35,795 nt of DNA, from positions 1-35,795 of the forward strand of contig NZ_DYZD01000311.1 of the NCBI RefSeq assembly GCF_020741345.1, given 5' to 3'. The notes under the pieces are model-generated. The model worked only from the letters and a program-made list of their open reading frames with translations. It had not been told where the DNA came from and searched no databases. Of the stretch, positions 1 to 35,795 are shown piece after piece. Positions within the stretch are counted from its first letter, which is position 1, and each line of letters opens with the position of its first letter. The position numbers and the translations under genes were made by a program. The DNA comes from Nocardiopsis listeri (GTDB taxonomy: Bacteria > Actinomycetota > Actinomycetes > Streptosporangiales > Streptosporangiaceae).

Positions 1-806
1 ACCCGCACCACGTTGGGTTGGGCCACGTCGCACACCCCCGCCTCGACGAACCGCTCGAACTCCTCGACGCCGCGCAGGTTCTCCCCCAGGGCGAAGGGCA
101 CCGCGGTGCGAGCCCGCAGGCGTTCGTGCGCGGCCAGGTCCTGGGCCGGCAACGGCTCCTCCACGAAGAGCGGATCGTGTTCGGCCAACCGGTCCAGGGC
201 CCGCACGGCGGTGGGCACGTCCCAACGCTGGTTGGCGTCCACCATCAGCGTCCGATCCGGGCCCAACACACCGCGCACCGCGCCGACCCGTTCGACGTCG
301 CGCGTCACCTCGGCCGATCCCACCTTGATCTTGGCTGCCCGATGCCCGGACCCGACCCAGGAACGCACCTGTTCGAGCAGGTCGGTGGAGTCGTAGTCGA
401 GATTGACCCCGCTGCCGTAGGCGGCGACCCGGTCGCGACGCCGACCGAGCAGGTCCACCAGCGACACCCCGGCCGCCTTGGCCTGGACATCCCACAGGGC
501 GATGTCCACCCCGGCCAGGGCCATCAGGGTCAACCCGGTGGTGCCCGCCTCGCGCAGGTGCCACCGCAACTCCTCCCACCGGCACGGGTGGGCGGACCCG
601 CCCACCACCACCGGCGCCAGGTCGGCGTTGACCAAAGACTCCACCGCCCCCGCCCCGATCAGCGGAGTCCAGGAGAACCCGGTGCCCACCACCCCGGCGT
701 CGGTGGCGACCCGCACCACCACGATGTCGTTGCGGTCCACACCGCCGTCCCAGGCCCGCCGTAGCGGCAGACGGAACGCGCGGGCCGCCACCTCGGTGAC
801 ACGCAC
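1..806 (-). CDS. Mandelate racemase/muconate lactonizing family enzyme (enolase superfamily), 3' end cut by window
   Basis: The minus-strand reading frame gives 268 residues of an enolase-superfamily enzyme before the window edge; the C-terminal part with the usual catalytic His is missing. The barrel catalytic motif KIKVG (K159, K161) is present. Three metal ligands are spaced as in mandelate racemase: D190 (VDANQRW), E216 (VEEP) and E242 (GEN). These enzymes abstract a proton alpha to a carboxylate. Members act as sugar-acid dehydratases (glucarate, galactarate) or as galactarolactone cycloisomerase. The start is GTG at 806, four bases after the stop of the KdgD-like gene, so the two are probably co-translated. 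Because KdgD uses the product of glucarate or galactarate dehydration, I infer an aldarate dehydratase or galactarolactone cycloisomerase, but substrate cannot be read from what is visible. Confidence 0.9.
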   Translation of the reverse strand, partial: MRVTEVAARAFRLPLRRAWDGGVDRNDIVVVRVATDAGVVGTGFSWTPLIGAGAVESLVNADLAPVVVGGSAHPCRWEELRWHLREAGTTGLTLMALAGVDIALWDVQAKAAGVSLVDLLGRRRDRVAAYGSGVNLDYDSTDLLEQVRSWVGSGHRAAKIKVGSAEVTRDVERVGAVRGVLGPDRTLMVDANQRWDVPTAVRALDRLAEHDPLFVEEPLPAQDLAAHERLRARTAVPFALGENLRGVEEFERFVEAGVCDVAQPNVVR

Positions 807-810
807 TCGC

Positions 811-1716
811 TCAGCCCTTCTCGACCAGGGACAGGCCGGTCTCGATCAAAGCCGACAGCTCGGCCTCCTCCTTCGAGGTCAGGTCGACGAAGGGGGCGCG
901 CACCGCGCCCGCCCGCACCCCGCGCAGCCGGGCCCCGGCCTTGACCAGCGACACCGCGTACCCCGGGGAACGATCGCGCAGCCGCACCAGCGGGTCGTAG
1001 AACTGGCTCACCAATCGCCCGGCGAGCGGGTCGGCGGAGTGGAAGGCCTTGTAGAAGGTGTCGGCCACCTCCGGGACGAACGCGAAGGCCGCCGAGGAGT
1101 ACAGGGGCACACCCACCCCGGAGTAGGCCGCCACGGTCAACTCCGCGGTCGGCAACCCGTTGAAGAACGTGAAGTCCGCACCGCGCACAGAGCGCACCGC
1201 CAACACGATCTGATGCATGTTCCCCAGATCACCGACACCGTCCTTGATGCCCACCACCCGCGGTATGGCCGCCAGCTCGGCCGCCGAATCGGGGGAGAAC
1301 ACCATCGAGCCGCGCTGATAGACGATGATGGGGATCTCCACCGCCTCCGACACCGCCCTGACGTACTCCACCAGACCCCGCTGGGGCGCCGAGACCAGGT
1401 AGGGCGGCAACAACAAGATGCCGTCCGCGCCCGACGCCAGCGCGGTCCGCGCCTGCTCGATGGCGGTGCCCACGCTGCCGCCGGCACCGGCCACCACCGG
1501 GACGGCGCCGTCGACCACCTGGACCGTACGACGCACCACCGCGGCGTGCTCGTCCGCGGACAGGGCGTGGATCTCACCGGTGCCGCAGGCGGTGAACACC
1601 CCACCGGCCCCATGGGCCACACCCGAGGCCACGTGCTCGGCGAGCACCTCCTGGTTCACCGCTCCGGCGTCGTCGAAGGGTGTGAGGGGAAAGAACAGGA
1701 TCCCGTCGAAGTTCAT
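811..1716 (-). CDS. kdgD: 5-dehydro-4-deoxyglucarate dehydratase (KdgD-like, DapA/NAL aldolase superfamily)
   Basis: A 301-residue TIM-barrel protein of the dihydrodipicolinate synthase superfamily. The Schiff-base lysine is K158 in VVGIKDGVGD and the partner tyrosine is Y133 in IIVYQRGSM. The start FDGILFFPLTPFD and the segment FFNGLPTAELTVAAYSG are typical of KdgD (EC 4.2.1.41) rather than DapA. KdgD converts 5-dehydro-4-deoxyglucarate to 2-oxoglutarate semialdehyde, CO2 and water in the oxidative route for galacturonate and glucuronate. The ATG at 1716 has an AGGAG ribosome site eight bases upstream. It lies 55 bases after the epimerase gene and four bases before the enolase-superfamily gene. 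With the divergent pectate lyase this points to use of pectin-derived uronates. The dehydratase assignment is by motif memory; a related aldolase specificity is possible. Confidence 0.82.
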   Translation of the reverse strand: MNFDGILFFPLTPFDDAGAVNQEVLAEHVASGVAHGAGGVFTACGTGEIHALSADEHAAVVRRTVQVVDGAVPVVAGAGGSVGTAIEQARTALASGADGILLLPPYLVSAPQRGLVEYVRAVSEAVEIPIIVYQRGSMVFSPDSAAELAAIPRVVGIKDGVGDLGNMHQIVLAVRSVRGADFTFFNGLPTAELTVAAYSGVGVPLYSSAAFAFVPEVADTFYKAFHSADPLAGRLVSQFYDPLVRLRDRSPGYAVSLVKAGARLRGVRAGAVRAPFVDLTSKEEAELSALIETGLSLVEKG

Positions 1717-1771
1717 GCGCGCTTCTCCTTGTCACGAGGGCGCCGCCCCTGGCGGCGGGGTCGGATGTGTT

Positions 1772-2671
1772 TCACAGGACGTACTGGACGTGGCGGCGGG
1801 CCATGGTCGCGATGACGTCGTCACCGTCGGCGGCCCAAACGTCGGCGTTGAACACCTCCCACTCGACGTCGCCCTCGTAACCGGCGGCGCGTACCGCCCG
1901 ATACAGGGAACGAACGTCGATGTGGCCATCGCCGACCATGCCCCGTCCCAACAGCGGGTCGGCGGGCAGGGGCAGGACCCAGTCGCACACCTGGAAGGAG
2001 GCGATGCGCCCACGCGGCCCCGCCCAGGCGATGTGCTCGTACACCGCCGGGTCCCACCACACGTGGTAGGTGTCCACCACCACGCCCACCTGTTCGGCGG
2101 GGAAGGGTTCCGCCCACTCCAGGGCCTGCCCCAGGGTGGACAGCACCGCGCGGTCGGCGCAGAACATCGGATGCAGGGGCTCCAACCCCAGCCGCACACC
2201 GCGTTCGGCGGCGTAGGGCGCCAGCACCCGCAGGGCCTCGGCCACCCGTTCCCGGGCGCCGGCCAGGTCGCGGTCGCCTTCGGGGAGACCGCCCACCACC
2301 ATGACCAGGACGGGGGCACCCAGTTCGGCGGCCTCGTCCAGCGCTCGACGGTTGTCGTCCAGCGCCGCCGCGGGGTCGGGATCGGTGAGGAACCCGCCCC
2401 GGCAGTAGGTGGACACCCGCAGACCCGAGTCGCGCAGCAGACGCGCGGACGCCGCGAGCCCGGCCTCGGCGACCTGTTCGCGCCAGGGGCCGATGGCGGG
2501 CACGCCGGCGCGCAGGCAGCCGTCCACCGCCTGACGCAGGCTCCAGTACTTGGTGGTGGCCTGGTTGAGGGAGAGCCGCGACAGGACCGCGTCGCCCGGG
2601 GCCGGGGTGGGCACCGCGGCCTTGAGCCCGGAGGGCACGTCCACGTCGGTGGCCTGGGGGACGATGGTCAT
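1772..2671 (-). CDS. Sugar phosphate isomerase/epimerase-like TIM barrel (xylose isomerase-like, AP endonuclease 2 fold)
   Basis: A 299-residue protein of the xylose isomerase-like barrel family. Likely metal ligands are E164 (LGLEPLHP), D200 with H203 (VDTYHVWWD), Q227 (ASFQVCDW) and E272 (VEWEVF); GDGHID at 248-252 is a usual substrate-side motif. Members isomerise or epimerise sugars and keto-sugars or cleave related rings; the substrate is not predictable. Its ATG overlaps the stop of the DUF993 gene in an ATGA (2668-2671), which indicates translational coupling. With the oxidoreductase upstream it may handle a keto-sugar made by that enzyme; this is inference. Confidence 0.85.
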   Translation of the reverse strand: MTIVPQATDVDVPSGLKAAVPTPAPGDAVLSRLSLNQATTKYWSLRQAVDGCLRAGVPAIGPWREQVAEAGLAASARLLRDSGLRVSTYCRGGFLTDPDPAAALDDNRRALDEAAELGAPVLVMVVGGLPEGDRDLAGARERVAEALRVLAPYAAERGVRLGLEPLHPMFCADRAVLSTLGQALEWAEPFPAEQVGVVVDTYHVWWDPAVYEHIAWAGPRGRIASFQVCDWVLPLPADPLLGRGMVGDGHIDVRSLYRAVRAAGYEGDVEWEVFNADVWAADGDDVIATMARRHVQYVL

Positions 2672-3828
2672 CGGTCCACCCCCGAAACGCGCAGCAGCGA
2701 ACCCATGCGCTCCATCGCCAGGTCGGGGTCGTTGAGCGCCCCGGCCCGATCCGCCAGGCGCAGGATCTGCGCCAGGTGGGGCAGCGAACGCGCGCTGTGC
2801 AGCCCACCCACCATGTGGAAGCCCTTCTGGTGGCCGTTGAGCCAGGCCAGGAAGGTGATCCCGGTCTTGTAGTAGAAGGTGGGCGCGGAGAACAGGTGCC
2901 GGGCCAGGGGCACGGTGGCGTCCATCAGCTCTCGGTAGCGGGCCGTGTCGCCGCCGTCCAGCGCCGCCAGGGCACGGCCGGCCACCGGGGCGATGGCGGC
3001 GAAGACACCCAGCAGGGCGTCGGAGTGACCGTGCTCGTCGCCCTGGATCAGCTCGGGGTAGTGGAAGTCGTCGCCGGTGTACAGGCGCACCCCTTCGGGG
3101 AGCAGCCGGCGCAGGCGCACCTCCAGGTCGGCGTCGAGCAGGGACACCTTGATGCCCTCCACGCTCGCGGCGTGGTCGGCGATCAGCTCGGCCACCGGTT
3201 CGATCGCCTCGGCCGGATCGCGGTACCCCCAGTAGCCGGCCAGGGCCGGGTCGAAGGCCTCACCGAGCCAGTGCAGGATCACCGGACGCTCGGCCCGCTC
3301 CAACAGTGAGGCGTAGACCTTGGTGTAGTCGTCGGGAGCCTGGGCCACCGCGGCCAGTGCGCGCGAGGCCATCAGCACGGGAGCGGCCCCGGCGTCCTGG
3401 ACGGTGTCGAGTTGTTCGACATACGCCTGGACAACGCTTTCCAAAGACCGTCGAGAAGGCCCCGGTTGGTCGGTGCCCACCCCGCAGGCCAGGGCGGCTC
3501 CGCGACCGGCGGCCTCGGCGCCCGAGCGACGGATCAACTCGGCGGTGGCGGGCCAGTCCAGTCCCATGCCGCGCTGGGCGGTGTCCATCGCGTCGGCCAC
3601 GCCCAGGCCCTGGTCCCACAGGTGGTGTCGAAAGGCCAGGGTGGCGTCCCAGTCCAGACGGGCCGGCTCTCCGGGCGCGTTGACGGCGGTGGGGTCGGCG
3701 ACCACATGGGCGGCGGCGTAGGCCACACGGGTACGCGCGGGGGACAGGGCAGTGGTCTCGGCGCGGGGGCCGGTGGGGGTGAAGGGGGCGGTGCCGCCTT
3801 CGGGGGAGGGCAGCATCAGTTCGGTCAT
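2668..3828 (-). CDS. DUF993 family protein (DapA-like TIM barrel)
   Basis: A 386-residue protein that I recognise as DUF993, a family usually described as dihydrodipicolinate synthase-like but without a settled reaction. Conserved-looking segments are VILHWLGEAFDP (about 183-194), EGIKVSLLD with K227 as candidate Schiff-base lysine, YTGDDFHYPELI (about 250-261), and FYYKTGITFLAWLNGHQ near the C-terminus. The start chosen is ATG at 3828, which overlaps the stop of the Gfo/Idh gene by four bases; an upstream in-frame extension to 4026 would run antiparallel across the translated region of that gene and is rejected. It sits between an oxidoreductase and a sugar epimerase, both overlapping it by four bases, so a sugar-acid aldolase or dehydratase role is a reasonable inference. 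Confidence 0.85.
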   Translation of the reverse strand: MTELMLPSPEGGTAPFTPTGPRAETTALSPARTRVAYAAAHVVADPTAVNAPGEPARLDWDATLAFRHHLWDQGLGVADAMDTAQRGMGLDWPATAELIRRSGAEAAGRGAALACGVGTDQPGPSRRSLESVVQAYVEQLDTVQDAGAAPVLMASRALAAVAQAPDDYTKVYASLLERAERPVILHWLGEAFDPALAGYWGYRDPAEAIEPVAELIADHAASVEGIKVSLLDADLEVRLRRLLPEGVRLYTGDDFHYPELIQGDEHGHSDALLGVFAAIAPVAGRALAALDGGDTARYRELMDATVPLARHLFSAPTFYYKTGITFLAWLNGHQKGFHMVGGLHSARSLPHLAQILRLADRAGALNDPDLAMERMGSLLRVSGVDR

Positions 3829-4979
3829 CGGGTCGTCACCTCGCTCAGCTCGACGGTGCGCCCGGTACGGGCCGAGTCCAGCCCCGCCTCGGCCATCTGG
3901 ATGCCGCGCGCCCCGGAGAGCAGGTCGTGGGGGAAGTCGGTGCCCAGAACCACGTGTGCCAGGAAGGCCTCCCACTGGGCCCGGAAACCGTTGGGGAAGT
4001 CGGTGTTGTCGGGGACCCGCTCCCACTGGTCGCGGTAGCCTCCCGCGTCGACGGCGTCGGGGTCCCAGGTCGCCTTGGGGGTGGTGGAACGGTGCTGGAC
4101 GCGGCAGTGGCGCAGACCCGCCACTGCACTGCCGTGGGTGCCGTCCACCTGGAACTCCACCAGCTCGTCACGGTCCACCCGCACGCTCCAGGAGGAGTTG
4201 ATCTGGGCGATGGTGCCGTCGGTGAGTTCGAAGATGCCGTAGGCGGCGTCGTCGGCGGTGGCCTCGTAGGCCCGGCCCTGCTCGTCCCAGCGACGGGGGA
4301 TGTGGGTGGCGGTGCGGGCGGTGACGGTGCGCACCGGGGAGAACAGGTGCTCCAGGACGTAGTGCCAGTGCGGGAACATGTCCAGTACGATGCCGCCTCC
4401 CTCCTCGGCCCGGTAGTTCCAGCTGGGCCGCTGTCCGGGCTGCCAGTCGCCCTCGAAGACCCAGTAACCGAACTCGCCGCGGATGGAAAGAATCTTTCCG
4501 AAGAAACCGCTGTCCACGAGCCTGCGGAGCTTGAGCAGGCCGGGCAGGAAGAGCTTGTCCTGGACCACGCCGTTGCGCACCCCCGCCTGCTCGGCGAGCT
4601 TGGCCAGCTCCAGGGAGGCCTCCAGGGTGTCGGCGGTGGGCTTTTCGACGTAGACGTGCTTGCCCGCGGCGATGGCCGAACGCACCGCCGCCTCACGCGC
4701 GTGGGTGATCTGGGCGTCGAAGTAGATCGAGACGCCGTCGTCGGCCAGCACCGCGTCCAGGTCGGTGGACCAGCGTTCGATGTCGTGTCGCCGGGCGATC
4801 TCGCGCAGCTTCTGCTCGGAACGTCCCACCAGCACCGGTTCGGGGATGACCCGGGTGCCGTCGGGCAGCTCCAGGCCACCGGCGTCGCGGATCGCCAGGA
4901 CCGAACGGGTCAGGTGCTGCCGATAGCCCATTCGACCGGTGACGCCGTTCATCGCGACGCCCAGCACGTGGTCTGCCAT
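3825..4979 (-). CDS. Gfo/Idh/MocA family oxidoreductase
   Basis: A 384-residue NAD(P)-dependent oxidoreductase. The N-terminal Rossmann fold has MNGVTGRMGYRQHL (10-23) in place of a plain GxGxxG. The family EKP motif is at E112-K113-P114 (YVEKPTAD), with K113 the expected catalytic lysine. The second domain begins near FGYWVFEGDW and includes LDMFPHWHYVLEH, probably at the active site. The family oxidises sugars, cyclitols or their acids. It is the first gene of the minus-strand operon, with ATG at 4979 preceded by GAGAGGTGG. A LacI-type operator lies 22-34 bases upstream of the start. Substrate is not predictable; a uronate or derived keto-sugar would fit the neighbours. Confidence 0.9.
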   Translation of the reverse strand: MADHVLGVAMNGVTGRMGYRQHLTRSVLAIRDAGGLELPDGTRVIPEPVLVGRSEQKLREIARRHDIERWSTDLDAVLADDGVSIYFDAQITHAREAAVRSAIAAGKHVYVEKPTADTLEASLELAKLAEQAGVRNGVVQDKLFLPGLLKLRRLVDSGFFGKILSIRGEFGYWVFEGDWQPGQRPSWNYRAEEGGGIVLDMFPHWHYVLEHLFSPVRTVTARTATHIPRRWDEQGRAYEATADDAAYGIFELTDGTIAQINSSWSVRVDRDELVEFQVDGTHGSAVAGLRHCRVQHRSTTPKATWDPDAVDAGGYRDQWERVPDNTDFPNGFRAQWEAFLAHVVLGTDFPHDLLSGARGIQMAEAGLDSARTGRTVELSEVTTR

Positions 4980-5000
4980 GGGTTGTTACCACCTCTCTTT

Positions 5001-5021
5001 GAAAGCGCTTTCCAAAGCGTA
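5001..5021 (-). promoter_or_regulatory. LacI-family operator and possible -10 element of the catabolic operon
   Basis: Bases 5001-5012 are the perfect palindrome GAAAGCGCTTTC. Read on the minus strand, 5013-5001 is GGAAAGCGCTTTC, one of three copies of GGMAAGCGYTTKC in the intergenic region. The central CG and flanking half-sites are typical of LacI/GalR-family repressors. A possible minus-strand -10, TACGCT at 5021-5016, would place the transcript start inside the operator, consistent with repression. No good -35 is visible and the repressor gene is not in the window. Confidence 0.65.
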
Positions 5022-5170
5022 CGGCAAACACGACGATCACACCAGACCCACCCCGAGCGGGGGAGGGTCCACCGATCCGCCGACGGGCGACCGCACGAGC
5101 GGCCGGAACGCACCCCACGCGACATCCCACGAGCAGCACCTCTACGGGGTGGGGCGGGAGATGTCGGCGA

Positions 5171-5183
5171 GCAAACGCTTGCC
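5171..5183 (-). promoter_or_regulatory. Second LacI-type operator copy in the shared intergenic region
   Basis: The minus strand here reads GGCAAGCGTTTGC, matching the 13-base consensus shared with 5001-5013 and 5362-5374. It lies midway between the divergent genes, about 160-190 bases from each of the other two copies, a layout that would allow DNA looping. Looping is inference. Confidence 0.55.
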
Positions 5184-5323
5184 AATAATCTCCGAGTGTG
5201 ATCGACCCTCCACGAATGTGCGCATGCTGGGGGCGCGTGGAAACATCACCCTGACGAACCCGCTTCGACCTGCCATGACATGAGGAAAGAGCGGTCGCGA
5301 GCGAATCTTTCACGTTGCCGGCA

Positions 5324-5352
5324 TTGACTTGACTGTAATGGGATCGTAGCTT
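5324..5352 (+). promoter_or_regulatory. Predicted promoter of the pectate lyase gene
   Basis: TTGACT (5324-5329) and TAGCTT (5347-5352) are separated by 17 bases, the usual spacing for a housekeeping sigma factor. The start of transcription would fall near 5359, immediately before the operator at 5362-5374, leaving a leader of about 140 bases. Confidence 0.55.
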
Positions 5353-5361
5353 CTTGTGCAC

Positions 5362-5374
5362 GGAAAGCGTTTGC
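5362..5374 (+). promoter_or_regulatory. LacI-type operator just downstream of the pectate lyase promoter
   Basis: The sequence GGAAAGCGTTTGC is the third copy of the consensus GGMAAGCGYTTKC. Its position directly after the predicted transcript start is the classic place for a repressor block. It ties the pectate lyase to the divergent uronate genes. Confidence 0.65.
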
Positions 5375-5497
5375 ACGAATACGGGGCACACTCCCGTTCG
5401 GCGCACGGGCCCACTCCCGAGACGCCATCGACCGCACACCGTTTCCGTTCAGGGGCGTCCCGCGCTTCCCACCCCCCGATTCCGAAGGAAACCCATC

Positions 5498-6493
5498 ATG
5501 CGATCCGTGACCGACAAACCCCGCACCCCCATACGCACCGTCCTGCTGGCCACCAGCGCGGCCGGGGCGCTCGCGCTCGGCCTGCTCGCCGTCACCGACG
5601 ACCCCGGCTCCACCGTCCACGCCGACCTGGTCAACGCCGCCCAGGAGGCCCCTTCCGGATGGGCCGGTGAGAACGGCGGCACCACCGGCGGTGAGGGCGG
5701 CGACGTCGTCACCGTCTCCGACGCCGACGGGCTGCTCTCGGCCCTGTCGAACTCCGGTCCCCAGGTCGTCCAGATCGATGGCTCCATCGAGCTGTCCGGC
5801 ATGAACGACGTGCCCGCCGACACCACCGTCATCGGACTGGACGGCGCCCAGATCACCGGCGGTGGCCTGGACGTGGACGGTGTGTCCAACGTGATCATCC
5901 GTAACATCGCCTTCTCCGGCTGGGACGACGACGCCGTCAACGTCCAGGAGGGCAGCACCAACGTGTGGATCGATCACAACAGCTTCACCAACGGCTACGA
6001 CGGTGCCGTGGACGTCAAGCGTGAGTCGGACTTCGTGACCATCTCCTGGAACCACTTCTTCGACCACGACAAGACGTCCCTGGTCGGGCACTCCGACGAC
6101 CACACCGAAGACATCGGGCACCTGCGGGTGACCTACCACCACAACTACTTCGACGGCACCGACACCCGTCATCCCCGGGTGCGCTTCGGCAACCCGGTGC
6201 ACGTGTACAACAACTACTACCGCGACAACGACGAGTACGGCGTGGCCTCCACCATGGGTGGCGGCGTGCTCGTTGAGGGCAACTACTTCGAGGACGTGGA
6301 CAACCCCACCCACACCGGTTACGCCGATTCCGACGTCGGTGCCGTGGAGGAGAGCGGCAACGTCTTCGACGGCTCCGGCGAGCCCGAGACCGGAGGTGGG
6401 ACCGTGGAGTCGGTCCCCTACTCCTACAGCCTGGACCCGGCCGAGGACGTGCCCTCCATCGTCGGCGAGGGTGCCGGCCCCGGCAACCTGTGA
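5498..6493 (+). CDS. Secreted pectate lyase, polysaccharide lyase family 1
   Basis: A 331-residue secreted enzyme that cleaves polygalacturonate by beta-elimination. Residues 1 to about 40 form a signal peptide with arginines at 2, 9 and 13 and a hydrophobic core (VLLATSAAGALALGLLAV). The rest is a parallel beta-helix with the family signatures NVWIDHNSF (155-163, containing WIDH), VTISWNHFFDHDK (180-192) and RHPRVRFG (224-231), which holds the catalytic arginine. Acidic residues D168 and D172 in GYDGAVDVK are likely calcium ligands. The start is ATG at 5498 with GAAGGAA about eight bases upstream; the frame runs in from 5354 but the upstream part crosses the promoter. It has its own promoter and a LacI-type operator, and is followed by a strong hairpin. 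Its oligo-uronide products would feed the divergent operon. Confidence 0.95.
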   Translation: MRSVTDKPRTPIRTVLLATSAAGALALGLLAVTDDPGSTVHADLVNAAQEAPSGWAGENGGTTGGEGGDVVTVSDADGLLSALSNSGPQVVQIDGSIELSGMNDVPADTTVIGLDGAQITGGGLDVDGVSNVIIRNIAFSGWDDDAVNVQEGSTNVWIDHNSFTNGYDGAVDVKRESDFVTISWNHFFDHDKTSLVGHSDDHTEDIGHLRVTYHHNYFDGTDTRHPRVRFGNPVHVYNNYYRDNDEYGVASTMGGGVLVEGNYFEDVDNPTHTGYADSDVGAVEESGNVFDGSGEPETGGGTVESVPYSYSLDPAEDVPSIVGEGAGPGNL

Positions 6494-6511
6494 CCCGCGG
6501 GTAAGCCCCTG

Positions 6512-6560
6512 AGGGCCGTCGTCCCACCCCGGAGTTCAAGGTCGGTGGGGCGGCGGCCCT
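6512..6560. terminator. Bidirectional terminator between pectate lyase and exonuclease genes
   Basis: Arms 6512-6528 and 6544-6560 pair over 17 bases with only two G-T wobbles. The hairpin lies between two convergent genes and can serve both. No T run is present, as is usual in high-GC actinobacteria. Confidence 0.7.
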
Positions 6561-6603
6561 TGCGATGTGCGCTTCGAGCAGGTGGGCCGGCGCCCGGTGC
6601 GTC

Positions 6604-7572
6604 TCAGGCCGAGGCCATGCCCAGACGGGCCATCAGCTCCGAGCCGGTGATGATGTCGATGCGCTGGCCCTTGGCGATGTAGGTCTCCGCCTGACGGTGC
6701 TTGGAGGTCTTGCCTCCGTGGTCGCTGTCACCGACCACCAGCACGTCGGTCTTCTTGGTGACGTTCTTGGCGGGGTGTCCACCGGCCTCGGCGATGCGCT
6801 TCCACACCTCGGGCTTGTCCATGCCGTGCAGGTCACCGGACACGCACACCGTGCGCCCGAACAGCGGGCCGGCCGGGTCGGCGTCGGGGGAGGGCTCGGG
6901 CAGCGGGGACTGCGCGGCCCGCTGCCAACGACCGAACCGGTCCTCGGTGGACGCCGCGCGCACCGTCGCCGGGGCGATGGGTGCGGGCAACGGGGTGGCG
7001 GCGACCGCTTCGGCCCGGCGCAACGGCATCCGAGAGGCCCGTGCCAGTTCCGGCAGTGAGGTGGTGCCGTAGTTGCGCATGGCGGCGATCATGATGTGGG
7101 CGGCCGCCTCGGCGTCGGCGTCGGCCTGGTGGTGCCGGGTGATCTCGTGGCCGATGTGCGCGCACACCGTGGGCAGACGGTGGTCGGGCAACTCCCAGGT
7201 GCGTCGGGACAGGGCCAGGGTGCAGGCGTAGTCCAGGGCGGGAAGCTCCTGGCCGGTGTGGGAGCAGGCCTGACGCAGCGCACCCATGTCGAAGGCGGCG
7301 TTGTGCGCCACCAGTGCCCCGCCTTGGGCGAACTCCAGGATCCGGTCGCGCACGCTGTGCCAGGTGGGCGCCCCGACCACGTCCGCGGCGGTGATGCCGT
7401 GCACCGCGGTGTTGTGCCGGGAGAAGTACGAGACCTGCTCCGGTGGGCGGATCAGGGTGCTGTAGCGGTCCACGACCCGGCCCTGGTCGACGCGCACCAG
7501 ACCCACCGCGCAGACACTGCCGCGGTCGGCGTTGGCGGTCTCGAAGTCGATCGCGGTCCAGGTGTGGGTCAC
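6604..7572 (-). CDS. DnaQ-like 3'-5' exonuclease with C-terminal BRCT domain
   Basis: A 322-residue protein with an N-terminal DEDDh exonuclease domain: DFETAN (D9, E11), HNAAFDMGAL with the second Asp, and HHQADADAEA with the final His and Asp. After a proline- and alanine-rich linker (about 190-235), the C-terminal part from GPLFGRTVCVSGDLHG is a BRCT domain like that at the end of DNA ligase LigA, including KKTDVLVVGD. This arrangement is common in actinobacterial repair-associated exonucleases. The start is GTG at 7572 with GAAGGAGG eight bases upstream; longer in-frame starts at 7608 or 7737 lack such a site and the latter runs into the kinase gene. It is downstream of the kinase gene with a 67-base gap. 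Role: trimming or proofreading of DNA ends, inferred from fold. Confidence 0.88.
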   Translation of the reverse strand: MTHTWTAIDFETANADRGSVCAVGLVRVDQGRVVDRYSTLIRPPEQVSYFSRHNTAVHGITAADVVGAPTWHSVRDRILEFAQGGALVAHNAAFDMGALRQACSHTGQELPALDYACTLALSRRTWELPDHRLPTVCAHIGHEITRHHQADADAEAAAHIMIAAMRNYGTTSLPELARASRMPLRRAEAVAATPLPAPIAPATVRAASTEDRFGRWQRAAQSPLPEPSPDADPAGPLFGRTVCVSGDLHGMDKPEVWKRIAEAGGHPAKNVTKKTDVLVVGDSDHGGKTSKHRQAETYIAKGQRIDIITGSELMARLGMASA

Positions 7573-7639
7573 CCCGGCCCCTCCTTCTGCGCTCAGGGAC
7601 GAACGCATCGAGGGTACCGCCGCACGCCCACCGCCGTGG

Positions 7640-9367
7640 TCACAACGGATCGAAGGAGGTGATGGCGTTCTCCCGCAGGTCGCCCTGCCGGGTCCAGCGG
7701 CTCTCCTCGGCGGCGAACAGCACCGTGTAGTAGTCACCGCTGGTCACCGTGATGTTGCGGGCCAGCAGGTGCCGGGACACTCCGTTCTGGGACCAGACGA
7801 ACTCCCAGTCGGCGGCCGAGTGGAAGTCGGTGACGTCGGTGACGTCCTCCACCCGGACCCGCTCATAACCGGGGAAGCGTTCGGCGCCGCCGGAGACGTC
7901 CTCTTGGTCGAGCACGTGTTGGTACTGGTCGTCGGTGGGGTGGGTGGTGCTGTCCACCTGCAGGTAGGAGTTGTCGGTGTGGGAGTCGTAGAAGACGCTG
8001 TCGCCCTCGACCCGGCGGACCCAACCGTCGGGAACGAGTATCGAGAAGCCCTCGGGGTCCTGGGTCCAGGTCATGCCCGGGGCGGTGGGGTCGCCTTCCG
8101 CGTCGGTCTCCACCACGGGGGTGGAGGGCGAGGCCTGGGGCTCCTCGGCCTGGGTGGGTTCGTCGTCGGCCTCCTCCTCGGAGGTGTCGGTACCGGCCGA
8201 GACGATGTCCTGCTCGCTCCAGGGGTTGAACACGACCAGGGAGGCGGCCACCACCAGGGACGCCAGTCCCAGGGTGAGCACGACCACCGGCCAGGACAGG
8301 CGACGCGGGCTCTGTGGGGCAACGGGCATGGTTCCCGCGCCGGCCACCGGGGTGGTGGGGGTCGAAAAGGGCGGGCCCGCCTGTTGGTGCCCCACCCGCG
8401 GCGGGGGCGGCCCATAGGGTTGCGGCGGTCTGGTGCCCGTGGGCGGGGTGCCCGGGGGGAGCATGGCGGTGGCGGGTGCGCCCGCACCGAGCGCGGCCGT
8501 GCCGGCCTGAGGGCCGGTGGCGGGTCGTGGTCCGTTGTCGCCACCGTGTTCGGCCCCCTGTGCCGCGGCCTCCAGCAGGGCCCGGCAGCCGGCCTCGTCC
8601 AACCGTCGGGCGGGGTCCTTGACCAGCATTCCCTGGATCGCCCGGCCCAGCGGCCCGGGCAGGACTCCGGGAGGTTCGGAGTTGAGCACCGCGTGCAGTG
8701 TGGCCGGGATGCCCTCGCGTTGGAAGGGGGAGACGCCGGTGGCGGCCTGGTAGAGGGTGGCTCCCAGCGACCACAGGTCACCGGCGGGGCTGGCCGGGGA
8801 CGAGGCCAGGCGTTCGGGGGCCAGGTAGGCCGGTGAGCCCATCACCCCGGCGGTCTGGGTGACCGCGGCGGTGTCGGCGATCGTGGCGATGCCGAAGTCG
8901 GTCAGGACCACCCGTCCGGAGTCGGTGACCATGACGTTCTCGGGTTTGACGTCGCGGTGGGTGATGCCCTGGGCGTGGGCCGTGCCCAACGCGTCGAGCA
9001 GGGACAATCCCCAGGTGGCGGTGTGCTCGGGGCCCAGCGGGCCCTGGTCGCGCACGATCCGGTGCAGGGATTCCCCTTCCAGGAACTCCATGACGATCCA
9101 GGGTCGGCCGTCGTCCTCGAGGATGTCGTGGACGGTCACGATGTTGGGGTGCTGGCCCATGGCGGTGGCCTGGGCCTCACGGCGGGCCCTGGCGGCCATG
9201 CGGGTGCGGTCGTCCTCGTCCAGCCCGGGGCCCAGGAGGATCTCCTTGACGGCCACGGTGCGGTTGAGTCGTGTGTCGTGGGCCTTCCACACCCGCCCCA
9301 TGCCGCCCCGGCCGACCTCTGCACGCAGTTCGTAGCGTTCATACAGCGTGCGCTGGGAATCGGCCAC
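7640..9367 (-). CDS. Membrane serine/threonine protein kinase (Hanks type)
   Basis: A 575-residue receptor-like kinase. The N-terminal kinase domain (about 12-270) is complete: GRGGMG (19-24), VAVKE with K41, HRDVKPEN (137-144), DFGIA (157-161) and SPAYLAPERL. A proline-rich juxtamembrane stretch (about 280-355) leads to one membrane helix (about 359-380). An acidic, low-complexity segment and an outside domain of about 150 residues (from TWTQDPEGFSILVPDGW) follow. The outside part is not made of PASTA repeats and resembles a PsbP/LpqN-like lipoprotein fold in feel only; I cannot name its ligand. The start is GTG at 9367, after an AGGAGT ribosome site. It probably senses a cell-surface signal and phosphorylates cytoplasmic targets. 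Confidence 0.93.
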   Translation of the reverse strand: MADSQRTLYERYELRAEVGRGGMGRVWKAHDTRLNRTVAVKEILLGPGLDEDDRTRMAARARREAQATAMGQHPNIVTVHDILEDDGRPWIVMEFLEGESLHRIVRDQGPLGPEHTATWGLSLLDALGTAHAQGITHRDVKPENVMVTDSGRVVLTDFGIATIADTAAVTQTAGVMGSPAYLAPERLASSPASPAGDLWSLGATLYQAATGVSPFQREGIPATLHAVLNSEPPGVLPGPLGRAIQGMLVKDPARRLDEAGCRALLEAAAQGAEHGGDNGPRPATGPQAGTAALGAGAPATAMLPPGTPPTGTRPPQPYGPPPPRVGHQQAGPPFSTPTTPVAGAGTMPVAPQSPRRLSWPVVVLTLGLASLVVAASLVVFNPWSEQDIVSAGTDTSEEEADDEPTQAEEPQASPSTPVVETDAEGDPTAPGMTWTQDPEGFSILVPDGWVRRVEGDSVFYDSHTDNSYLQVDSTTHPTDDQYQHVLDQEDVSGGAERFPGYERVRVEDVTDVTDFHSAADWEFVWSQNGVSRHLLARNITVTSGDYYTVLFAAEESRWTRQGDLRENAITSFDPL

Positions 9368-9629
9368 CGGTTACTCCTGACGGGGGTTGTGGGGCGTGGG
9401 GCCCGAGGGGAAGGGAAGGGGTCGCGCGGGGGCGCGGCGCGGTGGAAAGGTCCAGTTTACGGATTATCGGCCCTGCCTTGCCCAACGATCCCATGAGCCC
9501 CTGGCCTCCCGTGGGCACCGGACCTCACGAACCGGGTGCGATCGGGTCCCCTACGGGGGCGGAGGGGGCCGGCCTCGTGCTGCGCCGGAGGCGGCGCTGG
9601 GAGGCGTGGATGTCATCATCCCTGCGAGG

Positions 9630-9667
9630 GCCGGGTGTGAGCGGCCGAGAGCTCCCTCACACCCGGC
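9630..9667 (-). terminator. Terminator hairpin containing the hydrolase stop codon
   Basis: GCCGGGTGTGAG (9630-9641) pairs perfectly with CTCACACCCGGC (9656-9667) around a 14-base loop. The stop codon of the alpha/beta hydrolase (9657-9659) lies inside the stem, so the terminator overlaps the end of the coding sequence. Confidence 0.65.
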
Positions 9668-10550
9668 ATGGCCGGTCCGGCTCGGTGAGGAACTCGCGTA
9701 CCAGGCGGCCGACCCACTCGGGGGATTGGCGGTTGGCCCAGTGTCCCTGACCGGCGAGCAGTTCGACGCGGGCTCCGGGGACCGCGCGGGCGGCGGCGAT
9801 GGTGGTGGCGGGTTTGACGCCGACGTCCTTCGCGCCGGCGATGAACAGGGCGGGGCAGCGGATCTCGCCCAGGCGTGGGCGCAGGTCCACGTTCATGCGC
9901 CAGGGGCCGATGGAGGTGTTCTGCCAGTCCGAGGAACCGGCCCCGTTGGCCTCGATCTCGGCCATGACCTCGTCGATGACCTGTTCCTGGTCGGGTGCGG
10001 GGCCGGCGAACAACATCTTGCGGACGAAGAGATCGACCTTGCGCCGATCGCCGACCATCAGGCCGGGCAGCGTGGTGTTGAGCAGTCGGCTCTTGGCGGT
10101 GAGCCACAGGAGTTGGTGGTGGACGGGGGCGAAGGAGAGCACACCGCCGGGGTTGATGGCCACGATGCGTTCCACCCGCTCAGGGTGTTCGATGGCGGTG
10201 TCCAGGGTCATCGCCCCGCCCTGGGACATGCCCACCACGCTGACCCGATCCACGTCGTAGTGGTCCAGGACCGCCGTGACGCAGCGGCGCAGGGCGGCGT
10301 GGTGGGCGGTCCCGTCCCAGTCACGGCTGTGTCCCTGCTTGGGCCAGTCGGGGGCGATGACCCGGTGGTCGCGGGCCAGGTCGGGGATGAGGTGGCACCA
10401 GCTCAGGGTGGCGCTGTCCGCCCCGCCCCCGCTCAGTAAAAGCACCGGTGGGGCGTGTTCGGGGCCCTCGACGATGACGCTCAGGCGCCCCTCGGGCATG
10501 TCGATGTGGTCACGGTGGAAGTCACGGGTCTTCGGGCCGGTCTCGCTCAT
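9657..10550 (-). CDS. Alpha/beta hydrolase
   Basis: A 297-residue alpha/beta hydrolase. The nucleophile elbow is GMSQGG with S109; the oxyanion region is LLLSGGGADS (about 37-46); the acid is the Asp in FIAGAKDVGV; the base is the His in GQGHWANR. A lid of about 60 residues lies between (LLNTTLPGLM and following). Family members are esterases, lipases, epoxide hydrolases and meta-cleavage hydrolases; substrate cannot be assigned. ATG at 10550 overlaps the stop of the GbsR-like regulator by four bases, so the two form an operon, and the regulator probably controls this enzyme. Confidence 0.9.
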   Translation of the reverse strand: MSETGPKTRDFHRDHIDMPEGRLSVIVEGPEHAPPVLLLSGGGADSATLSWCHLIPDLARDHRVIAPDWPKQGHSRDWDGTAHHAALRRCVTAVLDHYDVDRVSVVGMSQGGAMTLDTAIEHPERVERIVAINPGGVLSFAPVHHQLLWLTAKSRLLNTTLPGLMVGDRRKVDLFVRKMLFAGPAPDQEQVIDEVMAEIEANGAGSSDWQNTSIGPWRMNVDLRPRLGEIRCPALFIAGAKDVGVKPATTIAAARAVPGARVELLAGQGHWANRQSPEWVGRLVREFLTEPDRPCRV

Positions 10551-11023
10551 GAGGTGTCCTCCTGCTGTCGGTCCCGCCAGCGGTCGAGCAGGGCGGGTAG
10601 TTCGGTCTCCAGGAACCCGTAGAGCTCGTGCACGTTCTCCAGGCGTTCGCGTCGCTGCGGTGAGGCGTCCTGCAGCGCGGCGAGCCCGCGTTCGGTGACG
10701 CGACGAAAGTCCGTGGTCTGTGCGTAGCGGCGTTGGAGCATGCGGCTCCAGCCGTCGGCGGCGATACGGAAGTACTCCTGGCGGTGGCCGCGTTTGCGCA
10801 CCCCCTCCACGAGCCCGCTGGGGGTGAGCATCCGGGTGGCGCTGCTGATGGAGCTGCGGCTGACCTGGAGCACCTCCGCCAGGCGCGCGGCGCTCTGTTC
10901 GGGCGGGTCGCAGACCAACAGCCAGCCGATGACGCGTCCGGCGATCAGCGGCATGCCTTCGCGTTCGAAGAAGACCGCGAGGTCGTCGACGAAGGCGAGT
11001 TCGGCTTCGGTGGGTTCACTCAT
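10547..11023 (-). CDS. GbsR/MarR-like winged-helix transcriptional regulator
   Basis: A 158-residue regulator. The winged helix is around residues 45-100: SAARLAEVLQVSRSSISSAT is the helix-turn-helix, followed by a wing with EGVRKRGHRQEYFRI. The N-terminal helix (ELAFVDDLAVFFEREGMP) and the C-terminal helices are typical of GbsR-type dimers. The start chosen is ATG at 11023, because a promoter -10 ends exactly seven bases upstream; the longer frame to 11143 would cross the operator. A large inverted repeat covers its promoter (11033-11070), which suggests autorepression. It is the first gene of an operon with the alpha/beta hydrolase. Confidence 0.88.
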   Translation of the reverse strand: MSEPTEAELAFVDDLAVFFEREGMPLIAGRVIGWLLVCDPPEQSAARLAEVLQVSRSSISSATRMLTPSGLVEGVRKRGHRQEYFRIAADGWSRMLQRRYAQTTDFRRVTERGLAALQDASPQRRERLENVHELYGFLETELPALLDRWRDRQQEDTS

Positions 11024-11030
11024 GGCCTTC

Positions 11031-11070
11031 ACAGTACAGTCGTTGCAGTTGTGACTGCAATGACTGTACT
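11031..11070 (-). promoter_or_regulatory. Promoter and near-perfect inverted repeat controlling the GbsR-like operon
   Basis: Two 17-base arms (11033-11049 and 11054-11070) are inverted repeats with one mismatch around a TGTG centre. On the minus strand, TTGCAG (11060-11055) and TACTGT (11036-11031), 18 bases apart, form a promoter inside the repeat. The -10 ends seven bases before ATG 11023, so the mRNA would start at the initiation codon. A repressor on the repeat would cover the whole promoter. Confidence 0.7.
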
Positions 11071-11171
11071 GACTGCATGAATCGCGACCACCTCGGGCGT
11101 CGTGGAACGGTCGCGCCCCACATCGAAAAGTCGACAGCGACATGTGTGGGTTCGTCTCGACTGTGGTAAAA

Positions 11172-11187
11172 GTTAGGCGTGCCGAAC
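11172..11187 (+). promoter_or_regulatory. DtxR/MntR-like operator over the start codon of the metal importer operon
   Basis: GTTAGGCGTGCCGAAC pairs at six of seven positions around GT and resembles the TTAGG/CCTAA half-sites bound by DtxR-family metal-dependent repressors. It overlaps the GTG start at 11179. A possible -10, TAAAAG (11167-11172), adjoins it; no clear -35 is seen. Binding by MntR or a DtxR relative is inference. Confidence 0.45.
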
Positions 11188-12114
11188 ATTAGAGATGGGC
11201 TGCCCTCAAAGACCTGGTTGGTCATGGTTTGTGCCCTCATCCCCACTCTCACCCTGACCGCCTGCACCTCCTCCAACGGGCAGGCCTCCAACGACGGACG
11301 CCCCCTGGTCCTGACCACCTTCACCGTTCTGGCCGACATGACCGAGAACATCGCCGCCGACCGCGTACGCGTGGCCTCCCTGACCCGCCCCGGAGCCGAG
11401 ATCCACGGCTACGAACCCACCCCCGACGACCTCGTCCGCGGCCAGGACGCCGACCTCATCCTGGAGAACGGCCTGGGCCTGGAGGCCTGGTTCGCCCAGT
11501 TCACCGAACGCGTCGAGGCGCCCACCGCCGTGCTCACCGAGGACGTCGAGACCATCCCCATCTCCTCCGGCGACCACCAGGGCGAACCCAACCCCCACGC
11601 CTGGATGTCACCCGCCAACGCCCTGACCTACGTCGACAACATCCAGGCCGCCCTGACCGAACTCGACCCCGAGGGCGCCGACGACTTCGCCCGAGCCGCC
11701 CAGGACTACAAGGACCAGATCCGCGAGGTCTCCACCTACCTGGACAGCGAACTGGCCGAGGTACCCGACAACGCCCGCGCCCTGGTCACCTGTGAGGGCG
11801 CCTTCTCCTACCTGGCCCGCGACGCCGACCTGACCGAGCGGTATTTGTGGCCGGTCAACGCCGAACGCGAAGGCACCCCCCAACAGATCGCCGCCGTGGC
11901 CGACTTCGTCCGCGACAACGACGTGCCCACCGTCTTCTGCGAGAGCACCGTCAACGACGGCGCCCAACAGTCGGTGATCCGCGAGACCGGCGCACGAATG
12001 GGACGGACCCTCTACGTCGACTCCCTCTCGGAGGCCGACGGCCCCGTCCCCACCTACCTGGACCTGCTGCGCCACGACGCCGAGGCCATCGTCGAGGGAC
12101 TGACCACCACATGA
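11179..12114 (+). CDS. Metal ABC transporter substrate-binding lipoprotein, manganese type
   Basis: A 311-residue lipoprotein of the cluster A-I metal-binding proteins. The signal (14-28) ends in the lipobox LTAC with C29. The four metal ligands line up as H76 (EIHGYEPT), H140 (NPHAWMSP), E206 (CEGAFSY) and D281 (YVDSLSE). This His-His-Glu-Asp set matches manganese or iron proteins such as PsaA; zinc proteins usually have a third His in place of E206. The motif EREGTPQQIA (229-238) is also typical. GTG at 11179 has no ribosome site and may begin a leaderless mRNA. It is the first of three overlapping genes (binding protein, ATPase, permease). A DtxR-like operator lies at its start, so control by metal is likely. 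Confidence 0.9.
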   Translation: MPNIRDGLPSKTWLVMVCALIPTLTLTACTSSNGQASNDGRPLVLTTFTVLADMTENIAADRVRVASLTRPGAEIHGYEPTPDDLVRGQDADLILENGLGLEAWFAQFTERVEAPTAVLTEDVETIPISSGDHQGEPNPHAWMSPANALTYVDNIQAALTELDPEGADDFARAAQDYKDQIREVSTYLDSELAEVPDNARALVTCEGAFSYLARDADLTERYLWPVNAEREGTPQQIAAVADFVRDNDVPTVFCESTVNDGAQQSVIRETGARMGRTLYVDSLSEADGPVPTYLDLLRHDAEAIVEGLTTT

Positions 12115-12146
12115 GCCGTCCACCCGCACAAGGCAAGGAGGAGGCC

Positions 12147-12890
12147 GTGACCGCCGCCATCGAGGTCGAGGGCGCCACCGTCCGCTACGGCGACGTCCTG
12201 GCCCTGGACGACGTGAGCGTGTTCCTGCGACCAGGACGGGTCTGCGGCCTGCTCGGTATGAACGGCTCGGGCAAGTCCACCCTGTTCAAGACCGTGCTCG
12301 GCCTGGTCGCACCCGACCGCGGCCGCGTGCGCATCCTCGGCATGAAGAGCGCCACCGCCCGCCGCAAAGGACTGGTCGGCTACGTCCCCCAGTCCGAACA
12401 GGTCGACTGGGCCTTCCCCGTCCGGGTCCGCGACGTGGTCATGATGGGCCGCTACGGCCACATGGGACGCCGGCGCCGTCCGCGCCCCGCCGACCGTGAG
12501 GCCGTCGACCACGCCCTGGCCCGCACCGACCTGACCGACCTGGCCGACCGCCAGATCGGCGCGCTCTCCGGCGGCCAGCGCAAACGCGCCTTCGTCGCCC
12601 GCGCCATCGCCCAGGACGCCGACGTGCTGCTGTTGGACGAGCCCTTCGCCGGGGTGGACAAACGCTCCGAGGCCACCATCACCGAACTGCTCCTCCAGTT
12701 GCGCCGAGCCGGACACACCCTGCTGGTGTCCACCCACGACCTGTCCCAGGTGCCCGCCCTGTGCGACGAGGCCCTCCTGCTGCAGGGCCGGGTCATCGCC
12801 CACGGCTCACCCGAACAGGTACTCGAACCGGACGTCCTGCTGGAGGCGTTCGGCATCCAGGCCACGGAGGGGGCCACATGGACACGATGA
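12147..12890 (+). CDS. Metal ABC transporter ATP-binding protein, Mn/Zn type
   Basis: A 247-residue ABC ATPase. Walker A is GMNGSGKST (37-45); the Q-loop PQSEQVDWAFPVRVRDVV carries the VDW-FP signature common in Mn/Zn importers; the ABC signature is LSGGQRKR; Walker B is VLLLDEPFAGVD; the switch His is in STHDLSQ. I chose GTG at 12147 because AAGGAGGAGG lies just upstream (12135-12144). An alternative ATG at 12111 overlaps the stop of the binding-protein gene in an ATGA and would add 12 residues; coupling makes it possible. It energises import through the following permease, whose start overlaps this gene by 13 bases. Confidence 0.92.
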   Translation: MTAAIEVEGATVRYGDVLALDDVSVFLRPGRVCGLLGMNGSGKSTLFKTVLGLVAPDRGRVRILGMKSATARRKGLVGYVPQSEQVDWAFPVRVRDVVMMGRYGHMGRRRRPRPADREAVDHALARTDLTDLADRQIGALSGGQRKRAFVARAIAQDADVLLLDEPFAGVDKRSEATITELLLQLRRAGHTLLVSTHDLSQVPALCDEALLLQGRVIAHGSPEQVLEPDVLLEAFGIQATEGATWTR

Positions 12891-13753
12891 CCGCGCTCGT
12901 GGAGTGGTTCACGGTGCCGATGCAGTTCGAGTTCGTCCAACGCGCCCTGCTGGTCAGCGTGGTCGCCGGGCTGGTGTGCGCCGTCCTGTCCTGCTGGATG
13001 ACCCTGGTGGGCTGGTCCCTGATGGGTGACGCGGTCTCCCACGCCGTCCTGCCCGGGGTGGTGCTCTCCTACATGTTGGGGCTGCCCTTCGCACTGGGGG
13101 CCCTGGCCTTCGGCGCCGGTTCGGTGGCGTTGATCGGGGTGGTCAACCGCACCTCCCGGGTCAAGGAGGACGCCGTCATCGGGGTGGTCTTCACCGCCCT
13201 GTTCGCCCTGGGGCTGGTCCTGGTCTCCCGGGTGCCCAGTCAGACCGACCTGAGCCACATCCTCTTCGGCAACGTCCTGGGGGTCTCCGACACCGACATC
13301 CTCCAGGTGCTGGTCCTGGCCGCGGTGGTGTTGGCGGTGGTCTGGTACAAGCACCGCGACCTGACCATGTACGCCTTCGACCCGGTCCACGCCCACGCCA
13401 TCGGCGTCAACCCGCGCCTGCTGGAGACCCTGCTGCTCGGCCTGTTGTCGGTGACCGTGGTGGTGGCGTTGCAGGCGGTGGGCATCGTCCTGGTCGTGGC
13501 CATGGTGATCATCCCCGGCGCGACCGCCTACCTGCTCACCGACCGCTTCGAGCGGATGCTGCTCATCGCCATGGCGGTGTCGGTCACGGCCGCGGTGGTG
13601 GGGGTCTTCACCAGCTTCCACCTGAACGTGTCCACCGGCGGGTGCATCGTGCTCGCCCAAGCCGCCCTGTTCACCCTGGCCTACCTGTTCTCCCCCCGCC
13701 AGGGAGTGCTCTGGCGGGGCCGCACCGCACGAGCCCTGCGCGGTCGCACGTGA
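12878..13753 (+). CDS. Metal ABC transporter permease, Mn/Zn type
   Basis: A 291-residue integral membrane protein of the ABC-3 family (MntB/ZnuB type). About eight hydrophobic helices are visible, from LLVSVVAGLVCAVLSCW near the N-terminus to IVLAQAALFTLAYLF near the C-terminus. Family segments include GDAVSHAVLPGVVLSYMLG, which contacts the ATPase, and DPVHAHAIGVN. The start is ATG at 12878, preceded by GGAGGG; it overlaps the ATPase gene. An alternative ATG at 12887 would give a four-base overlap. It completes a three-component importer, predicted from the binding protein to carry Mn(II). Confidence 0.92.
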   Translation: MDTMTALVEWFTVPMQFEFVQRALLVSVVAGLVCAVLSCWMTLVGWSLMGDAVSHAVLPGVVLSYMLGLPFALGALAFGAGSVALIGVVNRTSRVKEDAVIGVVFTALFALGLVLVSRVPSQTDLSHILFGNVLGVSDTDILQVLVLAAVVLAVVWYKHRDLTMYAFDPVHAHAIGVNPRLLETLLLGLLSVTVVVALQAVGIVLVVAMVIIPGATAYLLTDRFERMLLIAMAVSVTAAVVGVFTSFHLNVSTGGCIVLAQAALFTLAYLFSPRQGVLWRGRTARALRGRT

Positions 13754-13774
13754 ACAATCCGCTTTGAACAATCT

Positions 13775-13804
13775 GTTGACAACAAATAAATGTCAACGCA
13801 TAGT
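13775..13804 (+). promoter_or_regulatory. Promoter with overlapping inverted-repeat operator, leaderless
   Basis: TTGACA (13776-13781) and CATAGT (13799-13804) are 17 bases apart. The -10 is followed by six bases, then the ATG at 13811, so transcription should begin at or next to the start codon; no ribosome site is present. GTTGACA (13775-13781) and TGTCAAC (13791-13797) form an exact seven-base inverted repeat over the -35 and spacer, a likely repressor site. Confidence 0.65.
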
Positions 13805-13810
13805 TGAACC

Positions 13811-14230
13811 ATGAGCGCAGAACAGCATCCCTTCAGCCGACCCGACCCCGAACAGGCCCGCCGCGCCCGCGCCCACGAGGCCCTCTTCCGCATCACCGAA
13901 CGCCACGCCAGTGGAGCGGCCCGAGCCCTGTGGCAGGAGCGTCGCCTGCCCATGTCCGCCCACGAGGCCATCCGACGCGTGTCCGATCTGGCCGCCGGCA
14001 GCGTCGTCCCCGAGGAGGGCGCCCCGGACGTGGACGAGGCCGACCTGGCCGCGGCCCTCACCCTGGTGCCACTGGCCCGCGCCGAGTTCGATCAGATGGA
14101 GGTCGGTCTGCTCACCATGGCCAAGGGGCGCGGAATGACCTGGCAGGAACTGGCCTACGGACTGGGCCTGGGCACCGCCCAGGCCGCCCGCCAACGCCAC
14201 GAACGCCTCCGGTCCCGCACTGAACACTGA
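13811..14230 (+). CDS. Small helix-turn-helix protein of unknown function
   Basis: A 139-residue soluble, charged protein. Residues about 105-131 (GMTWQELAYGLGLGTAQAAR and on) look like a sigma-region-4 or MerR-like helix-turn-helix, which supports DNA binding. The N-terminal half is helical with the repeated pattern RARAHEALFRITERH and MSAHEAIRRVSDLAAG. The ATG at 13811 lacks a ribosome site and sits at the predicted transcript start. The inverted repeat on its promoter suggests a regulator that controls itself. It lies between the metal importer and a convergent thioesterase-like gene, with no obvious target. Confidence 0.75.
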   Translation: MSAEQHPFSRPDPEQARRARAHEALFRITERHASGAARALWQERRLPMSAHEAIRRVSDLAAGSVVPEEGAPDVDEADLAAALTLVPLARAEFDQMEVGLLTMAKGRGMTWQELAYGLGLGTAQAARQRHERLRSRTEH

Positions 14231-14325
14231 CCTCACCCGGGTCCCACCACGAACGGGCGGGGTCCGCCCCCGATGCTGGCGGGAGCGGGCCCCGAGCGGC
14301 GCCCGTCATCACACGCGGGCGGCCC

Positions 14326-15135
14326 TCAGATCAGCATGGCCAACTGGCGGGCCTGGGCGACCAGGGCCCCCTGGCTGTCCCAGATCTCCATGTCCTCCTC
14401 GTGCAGGCCATGGGAGAGGTGCTTGGTGAACACCCGGCAGGCCAGCCAGCCCGAAGCCGGTCGGGCGCGCACGTGGGTGCTCAGCTCCACGGTGATCGTG
14501 CCGAACTCGCCGATCTCCAGCACCGCCGGGACCGCGAAGTCCACCATGGCGGGCAGGGAGTGCGTGTCGGCGTCGCGGCCGTCGGCGAAGCGCATCCAGA
14601 ACTCGACCTCGGGGCGACCGTCCTTCTCACCGTCCAGCCAGGCGGGGCGCTTCGGGTAGCGGTACTCCACGCGCCGGGCGATCGTGACGCCCTCCACCTC
14701 GCCGGAGAACTCACCCGGCACCTGGCACTCCTCGGGGGCCGGCAGCTCCGGTGGGCCCTGCAGGTGCAGCTCGCGGCCCTCCACGCTCAGGTCACCGTAG
14801 GTGGCGGTGGCGCGCAGGATCTCCTTGCCGCCCTGCTCGACCACGACGGCGCCGGTGGCCGTGCGGCGCCCCTCGCGGATGGTCTCGGTGCGCAGACTCA
14901 CCGGCCCGGGGGCGGCGGGGCGCAGGTAGAAGGCGGAGACCGCCAAGGGGTCGGGTTGGGCGAGGGTCTGTCCCAGGGCGTTGAGGGCGGTGCCCAGGAC
15001 GTAGCCGCCGTTGGGGTGTGAGGTGAAGGTGGTCCACCCGTCGGTGAGGGTGGCGGTGAACCCGCCATCGGCGTTCTTGTCGACACGGGTGTCCCGGTCG
15101 AACTCGTACTCGTCGGCGGGGTGATCTTGGCTCAT
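14326..15135 (-). CDS. Thioesterase family protein (double hotdog, acyl-CoA thioesterase-like)
   Basis: A 269-residue protein of the actinobacterial TesB-like thioesterase family. The first hotdog includes HPNGGYVLGTALNALGQTL (about 40-58), DPLAVSAFYLRPAAPGP and GRRTATGAVVVEQGGKEIL; the second includes SLPAMVDFAVPAVLEIGEF and SGWLACRVFTKHLSHGLHEE, and ends in DSQGALVAQARQLAML. These motifs match acyl-CoA thioesterases that lack a fixed catalytic triad. ATG at 15135 is chosen because a -10-like TAACAT ends six bases upstream; a GTG two codons earlier is possible. Physiological acyl-CoA substrate is unknown. It is convergent with the HTH gene. Confidence 0.85.
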   Translation of the reverse strand: MSQDHPADEYEFDRDTRVDKNADGGFTATLTDGWTTFTSHPNGGYVLGTALNALGQTLAQPDPLAVSAFYLRPAAPGPVSLRTETIREGRRTATGAVVVEQGGKEILRATATYGDLSVEGRELHLQGPPELPAPEECQVPGEFSGEVEGVTIARRVEYRYPKRPAWLDGEKDGRPEVEFWMRFADGRDADTHSLPAMVDFAVPAVLEIGEFGTITVELSTHVRARPASGWLACRVFTKHLSHGLHEEDMEIWDSQGALVAQARQLAMLI

Positions 15136-15141
15136 GCACAC

Positions 15142-15170
15142 ATGTTACCGGCGAGTAGCTTTGCTGACCA
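15142..15170 (-). promoter_or_regulatory. Candidate leaderless promoter of the thioesterase-like gene
   Basis: On the minus strand, TGGTCA (15170-15165) and TAACAT (15147-15142) are 17 bases apart, and the -10 ends six bases before ATG 15135. There is no ribosome site before the ATG, which agrees with a leaderless start. The -35 is a weak match. Confidence 0.4.
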
Positions 15171-15266
15171 CAACAACCAGAATCCTATTCGGTCATCCGG
15201 TGGTGGCTCCATTCCCATGGAACCACCACCGGACACGGTGTGTTCACCCCTCGAACACGCCCCCGG

Positions 15267-15827
15267 TCAGCCCCGGGGCATCAGGACGAAGGTGAACCCG
15301 GCGATCGTCGAACGACGCAACGAGGCGTCGCACTTGACCCGAGACCGCACTTCGTTGCGGCTCAGCCCCAGCCCTTGGGCGATGAGCCGATCACGGCGCA
15401 CCGGCACCGGATCCTGAAAGCGGACCTGGATTCGGACCGGCCACGTTTCATCGAACCCGGCCTGTGGGACCTCCAACCGCCAGGCCCCCTTCCAGTCCAG
15501 GGCGAACCGGTGGCGCCGGGCCATGAACGGATCCAACAGCCAGGACGCCACCAGCGCCGGATCGTTGGCGAGGTAGCCGTCGAGCAGTGCCGGATCGAAG
15601 GACCCGACCGCCGCCCGCTCGTGCACGGTCAGCTTGCTCGTGTGATCACACGCAAGACAGCGGACCAACAGCCACACGTCCAGCAGCTTGCCATTGGCGT
15701 TGACACGGAACCTGCCCTGGCCGGTGGTGAACGACCCGGCCCGACAATCCGGACACCGCGTCGACAGCAGTGGCAACCGGGTACGACGAACCACCCAGGG
15801 CAGCACGATATGAGGTTGAGAAGACAC
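15267..15827 (-). CDS. DUF1062 domain protein with zinc-ribbon cysteines
   Basis: A 186-residue protein I recognise as DUF1062. It begins with PHIVLPWVVRRTRLP and has two CxxC pairs, CPDC and CLAC, that should bind one zinc in a ribbon. Next come KLTVHERAAVGSFDPALLDG and NDPALVASWLLDP, and a C-terminal part with GLGLSRNEVRSRV that may form a helix-turn-helix. No reaction is known for the family. The GTG at 15827 was chosen because family members start near this point; a longer frame begins at 15884 but lacks a ribosome site. A ten-base inverted repeat (15838-15847 with 15947-15956) brackets its upstream region. Confidence 0.75.
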   Translation of the reverse strand: MSSQPHIVLPWVVRRTRLPLLSTRCPDCRAGSFTTGQGRFRVNANGKLLDVWLLVRCLACDHTSKLTVHERAAVGSFDPALLDGYLANDPALVASWLLDPFMARRHRFALDWKGAWRLEVPQAGFDETWPVRIQVRFQDPVPVRRDRLIAQGLGLSRNEVRSRVKCDASLRRSTIAGFTFVLMPRG

Positions 15828-15837
15828 AGCACTCTCT

Positions 15838-15956
15838 AGACCTGACACGAGGCCGATTACGCGCGGCCTCGAACGCTGATTCACCGGGCGCGCGAGGGCG
15901 ACCCGGCAGAGCCGACGCCAGGGTCGGCTTCAAGACGAGCGAAAGATGTCAGGTCT
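15838..15956. repeat. Ten-base inverted repeat pair flanking about 99 bases
   Basis: AGACCTGACA at 15838-15847 is repeated inverted as TGTCAGGTCT at 15947-15956. The enclosed segment has no gene. It lies just upstream of the DUF1062 gene and could be a duplicated binding site or the ends of a small decayed element. Confidence 0.4.
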
Positions 15957-16017
15957 GAAGGGCAGGCGGGGTCACGTGGCGCCGTCTCCTCCGTTGTCCT
16001 CACGACGGTGGGTTTTC

Positions 16018-16056
16018 ACGAGCAACATACAAAGGCACACGAGCAACACACAAAGG
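16018..16056. repeat. Tandem 21-base repeat, two copies
   Basis: ACGAGCAACATACAAAGG (16018-16035) recurs as ACGAGCAACACACAAAGG (16039-16056), with one difference in 18 bases and a period of 21. The period is two helical turns, so a protein could bind both copies on one face. It stands out as AT-richer than its surroundings. Confidence 0.6.
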
Positions 16057-16076
16057 GTTTTTGCACCGAACGACCC

Positions 16077-16110
16077 GTGAGGGGCTCGACCGCGGGATCG
16101 AGCCCCTCAC
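16077..16110. terminator. Perfect 13-base hairpin
   Basis: GTGAGGGGCTCGA (16077-16089) pairs exactly with 16098-16110 around an eight-base loop. It may be an intrinsic terminator or an attenuator ahead of the decayed reading frame that follows. No T run follows on either strand. Confidence 0.5.
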
Positions 16111-16616
16111 GCTGTGGGAACACCTGACCGGAATCGGGGGTGCACGGACCTTCGCCCGGGGCCGTGACACCCGGCTGACGTATCTGTCCGCAGGGTCGGC
16201 GCGGCATCGTCCACCTGGGCGCACACCCTGACCACAGCGCCCACACCCGAACGCGCCGACGCCCTGCACACCGCGTTGCAGGCCCTGGGCCCGGCTTCCC
16301 ACGCCGTCCCCGAAGCCCTCGCCACCGTGCTCGACCTCGCACAGGTGCGGGGCCGGCCACCCTGGCCTACCTGCGCGAAGGCGACTTCCGGCCCGTTCCC
16401 GCGCCCACCGTCACACGGATACCCGCCCAAAACCCGGCCGTTGGGGCACTGTTGGGCCGGACCGGAGGAAACGGGGAGAGTGATCCGGCCGCCCTGTCCC
16501 ACCCCCTGTTCGTCCACCTGGAGCAGGGCCGAGCCCTAGCCGAAGGACGTGGCCCACCCGCCGGTGCTCACCGCCCCGACCACAGGGTCCGCGGTCCGGC
16601 CACACGGGCGGCCTGA
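16111..16616 (+). pseudogene. Probable decayed coding region of unknown function
   Basis: Coding-like codon use continues along this stretch but in different frames. One frame reads GARTFARGRDTRLTYLSAG near 16137-16195. A second carries ADALHTALQALGPASHAVPE and ATVLDLAQVRG up to about 16352. A third picks up at PATLAYLREGDFRPVPAP and runs to TGA at 16614-16616. The last switch falls at a GGGG run (about 16348-16353), so a one-base indel or a sequencing error could explain it. No start codon with a ribosome site is visible and I do not recognise the protein. It may have been a gene linked to the following minus-strand locus, but that is speculation. Confidence 0.35.
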
Positions 16617-16623
16617 GCCGCGT

Positions 16624-17118
16624 TCAGCCCTCGCGGCGCCGGGTCCCGTCGTTGTACCGGGTGCCGATGATGCCCCCCTGGGCCTGGGAACCGTGCACGT
16701 CGATGTGGTCTCCGTCGTACTTGTGCACGCCACCACGCACTTCCCGGGCCTGGATCACGAAGCCGCCACCGGAGATGTCACGGGCGGTGTTGATGATGGT
16801 GTCCCCACCCCGTTGGGGCGCCACCTCGTCCAGCAGGGCGCGCAGCTCGGTCGCGGCCCGGGGGTCCTCGCGCAACAGGCGACGCAGCCGGGTCTTCCAT
16901 TCCTGCTGCACGTCGTCCAGGAGCGTGGGGTCATCCTCCAGGTCCGCGCGGGAACGCTCCAGCTCGCCCAGGGCCTCCTGCCTCTTGGTCGCATCACCCT
17001 TGAACAGGCGGGTGACCCAGGCCTGCACCACCGTCCAGCCGCCCTTGACCATCTCCTGCGTCAGGACCTTGGCGCCCTCTTCGAACAACTCCACCGCGTC
17101 ATCCTCCACCGTTGTCAC
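16624..17118 (-). CDS. Small helical protein with glycine-rich C-terminal repeats, unknown function
   Basis: A 164-residue protein. The N-terminal part (about 1-100) is predicted helical, with KGGWTVVQAWVTRLFKG as an amphipathic or membrane-touching segment, then charged helices ending LREDPRAATELRALLDEV. The C-terminal part holds short glycine-rich repeats, TARDISGGGFVIQAREVRGG then DHIDVHGSQAQGGIIGT. From memory, such helical regions with QAxxV-GGV tails occur in actinobacterial proteins near STAND NTPase and conflict loci; I cannot confirm homology here. GTG at 17118 was chosen for its GAGGG site; a longer frame to 17319 exists. It is convergent with the decayed region. Confidence 0.7.
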   Translation of the reverse strand: MTTVEDDAVELFEEGAKVLTQEMVKGGWTVVQAWVTRLFKGDATKRQEALGELERSRADLEDDPTLLDDVQQEWKTRLRRLLREDPRAATELRALLDEVAPQRGGDTIINTARDISGGGFVIQAREVRGGVHKYDGDHIDVHGSQAQGGIIGTRYNDGTRRREG

Positions 17119-17360
17119 AAGGACCCTCACCGACCCGGAAAGCCCTACGGATAAGACACGGTAGCCCCTCGAGTGGTTCCGCACCGGGCGGGAAAAGGCA
17201 CGGCGCATGGGGAGAACCTCGCCCTGGTGCCGGGGCACGCCGACCACCACCCCGGGTACGGGTTCGCCCCGGCCTCCGGGTTCGGCGCGCGCCCCCTTCG
17301 AGGTGCCCGACGCGGCCATGGCGGCCCTGCCCCGGACGTCTTCGGCGTCTGATCCGCCAC

Positions 17361-17393
17361 GCGGCCCCGCCCCGAAAGAAGGGGCGGGGCCGC
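17361..17393 (-). terminator. Terminator downstream of the DUF2000 gene
   Basis: GCGGCCCCGCCCC (17361-17373) pairs exactly with GGGGCGGGGCCGC (17381-17393) around the loop GAAAGAA. It lies eight bases beyond the stop of the minus-strand DUF2000 gene. Confidence 0.75.
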
Positions 17394-17400
17394 CTTGGTC

Positions 17401-17811
17401 TCACCGGGCCAAAGAGAGCTTCCCGGTCAGCTTGTCGACGTCCTTCCTCGGCCCGAACACGGCCAGGCCCACATACTCCATGTCGTCCGGTTCGGTCACC
17501 GCCAACGCGTCCAGGTACTCCACGTGGGTGCGTGAGCGGCGTGCCACCTCGTTGAACCCCACCACGGTCGGGTCGCGTTCGTCGGCCAGCGCCTTGAACC
17601 GGCGCAGCTGCAAGCCACCGGCGACCAGGGTCGGGACAGGGTGCGGGTTGATACCGGCATGCACCTGGCCGCCCGCGTCCTTACCGTCAACGACCAGGGA
17701 GTTCTCCAGCCGTGCTCCCATCGCGAGTCCGAGTACCACCGCGGCGTTGGCGGCCACCGCCGGGTCCAGCCCCTCACGTAGCACGACGACCGGTTTCGTG
17801 GACAGACCCAT
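17401..17811 (-). CDS. DUF2000 family protein
   Basis: A 136-residue protein matching DUF2000: KPVVVLREGLDPAVAANAAV at the N-terminus, then LGLAMGARLEN, GKDAGGQVHAGINPHPVPTL and the C-terminal MEYVGLAVFGPRKDVDKLTG. The family fold resembles small peptidyl-tRNA hydrolase 2-like proteins, and no activity is established. ATG at 17811 has AGAGG five bases upstream. The gene diverges from the Lrp/AsnC regulator across 109 bases, so regulation by it is likely. Confidence 0.85.
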   Translation of the reverse strand: MGLSTKPVVVLREGLDPAVAANAAVVLGLAMGARLENSLVVDGKDAGGQVHAGINPHPVPTLVAGGLQLRRFKALADERDPTVVGFNEVARRSRTHVEYLDALAVTEPDDMEYVGLAVFGPRKDVDKLTGKLSLAR

Positions 17812-17920
17812 GGCACCTCTTCGTTCATACGTCGCGTGTACACCGGGAAAACCAGCCAGACGGGAGGGTCGATCGGGTTGCATCCGAACACTGTTCGCGA
17901 GGGTGGTCGAGGTTGCGATC

Positions 17921-18403
17921 ATGGACGAACCAGATTCGGCGATCGTCGCCGAACTCCAACAGGATGCACGGCGGACCAACCGTTGCCTGGCCCACAAACT
18001 CGGTGTGGCGCCCTCCACCGGTCTGGAGCGGGTGCGCCTGCTGCACCGGCGCGGGGTCATCCGCGGGTACCACGCCGATATCGACCCGGGTGCGCTCAAC
18101 CGCGAAGTGGAGGCGTTCGTTTCGGTGGAACTGCGCCCGCCCAGCCGACGCGCCATTGAGGGCTTCAAGTCCGCCATGTTCGCGCTGCCCGAGGTCCTGT
18201 CCGTGTACGTGGTCGCGGGGGAGCAGGACTTCCTGGTGCACGTGTCCGTTCCCGACCTGGACTCGTTGCACAGCCTCCTCATCGACCGCCTCACCGAACG
18301 ACGCGAAGTGGCCTCCTTCCGACGCCAGATCATCTACGACGGCGTGCGCAAGCAGGTGGCCGCGGCGTTGGGGAACCCGACTGAGGCCGATAACGTCGGA
18401 TAG
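17921..18403 (+). CDS. Lrp/AsnC family transcriptional regulator
   Basis: A 160-residue regulator of the feast/famine type. The helix-turn-helix lies at about residues 15-50 (CLAHKLGVAPSTGLERVRLL), followed by RRGVIRGYHADIDPGALN and the ligand-binding RAM domain (EAFVSVELRPPSRRAIEGFK; VLSVYVVAGEQDFLVHVSVP; LDSLHSLLIDRL). These proteins usually bind amino acids or related compounds as octamers. ATG at 17921 has GAGG about eight bases upstream. It diverges from the DUF2000 gene, the most likely target, and is followed closely by a small membrane protein gene. Confidence 0.92.
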   Translation: MDEPDSAIVAELQQDARRTNRCLAHKLGVAPSTGLERVRLLHRRGVIRGYHADIDPGALNREVEAFVSVELRPPSRRAIEGFKSAMFALPEVLSVYVVAGEQDFLVHVSVPDLDSLHSLLIDRLTERREVASFRRQIIYDGVRKQVAAALGNPTEADNVG

Positions 18404-18427
18404 GCGACACTGAGCGAAAGAGGGAAC

Positions 18428-18586
18428 ATGAGCAGCAAATACGGGCAGAGCACGGGTCTGATCCTGGGAGTGGCCCTGGGCCTGTCCTTCGGCCTGCTCT
18501 TCGACAACATGGCCCTGGGCATCGTCTTCGGTGTGGCGTTCGCGCTGTGCTTCGGCGCCTTCGGGTCCAAGAAGAACCAGGGCTGA
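18428..18586 (+). CDS. Small glycine-rich membrane protein
   Basis: A 52-residue peptide beginning MSSKYGQSTGLILGVALG and ending SKKNQG. It has two short hydrophobic segments (about 10-25 and 28-45) rich in Gly, Leu and Phe, with the repeated motif LGxxxGxxFG, suggesting a helical hairpin in the membrane. ATG at 18428 follows AGAGGG. It starts 24 bases after the Lrp gene stop and may be co-transcribed. Similar short proteins occur widely in Gram-positive genomes; function unknown. Confidence 0.75.
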   Translation: MSSKYGQSTGLILGVALGLSFGLLFDNMALGIVFGVAFALCFGAFGSKKNQG

Positions 18587-18610
18587 CCCCGGCCCCGGCC
18601 ACTCGTGCCC

Positions 18611-19600
18611 TCAGCCCACGAGCAGACTCTCCTCCACCAGCAATCGCTCGGCCACCCGCTTGTACATCAACGACCGGTTGACCGCCAACATCGCCGCGTT
18701 CTCCTGGTTGATGGTCACCGCCAGCGCCTGCACATGCGGAAACAGATCATGCACCCGCAACGCCTGGGTGGCCTTGACCCGACTGGCCAACTTCCGACGG
18801 CGATGGGCCGGCATCACCGCGGTGTCGTGCTGATCGGCCACCACCCCACCGGTGACCGTGCACACGGTGGCCGCCACCACCTGATCCGACATCCGATCCA
18901 GCGCCGCGCCCACCACCAGTCGTGAACCGTCCTCGGTGATCTTGCGCTCCCACTCGCGCACCTGCGCCGGCCCCCAGGGACGGGCCCTCATCTGCAGGGC
19001 CGCTCCCGGCGCGTCCAACAGGTGGCCCATCACCCGCCCGAACGAACGCACCAACCCGTCGGGGGCGGGCCCCTCCCAGTGGGTGAGCCGGTAACCGCGC
19101 GCCGGGGTGGCCGCCAACGACCAACAGCGCCGCAGCGTGGCCTCGTCCAGGTACTGCTTTTGCAACTCCAATCGCAACAGGGTGCGCAGGTAGGGGCTGG
19201 CCCGGGCGAAGGGCTCACCCGGCTCACCGGCGAGCACGGTGCTCTGGATCCGCTCCATGCCCAGCGCCCGAGCCCGCTCGACCACCGTCTCGCGCAGCTC
19301 ACGCCCCATACCCTTACGGCGGGCCGCGGGGGCCACGAACAATCGTAGGAACCCGATCCGCTCATCATGGGGTTGTCGTCGCAGCTCGGCCACCCCCAGC
19401 ACCGGTTCCGCCGCCGACAGGCGCGCCGCCCACCTCCATCCCTGACCGGCCCGCCGCGAGCGCAACCGCACCGCCAGGTCCTCGGCCCGAGGCGCCCCGC
19501 CCGACAGCTCACTCTGCCCGGCGGTGAGGATCGCCGTCCAGGCGGCAAGATCGGGGTGTGGGGCCGTGACGGGATCGAAGATTTCCACGAGTGGACTCAC
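18611..19600 (-). CDS. GNAT family N-acetyltransferase, two GNAT-like domains
   Basis: A 329-residue protein. The N-terminal GNAT domain (about 5-155) has the acetyl-CoA loop VAPAARRKGMGREL (89-102). The C-terminal half (about 160-329) is a second, weaker GNAT domain with MPAHRRRKLASRVKATQALR and, near the end, INQENAAMLAVNRSLMYKRV, the asparagine-rich motif that closes such folds. The two-domain layout recalls mycothiol synthase (MshD) and related acyltransferases, but substrate is unknown. The start is GTG at 19600; another GTG lies four codons downstream. It is convergent with the small membrane protein gene. Confidence 0.88.
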   Translation of the reverse strand: MSPLVEIFDPVTAPHPDLAAWTAILTAGQSELSGGAPRAEDLAVRLRSRRAGQGWRWAARLSAAEPVLGVAELRRQPHDERIGFLRLFVAPAARRKGMGRELRETVVERARALGMERIQSTVLAGEPGEPFARASPYLRTLLRLELQKQYLDEATLRRCWSLAATPARGYRLTHWEGPAPDGLVRSFGRVMGHLLDAPGAALQMRARPWGPAQVREWERKITEDGSRLVVGAALDRMSDQVVAATVCTVTGGVVADQHDTAVMPAHRRRKLASRVKATQALRVHDLFPHVQALAVTINQENAAMLAVNRSLMYKRVAERLLVEESLLVG

Positions 19601-19718
19601 CCCGACACCGTTTCACAACCCCGCCCGCCCTGTCCCCTCCCTCCGCCGGGGCGTGCCGCCCCACCACCTGGACCACACGGGGGTTTCGGCCCGCCCTGGC
19701 GATGGTCGAAGTCCTCTC

Positions 19719-20213
19719 TCAGTGCAGGGAGAGCCCCACCACGCAGCACACCAGAGCGGCCACCCCCATCAGGGCGCGCACATGGTTCCACCGCACCCAC
19801 ACCGATTCGAAGGCGGCCCGCGCCGCCGCCATGTCCGCCGCCTCGGAGGTGGCCCTCACCGCGTCCAAGGCGTTGTTGCGCGGAACGTTCACCGTGAAGG
19901 TGATGGCCACCGTCACCACCAACGCCACCAGTCCCACCCCCGTCCAGACCGCCGAGGGGTGCGCGCCGGCCGCGAGGAAAAGCGCCGCCGACCCCAGTAC
20001 CGCCACCGGCGCACCCACGAACACCAGCGCGAACAGCGGGTTGAGGATGGCGGAGTTGATGCGCTGCATCGACTCCACCATCGCCCGGTCCTCCACCCTC
20101 GCCAGCCCGGGCATCACCGCCATCGAAAAACTCAGGAACAACCCCGCGAACAGGCCCGTCAACACCACCGCCAGCACCGGAACGAACCCGAACACCACCT
20201 GTGTCACATCCAC
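19719..20213 (-). CDS. DUF1772 membrane protein (anthrone oxygenase-like)
   Basis: A 164-residue membrane protein with four helices: FGFVPVLAVVLTGLFAGLFL, ILNPLFALVFVGAPVAVLGS, WTGVGLVALVVTVAITF and VRALMGVAALVCCVVGLSL. The NVPRNNALD motif between helices three and four is diagnostic of DUF1772. Some members act as anthrone oxygenases in polyketide pathways, but no such pathway is near, so I keep the family name only. GTG at 20213 has AGGGAGAG seven bases upstream. Confidence 0.85.
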   Translation of the reverse strand: MDVTQVVFGFVPVLAVVLTGLFAGLFLSFSMAVMPGLARVEDRAMVESMQRINSAILNPLFALVFVGAPVAVLGSAALFLAAGAHPSAVWTGVGLVALVVTVAITFTVNVPRNNALDAVRATSEAADMAAARAAFESVWVRWNHVRALMGVAALVCCVVGLSLH

Positions 20214-20514
20214 ACGCCCACTCTCCCTCGCCGGGGCCGGCCCCACCCGGGGCGAACCACCCCACAACATCGAAGCACCTCCCCGTCCGGCGCGCTACGG
20301 CTCACCACCACCGTCCACCCCCGGGTTGCGGCCGAAGCCGGTCACCCTCCCCACCCGATACCGGGCCTTCGGTGTCGGCCCCGACCCACCACCGGCCGGG
20401 TCCGCCTTTCCCACCGACCGAACCAGAACCGCCTCCCAAGCGTCTGAGCAGCAAAGCGATCCAAAACCCCCGGCCCTCCCCAGTGGCCGAAGAACGCACA
20501 AGGAGCCCCCGCAC
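20214..20514. other. Intergenic region without a recognisable gene
   Basis: About 300 bases between divergent genes. It should hold the promoters of the DUF1772 gene and the OmpA-like lipoprotein. Apart from the AAGGAG ribosome site of the latter (20500-20505) I see no convincing promoter, operator or RNA structure. Confidence 0.5.
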
Positions 20515-22116
20515 ATGTCCCAACGAGCCCTCGGCGCGATCGGCGCGGCTCTGGCACTGAGCCTGGCCCTCAGCTCCTGTGGACTGGTCCGCGACCTCAC
20601 CGGCGGTGAGACCGAGCCCCCGACGGAGGAGAACTCCGAACAGGCACGGGAGAGCCCCGCAGCGGAGCTGCCCTACACCCGCCAGGGCCGCATGTTCGTC
20701 GAAGACGGCAACGACGTCGCCTTCGAGGTCGTCATCAACGCGCTCGAGTCCAACGGCGAGTACATGATGATCGACGTCACCCACAACATCCTCGAACCCC
20801 TGCCGGGCACCGTCACCAGCACCGTGGCCCCCATCCGCATGGTCGACCCGCTCTCCGGCGAGGTCCTGCGGGTGTTGAACAACGAAGAGCACGGCGAGAA
20901 CTACGGCACCTACTTCGTGGAGGGCGACCCCTTCCTGCCCACCCACGAGGGCCTGCCCCTACCCATGCGCCGCTACTTCCCCGCCCCCGGCGAGGACGTG
21001 GAGACCCTCACCTTCACCGGCTCCGGACTGGGTTACGTCCCCGGGGTCCCCGTCACCTACGTCGACGAGTTCACCGAGGCCCCCGAACCCAACGTCTACG
21101 ACCACATCGACCCCGACACCTGGGAACAGGGCGAGCTGCCCGACGAGATCTTCTACCCCGAGGACGTACCCGAACCGGGCCTGGACGTGGACCCCTACCG
21201 CCAGTCCATGGAGAGCTTCGTCGACAGCCCCATCGCCTCCACCACCCGCGCCGGTGACAAGGAGACCATCGCCCTGCACTCGGACAACATGTTCGAGGTC
21301 GACCAGGCCGACCCCACCGACGAGGCGGCCGAGACCATCCGCCAGACCGCGGCCTCCCTGCGCGAGAACCTGGCGGAGGGCACCGAGATCACCGTCATCG
21401 GCCACACCGACTCCACCGGCTCCGACGGCCACAACCAGACCCTGTCCGAGCAGCGGGCCGAGGCCGCCCGCGAACTCATCGAAGAGGAACTGGGGGAGGG
21501 CTTCACCTTCAGCACCGAAGGCCGCGGCGCCGACGAACTCCTCGCCGAGGAGGGCGAGGACGACGACGAGGAGGCCCGCGCCCGCAACCGCCGCGTGGAG
21601 TTCTTCTACGAGGTGCCCATGGACGCCACCGACAGCGAGGACACCGAGGGCCTGGACGCCGCCCAACGGCACGTGGCCGACCCGGCCCCGTACTTCGATG
21701 AGATGGACGTGCACACCACCGTCTCCCACAACGACATCGACCTGAACGTCTACCCGCTGGTGCGCGACGGCGCCTACCTGTTCCAGGTGGTGGGGTTCCA
21801 AAACTCCACCCTGAGCGACCTGGAAGCGGACCTGGACGGGGACGAGGCACGCCTGCCGGGCAGCCCCGCCCAGTACGCCGAGGGCACCATGGGCGGTTTC
21901 CGTCTGGAGGAGACCGACTCCGGGTTGATCCGCTACGTGATCCGCATCAGCACCGACGAGGACGAGTACGAGGACTTCGCCGACGAGATCCACACCCTCA
22001 GCCCCGGCGAGGAGTACCTGGCCCTGGCGGTCTTTCCCGCCCCCTCCGCCGAGGTCACCGAAATGACCCTGTACGCGGGCGCCTTCGGTGAGGTCCCCCG
22101 GATCCCGATCCAGTAG
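20515..22116 (+). CDS. OmpA-like domain lipoprotein
   Basis: A 533-residue lipoprotein. The signal (1-21) ends in the lipobox LSSC with C22. An acidic linker follows, then an N-terminal domain of about 200 residues of unknown fold (YTRQGRMFVEDGNDVAFEVV and on). The OmpA peptidoglycan-binding domain spans about 245-362: ITVIGHTDSTGSDGHNQTLS, EQRAEAARELIEEE, GRGADELLAEEG and ARNRRVEFFY, which contains the Asp and Arg that hold diaminopimelate. A C-terminal domain of about 160 residues follows. ATG at 20515 has AAGGAG nine bases upstream; upstream in-frame sequence to 19591 runs over a minus-strand gene. The domain suggests anchoring to the cell wall in an organism without an outer membrane. Partner unknown. 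Confidence 0.88.
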   Translation: MSQRALGAIGAALALSLALSSCGLVRDLTGGETEPPTEENSEQARESPAAELPYTRQGRMFVEDGNDVAFEVVINALESNGEYMMIDVTHNILEPLPGTVTSTVAPIRMVDPLSGEVLRVLNNEEHGENYGTYFVEGDPFLPTHEGLPLPMRRYFPAPGEDVETLTFTGSGLGYVPGVPVTYVDEFTEAPEPNVYDHIDPDTWEQGELPDEIFYPEDVPEPGLDVDPYRQSMESFVDSPIASTTRAGDKETIALHSDNMFEVDQADPTDEAAETIRQTAASLRENLAEGTEITVIGHTDSTGSDGHNQTLSEQRAEAARELIEEELGEGFTFSTEGRGADELLAEEGEDDDEEARARNRRVEFFYEVPMDATDSEDTEGLDAAQRHVADPAPYFDEMDVHTTVSHNDIDLNVYPLVRDGAYLFQVVGFQNSTLSDLEADLDGDEARLPGSPAQYAEGTMGGFRLEETDSGLIRYVIRISTDEDEYEDFADEIHTLSPGEEYLALAVFPAPSAEVTEMTLYAGAFGEVPRIPIQ

Positions 22117-22133
22117 GGACCCCCGACCACGAA

Positions 22134-22171
22134 CCGGTGCCCCGCCTTCCCGCACAGGGGCGGGGCACCGG
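22134..22171. terminator. Terminator between OmpA-like gene and convergent membrane protein gene
   Basis: CCGGTGCCCCGCC (22134-22146) pairs exactly with GGCGGGGCACCGG (22159-22171) around a 12-base loop. It can serve both converging transcripts. Confidence 0.75.
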
Positions 22172-22197
22172 CCCCTCAAGGAGGGGACCACCGCCCG

Positions 22198-23325
22198 TCA
22201 ACGCACCCCTTCCCCGGCCGGGTCGGCCACCGGCACCGGCCAGGCTTCCGGCAGCCCCCTCCCGCACACCCCGCACTCGACGCGTCGACGCACCGCGTAG
22301 GCGGCCGTGGCCACCCCCAGCGCCGCACCCCACAGGCCCATGGACACGAACACCACCGAGTGCACGTTCAACGCGGACCCGGGCAGGGTCACCACCTGTA
22401 GCAGGGCACCGCGCCCGATCGCCACCAGGGCGATGGCCACCACAGTGGCCGGCAACACCGCCAAGGGCACCGGAACCCGCCGACCGGCCAGACCCACCAT
22501 CCACCGGGGGAAGCGCACACCCCACCCCTGGACCAGGCCCAGCATGAGCACCGCCCCGACCACCCCGGCCGAGCCCAACCCCACCCCGACCAGGACGCTC
22601 TGGGGGTCGGACATGAGGGCCTGGGCGTCCTGCGGGCTCATCCCGACCACGACCCCGAACAGCCACGGCAGCCGCAACGCCGGATAGAGCAGGGCCGTCA
22701 CGCACGCCACCGCCACCGCGCCCCGGCCCACCCGCAGCGCCCGCGCCCTGGTCCTTCGTTCCACGTGCGTGTTCCAGCCATGGCCGCGCCCGCACCGAAC
22801 ACAGCGGGCGTTGACCGAACGCCGGTGTCGCAGAGCCAGGACCACCCAGATCCCCACACCCAGGACGAAGAAGAGCATGGTCAGGTGGACCGGGTCCAAG
22901 GTGAGGGTCAGCCAGGTCGCGGCCAGGCCCGGCACCACCCAACCCACCACCGGCATGATCATGCAATAGCCCAACCAGGCCAGCATCTGCCCGTCGACGA
23001 ACAGCGCCAGCGTCGTGGCGGCCATGCTCCAGGCGCCGACCTCCACCGGGCGACCCCAGCGGGAGTGCGGGGCCCACGTGGCCAGGGAGAGCAGCACTCC
23101 CACCACGGCCAGGGTCAGGGCGCACACCGTGGCAGCCAGGGGACCGGCCACCACGAACACCGACCCGAACCCCTTCTCGGTGGGCACGGTCAGCGGCAGC
23201 GCGCCACAGGCCCAGCCGATGCCCATTGCCGACAGGGCCGTGGACCAGGCCAGGGCCGCCCAGGACACCACCCGCCGGTGGGGCGCGAACGTCGCGATCT
23301 CGGGTGGATCGGTGGGAGAGGTCAT
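22198..23325 (-). CDS. Polytopic membrane protein with two cysteine pairs, unknown function
   Basis: A 375-residue membrane protein with about eight hydrophobic helices. A soluble loop after the fifth contains ARCVRCGRGHGW, and the C-terminus has ECGVCGRGLPEAW; the two CxxC pairs could bind one zinc or form disulfides, and both are followed by GRG. ATG at 23325 has GAGGAG seven bases upstream; a longer frame to 23508 crosses GC-rich non-coding-like sequence. I do not recognise the family. It converges on the OmpA-like gene. Confidence 0.75.
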   Translation of the reverse strand: MTSPTDPPEIATFAPHRRVVSWAALAWSTALSAMGIGWACGALPLTVPTEKGFGSVFVVAGPLAATVCALTLAVVGVLLSLATWAPHSRWGRPVEVGAWSMAATTLALFVDGQMLAWLGYCMIMPVVGWVVPGLAATWLTLTLDPVHLTMLFFVLGVGIWVVLALRHRRSVNARCVRCGRGHGWNTHVERRTRARALRVGRGAVAVACVTALLYPALRLPWLFGVVVGMSPQDAQALMSDPQSVLVGVGLGSAGVVGAVLMLGLVQGWGVRFPRWMVGLAGRRVPVPLAVLPATVVAIALVAIGRGALLQVVTLPGSALNVHSVVFVSMGLWGAALGVATAAYAVRRRVECGVCGRGLPEAWPVPVADPAGEGVR

Positions 23326-23512
23326 GACGGACTCCTCGGCTCGAAGGACTGTGGTTCCAGCCTGCTCACCCGGGCCGGTGAGCACCTCCCCGACAAGGAC
23401 GGTTCGACCTCCCCCACGGGAGGGGGAGCACCCGCCATCGTTCGGGGGAGACCTTCGAACACGACGAAGGGGGCCGGCGCCCCGTTGTGGGCACCGCCCC
23501 CCTTTCACGACC

Positions 23513-23528
23513 CGAGGGGAACCCCTCG
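23513..23528 (-). terminator. Short hairpin after the DsbA-like gene
   Basis: CGAGGGG (23513-23519) and CCCCTCG (23522-23528) form an inverted repeat with a two-base centre directly before the stop of the minus-strand DsbA-like gene. A real loop would need one or two pairs opened. A second imperfect hairpin lies at about 23464-23506. Confidence 0.45.
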
Positions 23529-23529
23529 A

Positions 23530-24174
23530 TCAGCCCTTCTGGGCGTGGGCCTTCTCCAGCGCCGCGCTGAAGACCTCCAGCGGCTGAGCGCCGGAGATGC
23601 CCAAAGCCCGGTCCAGCACGAAGAAGGGCACACCCGTGGCACCCAGACGACGGGCGTCGTCGATGTCGGCGCGCACCTGGTCGGCGTATTCGTCGCCCTC
23701 CAGCACGGTGCGGGCCCGCTCGGTTTCCAGACCGATCTCGCCGGCCAACTCCACCAGGGTGTCCACGTCGTTGAGCACGCGCCCCTGTACCAGTTGGGCG
23801 TTCATCAGCCGCTCGTGCGCCGCATCGCCCAGACCGTGTTCACGGGCCAGGTGGGTCAGTCGGTGGGCGTCGAAGGTGTTGACCATGACCCCGCCGGCGA
23901 AGTCATAGCGCAACCCCTCCTGGGCGGCGACCTGCTGGACCTGCTCGGTCATGGCCTGGACCTGCTCGCGTGGGGCGTTCATCTTCTTGGCCAGGGAGTC
24001 ATAGACCGGCTCGCTCACCCCCTGGGGGAAGGTGGGGTCCAGCTGGAAGCTACGCCAGAGGACCTCGACCTCGTCGGCGTGCTCGAAGTCCGCCAACGCC
24101 CGTTCCAGACGACGCTTGCCGATGTAGCACCAAGGGCAGACGATGTCGGACCACACTTCGATTCTCAATGTCAT
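23530..24174 (-). CDS. DsbA family oxidoreductase, FrnE type
   Basis: A 214-residue cytoplasmic thioredoxin-fold protein. The active site CPWC (C13-C16) is in SDIVCPWCYIGKRRLE. The helical insertion includes WRSFQLDP, and the cis-proline loop is GATGVPFFVLD near residue 190, ending with SGAQPLEVF. No signal peptide is present, as in FrnE and 2-hydroxychromene isomerase relatives. The ATG at 24174 lies six bases after the stop of a possible 50-residue peptide with cysteines. FrnE-type proteins act in polyketide modification or in oxidative stress; the exact role here is unknown. Confidence 0.92.
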   Translation of the reverse strand: MTLRIEVWSDIVCPWCYIGKRRLERALADFEHADEVEVLWRSFQLDPTFPQGVSEPVYDSLAKKMNAPREQVQAMTEQVQQVAAQEGLRYDFAGGVMVNTFDAHRLTHLAREHGLGDAAHERLMNAQLVQGRVLNDVDTLVELAGEIGLETERARTVLEGDEYADQVRADIDDARRLGATGVPFFVLDRALGISGAQPLEVFSAALEKAHAQKG

Positions 24175-24180
24175 CCCCGC

Positions 24181-24333
24181 TCAGAAACAGATCCCGTCCG
24201 AGCACACGGGCGCGTCCTCGGAACCCAACGTCACCAGACCCTCGACCGAAGGCAGGGCCCGTGCCCGCTCCTGGTCTTCGGGGGCCGGTTCGACCGGCCC
24301 CCGCTCATCCTGTTCGGGCTCGCCATCGTCCAA
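24181..24333 (-). CDS. Possible 50-residue acidic peptide ending in a CX4C motif
   Basis: The minus-strand frame 24414-24181 is open with strong coding-like third-position GC and no ATG or GTG in its upstream part. A TTG at 24333 has GGAAGGGG about eight bases upstream and gives a 50-residue acidic peptide ending in GSEDAPVCSDGICF. The stop is six bases before the ATG of the DsbA-like gene, so translation may be coupled. The two cysteines make a substrate or redox partner of the oxidoreductase possible. An alternative is a frameshifted longer gene starting at a GTG near 24450. No homologue known to me. Confidence 0.4.
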   Translation of the reverse strand: MDDGEPEQDERGPVEPAPEDQERARALPSVEGLVTLGSEDAPVCSDGICF

Positions 24334-24471
24334 TTCCAAGGCCCCTTCCCGGTCGATGAGCGCCGACTTCGACGATGCCGGACCGACCGCCGCGACACAC
24401 GCTCGATTCTGCGATCACAACACCGAGCAGAGCCGGTTGCTTCCCGCTGCTCACCCCATTTGTAACTTTTC

Positions 24472-24960
24472 CTAGGGTACCTGCCCTGTGGTTCGCGCCT
24501 GGTGGCGCGCCGCCGCCCGACGCCAGGCCGCACCCACCAGTTCACGCAACCGGTCACCGGTACGCGGGCCCGGGCACAGCACCGACACCCACCCCTGCAC
24601 GGCGTAGAGCGGATGCGGCAACAACCGATCCAACTCGGTGAAGTCGACGTCGGCGCCGGCCGCGGCGTGCTCTGCGGGGGAGTGGCCCACCACCTCGGTG
24701 AACAGGGCCCCTCCCACCGCGACGTTGACCCGGAACACCCCTTCCCGGCCCAGGTCGGAGGCGGTGTCGAAACCCGGGTGGTCCTTGGTCACCACCGTCA
24801 CGAACGGCTGGAATCCCCGCCCGCTCACCCGACCACCGGGTTCGTAGGTGAGGAAGGTGTCGCCCCAGGCCACCTCGGGCGCCCCACTGTCCTTACCCGC
24901 CCGATCCACCCGCACCGACCCCAGACCGGCCACCAGCGCGATGATCTCCTCTTCGTCCAT
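24472..24960 (-). CDS. DUF6194 family protein
   Basis: A 162-residue soluble protein that I recognise as DUF6194: DEEEIIALVAGLGSVRVD at the start, FLTYEPGGRVSGRGFQPFVT, HPGFDTASDLGREGVFRVNV, DFTELDRLLPHPLYAVQGWV and a conserved ending CPGPRTGDRLREL. The family looks related to DUF1801/YdhG-like or MmcQ/YjbR-like folds; no function is known. ATG at 24960 follows AGGGG by seven bases and was chosen over a GTG two codons earlier. Minus strand, upstream of the peptide and DsbA-like gene, with a gap of about 140 bases. Confidence 0.8.
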   Translation of the reverse strand: MDEEEIIALVAGLGSVRVDRAGKDSGAPEVAWGDTFLTYEPGGRVSGRGFQPFVTVVTKDHPGFDTASDLGREGVFRVNVAVGGALFTEVVGHSPAEHAAAGADVDFTELDRLLPHPLYAVQGWVSVLCPGPRTGDRLRELVGAAWRRAAARHQARTTGQVP

Positions 24961-25264
24961 CAGCACACCCCTACCTCACGGGCACAGGGCCGACCCGGAT
25001 GTCCGCCCCACTCCTACCTTCGAGTGTGTCATTGAACCGCTTCGTGAGACCTGACAGCGTAACCCCCCTTGCCAGCAGAAAGCAGAGAAGGACAACCCTC
25101 AAATCACCTCATCCGCCCTCCATGCCCCGAGAACCCGCTTCGCGCACCGAGACCGCGCCGCCGTGGACCACCACCCATGGCCACAACCGGCAACCTCCGA
25201 TCGAGCACCCCGCCCCGGGGCACACACCCCAAGGGACCGGCCCACCCCTGAAGCGAGGACGACC
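24961..25264. other. Intergenic region without a recognisable gene
   Basis: About 300 bases between divergent genes. A TTGAAC at 25032-25037 could be a plus-strand -35 but the paired -10 is poor. The palindromic CCCCGCCCCGGGGC near 25210-25223 is the only visible structure. Short open frames here lack ribosome sites. Confidence 0.45.
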
Positions 25265-26401
25265 ATGCCCCCACACCCCGACCCCAAGCGCGATTACCGA
25301 CACCCCGAACCCGACCGTGCGGCCGGCGCCCTCCTGGGCCCACTGGTCGCGGCCGCCCTGATGGGCGCCCCACCCACCACCGACCCGACCCTGACCCACC
25401 TGATCCACACCGCCCTGCAGGACGCACTCACCACCGCCGCCCCCGCAGACCTTCCCCAAGACCCCACCGCCCGCGCCTGGGCCCACACCCTGCGCACCCT
25501 GGTACGCACCGGGCAAAGGCCCGCCCGCCCCGAAGCCCTGGAACACACCCCCGACCAGGACCCCCACGGCATCTCCTGGCAGGCCCTGAGCCGCACCCCG
25601 CTCCCAGCACACGACCCCGCCCGCGGCGCCTTCGCCTGCGCCCACCTGGTCGACGCCATCGGGGCCGCCCACCGCACCGGCGGCGACACCGCCGCCCTGT
25701 ACACCGGAGCCCTGGCCGGAGCCCGCTGGGGCGCCTCGGCCCTACCCCTGCAAGCGCTGCGCCGCCTCAGCGAACACACCGACCCCCACACCCTGATCAC
25801 CACCGCCCTACAGGCGATCACCACCCGCTCCGACCCCGCCCAATGGCCACACGCACCCCTGACCCGAGAGGACCGCCAACGCTTCACCCCCTTCGCCGTC
25901 CCCCACCCCCTGGACCCCCACGTACTACTGGGCAACCTGGCCCACCTACGCCACCACCCCACCGCGACCGACGCCGTGGTCTCCCTGTGCCGCACCCACC
26001 CCCACGACGCACCCCACCTGCCCGGACCCGACTGGGTACGCGTATGGCTGCACGATTCCCCCGGCGCCAACCCCAACCTGCACTACACCCTGGACCAGGC
26101 CGCCGCGGCCGTGGCCACCCTGCGCGCCGAAGGAAAAAGCGTCCTGCTGCACTGCTGGGCCGGAGCCTCCCGCACCCCCGCGGTGGCCGCCCGCTACGCC
26201 ATCACCGCCCTGGGCGCACCACCCCTGCCCACCATGACCACCCTCATCACCGCCGTGGGCGGACACCTGGACAACCCCACCCTGTCCCAGGCCGTGGCCC
26301 ACCTCAGCGGCATCGACCTGCCCGACCCCGCCCACACCCTCTTCGACGGACACCCGCCCCAACGACGCCCCGACCTGCGCACCGACACCACCCACCCCTG
26401 A
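25265..26401 (+). CDS. Degenerate ADP-ribosylglycohydrolase fused to a dual-specificity phosphatase
   Basis: A 378-residue two-domain protein. Residues about 15-205 match the all-helical ADP-ribosylglycohydrolase fold: DRAAGALLGPLVAAALMG at the N-terminus and GGDTAALYTGALAGARWG (139-156) near the end. Active family members have GDAxG, TDDT and GGDTD; here the first two are missing and the last reads GGDTA, so metal binding is probably lost. Residues about 205-355 are a dual-specificity phosphatase: DWVRVWLHDSPGANP with general acid candidate D264, and the P-loop HCWAGASRTP with nucleophile C297 and R303 (CX5R). The phosphatase looks active. ATG at 25265 follows GAGGAC. It may dephosphorylate a protein or nucleotide recognised by the first domain; that is inference. 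Confidence 0.85.
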   Translation: MPPHPDPKRDYRHPEPDRAAGALLGPLVAAALMGAPPTTDPTLTHLIHTALQDALTTAAPADLPQDPTARAWAHTLRTLVRTGQRPARPEALEHTPDQDPHGISWQALSRTPLPAHDPARGAFACAHLVDAIGAAHRTGGDTAALYTGALAGARWGASALPLQALRRLSEHTDPHTLITTALQAITTRSDPAQWPHAPLTREDRQRFTPFAVPHPLDPHVLLGNLAHLRHHPTATDAVVSLCRTHPHDAPHLPGPDWVRVWLHDSPGANPNLHYTLDQAAAAVATLRAEGKSVLLHCWAGASRTPAVAARYAITALGAPPLPTMTTLITAVGGHLDNPTLSQAVAHLSGIDLPDPAHTLFDGHPPQRRPDLRTDTTHP

Positions 26402-26488
26402 AAAACCCCACCTCACACCACCCGCACCCCACCGGATCCCCCGGCCCACACCGGTGAGAAGTTCCACAAACCTCCCCTTTCCGGTACC

Positions 26489-26504
26489 GTTACCCTCGCG
26501 TTAC
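26489..26504. promoter_or_regulatory. GTTAC direct repeat upstream of the RlpA-like gene, MtrA-like site
   Basis: GTTAC at 26489-26493 and 26500-26504 form a direct repeat with an 11-base period. GTnAC direct repeats one helical turn apart are typical of sites for the actinobacterial response regulator MtrA, which controls cell-wall genes. It lies 185-200 bases upstream of the GTG start. A site for MtrA is inference. Confidence 0.35.
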
Positions 26505-26688
26505 TCCTAAGCTCTGCGCTCAGACCCCGTGCAACGCCATTGACACCGGCGGTCCCCACTCCGCCCCGTGCCGCCCCCGTCCCCGGGGGCCCACGCAGGC
26601 AGGCGCACCACGCACCTGCCCCTCGCCGTGCCCCGCAGGCACCAGGAGAGGGCCCGCCCTGAACTGTTCCCGTTCGAAGGACTGCGTC

Positions 26689-27438
26689 GTGGGCAAACAC
26701 CAGCCCCAGAACCCACCGGTGGACGACCACCTCGACGACGGCACGGCCACCTACGCCGACGCCTACACCCCAGCGGCCCCCGCGCCGCTGGGCCCACGTC
26801 GAGCGGCCGCACGCTCGCGCAAAAAGCGCGCCCTGATCGTGGCCTCGGCCGCCGGCCTGACCCTGGTCGTGGGCGGCGGCGCCGCGGCCGCCGTCATCTC
26901 CTCCGGCGCCGGCCCCGAAGAGGCCACCACCGCCGTGGGCATCCCCCAGGCCCAACCCGACCCGCTACAGGCCTCCGCCGACGACGCAGAGGTCACCCCC
27001 GAACTACGCGAGCGCGCCGAAAACGCCCGCCAGGGGGCCACCCAATCCCAGTCGGCCGCCGGCACCACCATCGCCGAAGAACCCGAGCCCGAAGAGGAGG
27101 AGGAAGGGGAGGAGTCCACCACCGAATCCCCCTCGGAAGGCTCCGGCGAGGGCGGCACCTGCCAGGCCTCCTTCTACGGCGACGGCTTCCACGGCGCCAC
27201 CACCGCCAACGGCGAAACCTTCGACACCAACGCCATGACGGCCGCGCACAAGACCCTGCCCTTCGACACCATGGTCCAGGTCACCAACCCCGGCAACGGC
27301 AAGTCGGTGACCGTGCGCATCAACGACCGCGGACCCTACGTCGACGGCCGCTGCCTGGACCTGTCCACGGCCGCCTTCGACGAGATCATCGGCACCGGCT
27401 CCGGTGTGGGCACCGTCTCCTGGCAGGTCGTGGGCTGA
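26689..27438 (+). CDS. Membrane-anchored RlpA-like double-psi beta-barrel protein
   Basis: A 249-residue protein. A basic cytoplasmic N-terminus (ARSRKKR, 41-47) precedes one membrane helix (about 48-71). A Glu/Ser/Thr-rich linker (about 100-155) spans the wall region. The C-terminal RlpA-like double-psi beta-barrel (about 157-249) includes [29 protein letters not shown] and [16 protein letters not shown], with H187 and D213 as the usual catalytic-type pair and C158 and C222 placed for a disulfide. Relatives cut naked peptidoglycan glycan or act as expansin-like proteins. GTG at 26689 follows AAGGA. A strong hairpin ends the gene. It belongs to the family of actinobacterial wall-remodelling proteins. 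Confidence 0.9.
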
Positions 27439-27457
27439 AACACCCACCACCACCTTC

Positions 27458-27493
27458 AAGGGGCGCCCGGGATTCGATTCCCGGGCGCCCCTT
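27458..27493 (+). terminator. Terminator of the RlpA-like gene, 15-base perfect stem
   Basis: AAGGGGCGCCCGGGA (27458-27472) pairs exactly with 27479-27493 around TTCGAT. It starts 19 bases after the stop. The top of the hairpin reads like a tRNA T-arm, as described in the findings. Confidence 0.8.
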
Positions 27494-27646
27494 GCCCATG
27501 TCGACCCCCGCCCACCCCACCTTCGGCGGCGTACAATTCCCGCCCGGGGACCCCACCTCACCAGCGGGCGAGCCCCACACGTCACCCCCACGTGACACAA
27601 TCCCGCACCACCACCGACACCGAAACGCACAGGGGAGCGCAGGGCC

Positions 27647-30600
27647 TTGTTCCGCACCACCTCCGGATGGGTCGTCTCACCCACCGACCTGGTCGACACC
27701 CTCGAATGCGACCACCGCACCGCGCTCAAGAGCGCCCTGGCCGCCCACGTGCCCGGCGCACCCCGCCCCGAACCCGTCGACGCCCTCATCGCCCAACACG
27801 GCCACGCCCACGAAAAGGCCGAACTCGACCGCCTACGCCAGGTGTTCGGCCACATCACCACCATCGCCGACCCCGAACCCGACGACCACGACCTGGCCCG
27901 CGCCGCCCACGAGACCGCCCAGGCCATGGGGTCAGGCGTCCCCGTCATCTACCAGGGCGCCTTCCACCACCGCCTCACCGACCGCGTCGCCTTCCACGGA
28001 CGCGCCGACTTCCTCATCCGCTCCGACCTGGACCCCACCACCGGCCGGCCCCGCCCCGACCACACCGGCGAGCCCGCCTACGAACCCTGGGACACCAAAC
28101 TCGCCCGCCGCCCCGGCCCCGCCGCCATCGTCCAACTGGCCGCCTACGCCCAGGCCGTACCCCACCTGCACGGCCCCGCCCCCCACCACATGCACCTGCT
28201 CACCGGCGACGGACACACCCACACCCTGCCCACCGCCGAATTCACCCCCATCCTGACCACCATCACCACCCGCCTGCTCGACCACCTGGCCACCGAACCC
28301 GCCCTGCCCACACCCACCTGGGGGCAGCCCCGCCCCACCTGCGAGGGCTGCGGCTACAACACCTGGTGCTCCCAAGGACGCGTGGCCGCCCGCCACCTGT
28401 CCCTGGTCGCGGGCCTGCGCACCGACCAGGCCGCCAAACTCACCGACGCCGGACTGAACACCATCGACGCCCTGGCCACCGCCACCGAACAGGACCGTCC
28501 CCCCACCCTGCCCCGCCGCTCCTTCGACCAACTACGCGCCCAAGCCCTGCTGCAGGTACGCCAGGACACCACCCGCACCCCCAGCGACCCCCAAGGCACC
28601 GTCACCGCCGAGGTCTTCTCACCCGACGGACTGGCCACCCTGCCCGCGCCCGCCCCCGGCGACCTGTTCTTCGACATGGAGGGCTACCCCTACCACTCCA
28701 CCCAGGGCGGGCGAGGCCTGGAATACCTCTTCGGTGCCACCACCGAGGACTCCCAGGGCAACGAGACCTTCCACGCCTTCTGGGCCCACGACCGCGCCCA
28801 GGAGAAGAAGGCGCTGGAGGACTTCGTCGACTTCGCCCTGGCCCGTATCGACGCCGACGAGGGCGCCCACATCTACCACTACGCCTCCTACGAAGTGGAC
28901 CGCCTCAAACACCTCAGCTCCGAGTACGGCACCCGCGAAGAGGAAGTCGACCGGCTCCTGCGCGAACACCGCCTCATCGACCTGTACACCGTGGTCCGCA
29001 AAAGCCTGCGCGTGTCCCAACGCTCCTACTCCATCAAGTACCTCGAACCCCTCTACCTGGACACCACCCGCTCGGGCGACGTCAAGACCGCCGCCTCCAG
29101 CATCGACGCCTACGCCGCCTACCTGGCCGCCGTGCAAGAGCACGACCCCACCACCGCACAACGGGTCCTGGACGACATCGCCGCCTACAACCGCGACGAC
29201 TGCCACTCCACCGCACGCCTGCGCGACTGGCTCGAAGAGCACCGCACCCACCAGGGCATCACCACCCGGCCCCTGATCCAGACCGAACTCACCGAGGAGG
29301 AGGCCGAACGCGCCCGCAAAAGGGCCGAGAAGGCCGCCCGCCACGCCGCCCTGACCGACCCCCTCCTGGACGGGGTGCCCCAAGACCCCGAACAGCGCAC
29401 CGAAGACGACCACCCCCGCGCCGCCCTGGCCGCCCTGGTGGGCTACTACCGGCGCGAGAACTCCCCGCCCTGGCGTGAACACTTCCAACGCCAAAGCGCA
29501 CCCCTGCAGGAGCTGGAGACCGACACCAACTGCGCCGTGCCCTGGCAGGTCCACGTGGGTCGATGGGAGGAGCCCACCGGCCGTCAAAAGACCGCCCGTC
29601 GTGAGGTGGCCATGCGCCTGGACCGCGCCCACCCCAACCCCTTCGGTGTCGGCGACAGCGTCCACCTGCTCCACCCCGGAGCCCCCGGACAGGCCGCCAC
29701 CACCCACCCCGCCAAGGTCCTGGCCGCCGAACCCGACTCCCTCGAACTGCTGGAGACCGCCCCACCGGAACAGACCATCTCCTCGGCCCCCGTGGCCGTC
29801 CTGCCCGGATCCCCGATCGACCCCAAACCCAAGGACGGCGCCCTGGAAGGGGTCGCCCACACCGCAGCCCAGGAACTGCCCGCCTGGCCGCCACACCCCG
29901 GCCTGGACGCCCTACGCCGCATCCCCCCACGCCTGAACCCCCCGGGCCCCCTCCCACAACCCACCGACGGCGGCGACCTCATCGACGCCGCCATCCGCGC
30001 CGTGGACCGCCTGGACCACTCCTACCTGGCCGTCCAAGGCCCACCCGGAGCCGGCAAAACCTACCTGGCCGCCCAGCTCATCACCCACCTGATCAAACAA
30101 GGACGCAGCGTGGGCGTATGCTCCACCGGACACAAGGCCGTGGAGAACGTCATGTCCGCCGCCCTGCGCGCCGCCCAGGACCAAGGCCTGACCCTGGCCG
30201 CCGCCAAACGCCCCCGCGGCGGCAAGAAGGACCCCGACGCCCCCTGGTACCAACCCTCCAGCCAACAGGTCCTGGCCAACTGGCGCACCAAACACACCGC
30301 CAAGGGCGAACCCGTCCTCATCGGCGGCACCGCCTGGGGCATGTCCGGCGCCGACACCATCGCCGACCCCCTGGACGTACTCATCATCGACGAAGCAGGA
30401 CAATTCGCCCTGGCCGACACCCTGGCCGTATCCGCCTCCGCCCACAACCTCGTCCTGCTCGGCGACCCACAACAACTGCCCCAGGTCGTCCAAGGCGTGC
30501 ACACCGACGGCGCCGACGCCTCCGCCCTGCAACACCTCATGGCCGACCAGGCCATCATCGACCCCGCCCTGGGCTACTTCCTGGACCAGACCAGGCGCAT

Positions 30601-31216
30601 GCACCCGGCCGTGTGCGCCCCCGTCTCCGCCCTTTCCTACCAAGGACGCCTCCAAGCCCACCCCGCCACCACCACCCGCGCCCTGAGCACCCTGCGGCCG
30701 GGGGTGTACTCACTACCCATCACCCACACCGGCCGCACCACCCACAGCCCCGAAGAGATCGACGCCGTCCTACAGGCCGCCCTACGCCTGACCCACCAAC
30801 ACCTGACCACCGACCCCGAACAAGGCCCACGCCCCCTGACCGGCACCGACATCCTGGTGGTGGCCCCCTACAACCTGCAGGTGCGCGCCCTACGCCGAGC
30901 CCTGACCCGAGCAAGCGAGGACCACCCCGCCCTGGAAGGGGTACGCGTGGGCACCGTCGACAAGTTCCAGGGCCAAGAGGCCGCCGCCGTCATCTGCTCC
31001 ATGACCACCTCCAACGCAGCCGAGACCAGCCGCGGCCCCTCCTTCGTCCTGGACCGCAACCGCCTCAACGTGGCCCTCTCCCGCGCCCAGCTCACCGCCC
31101 TGGTCATCCACTCGCCCGACCTGCTCACCACCACCCCCCGCACCGTGGACGAACTACGCCTGCTGGCCTCCTTCACCGGCCTGGTCGGCACCGCCCTGCC
31201 CTGGCCCCGAGAGTGA
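27647..31216 (+). CDS. TM0106-family Fe-S RecB-like nuclease, RNase H-like domain and superfamily 1 helicase fused
   Basis: A 1189-residue protein. Residues 1-245 are a RecB-like nuclease of the TM0106 type: GRADFLIRSD with D121, WDTKLARR with D149 and K151, and C21, C232, C235 and C241 placed for a 4Fe-4S cluster as in Cas4 and AddB. Residues about 250-290 look like helix-hairpin-helix. Residues about 335-535 are an RNase H-like domain: LFFDMEGYP (D343, E345), IYHYASYEVDRL and YNRDDCHSTARLRDWL. From about 770 there is a UPF1/DNA2-like helicase: GPPGAGKT (798-805), IIDEAGQF with D915, LLGDPQQLPQVV, LDQTRRMHP, VGTVDKFQGQE and NRLNVALSRAQ. The start is TTG at 27647 after AGGGGAG. Roles in DNA repair or in defence against foreign DNA fit the fold. 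Confidence 0.93.
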   Translation: MFRTTSGWVVSPTDLVDTLECDHRTALKSALAAHVPGAPRPEPVDALIAQHGHAHEKAELDRLRQVFGHITTIADPEPDDHDLARAAHETAQAMGSGVPVIYQGAFHHRLTDRVAFHGRADFLIRSDLDPTTGRPRPDHTGEPAYEPWDTKLARRPGPAAIVQLAAYAQAVPHLHGPAPHHMHLLTGDGHTHTLPTAEFTPILTTITTRLLDHLATEPALPTPTWGQPRPTCEGCGYNTWCSQGRVAARHLSLVAGLRTDQAAKLTDAGLNTIDALATATEQDRPPTLPRRSFDQLRAQALLQVRQDTTRTPSDPQGTVTAEVFSPDGLATLPAPAPGDLFFDMEGYPYHSTQGGRGLEYLFGATTEDSQGNETFHAFWAHDRAQEKKALEDFVDFALARIDADEGAHIYHYASYEVDRLKHLSSEYGTREEEVDRLLREHRLIDLYTVVRKSLRVSQRSYSIKYLEPLYLDTTRSGDVKTAASSIDAYAAYLAAVQEHDPTTAQRVLDDIAAYNRDDCHSTARLRDWLEEHRTHQGITTRPLIQTELTEEEAERARKRAEKAARHAALTDPLLDGVPQDPEQRTEDDHPRAALAALVGYYRRENSPPWREHFQRQSAPLQELETDTNCAVPWQVHVGRWEEPTGRQKTARREVAMRLDRAHPNPFGVGDSVHLLHPGAPGQAATTHPAKVLAAEPDSLELLETAPPEQTISSAPVAVLPGSPIDPKPKDGALEGVAHTAAQELPAWPPHPGLDALRRIPPRLNPPGPLPQPTDGGDLIDAAIRAVDRLDHSYLAVQGPPGAGKTYLAAQLITHLIKQGRSVGVCSTGHKAVENVMSAALRAAQDQGLTLAAAKRPRGGKKDPDAPWYQPSSQQVLANWRTKHTAKGEPVLIGGTAWGMSGADTIADPLDVLIIDEAGQFALADTLAVSASAHNLVLLGDPQQLPQVVQGVHTDGADASALQHLMADQAIIDPALGYFLDQTRRMHPAVCAPVSALSYQGRLQAHPATTTRALSTLRPGVYSLPITHTGRTTHSPEEIDAVLQAALRLTHQHLTTDPEQGPRPLTGTDILVVAPYNLQVRALRRALTRASEDHPALEGVRVGTVDKFQGQEAAAVICSMTTSNAAETSRGPSFVLDRNRLNVALSRAQLTALVIHSPDLLTTTPRTVDELRLLASFTGLVGTALPWPRE

Positions 31217-31396
31217 GGCACGCGCCCCCTCCCAGGTTTCGGACACATCCCTGGTGGAGTACGTTTTAGATGGCACACCACGCCCCGGCTCACCCCCGTG
31301 ACGGGTACGCGGTATGCCCGCGGGCCGCGACGCCGCGCGCCGCGCCCCCTTGACCCGGACCACCACCCGCATTTGTCGAAAGGCCGAACGGCCCCC

Positions 31397-31720
31397 GTGT
31401 CTGAACGACCCTCCGCCCCCGAGGGCGGCCGCAACACCCGTCACCCCACCGGGATCCGCGTCGTCATCGCCATCCTGGCCCTCTTGGCCCTGGCCCTGGG
31501 CCCCGTCGGCTACCTGATGGGCCTGGACGCCCAAGCCCACGCCGGATCGGCCGCCGAATGGTTCACCCTGGCCTTCGGCGCCGCCGTCGGGCTCCCCTTC
31601 CTGGCCGCCGCCGTGGCCACCGTCGCCGGCGACCGCCGCGCCGCCCTGTGGTCCCTGGCCCTGCTGGCCTGGCCGGTGGTGTTCGTGGTGATCGTTCACC
31701 TGCTGGGCATGGCCGGGTAG
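31397..31720 (+). CDS. Small membrane protein, unknown function
   Basis: A 107-residue protein with a charged N-terminus and three helices: VVIAILALLALALGPVGYLM, FTLAFGAAVGLPFLAAAVAT and LALLAWPVVFVVIVHLLGM. GTG at 31397 is chosen because the upstream in-frame part (from 31298) does not look like coding sequence; a weak GAAAGG lies about 13 bases before it. It lies 180 bases after the helicase-nuclease gene. Its TAG stop forms part of the promoter of the next gene. Family not recognised. Confidence 0.7.
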   Translation: MSERPSAPEGGRNTRHPTGIRVVIAILALLALALGPVGYLMGLDAQAHAGSAAEWFTLAFGAAVGLPFLAAAVATVAGDRRAALWSLALLAWPVVFVVIVHLLGMAG

Positions 31721-31723
31721 GCT
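31695..31723 (+). promoter_or_regulatory. Leaderless promoter inside the end of the preceding gene
   Basis: TTCACC (31695-31700) and TAGGCT (31718-31723) are 17 bases apart. TAGGCT is a strong streptomycete-type -10. Seven bases later is the GTG at 31731, with no ribosome site, so the mRNA should start at the codon. The stop TAG of the previous gene (31718-31720) is the first half of the -10. Confidence 0.65.
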
Positions 31724-31730
31724 CCGGCCC

Positions 31731-32264
31731 GTGTCACCCAAGAAGCGCAAACGCCGCAAACCCCAGGAACAGTCGGCCACCACCCCTGCGCGGGAAGCCG
31801 AGCAGGGACGCGTCCTACCGGGAACCACACCCGAAAAACGCCCCCTCAAACGCACCCCCGTGGTGGTGGCCTCCCCACCCGACCGGCGCGTCACCGCGCT
31901 GTGGGTGATCCTGTGGATCGCCTGGGCCCTGGGCACCCCCCTGGCCCTGGCCGGGTTGCTCTTCACCGGACTGGACACGGGCCCGGCCCCCGGCGACCCC
32001 CGCATGGACGCCCCCGAGACCGCCGCCCACCTGATCGCCGAACAACAACAGCAAGCGGTGCGCGCCATGGGCAACGCCCTGGTGTGGCTGCTGGTCATGG
32101 CCTGGGGGGTGCCCGCCCTGGGCACCGTCCTGGCCCTGGCACTACGCCGCAAGATGGCCGCCCTGTGCTTCGTCGTGGCCCTGGCCCTCTCGGTCACCCT
32201 GCTGTTCCTGGTCGCCCCGCCCACCGAGATCTGGGACGCTCTGAGCGCCCACCTGTTCGGCTGA
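31731..32264 (+). CDS. Membrane protein, unknown function
   Basis: A 177-residue protein. The first 50 residues are strongly basic (SPKKRKRRKPQEQ; GTTPEKRPLKRTP). Three helices follow: VTALWVILWIAWALGTPLAL, ALVWLLVMAWGVPALGTVLA and CFVVALALSVTLLFLVA. A glutamine-rich stretch (HLIAEQQQQAVRAMGN) lies between the first two. GTG at 31731 coincides with the predicted transcript start. It may be co-regulated with the small membrane protein upstream but has its own promoter. Family not recognised. Confidence 0.75.
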   Translation: MSPKKRKRRKPQEQSATTPAREAEQGRVLPGTTPEKRPLKRTPVVVASPPDRRVTALWVILWIAWALGTPLALAGLLFTGLDTGPAPGDPRMDAPETAAHLIAEQQQQAVRAMGNALVWLLVMAWGVPALGTVLALALRRKMAALCFVVALALSVTLLFLVAPPTEIWDALSAHLFG

Positions 32265-32317
32265 AACCCCTCCCACCCGGCCACGCCTGGCACGACCCTG
32301 ATCCACCACCGGCCACA

Positions 32318-33556
32318 ATGGAACACGTGGACACCACCGAACCACCCACCATCGACACCGACGGCGCACTGCCCGTCACCGTACGCAGCCGCCTGCGCCA
32401 CGTCGACCACGGCGTACTCGTGGACACCCGCGCCCTGGAACGCGTACGCGAACGCTTCGACGCCGACCAGGCCCACCTGCTGGGCACCTTCCTGGCCGGA
32501 GCCCAATCCCCGGCCACCTTGCGTGCCTACCGCGCCGACTGGACCTCCTTTTGCGCCTGGTGCCTGGCCGAGGGCCGCACCTCCCTGCCCGCCGACCCCA
32601 CCGACGTGGCCGTCTACCTGGCCGTGTGCGCCCGCGCCCGCACCCCCGACGACACCGACTGGGCACTGGCCCCCTCCACCCTGGAGCGACGCGCCGCGGC
32701 CATCGCCGCCGTCCACGGCGCCCACGGCCTGGACTCGCCCACCCGCGCCGAAGTCGTACGCATGACCCTGCGCGGCATCCGCCGCACCCGCAAAAGGCGC
32801 CCACGCCGCAAGGCCCCCGTCATCCTGTCCACCCTGGAAGGCCTGCTGGCCGCACGCCCGGCCGAAGGACACCCCGGGGGAGTGGCCCGGCGCCGCGACG
32901 CCCTACTGCTGCTGACCGGGTTCGCCGGAGCCCTGCGCCGCTCGGAACTGGCCGCGCTCACCTTCGACGACCTGACCTTGGCCACCGATCCCACCACCGG
33001 CGCCCCCACCCTGGTGGTGGCCCTGCACACCACCAAGACCGACCAGGAGGGCCGCAAACACCAGCAGGTGGCCCTGCCCCAGGGCCGGCGCCGCACCACC
33101 TGCTGCGTATGCGCCCTGACCGACTGGTCGCACCTGGTGCGACTGCACGCCGAACAGGGGGCCCACGCCCTTCGCTCCCACCTGCAAGGGCTGCAAGGCG
33201 CACCCGAGCCCATCGCGCACAGCTGCACCACCCTCAAAAGCCTGGACCTGGCCGATGGCACGGGGCGCCCGCTGCTGCCCTCGGTGGACCGCCACGGCCG
33301 TATCGGCGAGCGCTCCATGTCCCCACGCGCCGTGGGCGACCTGGTCAAACGCTACGCCCAGCGCGCCGGACTGGACCCGGACGACTTCGGCGGACACTCC
33401 CTACGCGCCGGGTTCGCCACCCAGGCGGCTCTGAGCGGGGCCGCCGACCGCGAGATCATGCGCCAGGGCAGATGGACCAACCCGGCCACGGTGCACGACT
33501 ACATCCGCACCGCCAACCCCCTGGACGACAACGCCGTCACCCGCCTGGGGCTGTGA
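32318..33556 (+). CDS. Tyrosine recombinase / site-specific integrase
   Basis: A 412-residue tyrosine recombinase. The N-terminal SAM-like core-binding domain is about 45-155 (LAGAQSPATLRAYRADWTSF). The catalytic domain carries R207 (GALRRSEL), K240 (HTTKTDQEG), H360 and R363 (GGHSLRAGFATQA), W386 (GRWTNP) and the nucleophile Y395 (VHDYIR). The basic linker RRTRKRRPRRK (155-165) should contact DNA. CCVCALTDW (262-270) corresponds to the CPVRAL motif of many phage-type integrases. ATG at 32318 is used; a GTG at 32327 is an alternative. No excisionase, replication gene or clear attachment repeat is nearby, so it may be a remnant or a stand-alone recombinase. Confidence 0.92.
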   Translation: MEHVDTTEPPTIDTDGALPVTVRSRLRHVDHGVLVDTRALERVRERFDADQAHLLGTFLAGAQSPATLRAYRADWTSFCAWCLAEGRTSLPADPTDVAVYLAVCARARTPDDTDWALAPSTLERRAAAIAAVHGAHGLDSPTRAEVVRMTLRGIRRTRKRRPRRKAPVILSTLEGLLAARPAEGHPGGVARRRDALLLLTGFAGALRRSELAALTFDDLTLATDPTTGAPTLVVALHTTKTDQEGRKHQQVALPQGRRRTTCCVCALTDWSHLVRLHAEQGAHALRSHLQGLQGAPEPIAHSCTTLKSLDLADGTGRPLLPSVDRHGRIGERSMSPRAVGDLVKRYAQRAGLDPDDFGGHSLRAGFATQAALSGAADREIMRQGRWTNPATVHDYIRTANPLDDNAVTRLGL

Positions 33557-33671
33557 GGACCCCATCTCGAATCACCAACAAACCCACCAGTAACACCCGA
33601 AATAGCCCGTTAACGTGCGATCCTTCCCTGATGAGACATTAGGTTGGTTGCGTGAGAAAGGGGACGTAGCC

Positions 33672-35105
33672 ATGGTCGACGAGTTTCGCACCGCATTCCA
33701 AGAACTGATCGACGCCTCCGTCGCCACAGATCCCCACCGCTTCCCACCGGCCGTCCACAAGGTCTACCTCCTGGCCTCCCAGATCCCCGTCTCCGAACGC
33801 GAACTGGCCCTGGAAGCCCTCACCCCCCTGCTCGCCGGCGACCACGCCGCCCCCGGAGTCCTGGCCGACCTGGCCGTCGTCGCCGGCGCCCTGGTCGAAA
33901 TGGGCACCCACCCCGGCCCCGCCGGCATCGAAATCCTCCACCTGCTGCGCACCATGGGCAACGGCGCCGTCGCCTTCCTGGAGGCCTGGGACCGCACCGG
34001 CGGCGACACCCCGCCCGACCCCGACCACGTCACCGCCGACGCCGAAGCCCGCGTGGCCGCACACCTGGGCAACGACGCCCCCGCCGCCACCATGTGCTGG
34101 TGGACCAGCCGCCGACTGGGCCTGGCCGGCAAGACCATGCTCAGCCACTCCGAGGTACGCGCCCACCTGCGCCGCGACCCCACCCTGCACGCCCAACTGG
34201 TGGCCATCACCAACCAACTCAGCGACCTGCTCTACGAATTCGACGAGGTCCGCACCCTACTGCGCATGGCCGAGGCCACCTCCGCCCTGGTCATGGACCG
34301 CGCCTCACGCCGAGCCTTCCGTGTCCTCTTCGACGGCATCGGCGACAACTTCCAACTCCACACCCTGCTCGCCGCCGCCCTCATCGGCCCCCACGCCCAA
34401 GGCCTGGCGGGAACGCCCCCCGACCCGCGCTGGGCCGCCGCCTACCGTTCCTCCGACACCGACCCCCAAGCCCAGACCGTGTGGGGCTGGTGGAACCTGG
34501 TGGCCCACGACGGCTCCTGGGTGTGGAACGAGGGCCTGCCCGCGGAGATCCCCAGGATCGACGGCGAACACGTCATCATCCTGGACGAGCAGCCCTACCC
34601 CCGCTCCTGGAACGCCGAACGCCGCCACCCCCAGGTCAGCGGCTGGCTGGAAGTGGACTGCGAACTGGAGTCCGAAGAGGCACTCCTGTGGTGGAAGCGC
34701 GTCGCACCGGCCGAGACCCTGCCCTCCCACACCACCGAGCAGGACGAGCCACCCCTGCCCGAACCGGTGGTGCTGAAGCCCGAGACCGAATCCGCCGGTC
34801 GGGTGCGCGGCTTCGTACCCCCACCCGAGAGCACCGACACCGCGACGCCCGAGCCCGGAGAGCCCCAGGAAGGGCTCGAAGACCCGAAGACGAGCGACCA
34901 TGCGGGTGAGGAGACACCCTCACCCCGGCCACTCGAAGACCCAAAGCCCGAGCGGGACGACGTCGAAGCCGACGAACCGGCCCCCCGGCCCGCGACGCCC
35001 GAGCCCGAACCGCAGCGCTCCACCACGGGCACGGCCCTGTCACCACTGCCGCCACTGCCGCCCGGGGTCTCCCACTCCAAAGGGTGGGGACCCACCTGGC
35101 GCTGA
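33672..35105 (+). CDS. Large tryptophan-rich protein with proline/acidic tail, unknown function
   Basis: A 477-residue protein with no signal peptide or membrane helix. Residues 1-110 are helical (EFRTAFQELIDASVATDPHR; RELALEALTPLLAGD). A central region has TMCWWTSRRLGLAGKTMLSH and a helical segment (TNQLSDLLYEFDEVRTLLRM). Then come WGWWNLVAHDGSWVWNEGLP, YPRSWNAERRHPQ and ALLWWKRV, giving an unusual density of Trp. Residues about 355-470 are a disordered Pro/Glu/Asp-rich tail. ATG at 33672 follows AAAGGGGAC; an in-frame GTG at 33615 is possible. It starts 115 bases after the recombinase gene and ends at a strong hairpin. I do not recognise the family. Confidence 0.8.
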   Translation: MVDEFRTAFQELIDASVATDPHRFPPAVHKVYLLASQIPVSERELALEALTPLLAGDHAAPGVLADLAVVAGALVEMGTHPGPAGIEILHLLRTMGNGAVAFLEAWDRTGGDTPPDPDHVTADAEARVAAHLGNDAPAATMCWWTSRRLGLAGKTMLSHSEVRAHLRRDPTLHAQLVAITNQLSDLLYEFDEVRTLLRMAEATSALVMDRASRRAFRVLFDGIGDNFQLHTLLAAALIGPHAQGLAGTPPDPRWAAAYRSSDTDPQAQTVWGWWNLVAHDGSWVWNEGLPAEIPRIDGEHVIILDEQPYPRSWNAERRHPQVSGWLEVDCELESEEALLWWKRVAPAETLPSHTTEQDEPPLPEPVVLKPETESAGRVRGFVPPPESTDTATPEPGEPQEGLEDPKTSDHAGEETPSPRPLEDPKPERDDVEADEPAPRPATPEPEPQRSTTGTALSPLPPLPPGVSHSKGWGPTWR

Positions 35106-35111
35106 GACGAC

Positions 35112-35156
35112 CTGCGGCCCCCGCACCCGAGGAAGATCGGATGCAAGGGGCCGCAG
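35112..35156. terminator. Bidirectional terminator with extended stem
   Basis: CTGCGGCCCC (35112-35121) pairs exactly with GGGGCCGCAG (35147-35156). The loop holds a further near-perfect eight-base stem (35123-35130 with 35137-35144, one mismatch). It separates two convergent genes. Confidence 0.75.
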
Positions 35157-35183
35157 AGCGTGGGGGAGTGGCCAGGGCTCCTC

Positions 35184-35723
35184 TCAGTCGTCCTCCAGGC
35201 GGTGCCGAGGCTCGTGCACGGCCGCAACCGGCTCCGAACGCAGCGCACTGCGCCGATCGGAGCCGCCCTCACCGTCCTCGTAGAGCCCCTCGAAGTACTC
35301 CTCCTTGCTGAGACCGTCCTCCTCCGAGCGCACCCAGCGACCGCCCACGAACAACGGGGCGAACAACACCAGCGCCAAGGGCACGAACACGCCCAACGGC
35401 AGCAGCACCAGGGCGCCCTCACTACCCGGAACCACGGGCAAACGCTCCACCAGGTGCGGGCGCAACAGGGAGAGCACGCTCAGCCCGGCCAACACCAGGG
35501 CCGCACCGAAGGGCAGCATCGGGGTCAAACGCGGGGGCACGGCCACCAGGGCCAACAGGAGTCCCACGCCCACCAGCCCGGCCAGAGCGACCGGTCCGGT
35601 GCCCGACAGCACGCTCAGGTCGGCGGCGTGCAGGCCCCGCAGATGCGCGAAGGCCCAGCCGCACACCAGCAGCAGGACCGGGCCCAAAATAAGGCCCGAC
35701 AGGAAGCCGACGAAATGTCGCAC
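35184..35723 (-). CDS. Membrane protein with acidic C-terminal tail, unknown function
   Basis: A 179-residue protein with four helices: LSGLILGPVLLLVCGWAF, PVALAGLVGVGLLLALVAVP, PFGAALVLAGLSVLSLL and LVLLPLGVFVPLALVLFAPL. The cytoplasmic tail after VGGRWVRSEED is acidic (EEYFEGLYEDGEGGSD). GTG at 35723 follows AGGAG by eight bases and was chosen over a longer frame to 35780. I recall similar proteins in related actinobacteria as conserved membrane proteins, often followed by nothing in operon; function is unknown. Confidence 0.78.
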   Translation of the reverse strand: MRHFVGFLSGLILGPVLLLVCGWAFAHLRGLHAADLSVLSGTGPVALAGLVGVGLLLALVAVPPRLTPMLPFGAALVLAGLSVLSLLRPHLVERLPVVPGSEGALVLLPLGVFVPLALVLFAPLFVGGRWVRSEEDGLSKEEYFEGLYEDGEGGSDRRSALRSEPVAAVHEPRHRLEDD

Positions 35724-35785
35724 GGGGGTGCTCCTCTCAGGGGTTGGCAGCACGATAGCGACAAAAACCGACCAAGGCACCCTTG

Positions 35786-35795
35786 CCCCCCCCCC
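35786..35795. other. Run of ten C at the window end
   Basis: The last ten bases are all C. The run may be genuine or may mark a contig end, since long C tracts often stop assembly. Confidence 0.5.

Follow-up and report, generated by a model that had tools for sequence, protein, structure and literature searches.

A DUF993-containing operon of Nocardiopsis listeri and its probable membership of a pectin regulon

The stretch of Nocardiopsis listeri DNA analysed here (the window, 35,795 nucleotides) opens with a five-gene operon on the minus strand, recognized from gene positions and profile matches, in which GFO is followed by DUF993, EPI, a KdgD-like gene and MR (Table 1). All five genes lie where an earlier note on this DNA had described them, and the four-base overlaps that it reported within the trio of GFO, DUF993 and EPI amount to exactly 4 nt at both the GFO/DUF993 and the DUF993/EPI junctions; the operator that it described the trio as sharing corresponds to one palindrome upstream of GFO. 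These overlaps, together with a gap of 55 nt between EPI and KdgD and of only 4 nt between KdgD and MR, divide the operon into two coupled blocks. MR is incomplete because position 1 of the window is also the start of the contig (C311); N. listeri L082 has all five genes in full, its operon ending at MR beside a convergent LacI gene, and lacks the neighbouring pectate lyase at the corresponding place.

Table 1. Features at the start of the window (positions in nucleotides)
Feature	Position	Strand	Basis or remark
MR, enolase-superfamily acid-sugar enzyme, incomplete	3..806	-	PF02746 (MR_MLE_N) and PF13378 (MR_MLE_C)
KdgD-like 5-dehydro-4-deoxyglucarate dehydratase	811..1716	-	PF00701, PRK03620
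EPI, xylose-isomerase-like TIM barrel (AP_endonuc_2), sugar phosphate isomerase/epimerase	1772..2671	-	PF01261, E=8e-35
DUF993 protein, 386 aa	2668..3828	-	PF06187, E=1e-179
Codon of K227, putative Schiff-base lysine of DUF993	3148..3150	-	position computed from gene start
GFO, Gfo/Idh/MocA oxidoreductase, first gene of operon and trio	3825..4979	-	PF01408, PF22725, PF02894
Predicted LacI-type operator TGGAAAGCGCTTTCA, 20 nt upstream of GFO start	5000..5014	-	palindrome
Weak operator-like site, 3 mismatches, upstream of pectate lyase	5362..5375	+	chance alone predicts about 0.8 such sites in the window
Divergent secreted pectate lyase (PL1)	5498..6493	+	PF00544, E=6.7e-35

DUF993 proteins form a widespread family of sugar enzymes without a reaction, despite the availability of a structure (4dnh) since 2012; a literature search for DUF993 found no paper, and one for PF06187, 4DNH, 3OQB, 3JU2 and 7VPF matched only an unrelated mathematics paper. 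The protein encoded here matches PF06187 with 597.8 bits (cut-off 24) over model positions 2-382 of 382, is 55% identical to 4dnh (SMc04132), and yields a high-confidence model (pLDDT 93.7) that aligns with that structure at Z 57.5. The model is a TIM barrel that also aligns with the DHDPS superfamily (VIA-align Z 30-32 over 286-293 residues), the PF00701 grouping of DHDPS, KDG aldolase and KdgD being matched at a Z of about 31 over 290 residues. K227, whose place in the barrel had been singled out by the earlier note, is invariant in 38 of 38 diverse DUF993 proteins and is located within strand 223-229 of the model, that is, on strand 6, where class I members of the superfamily carry their catalytic lysine. 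The segment GIKVSLLD is aligned by phmmer with the GIK segment of DHDPS, K227 corresponding to K161 of the E. coli enzyme; the GDD motif aligns as well.

DUF993 nevertheless differs from the PF00701 superfamily in constituting its own Pfam family, with additional strands at the N-terminus and an extended C-terminus, and in the alteration of two motifs. In the alignment, T44 of DHDPS is kept as T83 and T45 becomes A84, the 2-keto-acid carboxylate motif TTGE thus reading T83-A84-Q85-R86, while the catalytic Tyr133 is, by eye, replaced by H186. These changes render pyruvate-type chemistry doubtful, and a pyruvate-type aldolase is therefore not claimed. The modelled barrel and its lysine suggest that DUF993 is probably a Schiff-base lyase or aldolase rather than something else.

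The identities of the remaining enzymes could be narrowed to different extents. GFO has 3oqb as its nearest PDB relative (E=3e-144), shows 54-62% identity to homologues from Sinorhizobium, Chelatococcus and plasmid pAO1, and shares with 23 homologues an invariant EKP motif (E112-P114) and D200/H204; its best NCBIfam match, levoglucosan dehydrogenase NF052479, stays at 60 bits against a cut-off of 650, and the glycoside 3-dehydrogenase families of BT_2158 and BT_2159 are matched with 20-28 bits. EPI is related to 7vpf and to SMc04130 (3ju2/3qc0), its residues E164, D200, H203 and E270 being invariant. The KdgD-like protein exceeds the cut-off of subfamily model PRK03620 (392 versus 278 bits) and falls below that of the equivalog TIGR03249 (KdgD, EC 4.2.1.41; 293 versus 374 bits), its best PDB match being the keto-deoxy-galactarate dehydratase 4ur7 (E=1.5e-60). 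A full-length orthologue of MR (L082:13023-14099) keeps the motifs KIK, DANQ, EEP, GEN, D..QPN and PH, and thereby the catalytic motifs of the mandelate racemase group. Relatives of MR include talarate/galactarate dehydratase and anhydrogalactonate cycloisomerase; its full-length orthologues reach 214-231 bits with the best galactarate/talarate dehydratase model (NF047820, cut-off 500), and the MR profile matches contain no curated model for galactarolactone cycloisomerase.

The oxidative hexuronate pathway of Agrobacterium proceeds through Udh, Gci, KdgD and KGSA dehydrogenase (reviewed in PMC6353982). A KdgD-like gene and that of an acid-sugar enolase, likewise present in this operon, form the module that had been said to fit this route, while GFO, DUF993 and EPI are not among its members, in agreement with the proposal that the trio lies outside it.

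The trio is a widespread stand-alone module, usually adjoining a LacI regulator. DUF993 is found in 112 of the 151 genomes of the order, and among 61 loci of the order, GFO lies directly upstream of it in 58, EPI directly downstream in 60, and a LacI gene nearby in 46; 80 loci from named genomes display the same trio arrangement. KdgD, by contrast, is near the trio in only 25 of the 61 order loci and 6 of the 80 named ones, which speaks against the earlier suggestion that the trio makes a substrate of KdgD. KdgD and MR are lineage-specific additions, so adjacency alone does not link the trio to uronates. Neither does co-occurrence of DUF993 and KdgD at the genome level, whose odds ratio of 13-19 is hardly more specific than that of arabinose isomerase (10-11); the difference (18.8 versus 10.1) disappeared on large genomes, and this line of evidence was rejected.

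Elsewhere, the trio is accompanied by glycerate kinase, NMT1-type ABC transporters or CoA-ester genes, and in rhizobia and other proteobacteria DUF993 stands beside CoA-transferase, acyl-CoA dehydrogenase and transporter genes, with no hint of pectin. In S. meliloti, SMc04130-SMc04133 includes the same trio, the structures of EPI (3ju2/3qc0) and DUF993 (4dnh) having come from structural genomics; unlike the operon described here, it harbours a further enolase-like protein from a different subfamily and a TetR regulator, with no adjoining KdgD, and in the literature searched its locus tags were found only in expression and network lists, with no function. Actinophytocola, on the other hand, carries a single, independently grouped cluster of GFO, KdgD, MR, pectate lyase, LacI, DUF993 and EPI, including a KGSA-dehydrogenase-like gene. 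The name uronate dehydrogenase was not adopted for the SDR gene of related clusters, its product matching the solved uronate dehydrogenases 3rft, 6mfh and 3ay3 with 33-38 bits and GalE no worse. The earlier note had held co-occurrence with unrelated catabolic genes to count against its proposal; judged by adjacency the proposal would indeed fail, but it stands by the regulon described below.

The operator preceding the trio, TGGAAAGCGCTTTC, provides a link to pectin that is stronger than the earlier note had the means to see. Of 128 actinobacterial loci, 94 have its core upstream of GFO, against 0 with the reversed pattern as control; 7 loci from outside the Actinobacteria yielded none. In 40 Nocardiopsis genomes, 53 copies of the exact 14-mer are present (reversed control, 0), 28 of them before GFO or the trio and 25 elsewhere, counts that are not independent since sites in sister genomes are orthologous. 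Eighteen of the 25 non-trio copies lie 50-325 nt before pectate lyases of the PL1 or PL9 type, and one precedes an MR homologue. The genome under study holds only three matches with at most one mismatch; the second exact copy, GGAAAGCGCTTTCA, is found 56 nt before a PL11 rhamnogalacturonan-I lyase gene (PF21348, E=1e-167), so that, besides one weaker match, good copies mark only this pectinase gene and the trio operon. The operator also precedes a PL11 lyase and a glycerate kinase in Arthrobacter, and PL1, sugar-binding proteins and Gfo/Idh in Streptomyces; some sites lie before cupin, pirin or unknown genes. The weak sites ahead of the pectate lyase of the window, namely the one listed in Table 1 and another made out by eye at 5171-5184, are no more than chance would produce and were left out of these counts. 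The trio thus very probably belongs to a pectin regulon in Nocardiopsis, and the neighbouring LacI protein presumably binds the predicted operator.

Products of pectin lyases are also the expected substrates of the isomerase route that runs through GH88/GH105, KduI and KduD. No GH88/GH105 match was obtained in the 40 Nocardiopsis genomes, and no match to PF04962, a family that splits into KduI and IolB, in the genome under study; the two PF04962 matches of the genus that were tested as possible KduI proved to be IolB. KduI-type matches co-occur with DUF993 in further genera of the order, and the trio is therefore not simply a substitute for KduI. The lack of matches to GH88/GH105 and KduI, the families covered, points to a gap in this lineage for which the trio is a candidate. 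Should the tie of DUF993 to pectin be confirmed, pectin uronates would gain one more known catabolic route, and many proteins now annotated as ‘dihydrodipicolinate synthase family’ could be renamed.

These observations lead us to favour, by a modest measure, a reading of the operon as a LacI-controlled catabolic unit for uronates derived by pectin lyases, in which DUF993 would act as a Schiff-base carbon-carbon lyase; the trio's own substrate would, with similarly restrained confidence, be a pectin-derived uronate or uronide. Secreted PL1, PL9 and PL11 lyases would release unsaturated galacturonides and rhamnogalacturonides, to be imported by an uptake system before the two intracellular blocks burn the uronate. 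MR and KdgD would carry out the last part of the established oxidative galacturonate route, leading from a lactone or aldarate to 5-keto-4-deoxyhexarate and on to 2-ketoglutarate semialdehyde. In the block formed by the trio, an unassigned but very widespread route, NAD(P)-dependent GFO would produce a keto-sugar (acid), metal-dependent EPI would isomerise this product or eliminate a group from it, and DUF993 would form a Schiff base via K227 and cleave a carbon-carbon bond (retro-aldol). In loci with a linked glycerate kinase gene, small products would leave by way of glycerate and that kinase. Within this scheme the aldol reaction, the sequence of steps and the substrate are inferred.

Precedents for such chemistry are the levoglucosan pathway, LgdA-LgdB1-LgdB2-LgdC (PMC7676230), and the O-glycoside beta-eliminase operon of A. 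tumefaciens (PMC10628242), both of which, like the trio, pair an oxidoreductase with sugar-phosphate-isomerase-type enzymes on keto-sugars; they differ in having no DUF993 in the described gene sets, different subfamilies and no link to pectin. A more specific, speculative and fairly improbable version is that an undescribed oxidative route for pectin-lyase products operates in Nocardiopsis and many other Actinobacteria, with GFO oxidising a ring hydroxyl of the uronate, possibly still glycosidically bound, EPI cleaving or rearranging the product through an elimination like that of the levoglucosan pathway, and DUF993 splitting the keto-uronate via a Schiff base, in place of GH88/GH105 and KduI/KduD.

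Among other explanations, DUF993 could provide an aldolase branch of the aldarate route, cleaving 5-keto-4-deoxyhexarate (the KdgD substrate) or 2-keto-3-deoxygluconate to pyruvate and tartronate semialdehyde or glyceraldehyde, so that KdgD and DUF993 would be two exits from one intermediate, EPI would act like hydroxypyruvate isomerase, and the product would pass to glycerate and glycerate kinase. That DUF993 belongs to the superfamily holding KDG aldolases and KdgD is consistent with this scheme, as are a weak match of EPI to hydroxypyruvate isomerase (E=1e-6), a 2-hydroxyacid dehydrogenase gene after EPI in Paenibacillus, and the glycerate kinase that adjoins the trio or DUF993 in Micromonospora, Nocardia, Nocardioides, pAO1, Sinorhizobium and Octadecabacter and bears the operator in Arthrobacter. 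Most trio loci, however, have no glycerate kinase nearby, the carboxylate pocket for 2-keto acids is altered at the positions of T45 (to A) and Tyr133 (to His), and GFO has no obvious role past the aldarate stage, leaving this scheme rather unlikely. The version of the earlier note, by which the trio turns a pectin side product (a keto-sugar, a modified galacturonate or rhamnose) into a KdgD substrate, appears very doubtful: the trio and KdgD do share an operon in Nocardiopsis and a cluster in Actinophytocola, and C1 oxidation of 4-deoxy-5-ketouronate would, on chemical reasoning, yield the KdgD substrate, but a KdgD gene is missing beside the trio in over half of the loci from the order and in almost every other genus, and co-occurrence at the genome level is not specific.

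The trio could, finally, catabolise an unrelated compound such as a cyclitol, polyol or deoxysugar, having merely been brought, in some Actinobacteria, under a plant-biomass LacI regulator whose targets also include pectinases. The diverse neighbourhoods outside Actinobacteria, with their NMT1-type ABC transporters and CoA-ester genes, and the weak resemblance of both GFO and EPI to enzymes of the inositol pathway point in this direction; the regulon of the genome under study, which is narrow rather than global, argues against it and makes it unlikely. A tie to the same narrow pectin regulon would give DUF993 a first concrete substrate class.

The five-gene set described in the earlier note is present in the window as stated, an observation confirmed by gene calls and domain matches: genes for a Gfo/Idh/MocA oxidoreductase (GFO), DUF993 and an AP_endonuc_2 sugar isomerase/epimerase (EPI), a trio overlapping by 4 nt at both junctions, are followed after 55 nt by a 5-dehydro-4-deoxyglucarate dehydratase-like gene (KdgD) and, after a further 4 nt, by a gene for an enolase-superfamily acid-sugar enzyme (MR), which is incomplete because window position 1 is the start of the contig. 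In locus L082 of N. listeri, whose DUF993 is 95% identical to that of the window, the operon is complete with its five genes, MR being the last, and beyond it lie a convergent LacI gene and then genes for an SDR, DUF6807, two Gfo/Idh proteins and a sugar ABC permease-like protein. The SDR was not given the name uronate dehydrogenase, being no closer to that enzyme than to GalE. The divergent PL1 pectate lyase gene beside the operon is missing from the corresponding position in both L082 and the 91%-identical locus L037, and looks like a strain-specific insertion or a case of repeated loss.

The palindrome TGGAAAGCGCTTTCA lies 20 nt upstream of GFO, and in 94 of 128 actinobacterial loci its core falls in the 450 nt preceding GFO, the reversed pattern being found in none of them. 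At up to one mismatch, GGAAAGCGCTTTCA has three matches in the window's genome: the trio operon itself, a site 56 nt upstream of a gene for a 772-aa secreted rhamnogalacturonan-I lyase of PL11 (PF21348, E=1e-167), and a weaker one. The exact 14-mer TGGAAAGCGCTTTC occurs 53 times in 40 Nocardiopsis genomes, and its reversed control never. By our own sorting, 28 of these sites are upstream of GFO; among the other 25, 18 stand 50-325 nt before genes for pectate lyases of PL1, for beta-helix proteins of PL9 type (with 79% identity to one matching Pel9A) or for PL1/PL9-type fusions, and one precedes an MR gene that is not located with the trio (genome G013). The nominal probability of this distribution, 1.8e-40, is not to be read literally, since the sites are partly orthologous; PL1, PL9-type and PL11 are distinct gene families. 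In 14 other Actinobacteria a related motif stands, beyond the trio, upstream of genes for PL1 and for sugar-binding proteins in Streptomyces, and upstream of those for PL11 and glycerate kinase in Arthrobacter. In Actinophytocola, one 12-kb cluster unites GFO, SDR, KdgD, MR, pectate lyase, a KGSA-dehydrogenase-like gene, LacI, DUF993 and EPI. The pectin link proposed for the operon is real by regulon evidence.

Coordinates of individual features in the window and in comparison loci
Locus	Position	Feature
Window	5498-6493	Divergent PL1 pectate lyase
L244	802-3468	Fused secreted protein under the same operator: N-terminal PL1 pectate lyase, C-terminal PL9-type domain
L260	733-3423	As L244
L006 (Sinorhizobium meliloti)	10175-11590	Enolase-like protein by trio
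L162 (Chelatococcus)	6390-7778	Enolase-like protein by trio

The argument for this link is the operator distribution and not co-occurrence, which the earlier note had offered as a check. Across 151 genomes of the order, DUF993 and KdgD give counts of 101/10/14/26 (odds ratio 18.8); arabinose isomerase (10.1) co-occurs likewise, as does pectate lyase (7.7), and in genomes of at least 7 Mb without an adjacent KdgD the ratio is 5.7 with both KdgD and arabinose isomerase and 1.8 with pectate lyase. The association is not specific and reflects general sugar use.

Pectin lyase products are normally opened by unsaturated uronyl hydrolases of GH88/GH105. The other openers are oligogalacturonate lyases, and in either case KduI/KduD act next (review PMC6353982). 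Our search of this route covered GH88/105 and PF04962. GH88/105 had no match in any of the 40 Nocardiopsis genomes, while control genomes match, yet the sample holds several pectate lyases, and the window's genome PL11. PF04962 had no match in the window's genome; matches in the genus score within the band of two examples that are IolB and were rejected as KduI, true KduI being found in other genera of the order. The absence of GH88/105, together with that of PF04962 in the window's genome, leaves an apparent gap in the known route.

The suggestion that the trio feeds KdgD is unproven, and unlikely as the trio's general role. DUF993 is present in 34/40 genomes of the genus and 112/151 of the order; in 61 gene-called loci of the order it is directly adjoined by GFO upstream (58) and EPI downstream (60), with LacI (46), MR (31) and KdgD (25) nearby. 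Among 80 named loci from a wide range of bacteria, in which the trio occurs in Streptomyces, Arthrobacter, Rhodococcus, Mycolicibacterium, Actinoplanes, Rhizobium, Marinobacterium, Paenibacillus and others, only 6 have KdgD. The trio thus forms an independent unit, and GFO identities of 54-62% among Nocardiopsis, Sinorhizobium, Chelatococcus and plasmid pAO1 speak for one conserved reaction.

With these data, the unassigned reaction of DUF993 becomes directly testable. The AlphaFold model (pLDDT 93.7) matches 4dnh (SMc04132) at Z 57.5 and then enzymes of the dihydrodipicolinate synthase (DHDPS) superfamily at Z of about 31. The barrel lysine singled out earlier, K227, is indeed invariant, lying on strand 223-229 in alignment with the DHDPS GIK segment, and a GDD motif is common to both. 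We do not name DUF993 a pyruvate aldolase, because the TTGE carboxylate motif is altered to T83-A84-Q85-R86 and the catalytic tyrosine is apparently H186; our best guess is a Schiff-base lyase acting on another ketone. In EPI, the acidic and histidine residues that a metal site should have are conserved; the protein is similar to 7vpf, SMc04130, sugar epimerases and the 3-keto-glucoside epimerase YcjR. Sets of an oxidoreductase with isomerases, acting on sugars by oxidation, elimination and hydration, are established for levoglucosan (PMC7676230) and likewise for O-glycosides in Agrobacterium (PMC10628242); they are a precedent for the mechanism and no sign of membership, the trio falling far short of the curated models of those families.

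Other neighbours include glycerate kinase and NMT1/THI5-type ABC transporters, an unusual class for a sugar pathway, which recur beside the trio in several lineages (L093, L112, L055, L162). The enolase-like proteins of Sinorhizobium and Chelatococcus (460-470 aa, 43% mutual identity) form a different subfamily of their own, with barely any or no MR_MLE_C match. In rhizobia, roseobacters, Paraburkholderia and Rhodococcus (L004, L005, L007, L008, L009, L163), DUF993 is linked with CoA-ester genes (CoA-transferase, enoyl-CoA hydratase, acyl-CoA dehydrogenase) as well as SDR and glycerate kinase, GFO often being missing; these loci possibly represent a second pathway using the same lyase.
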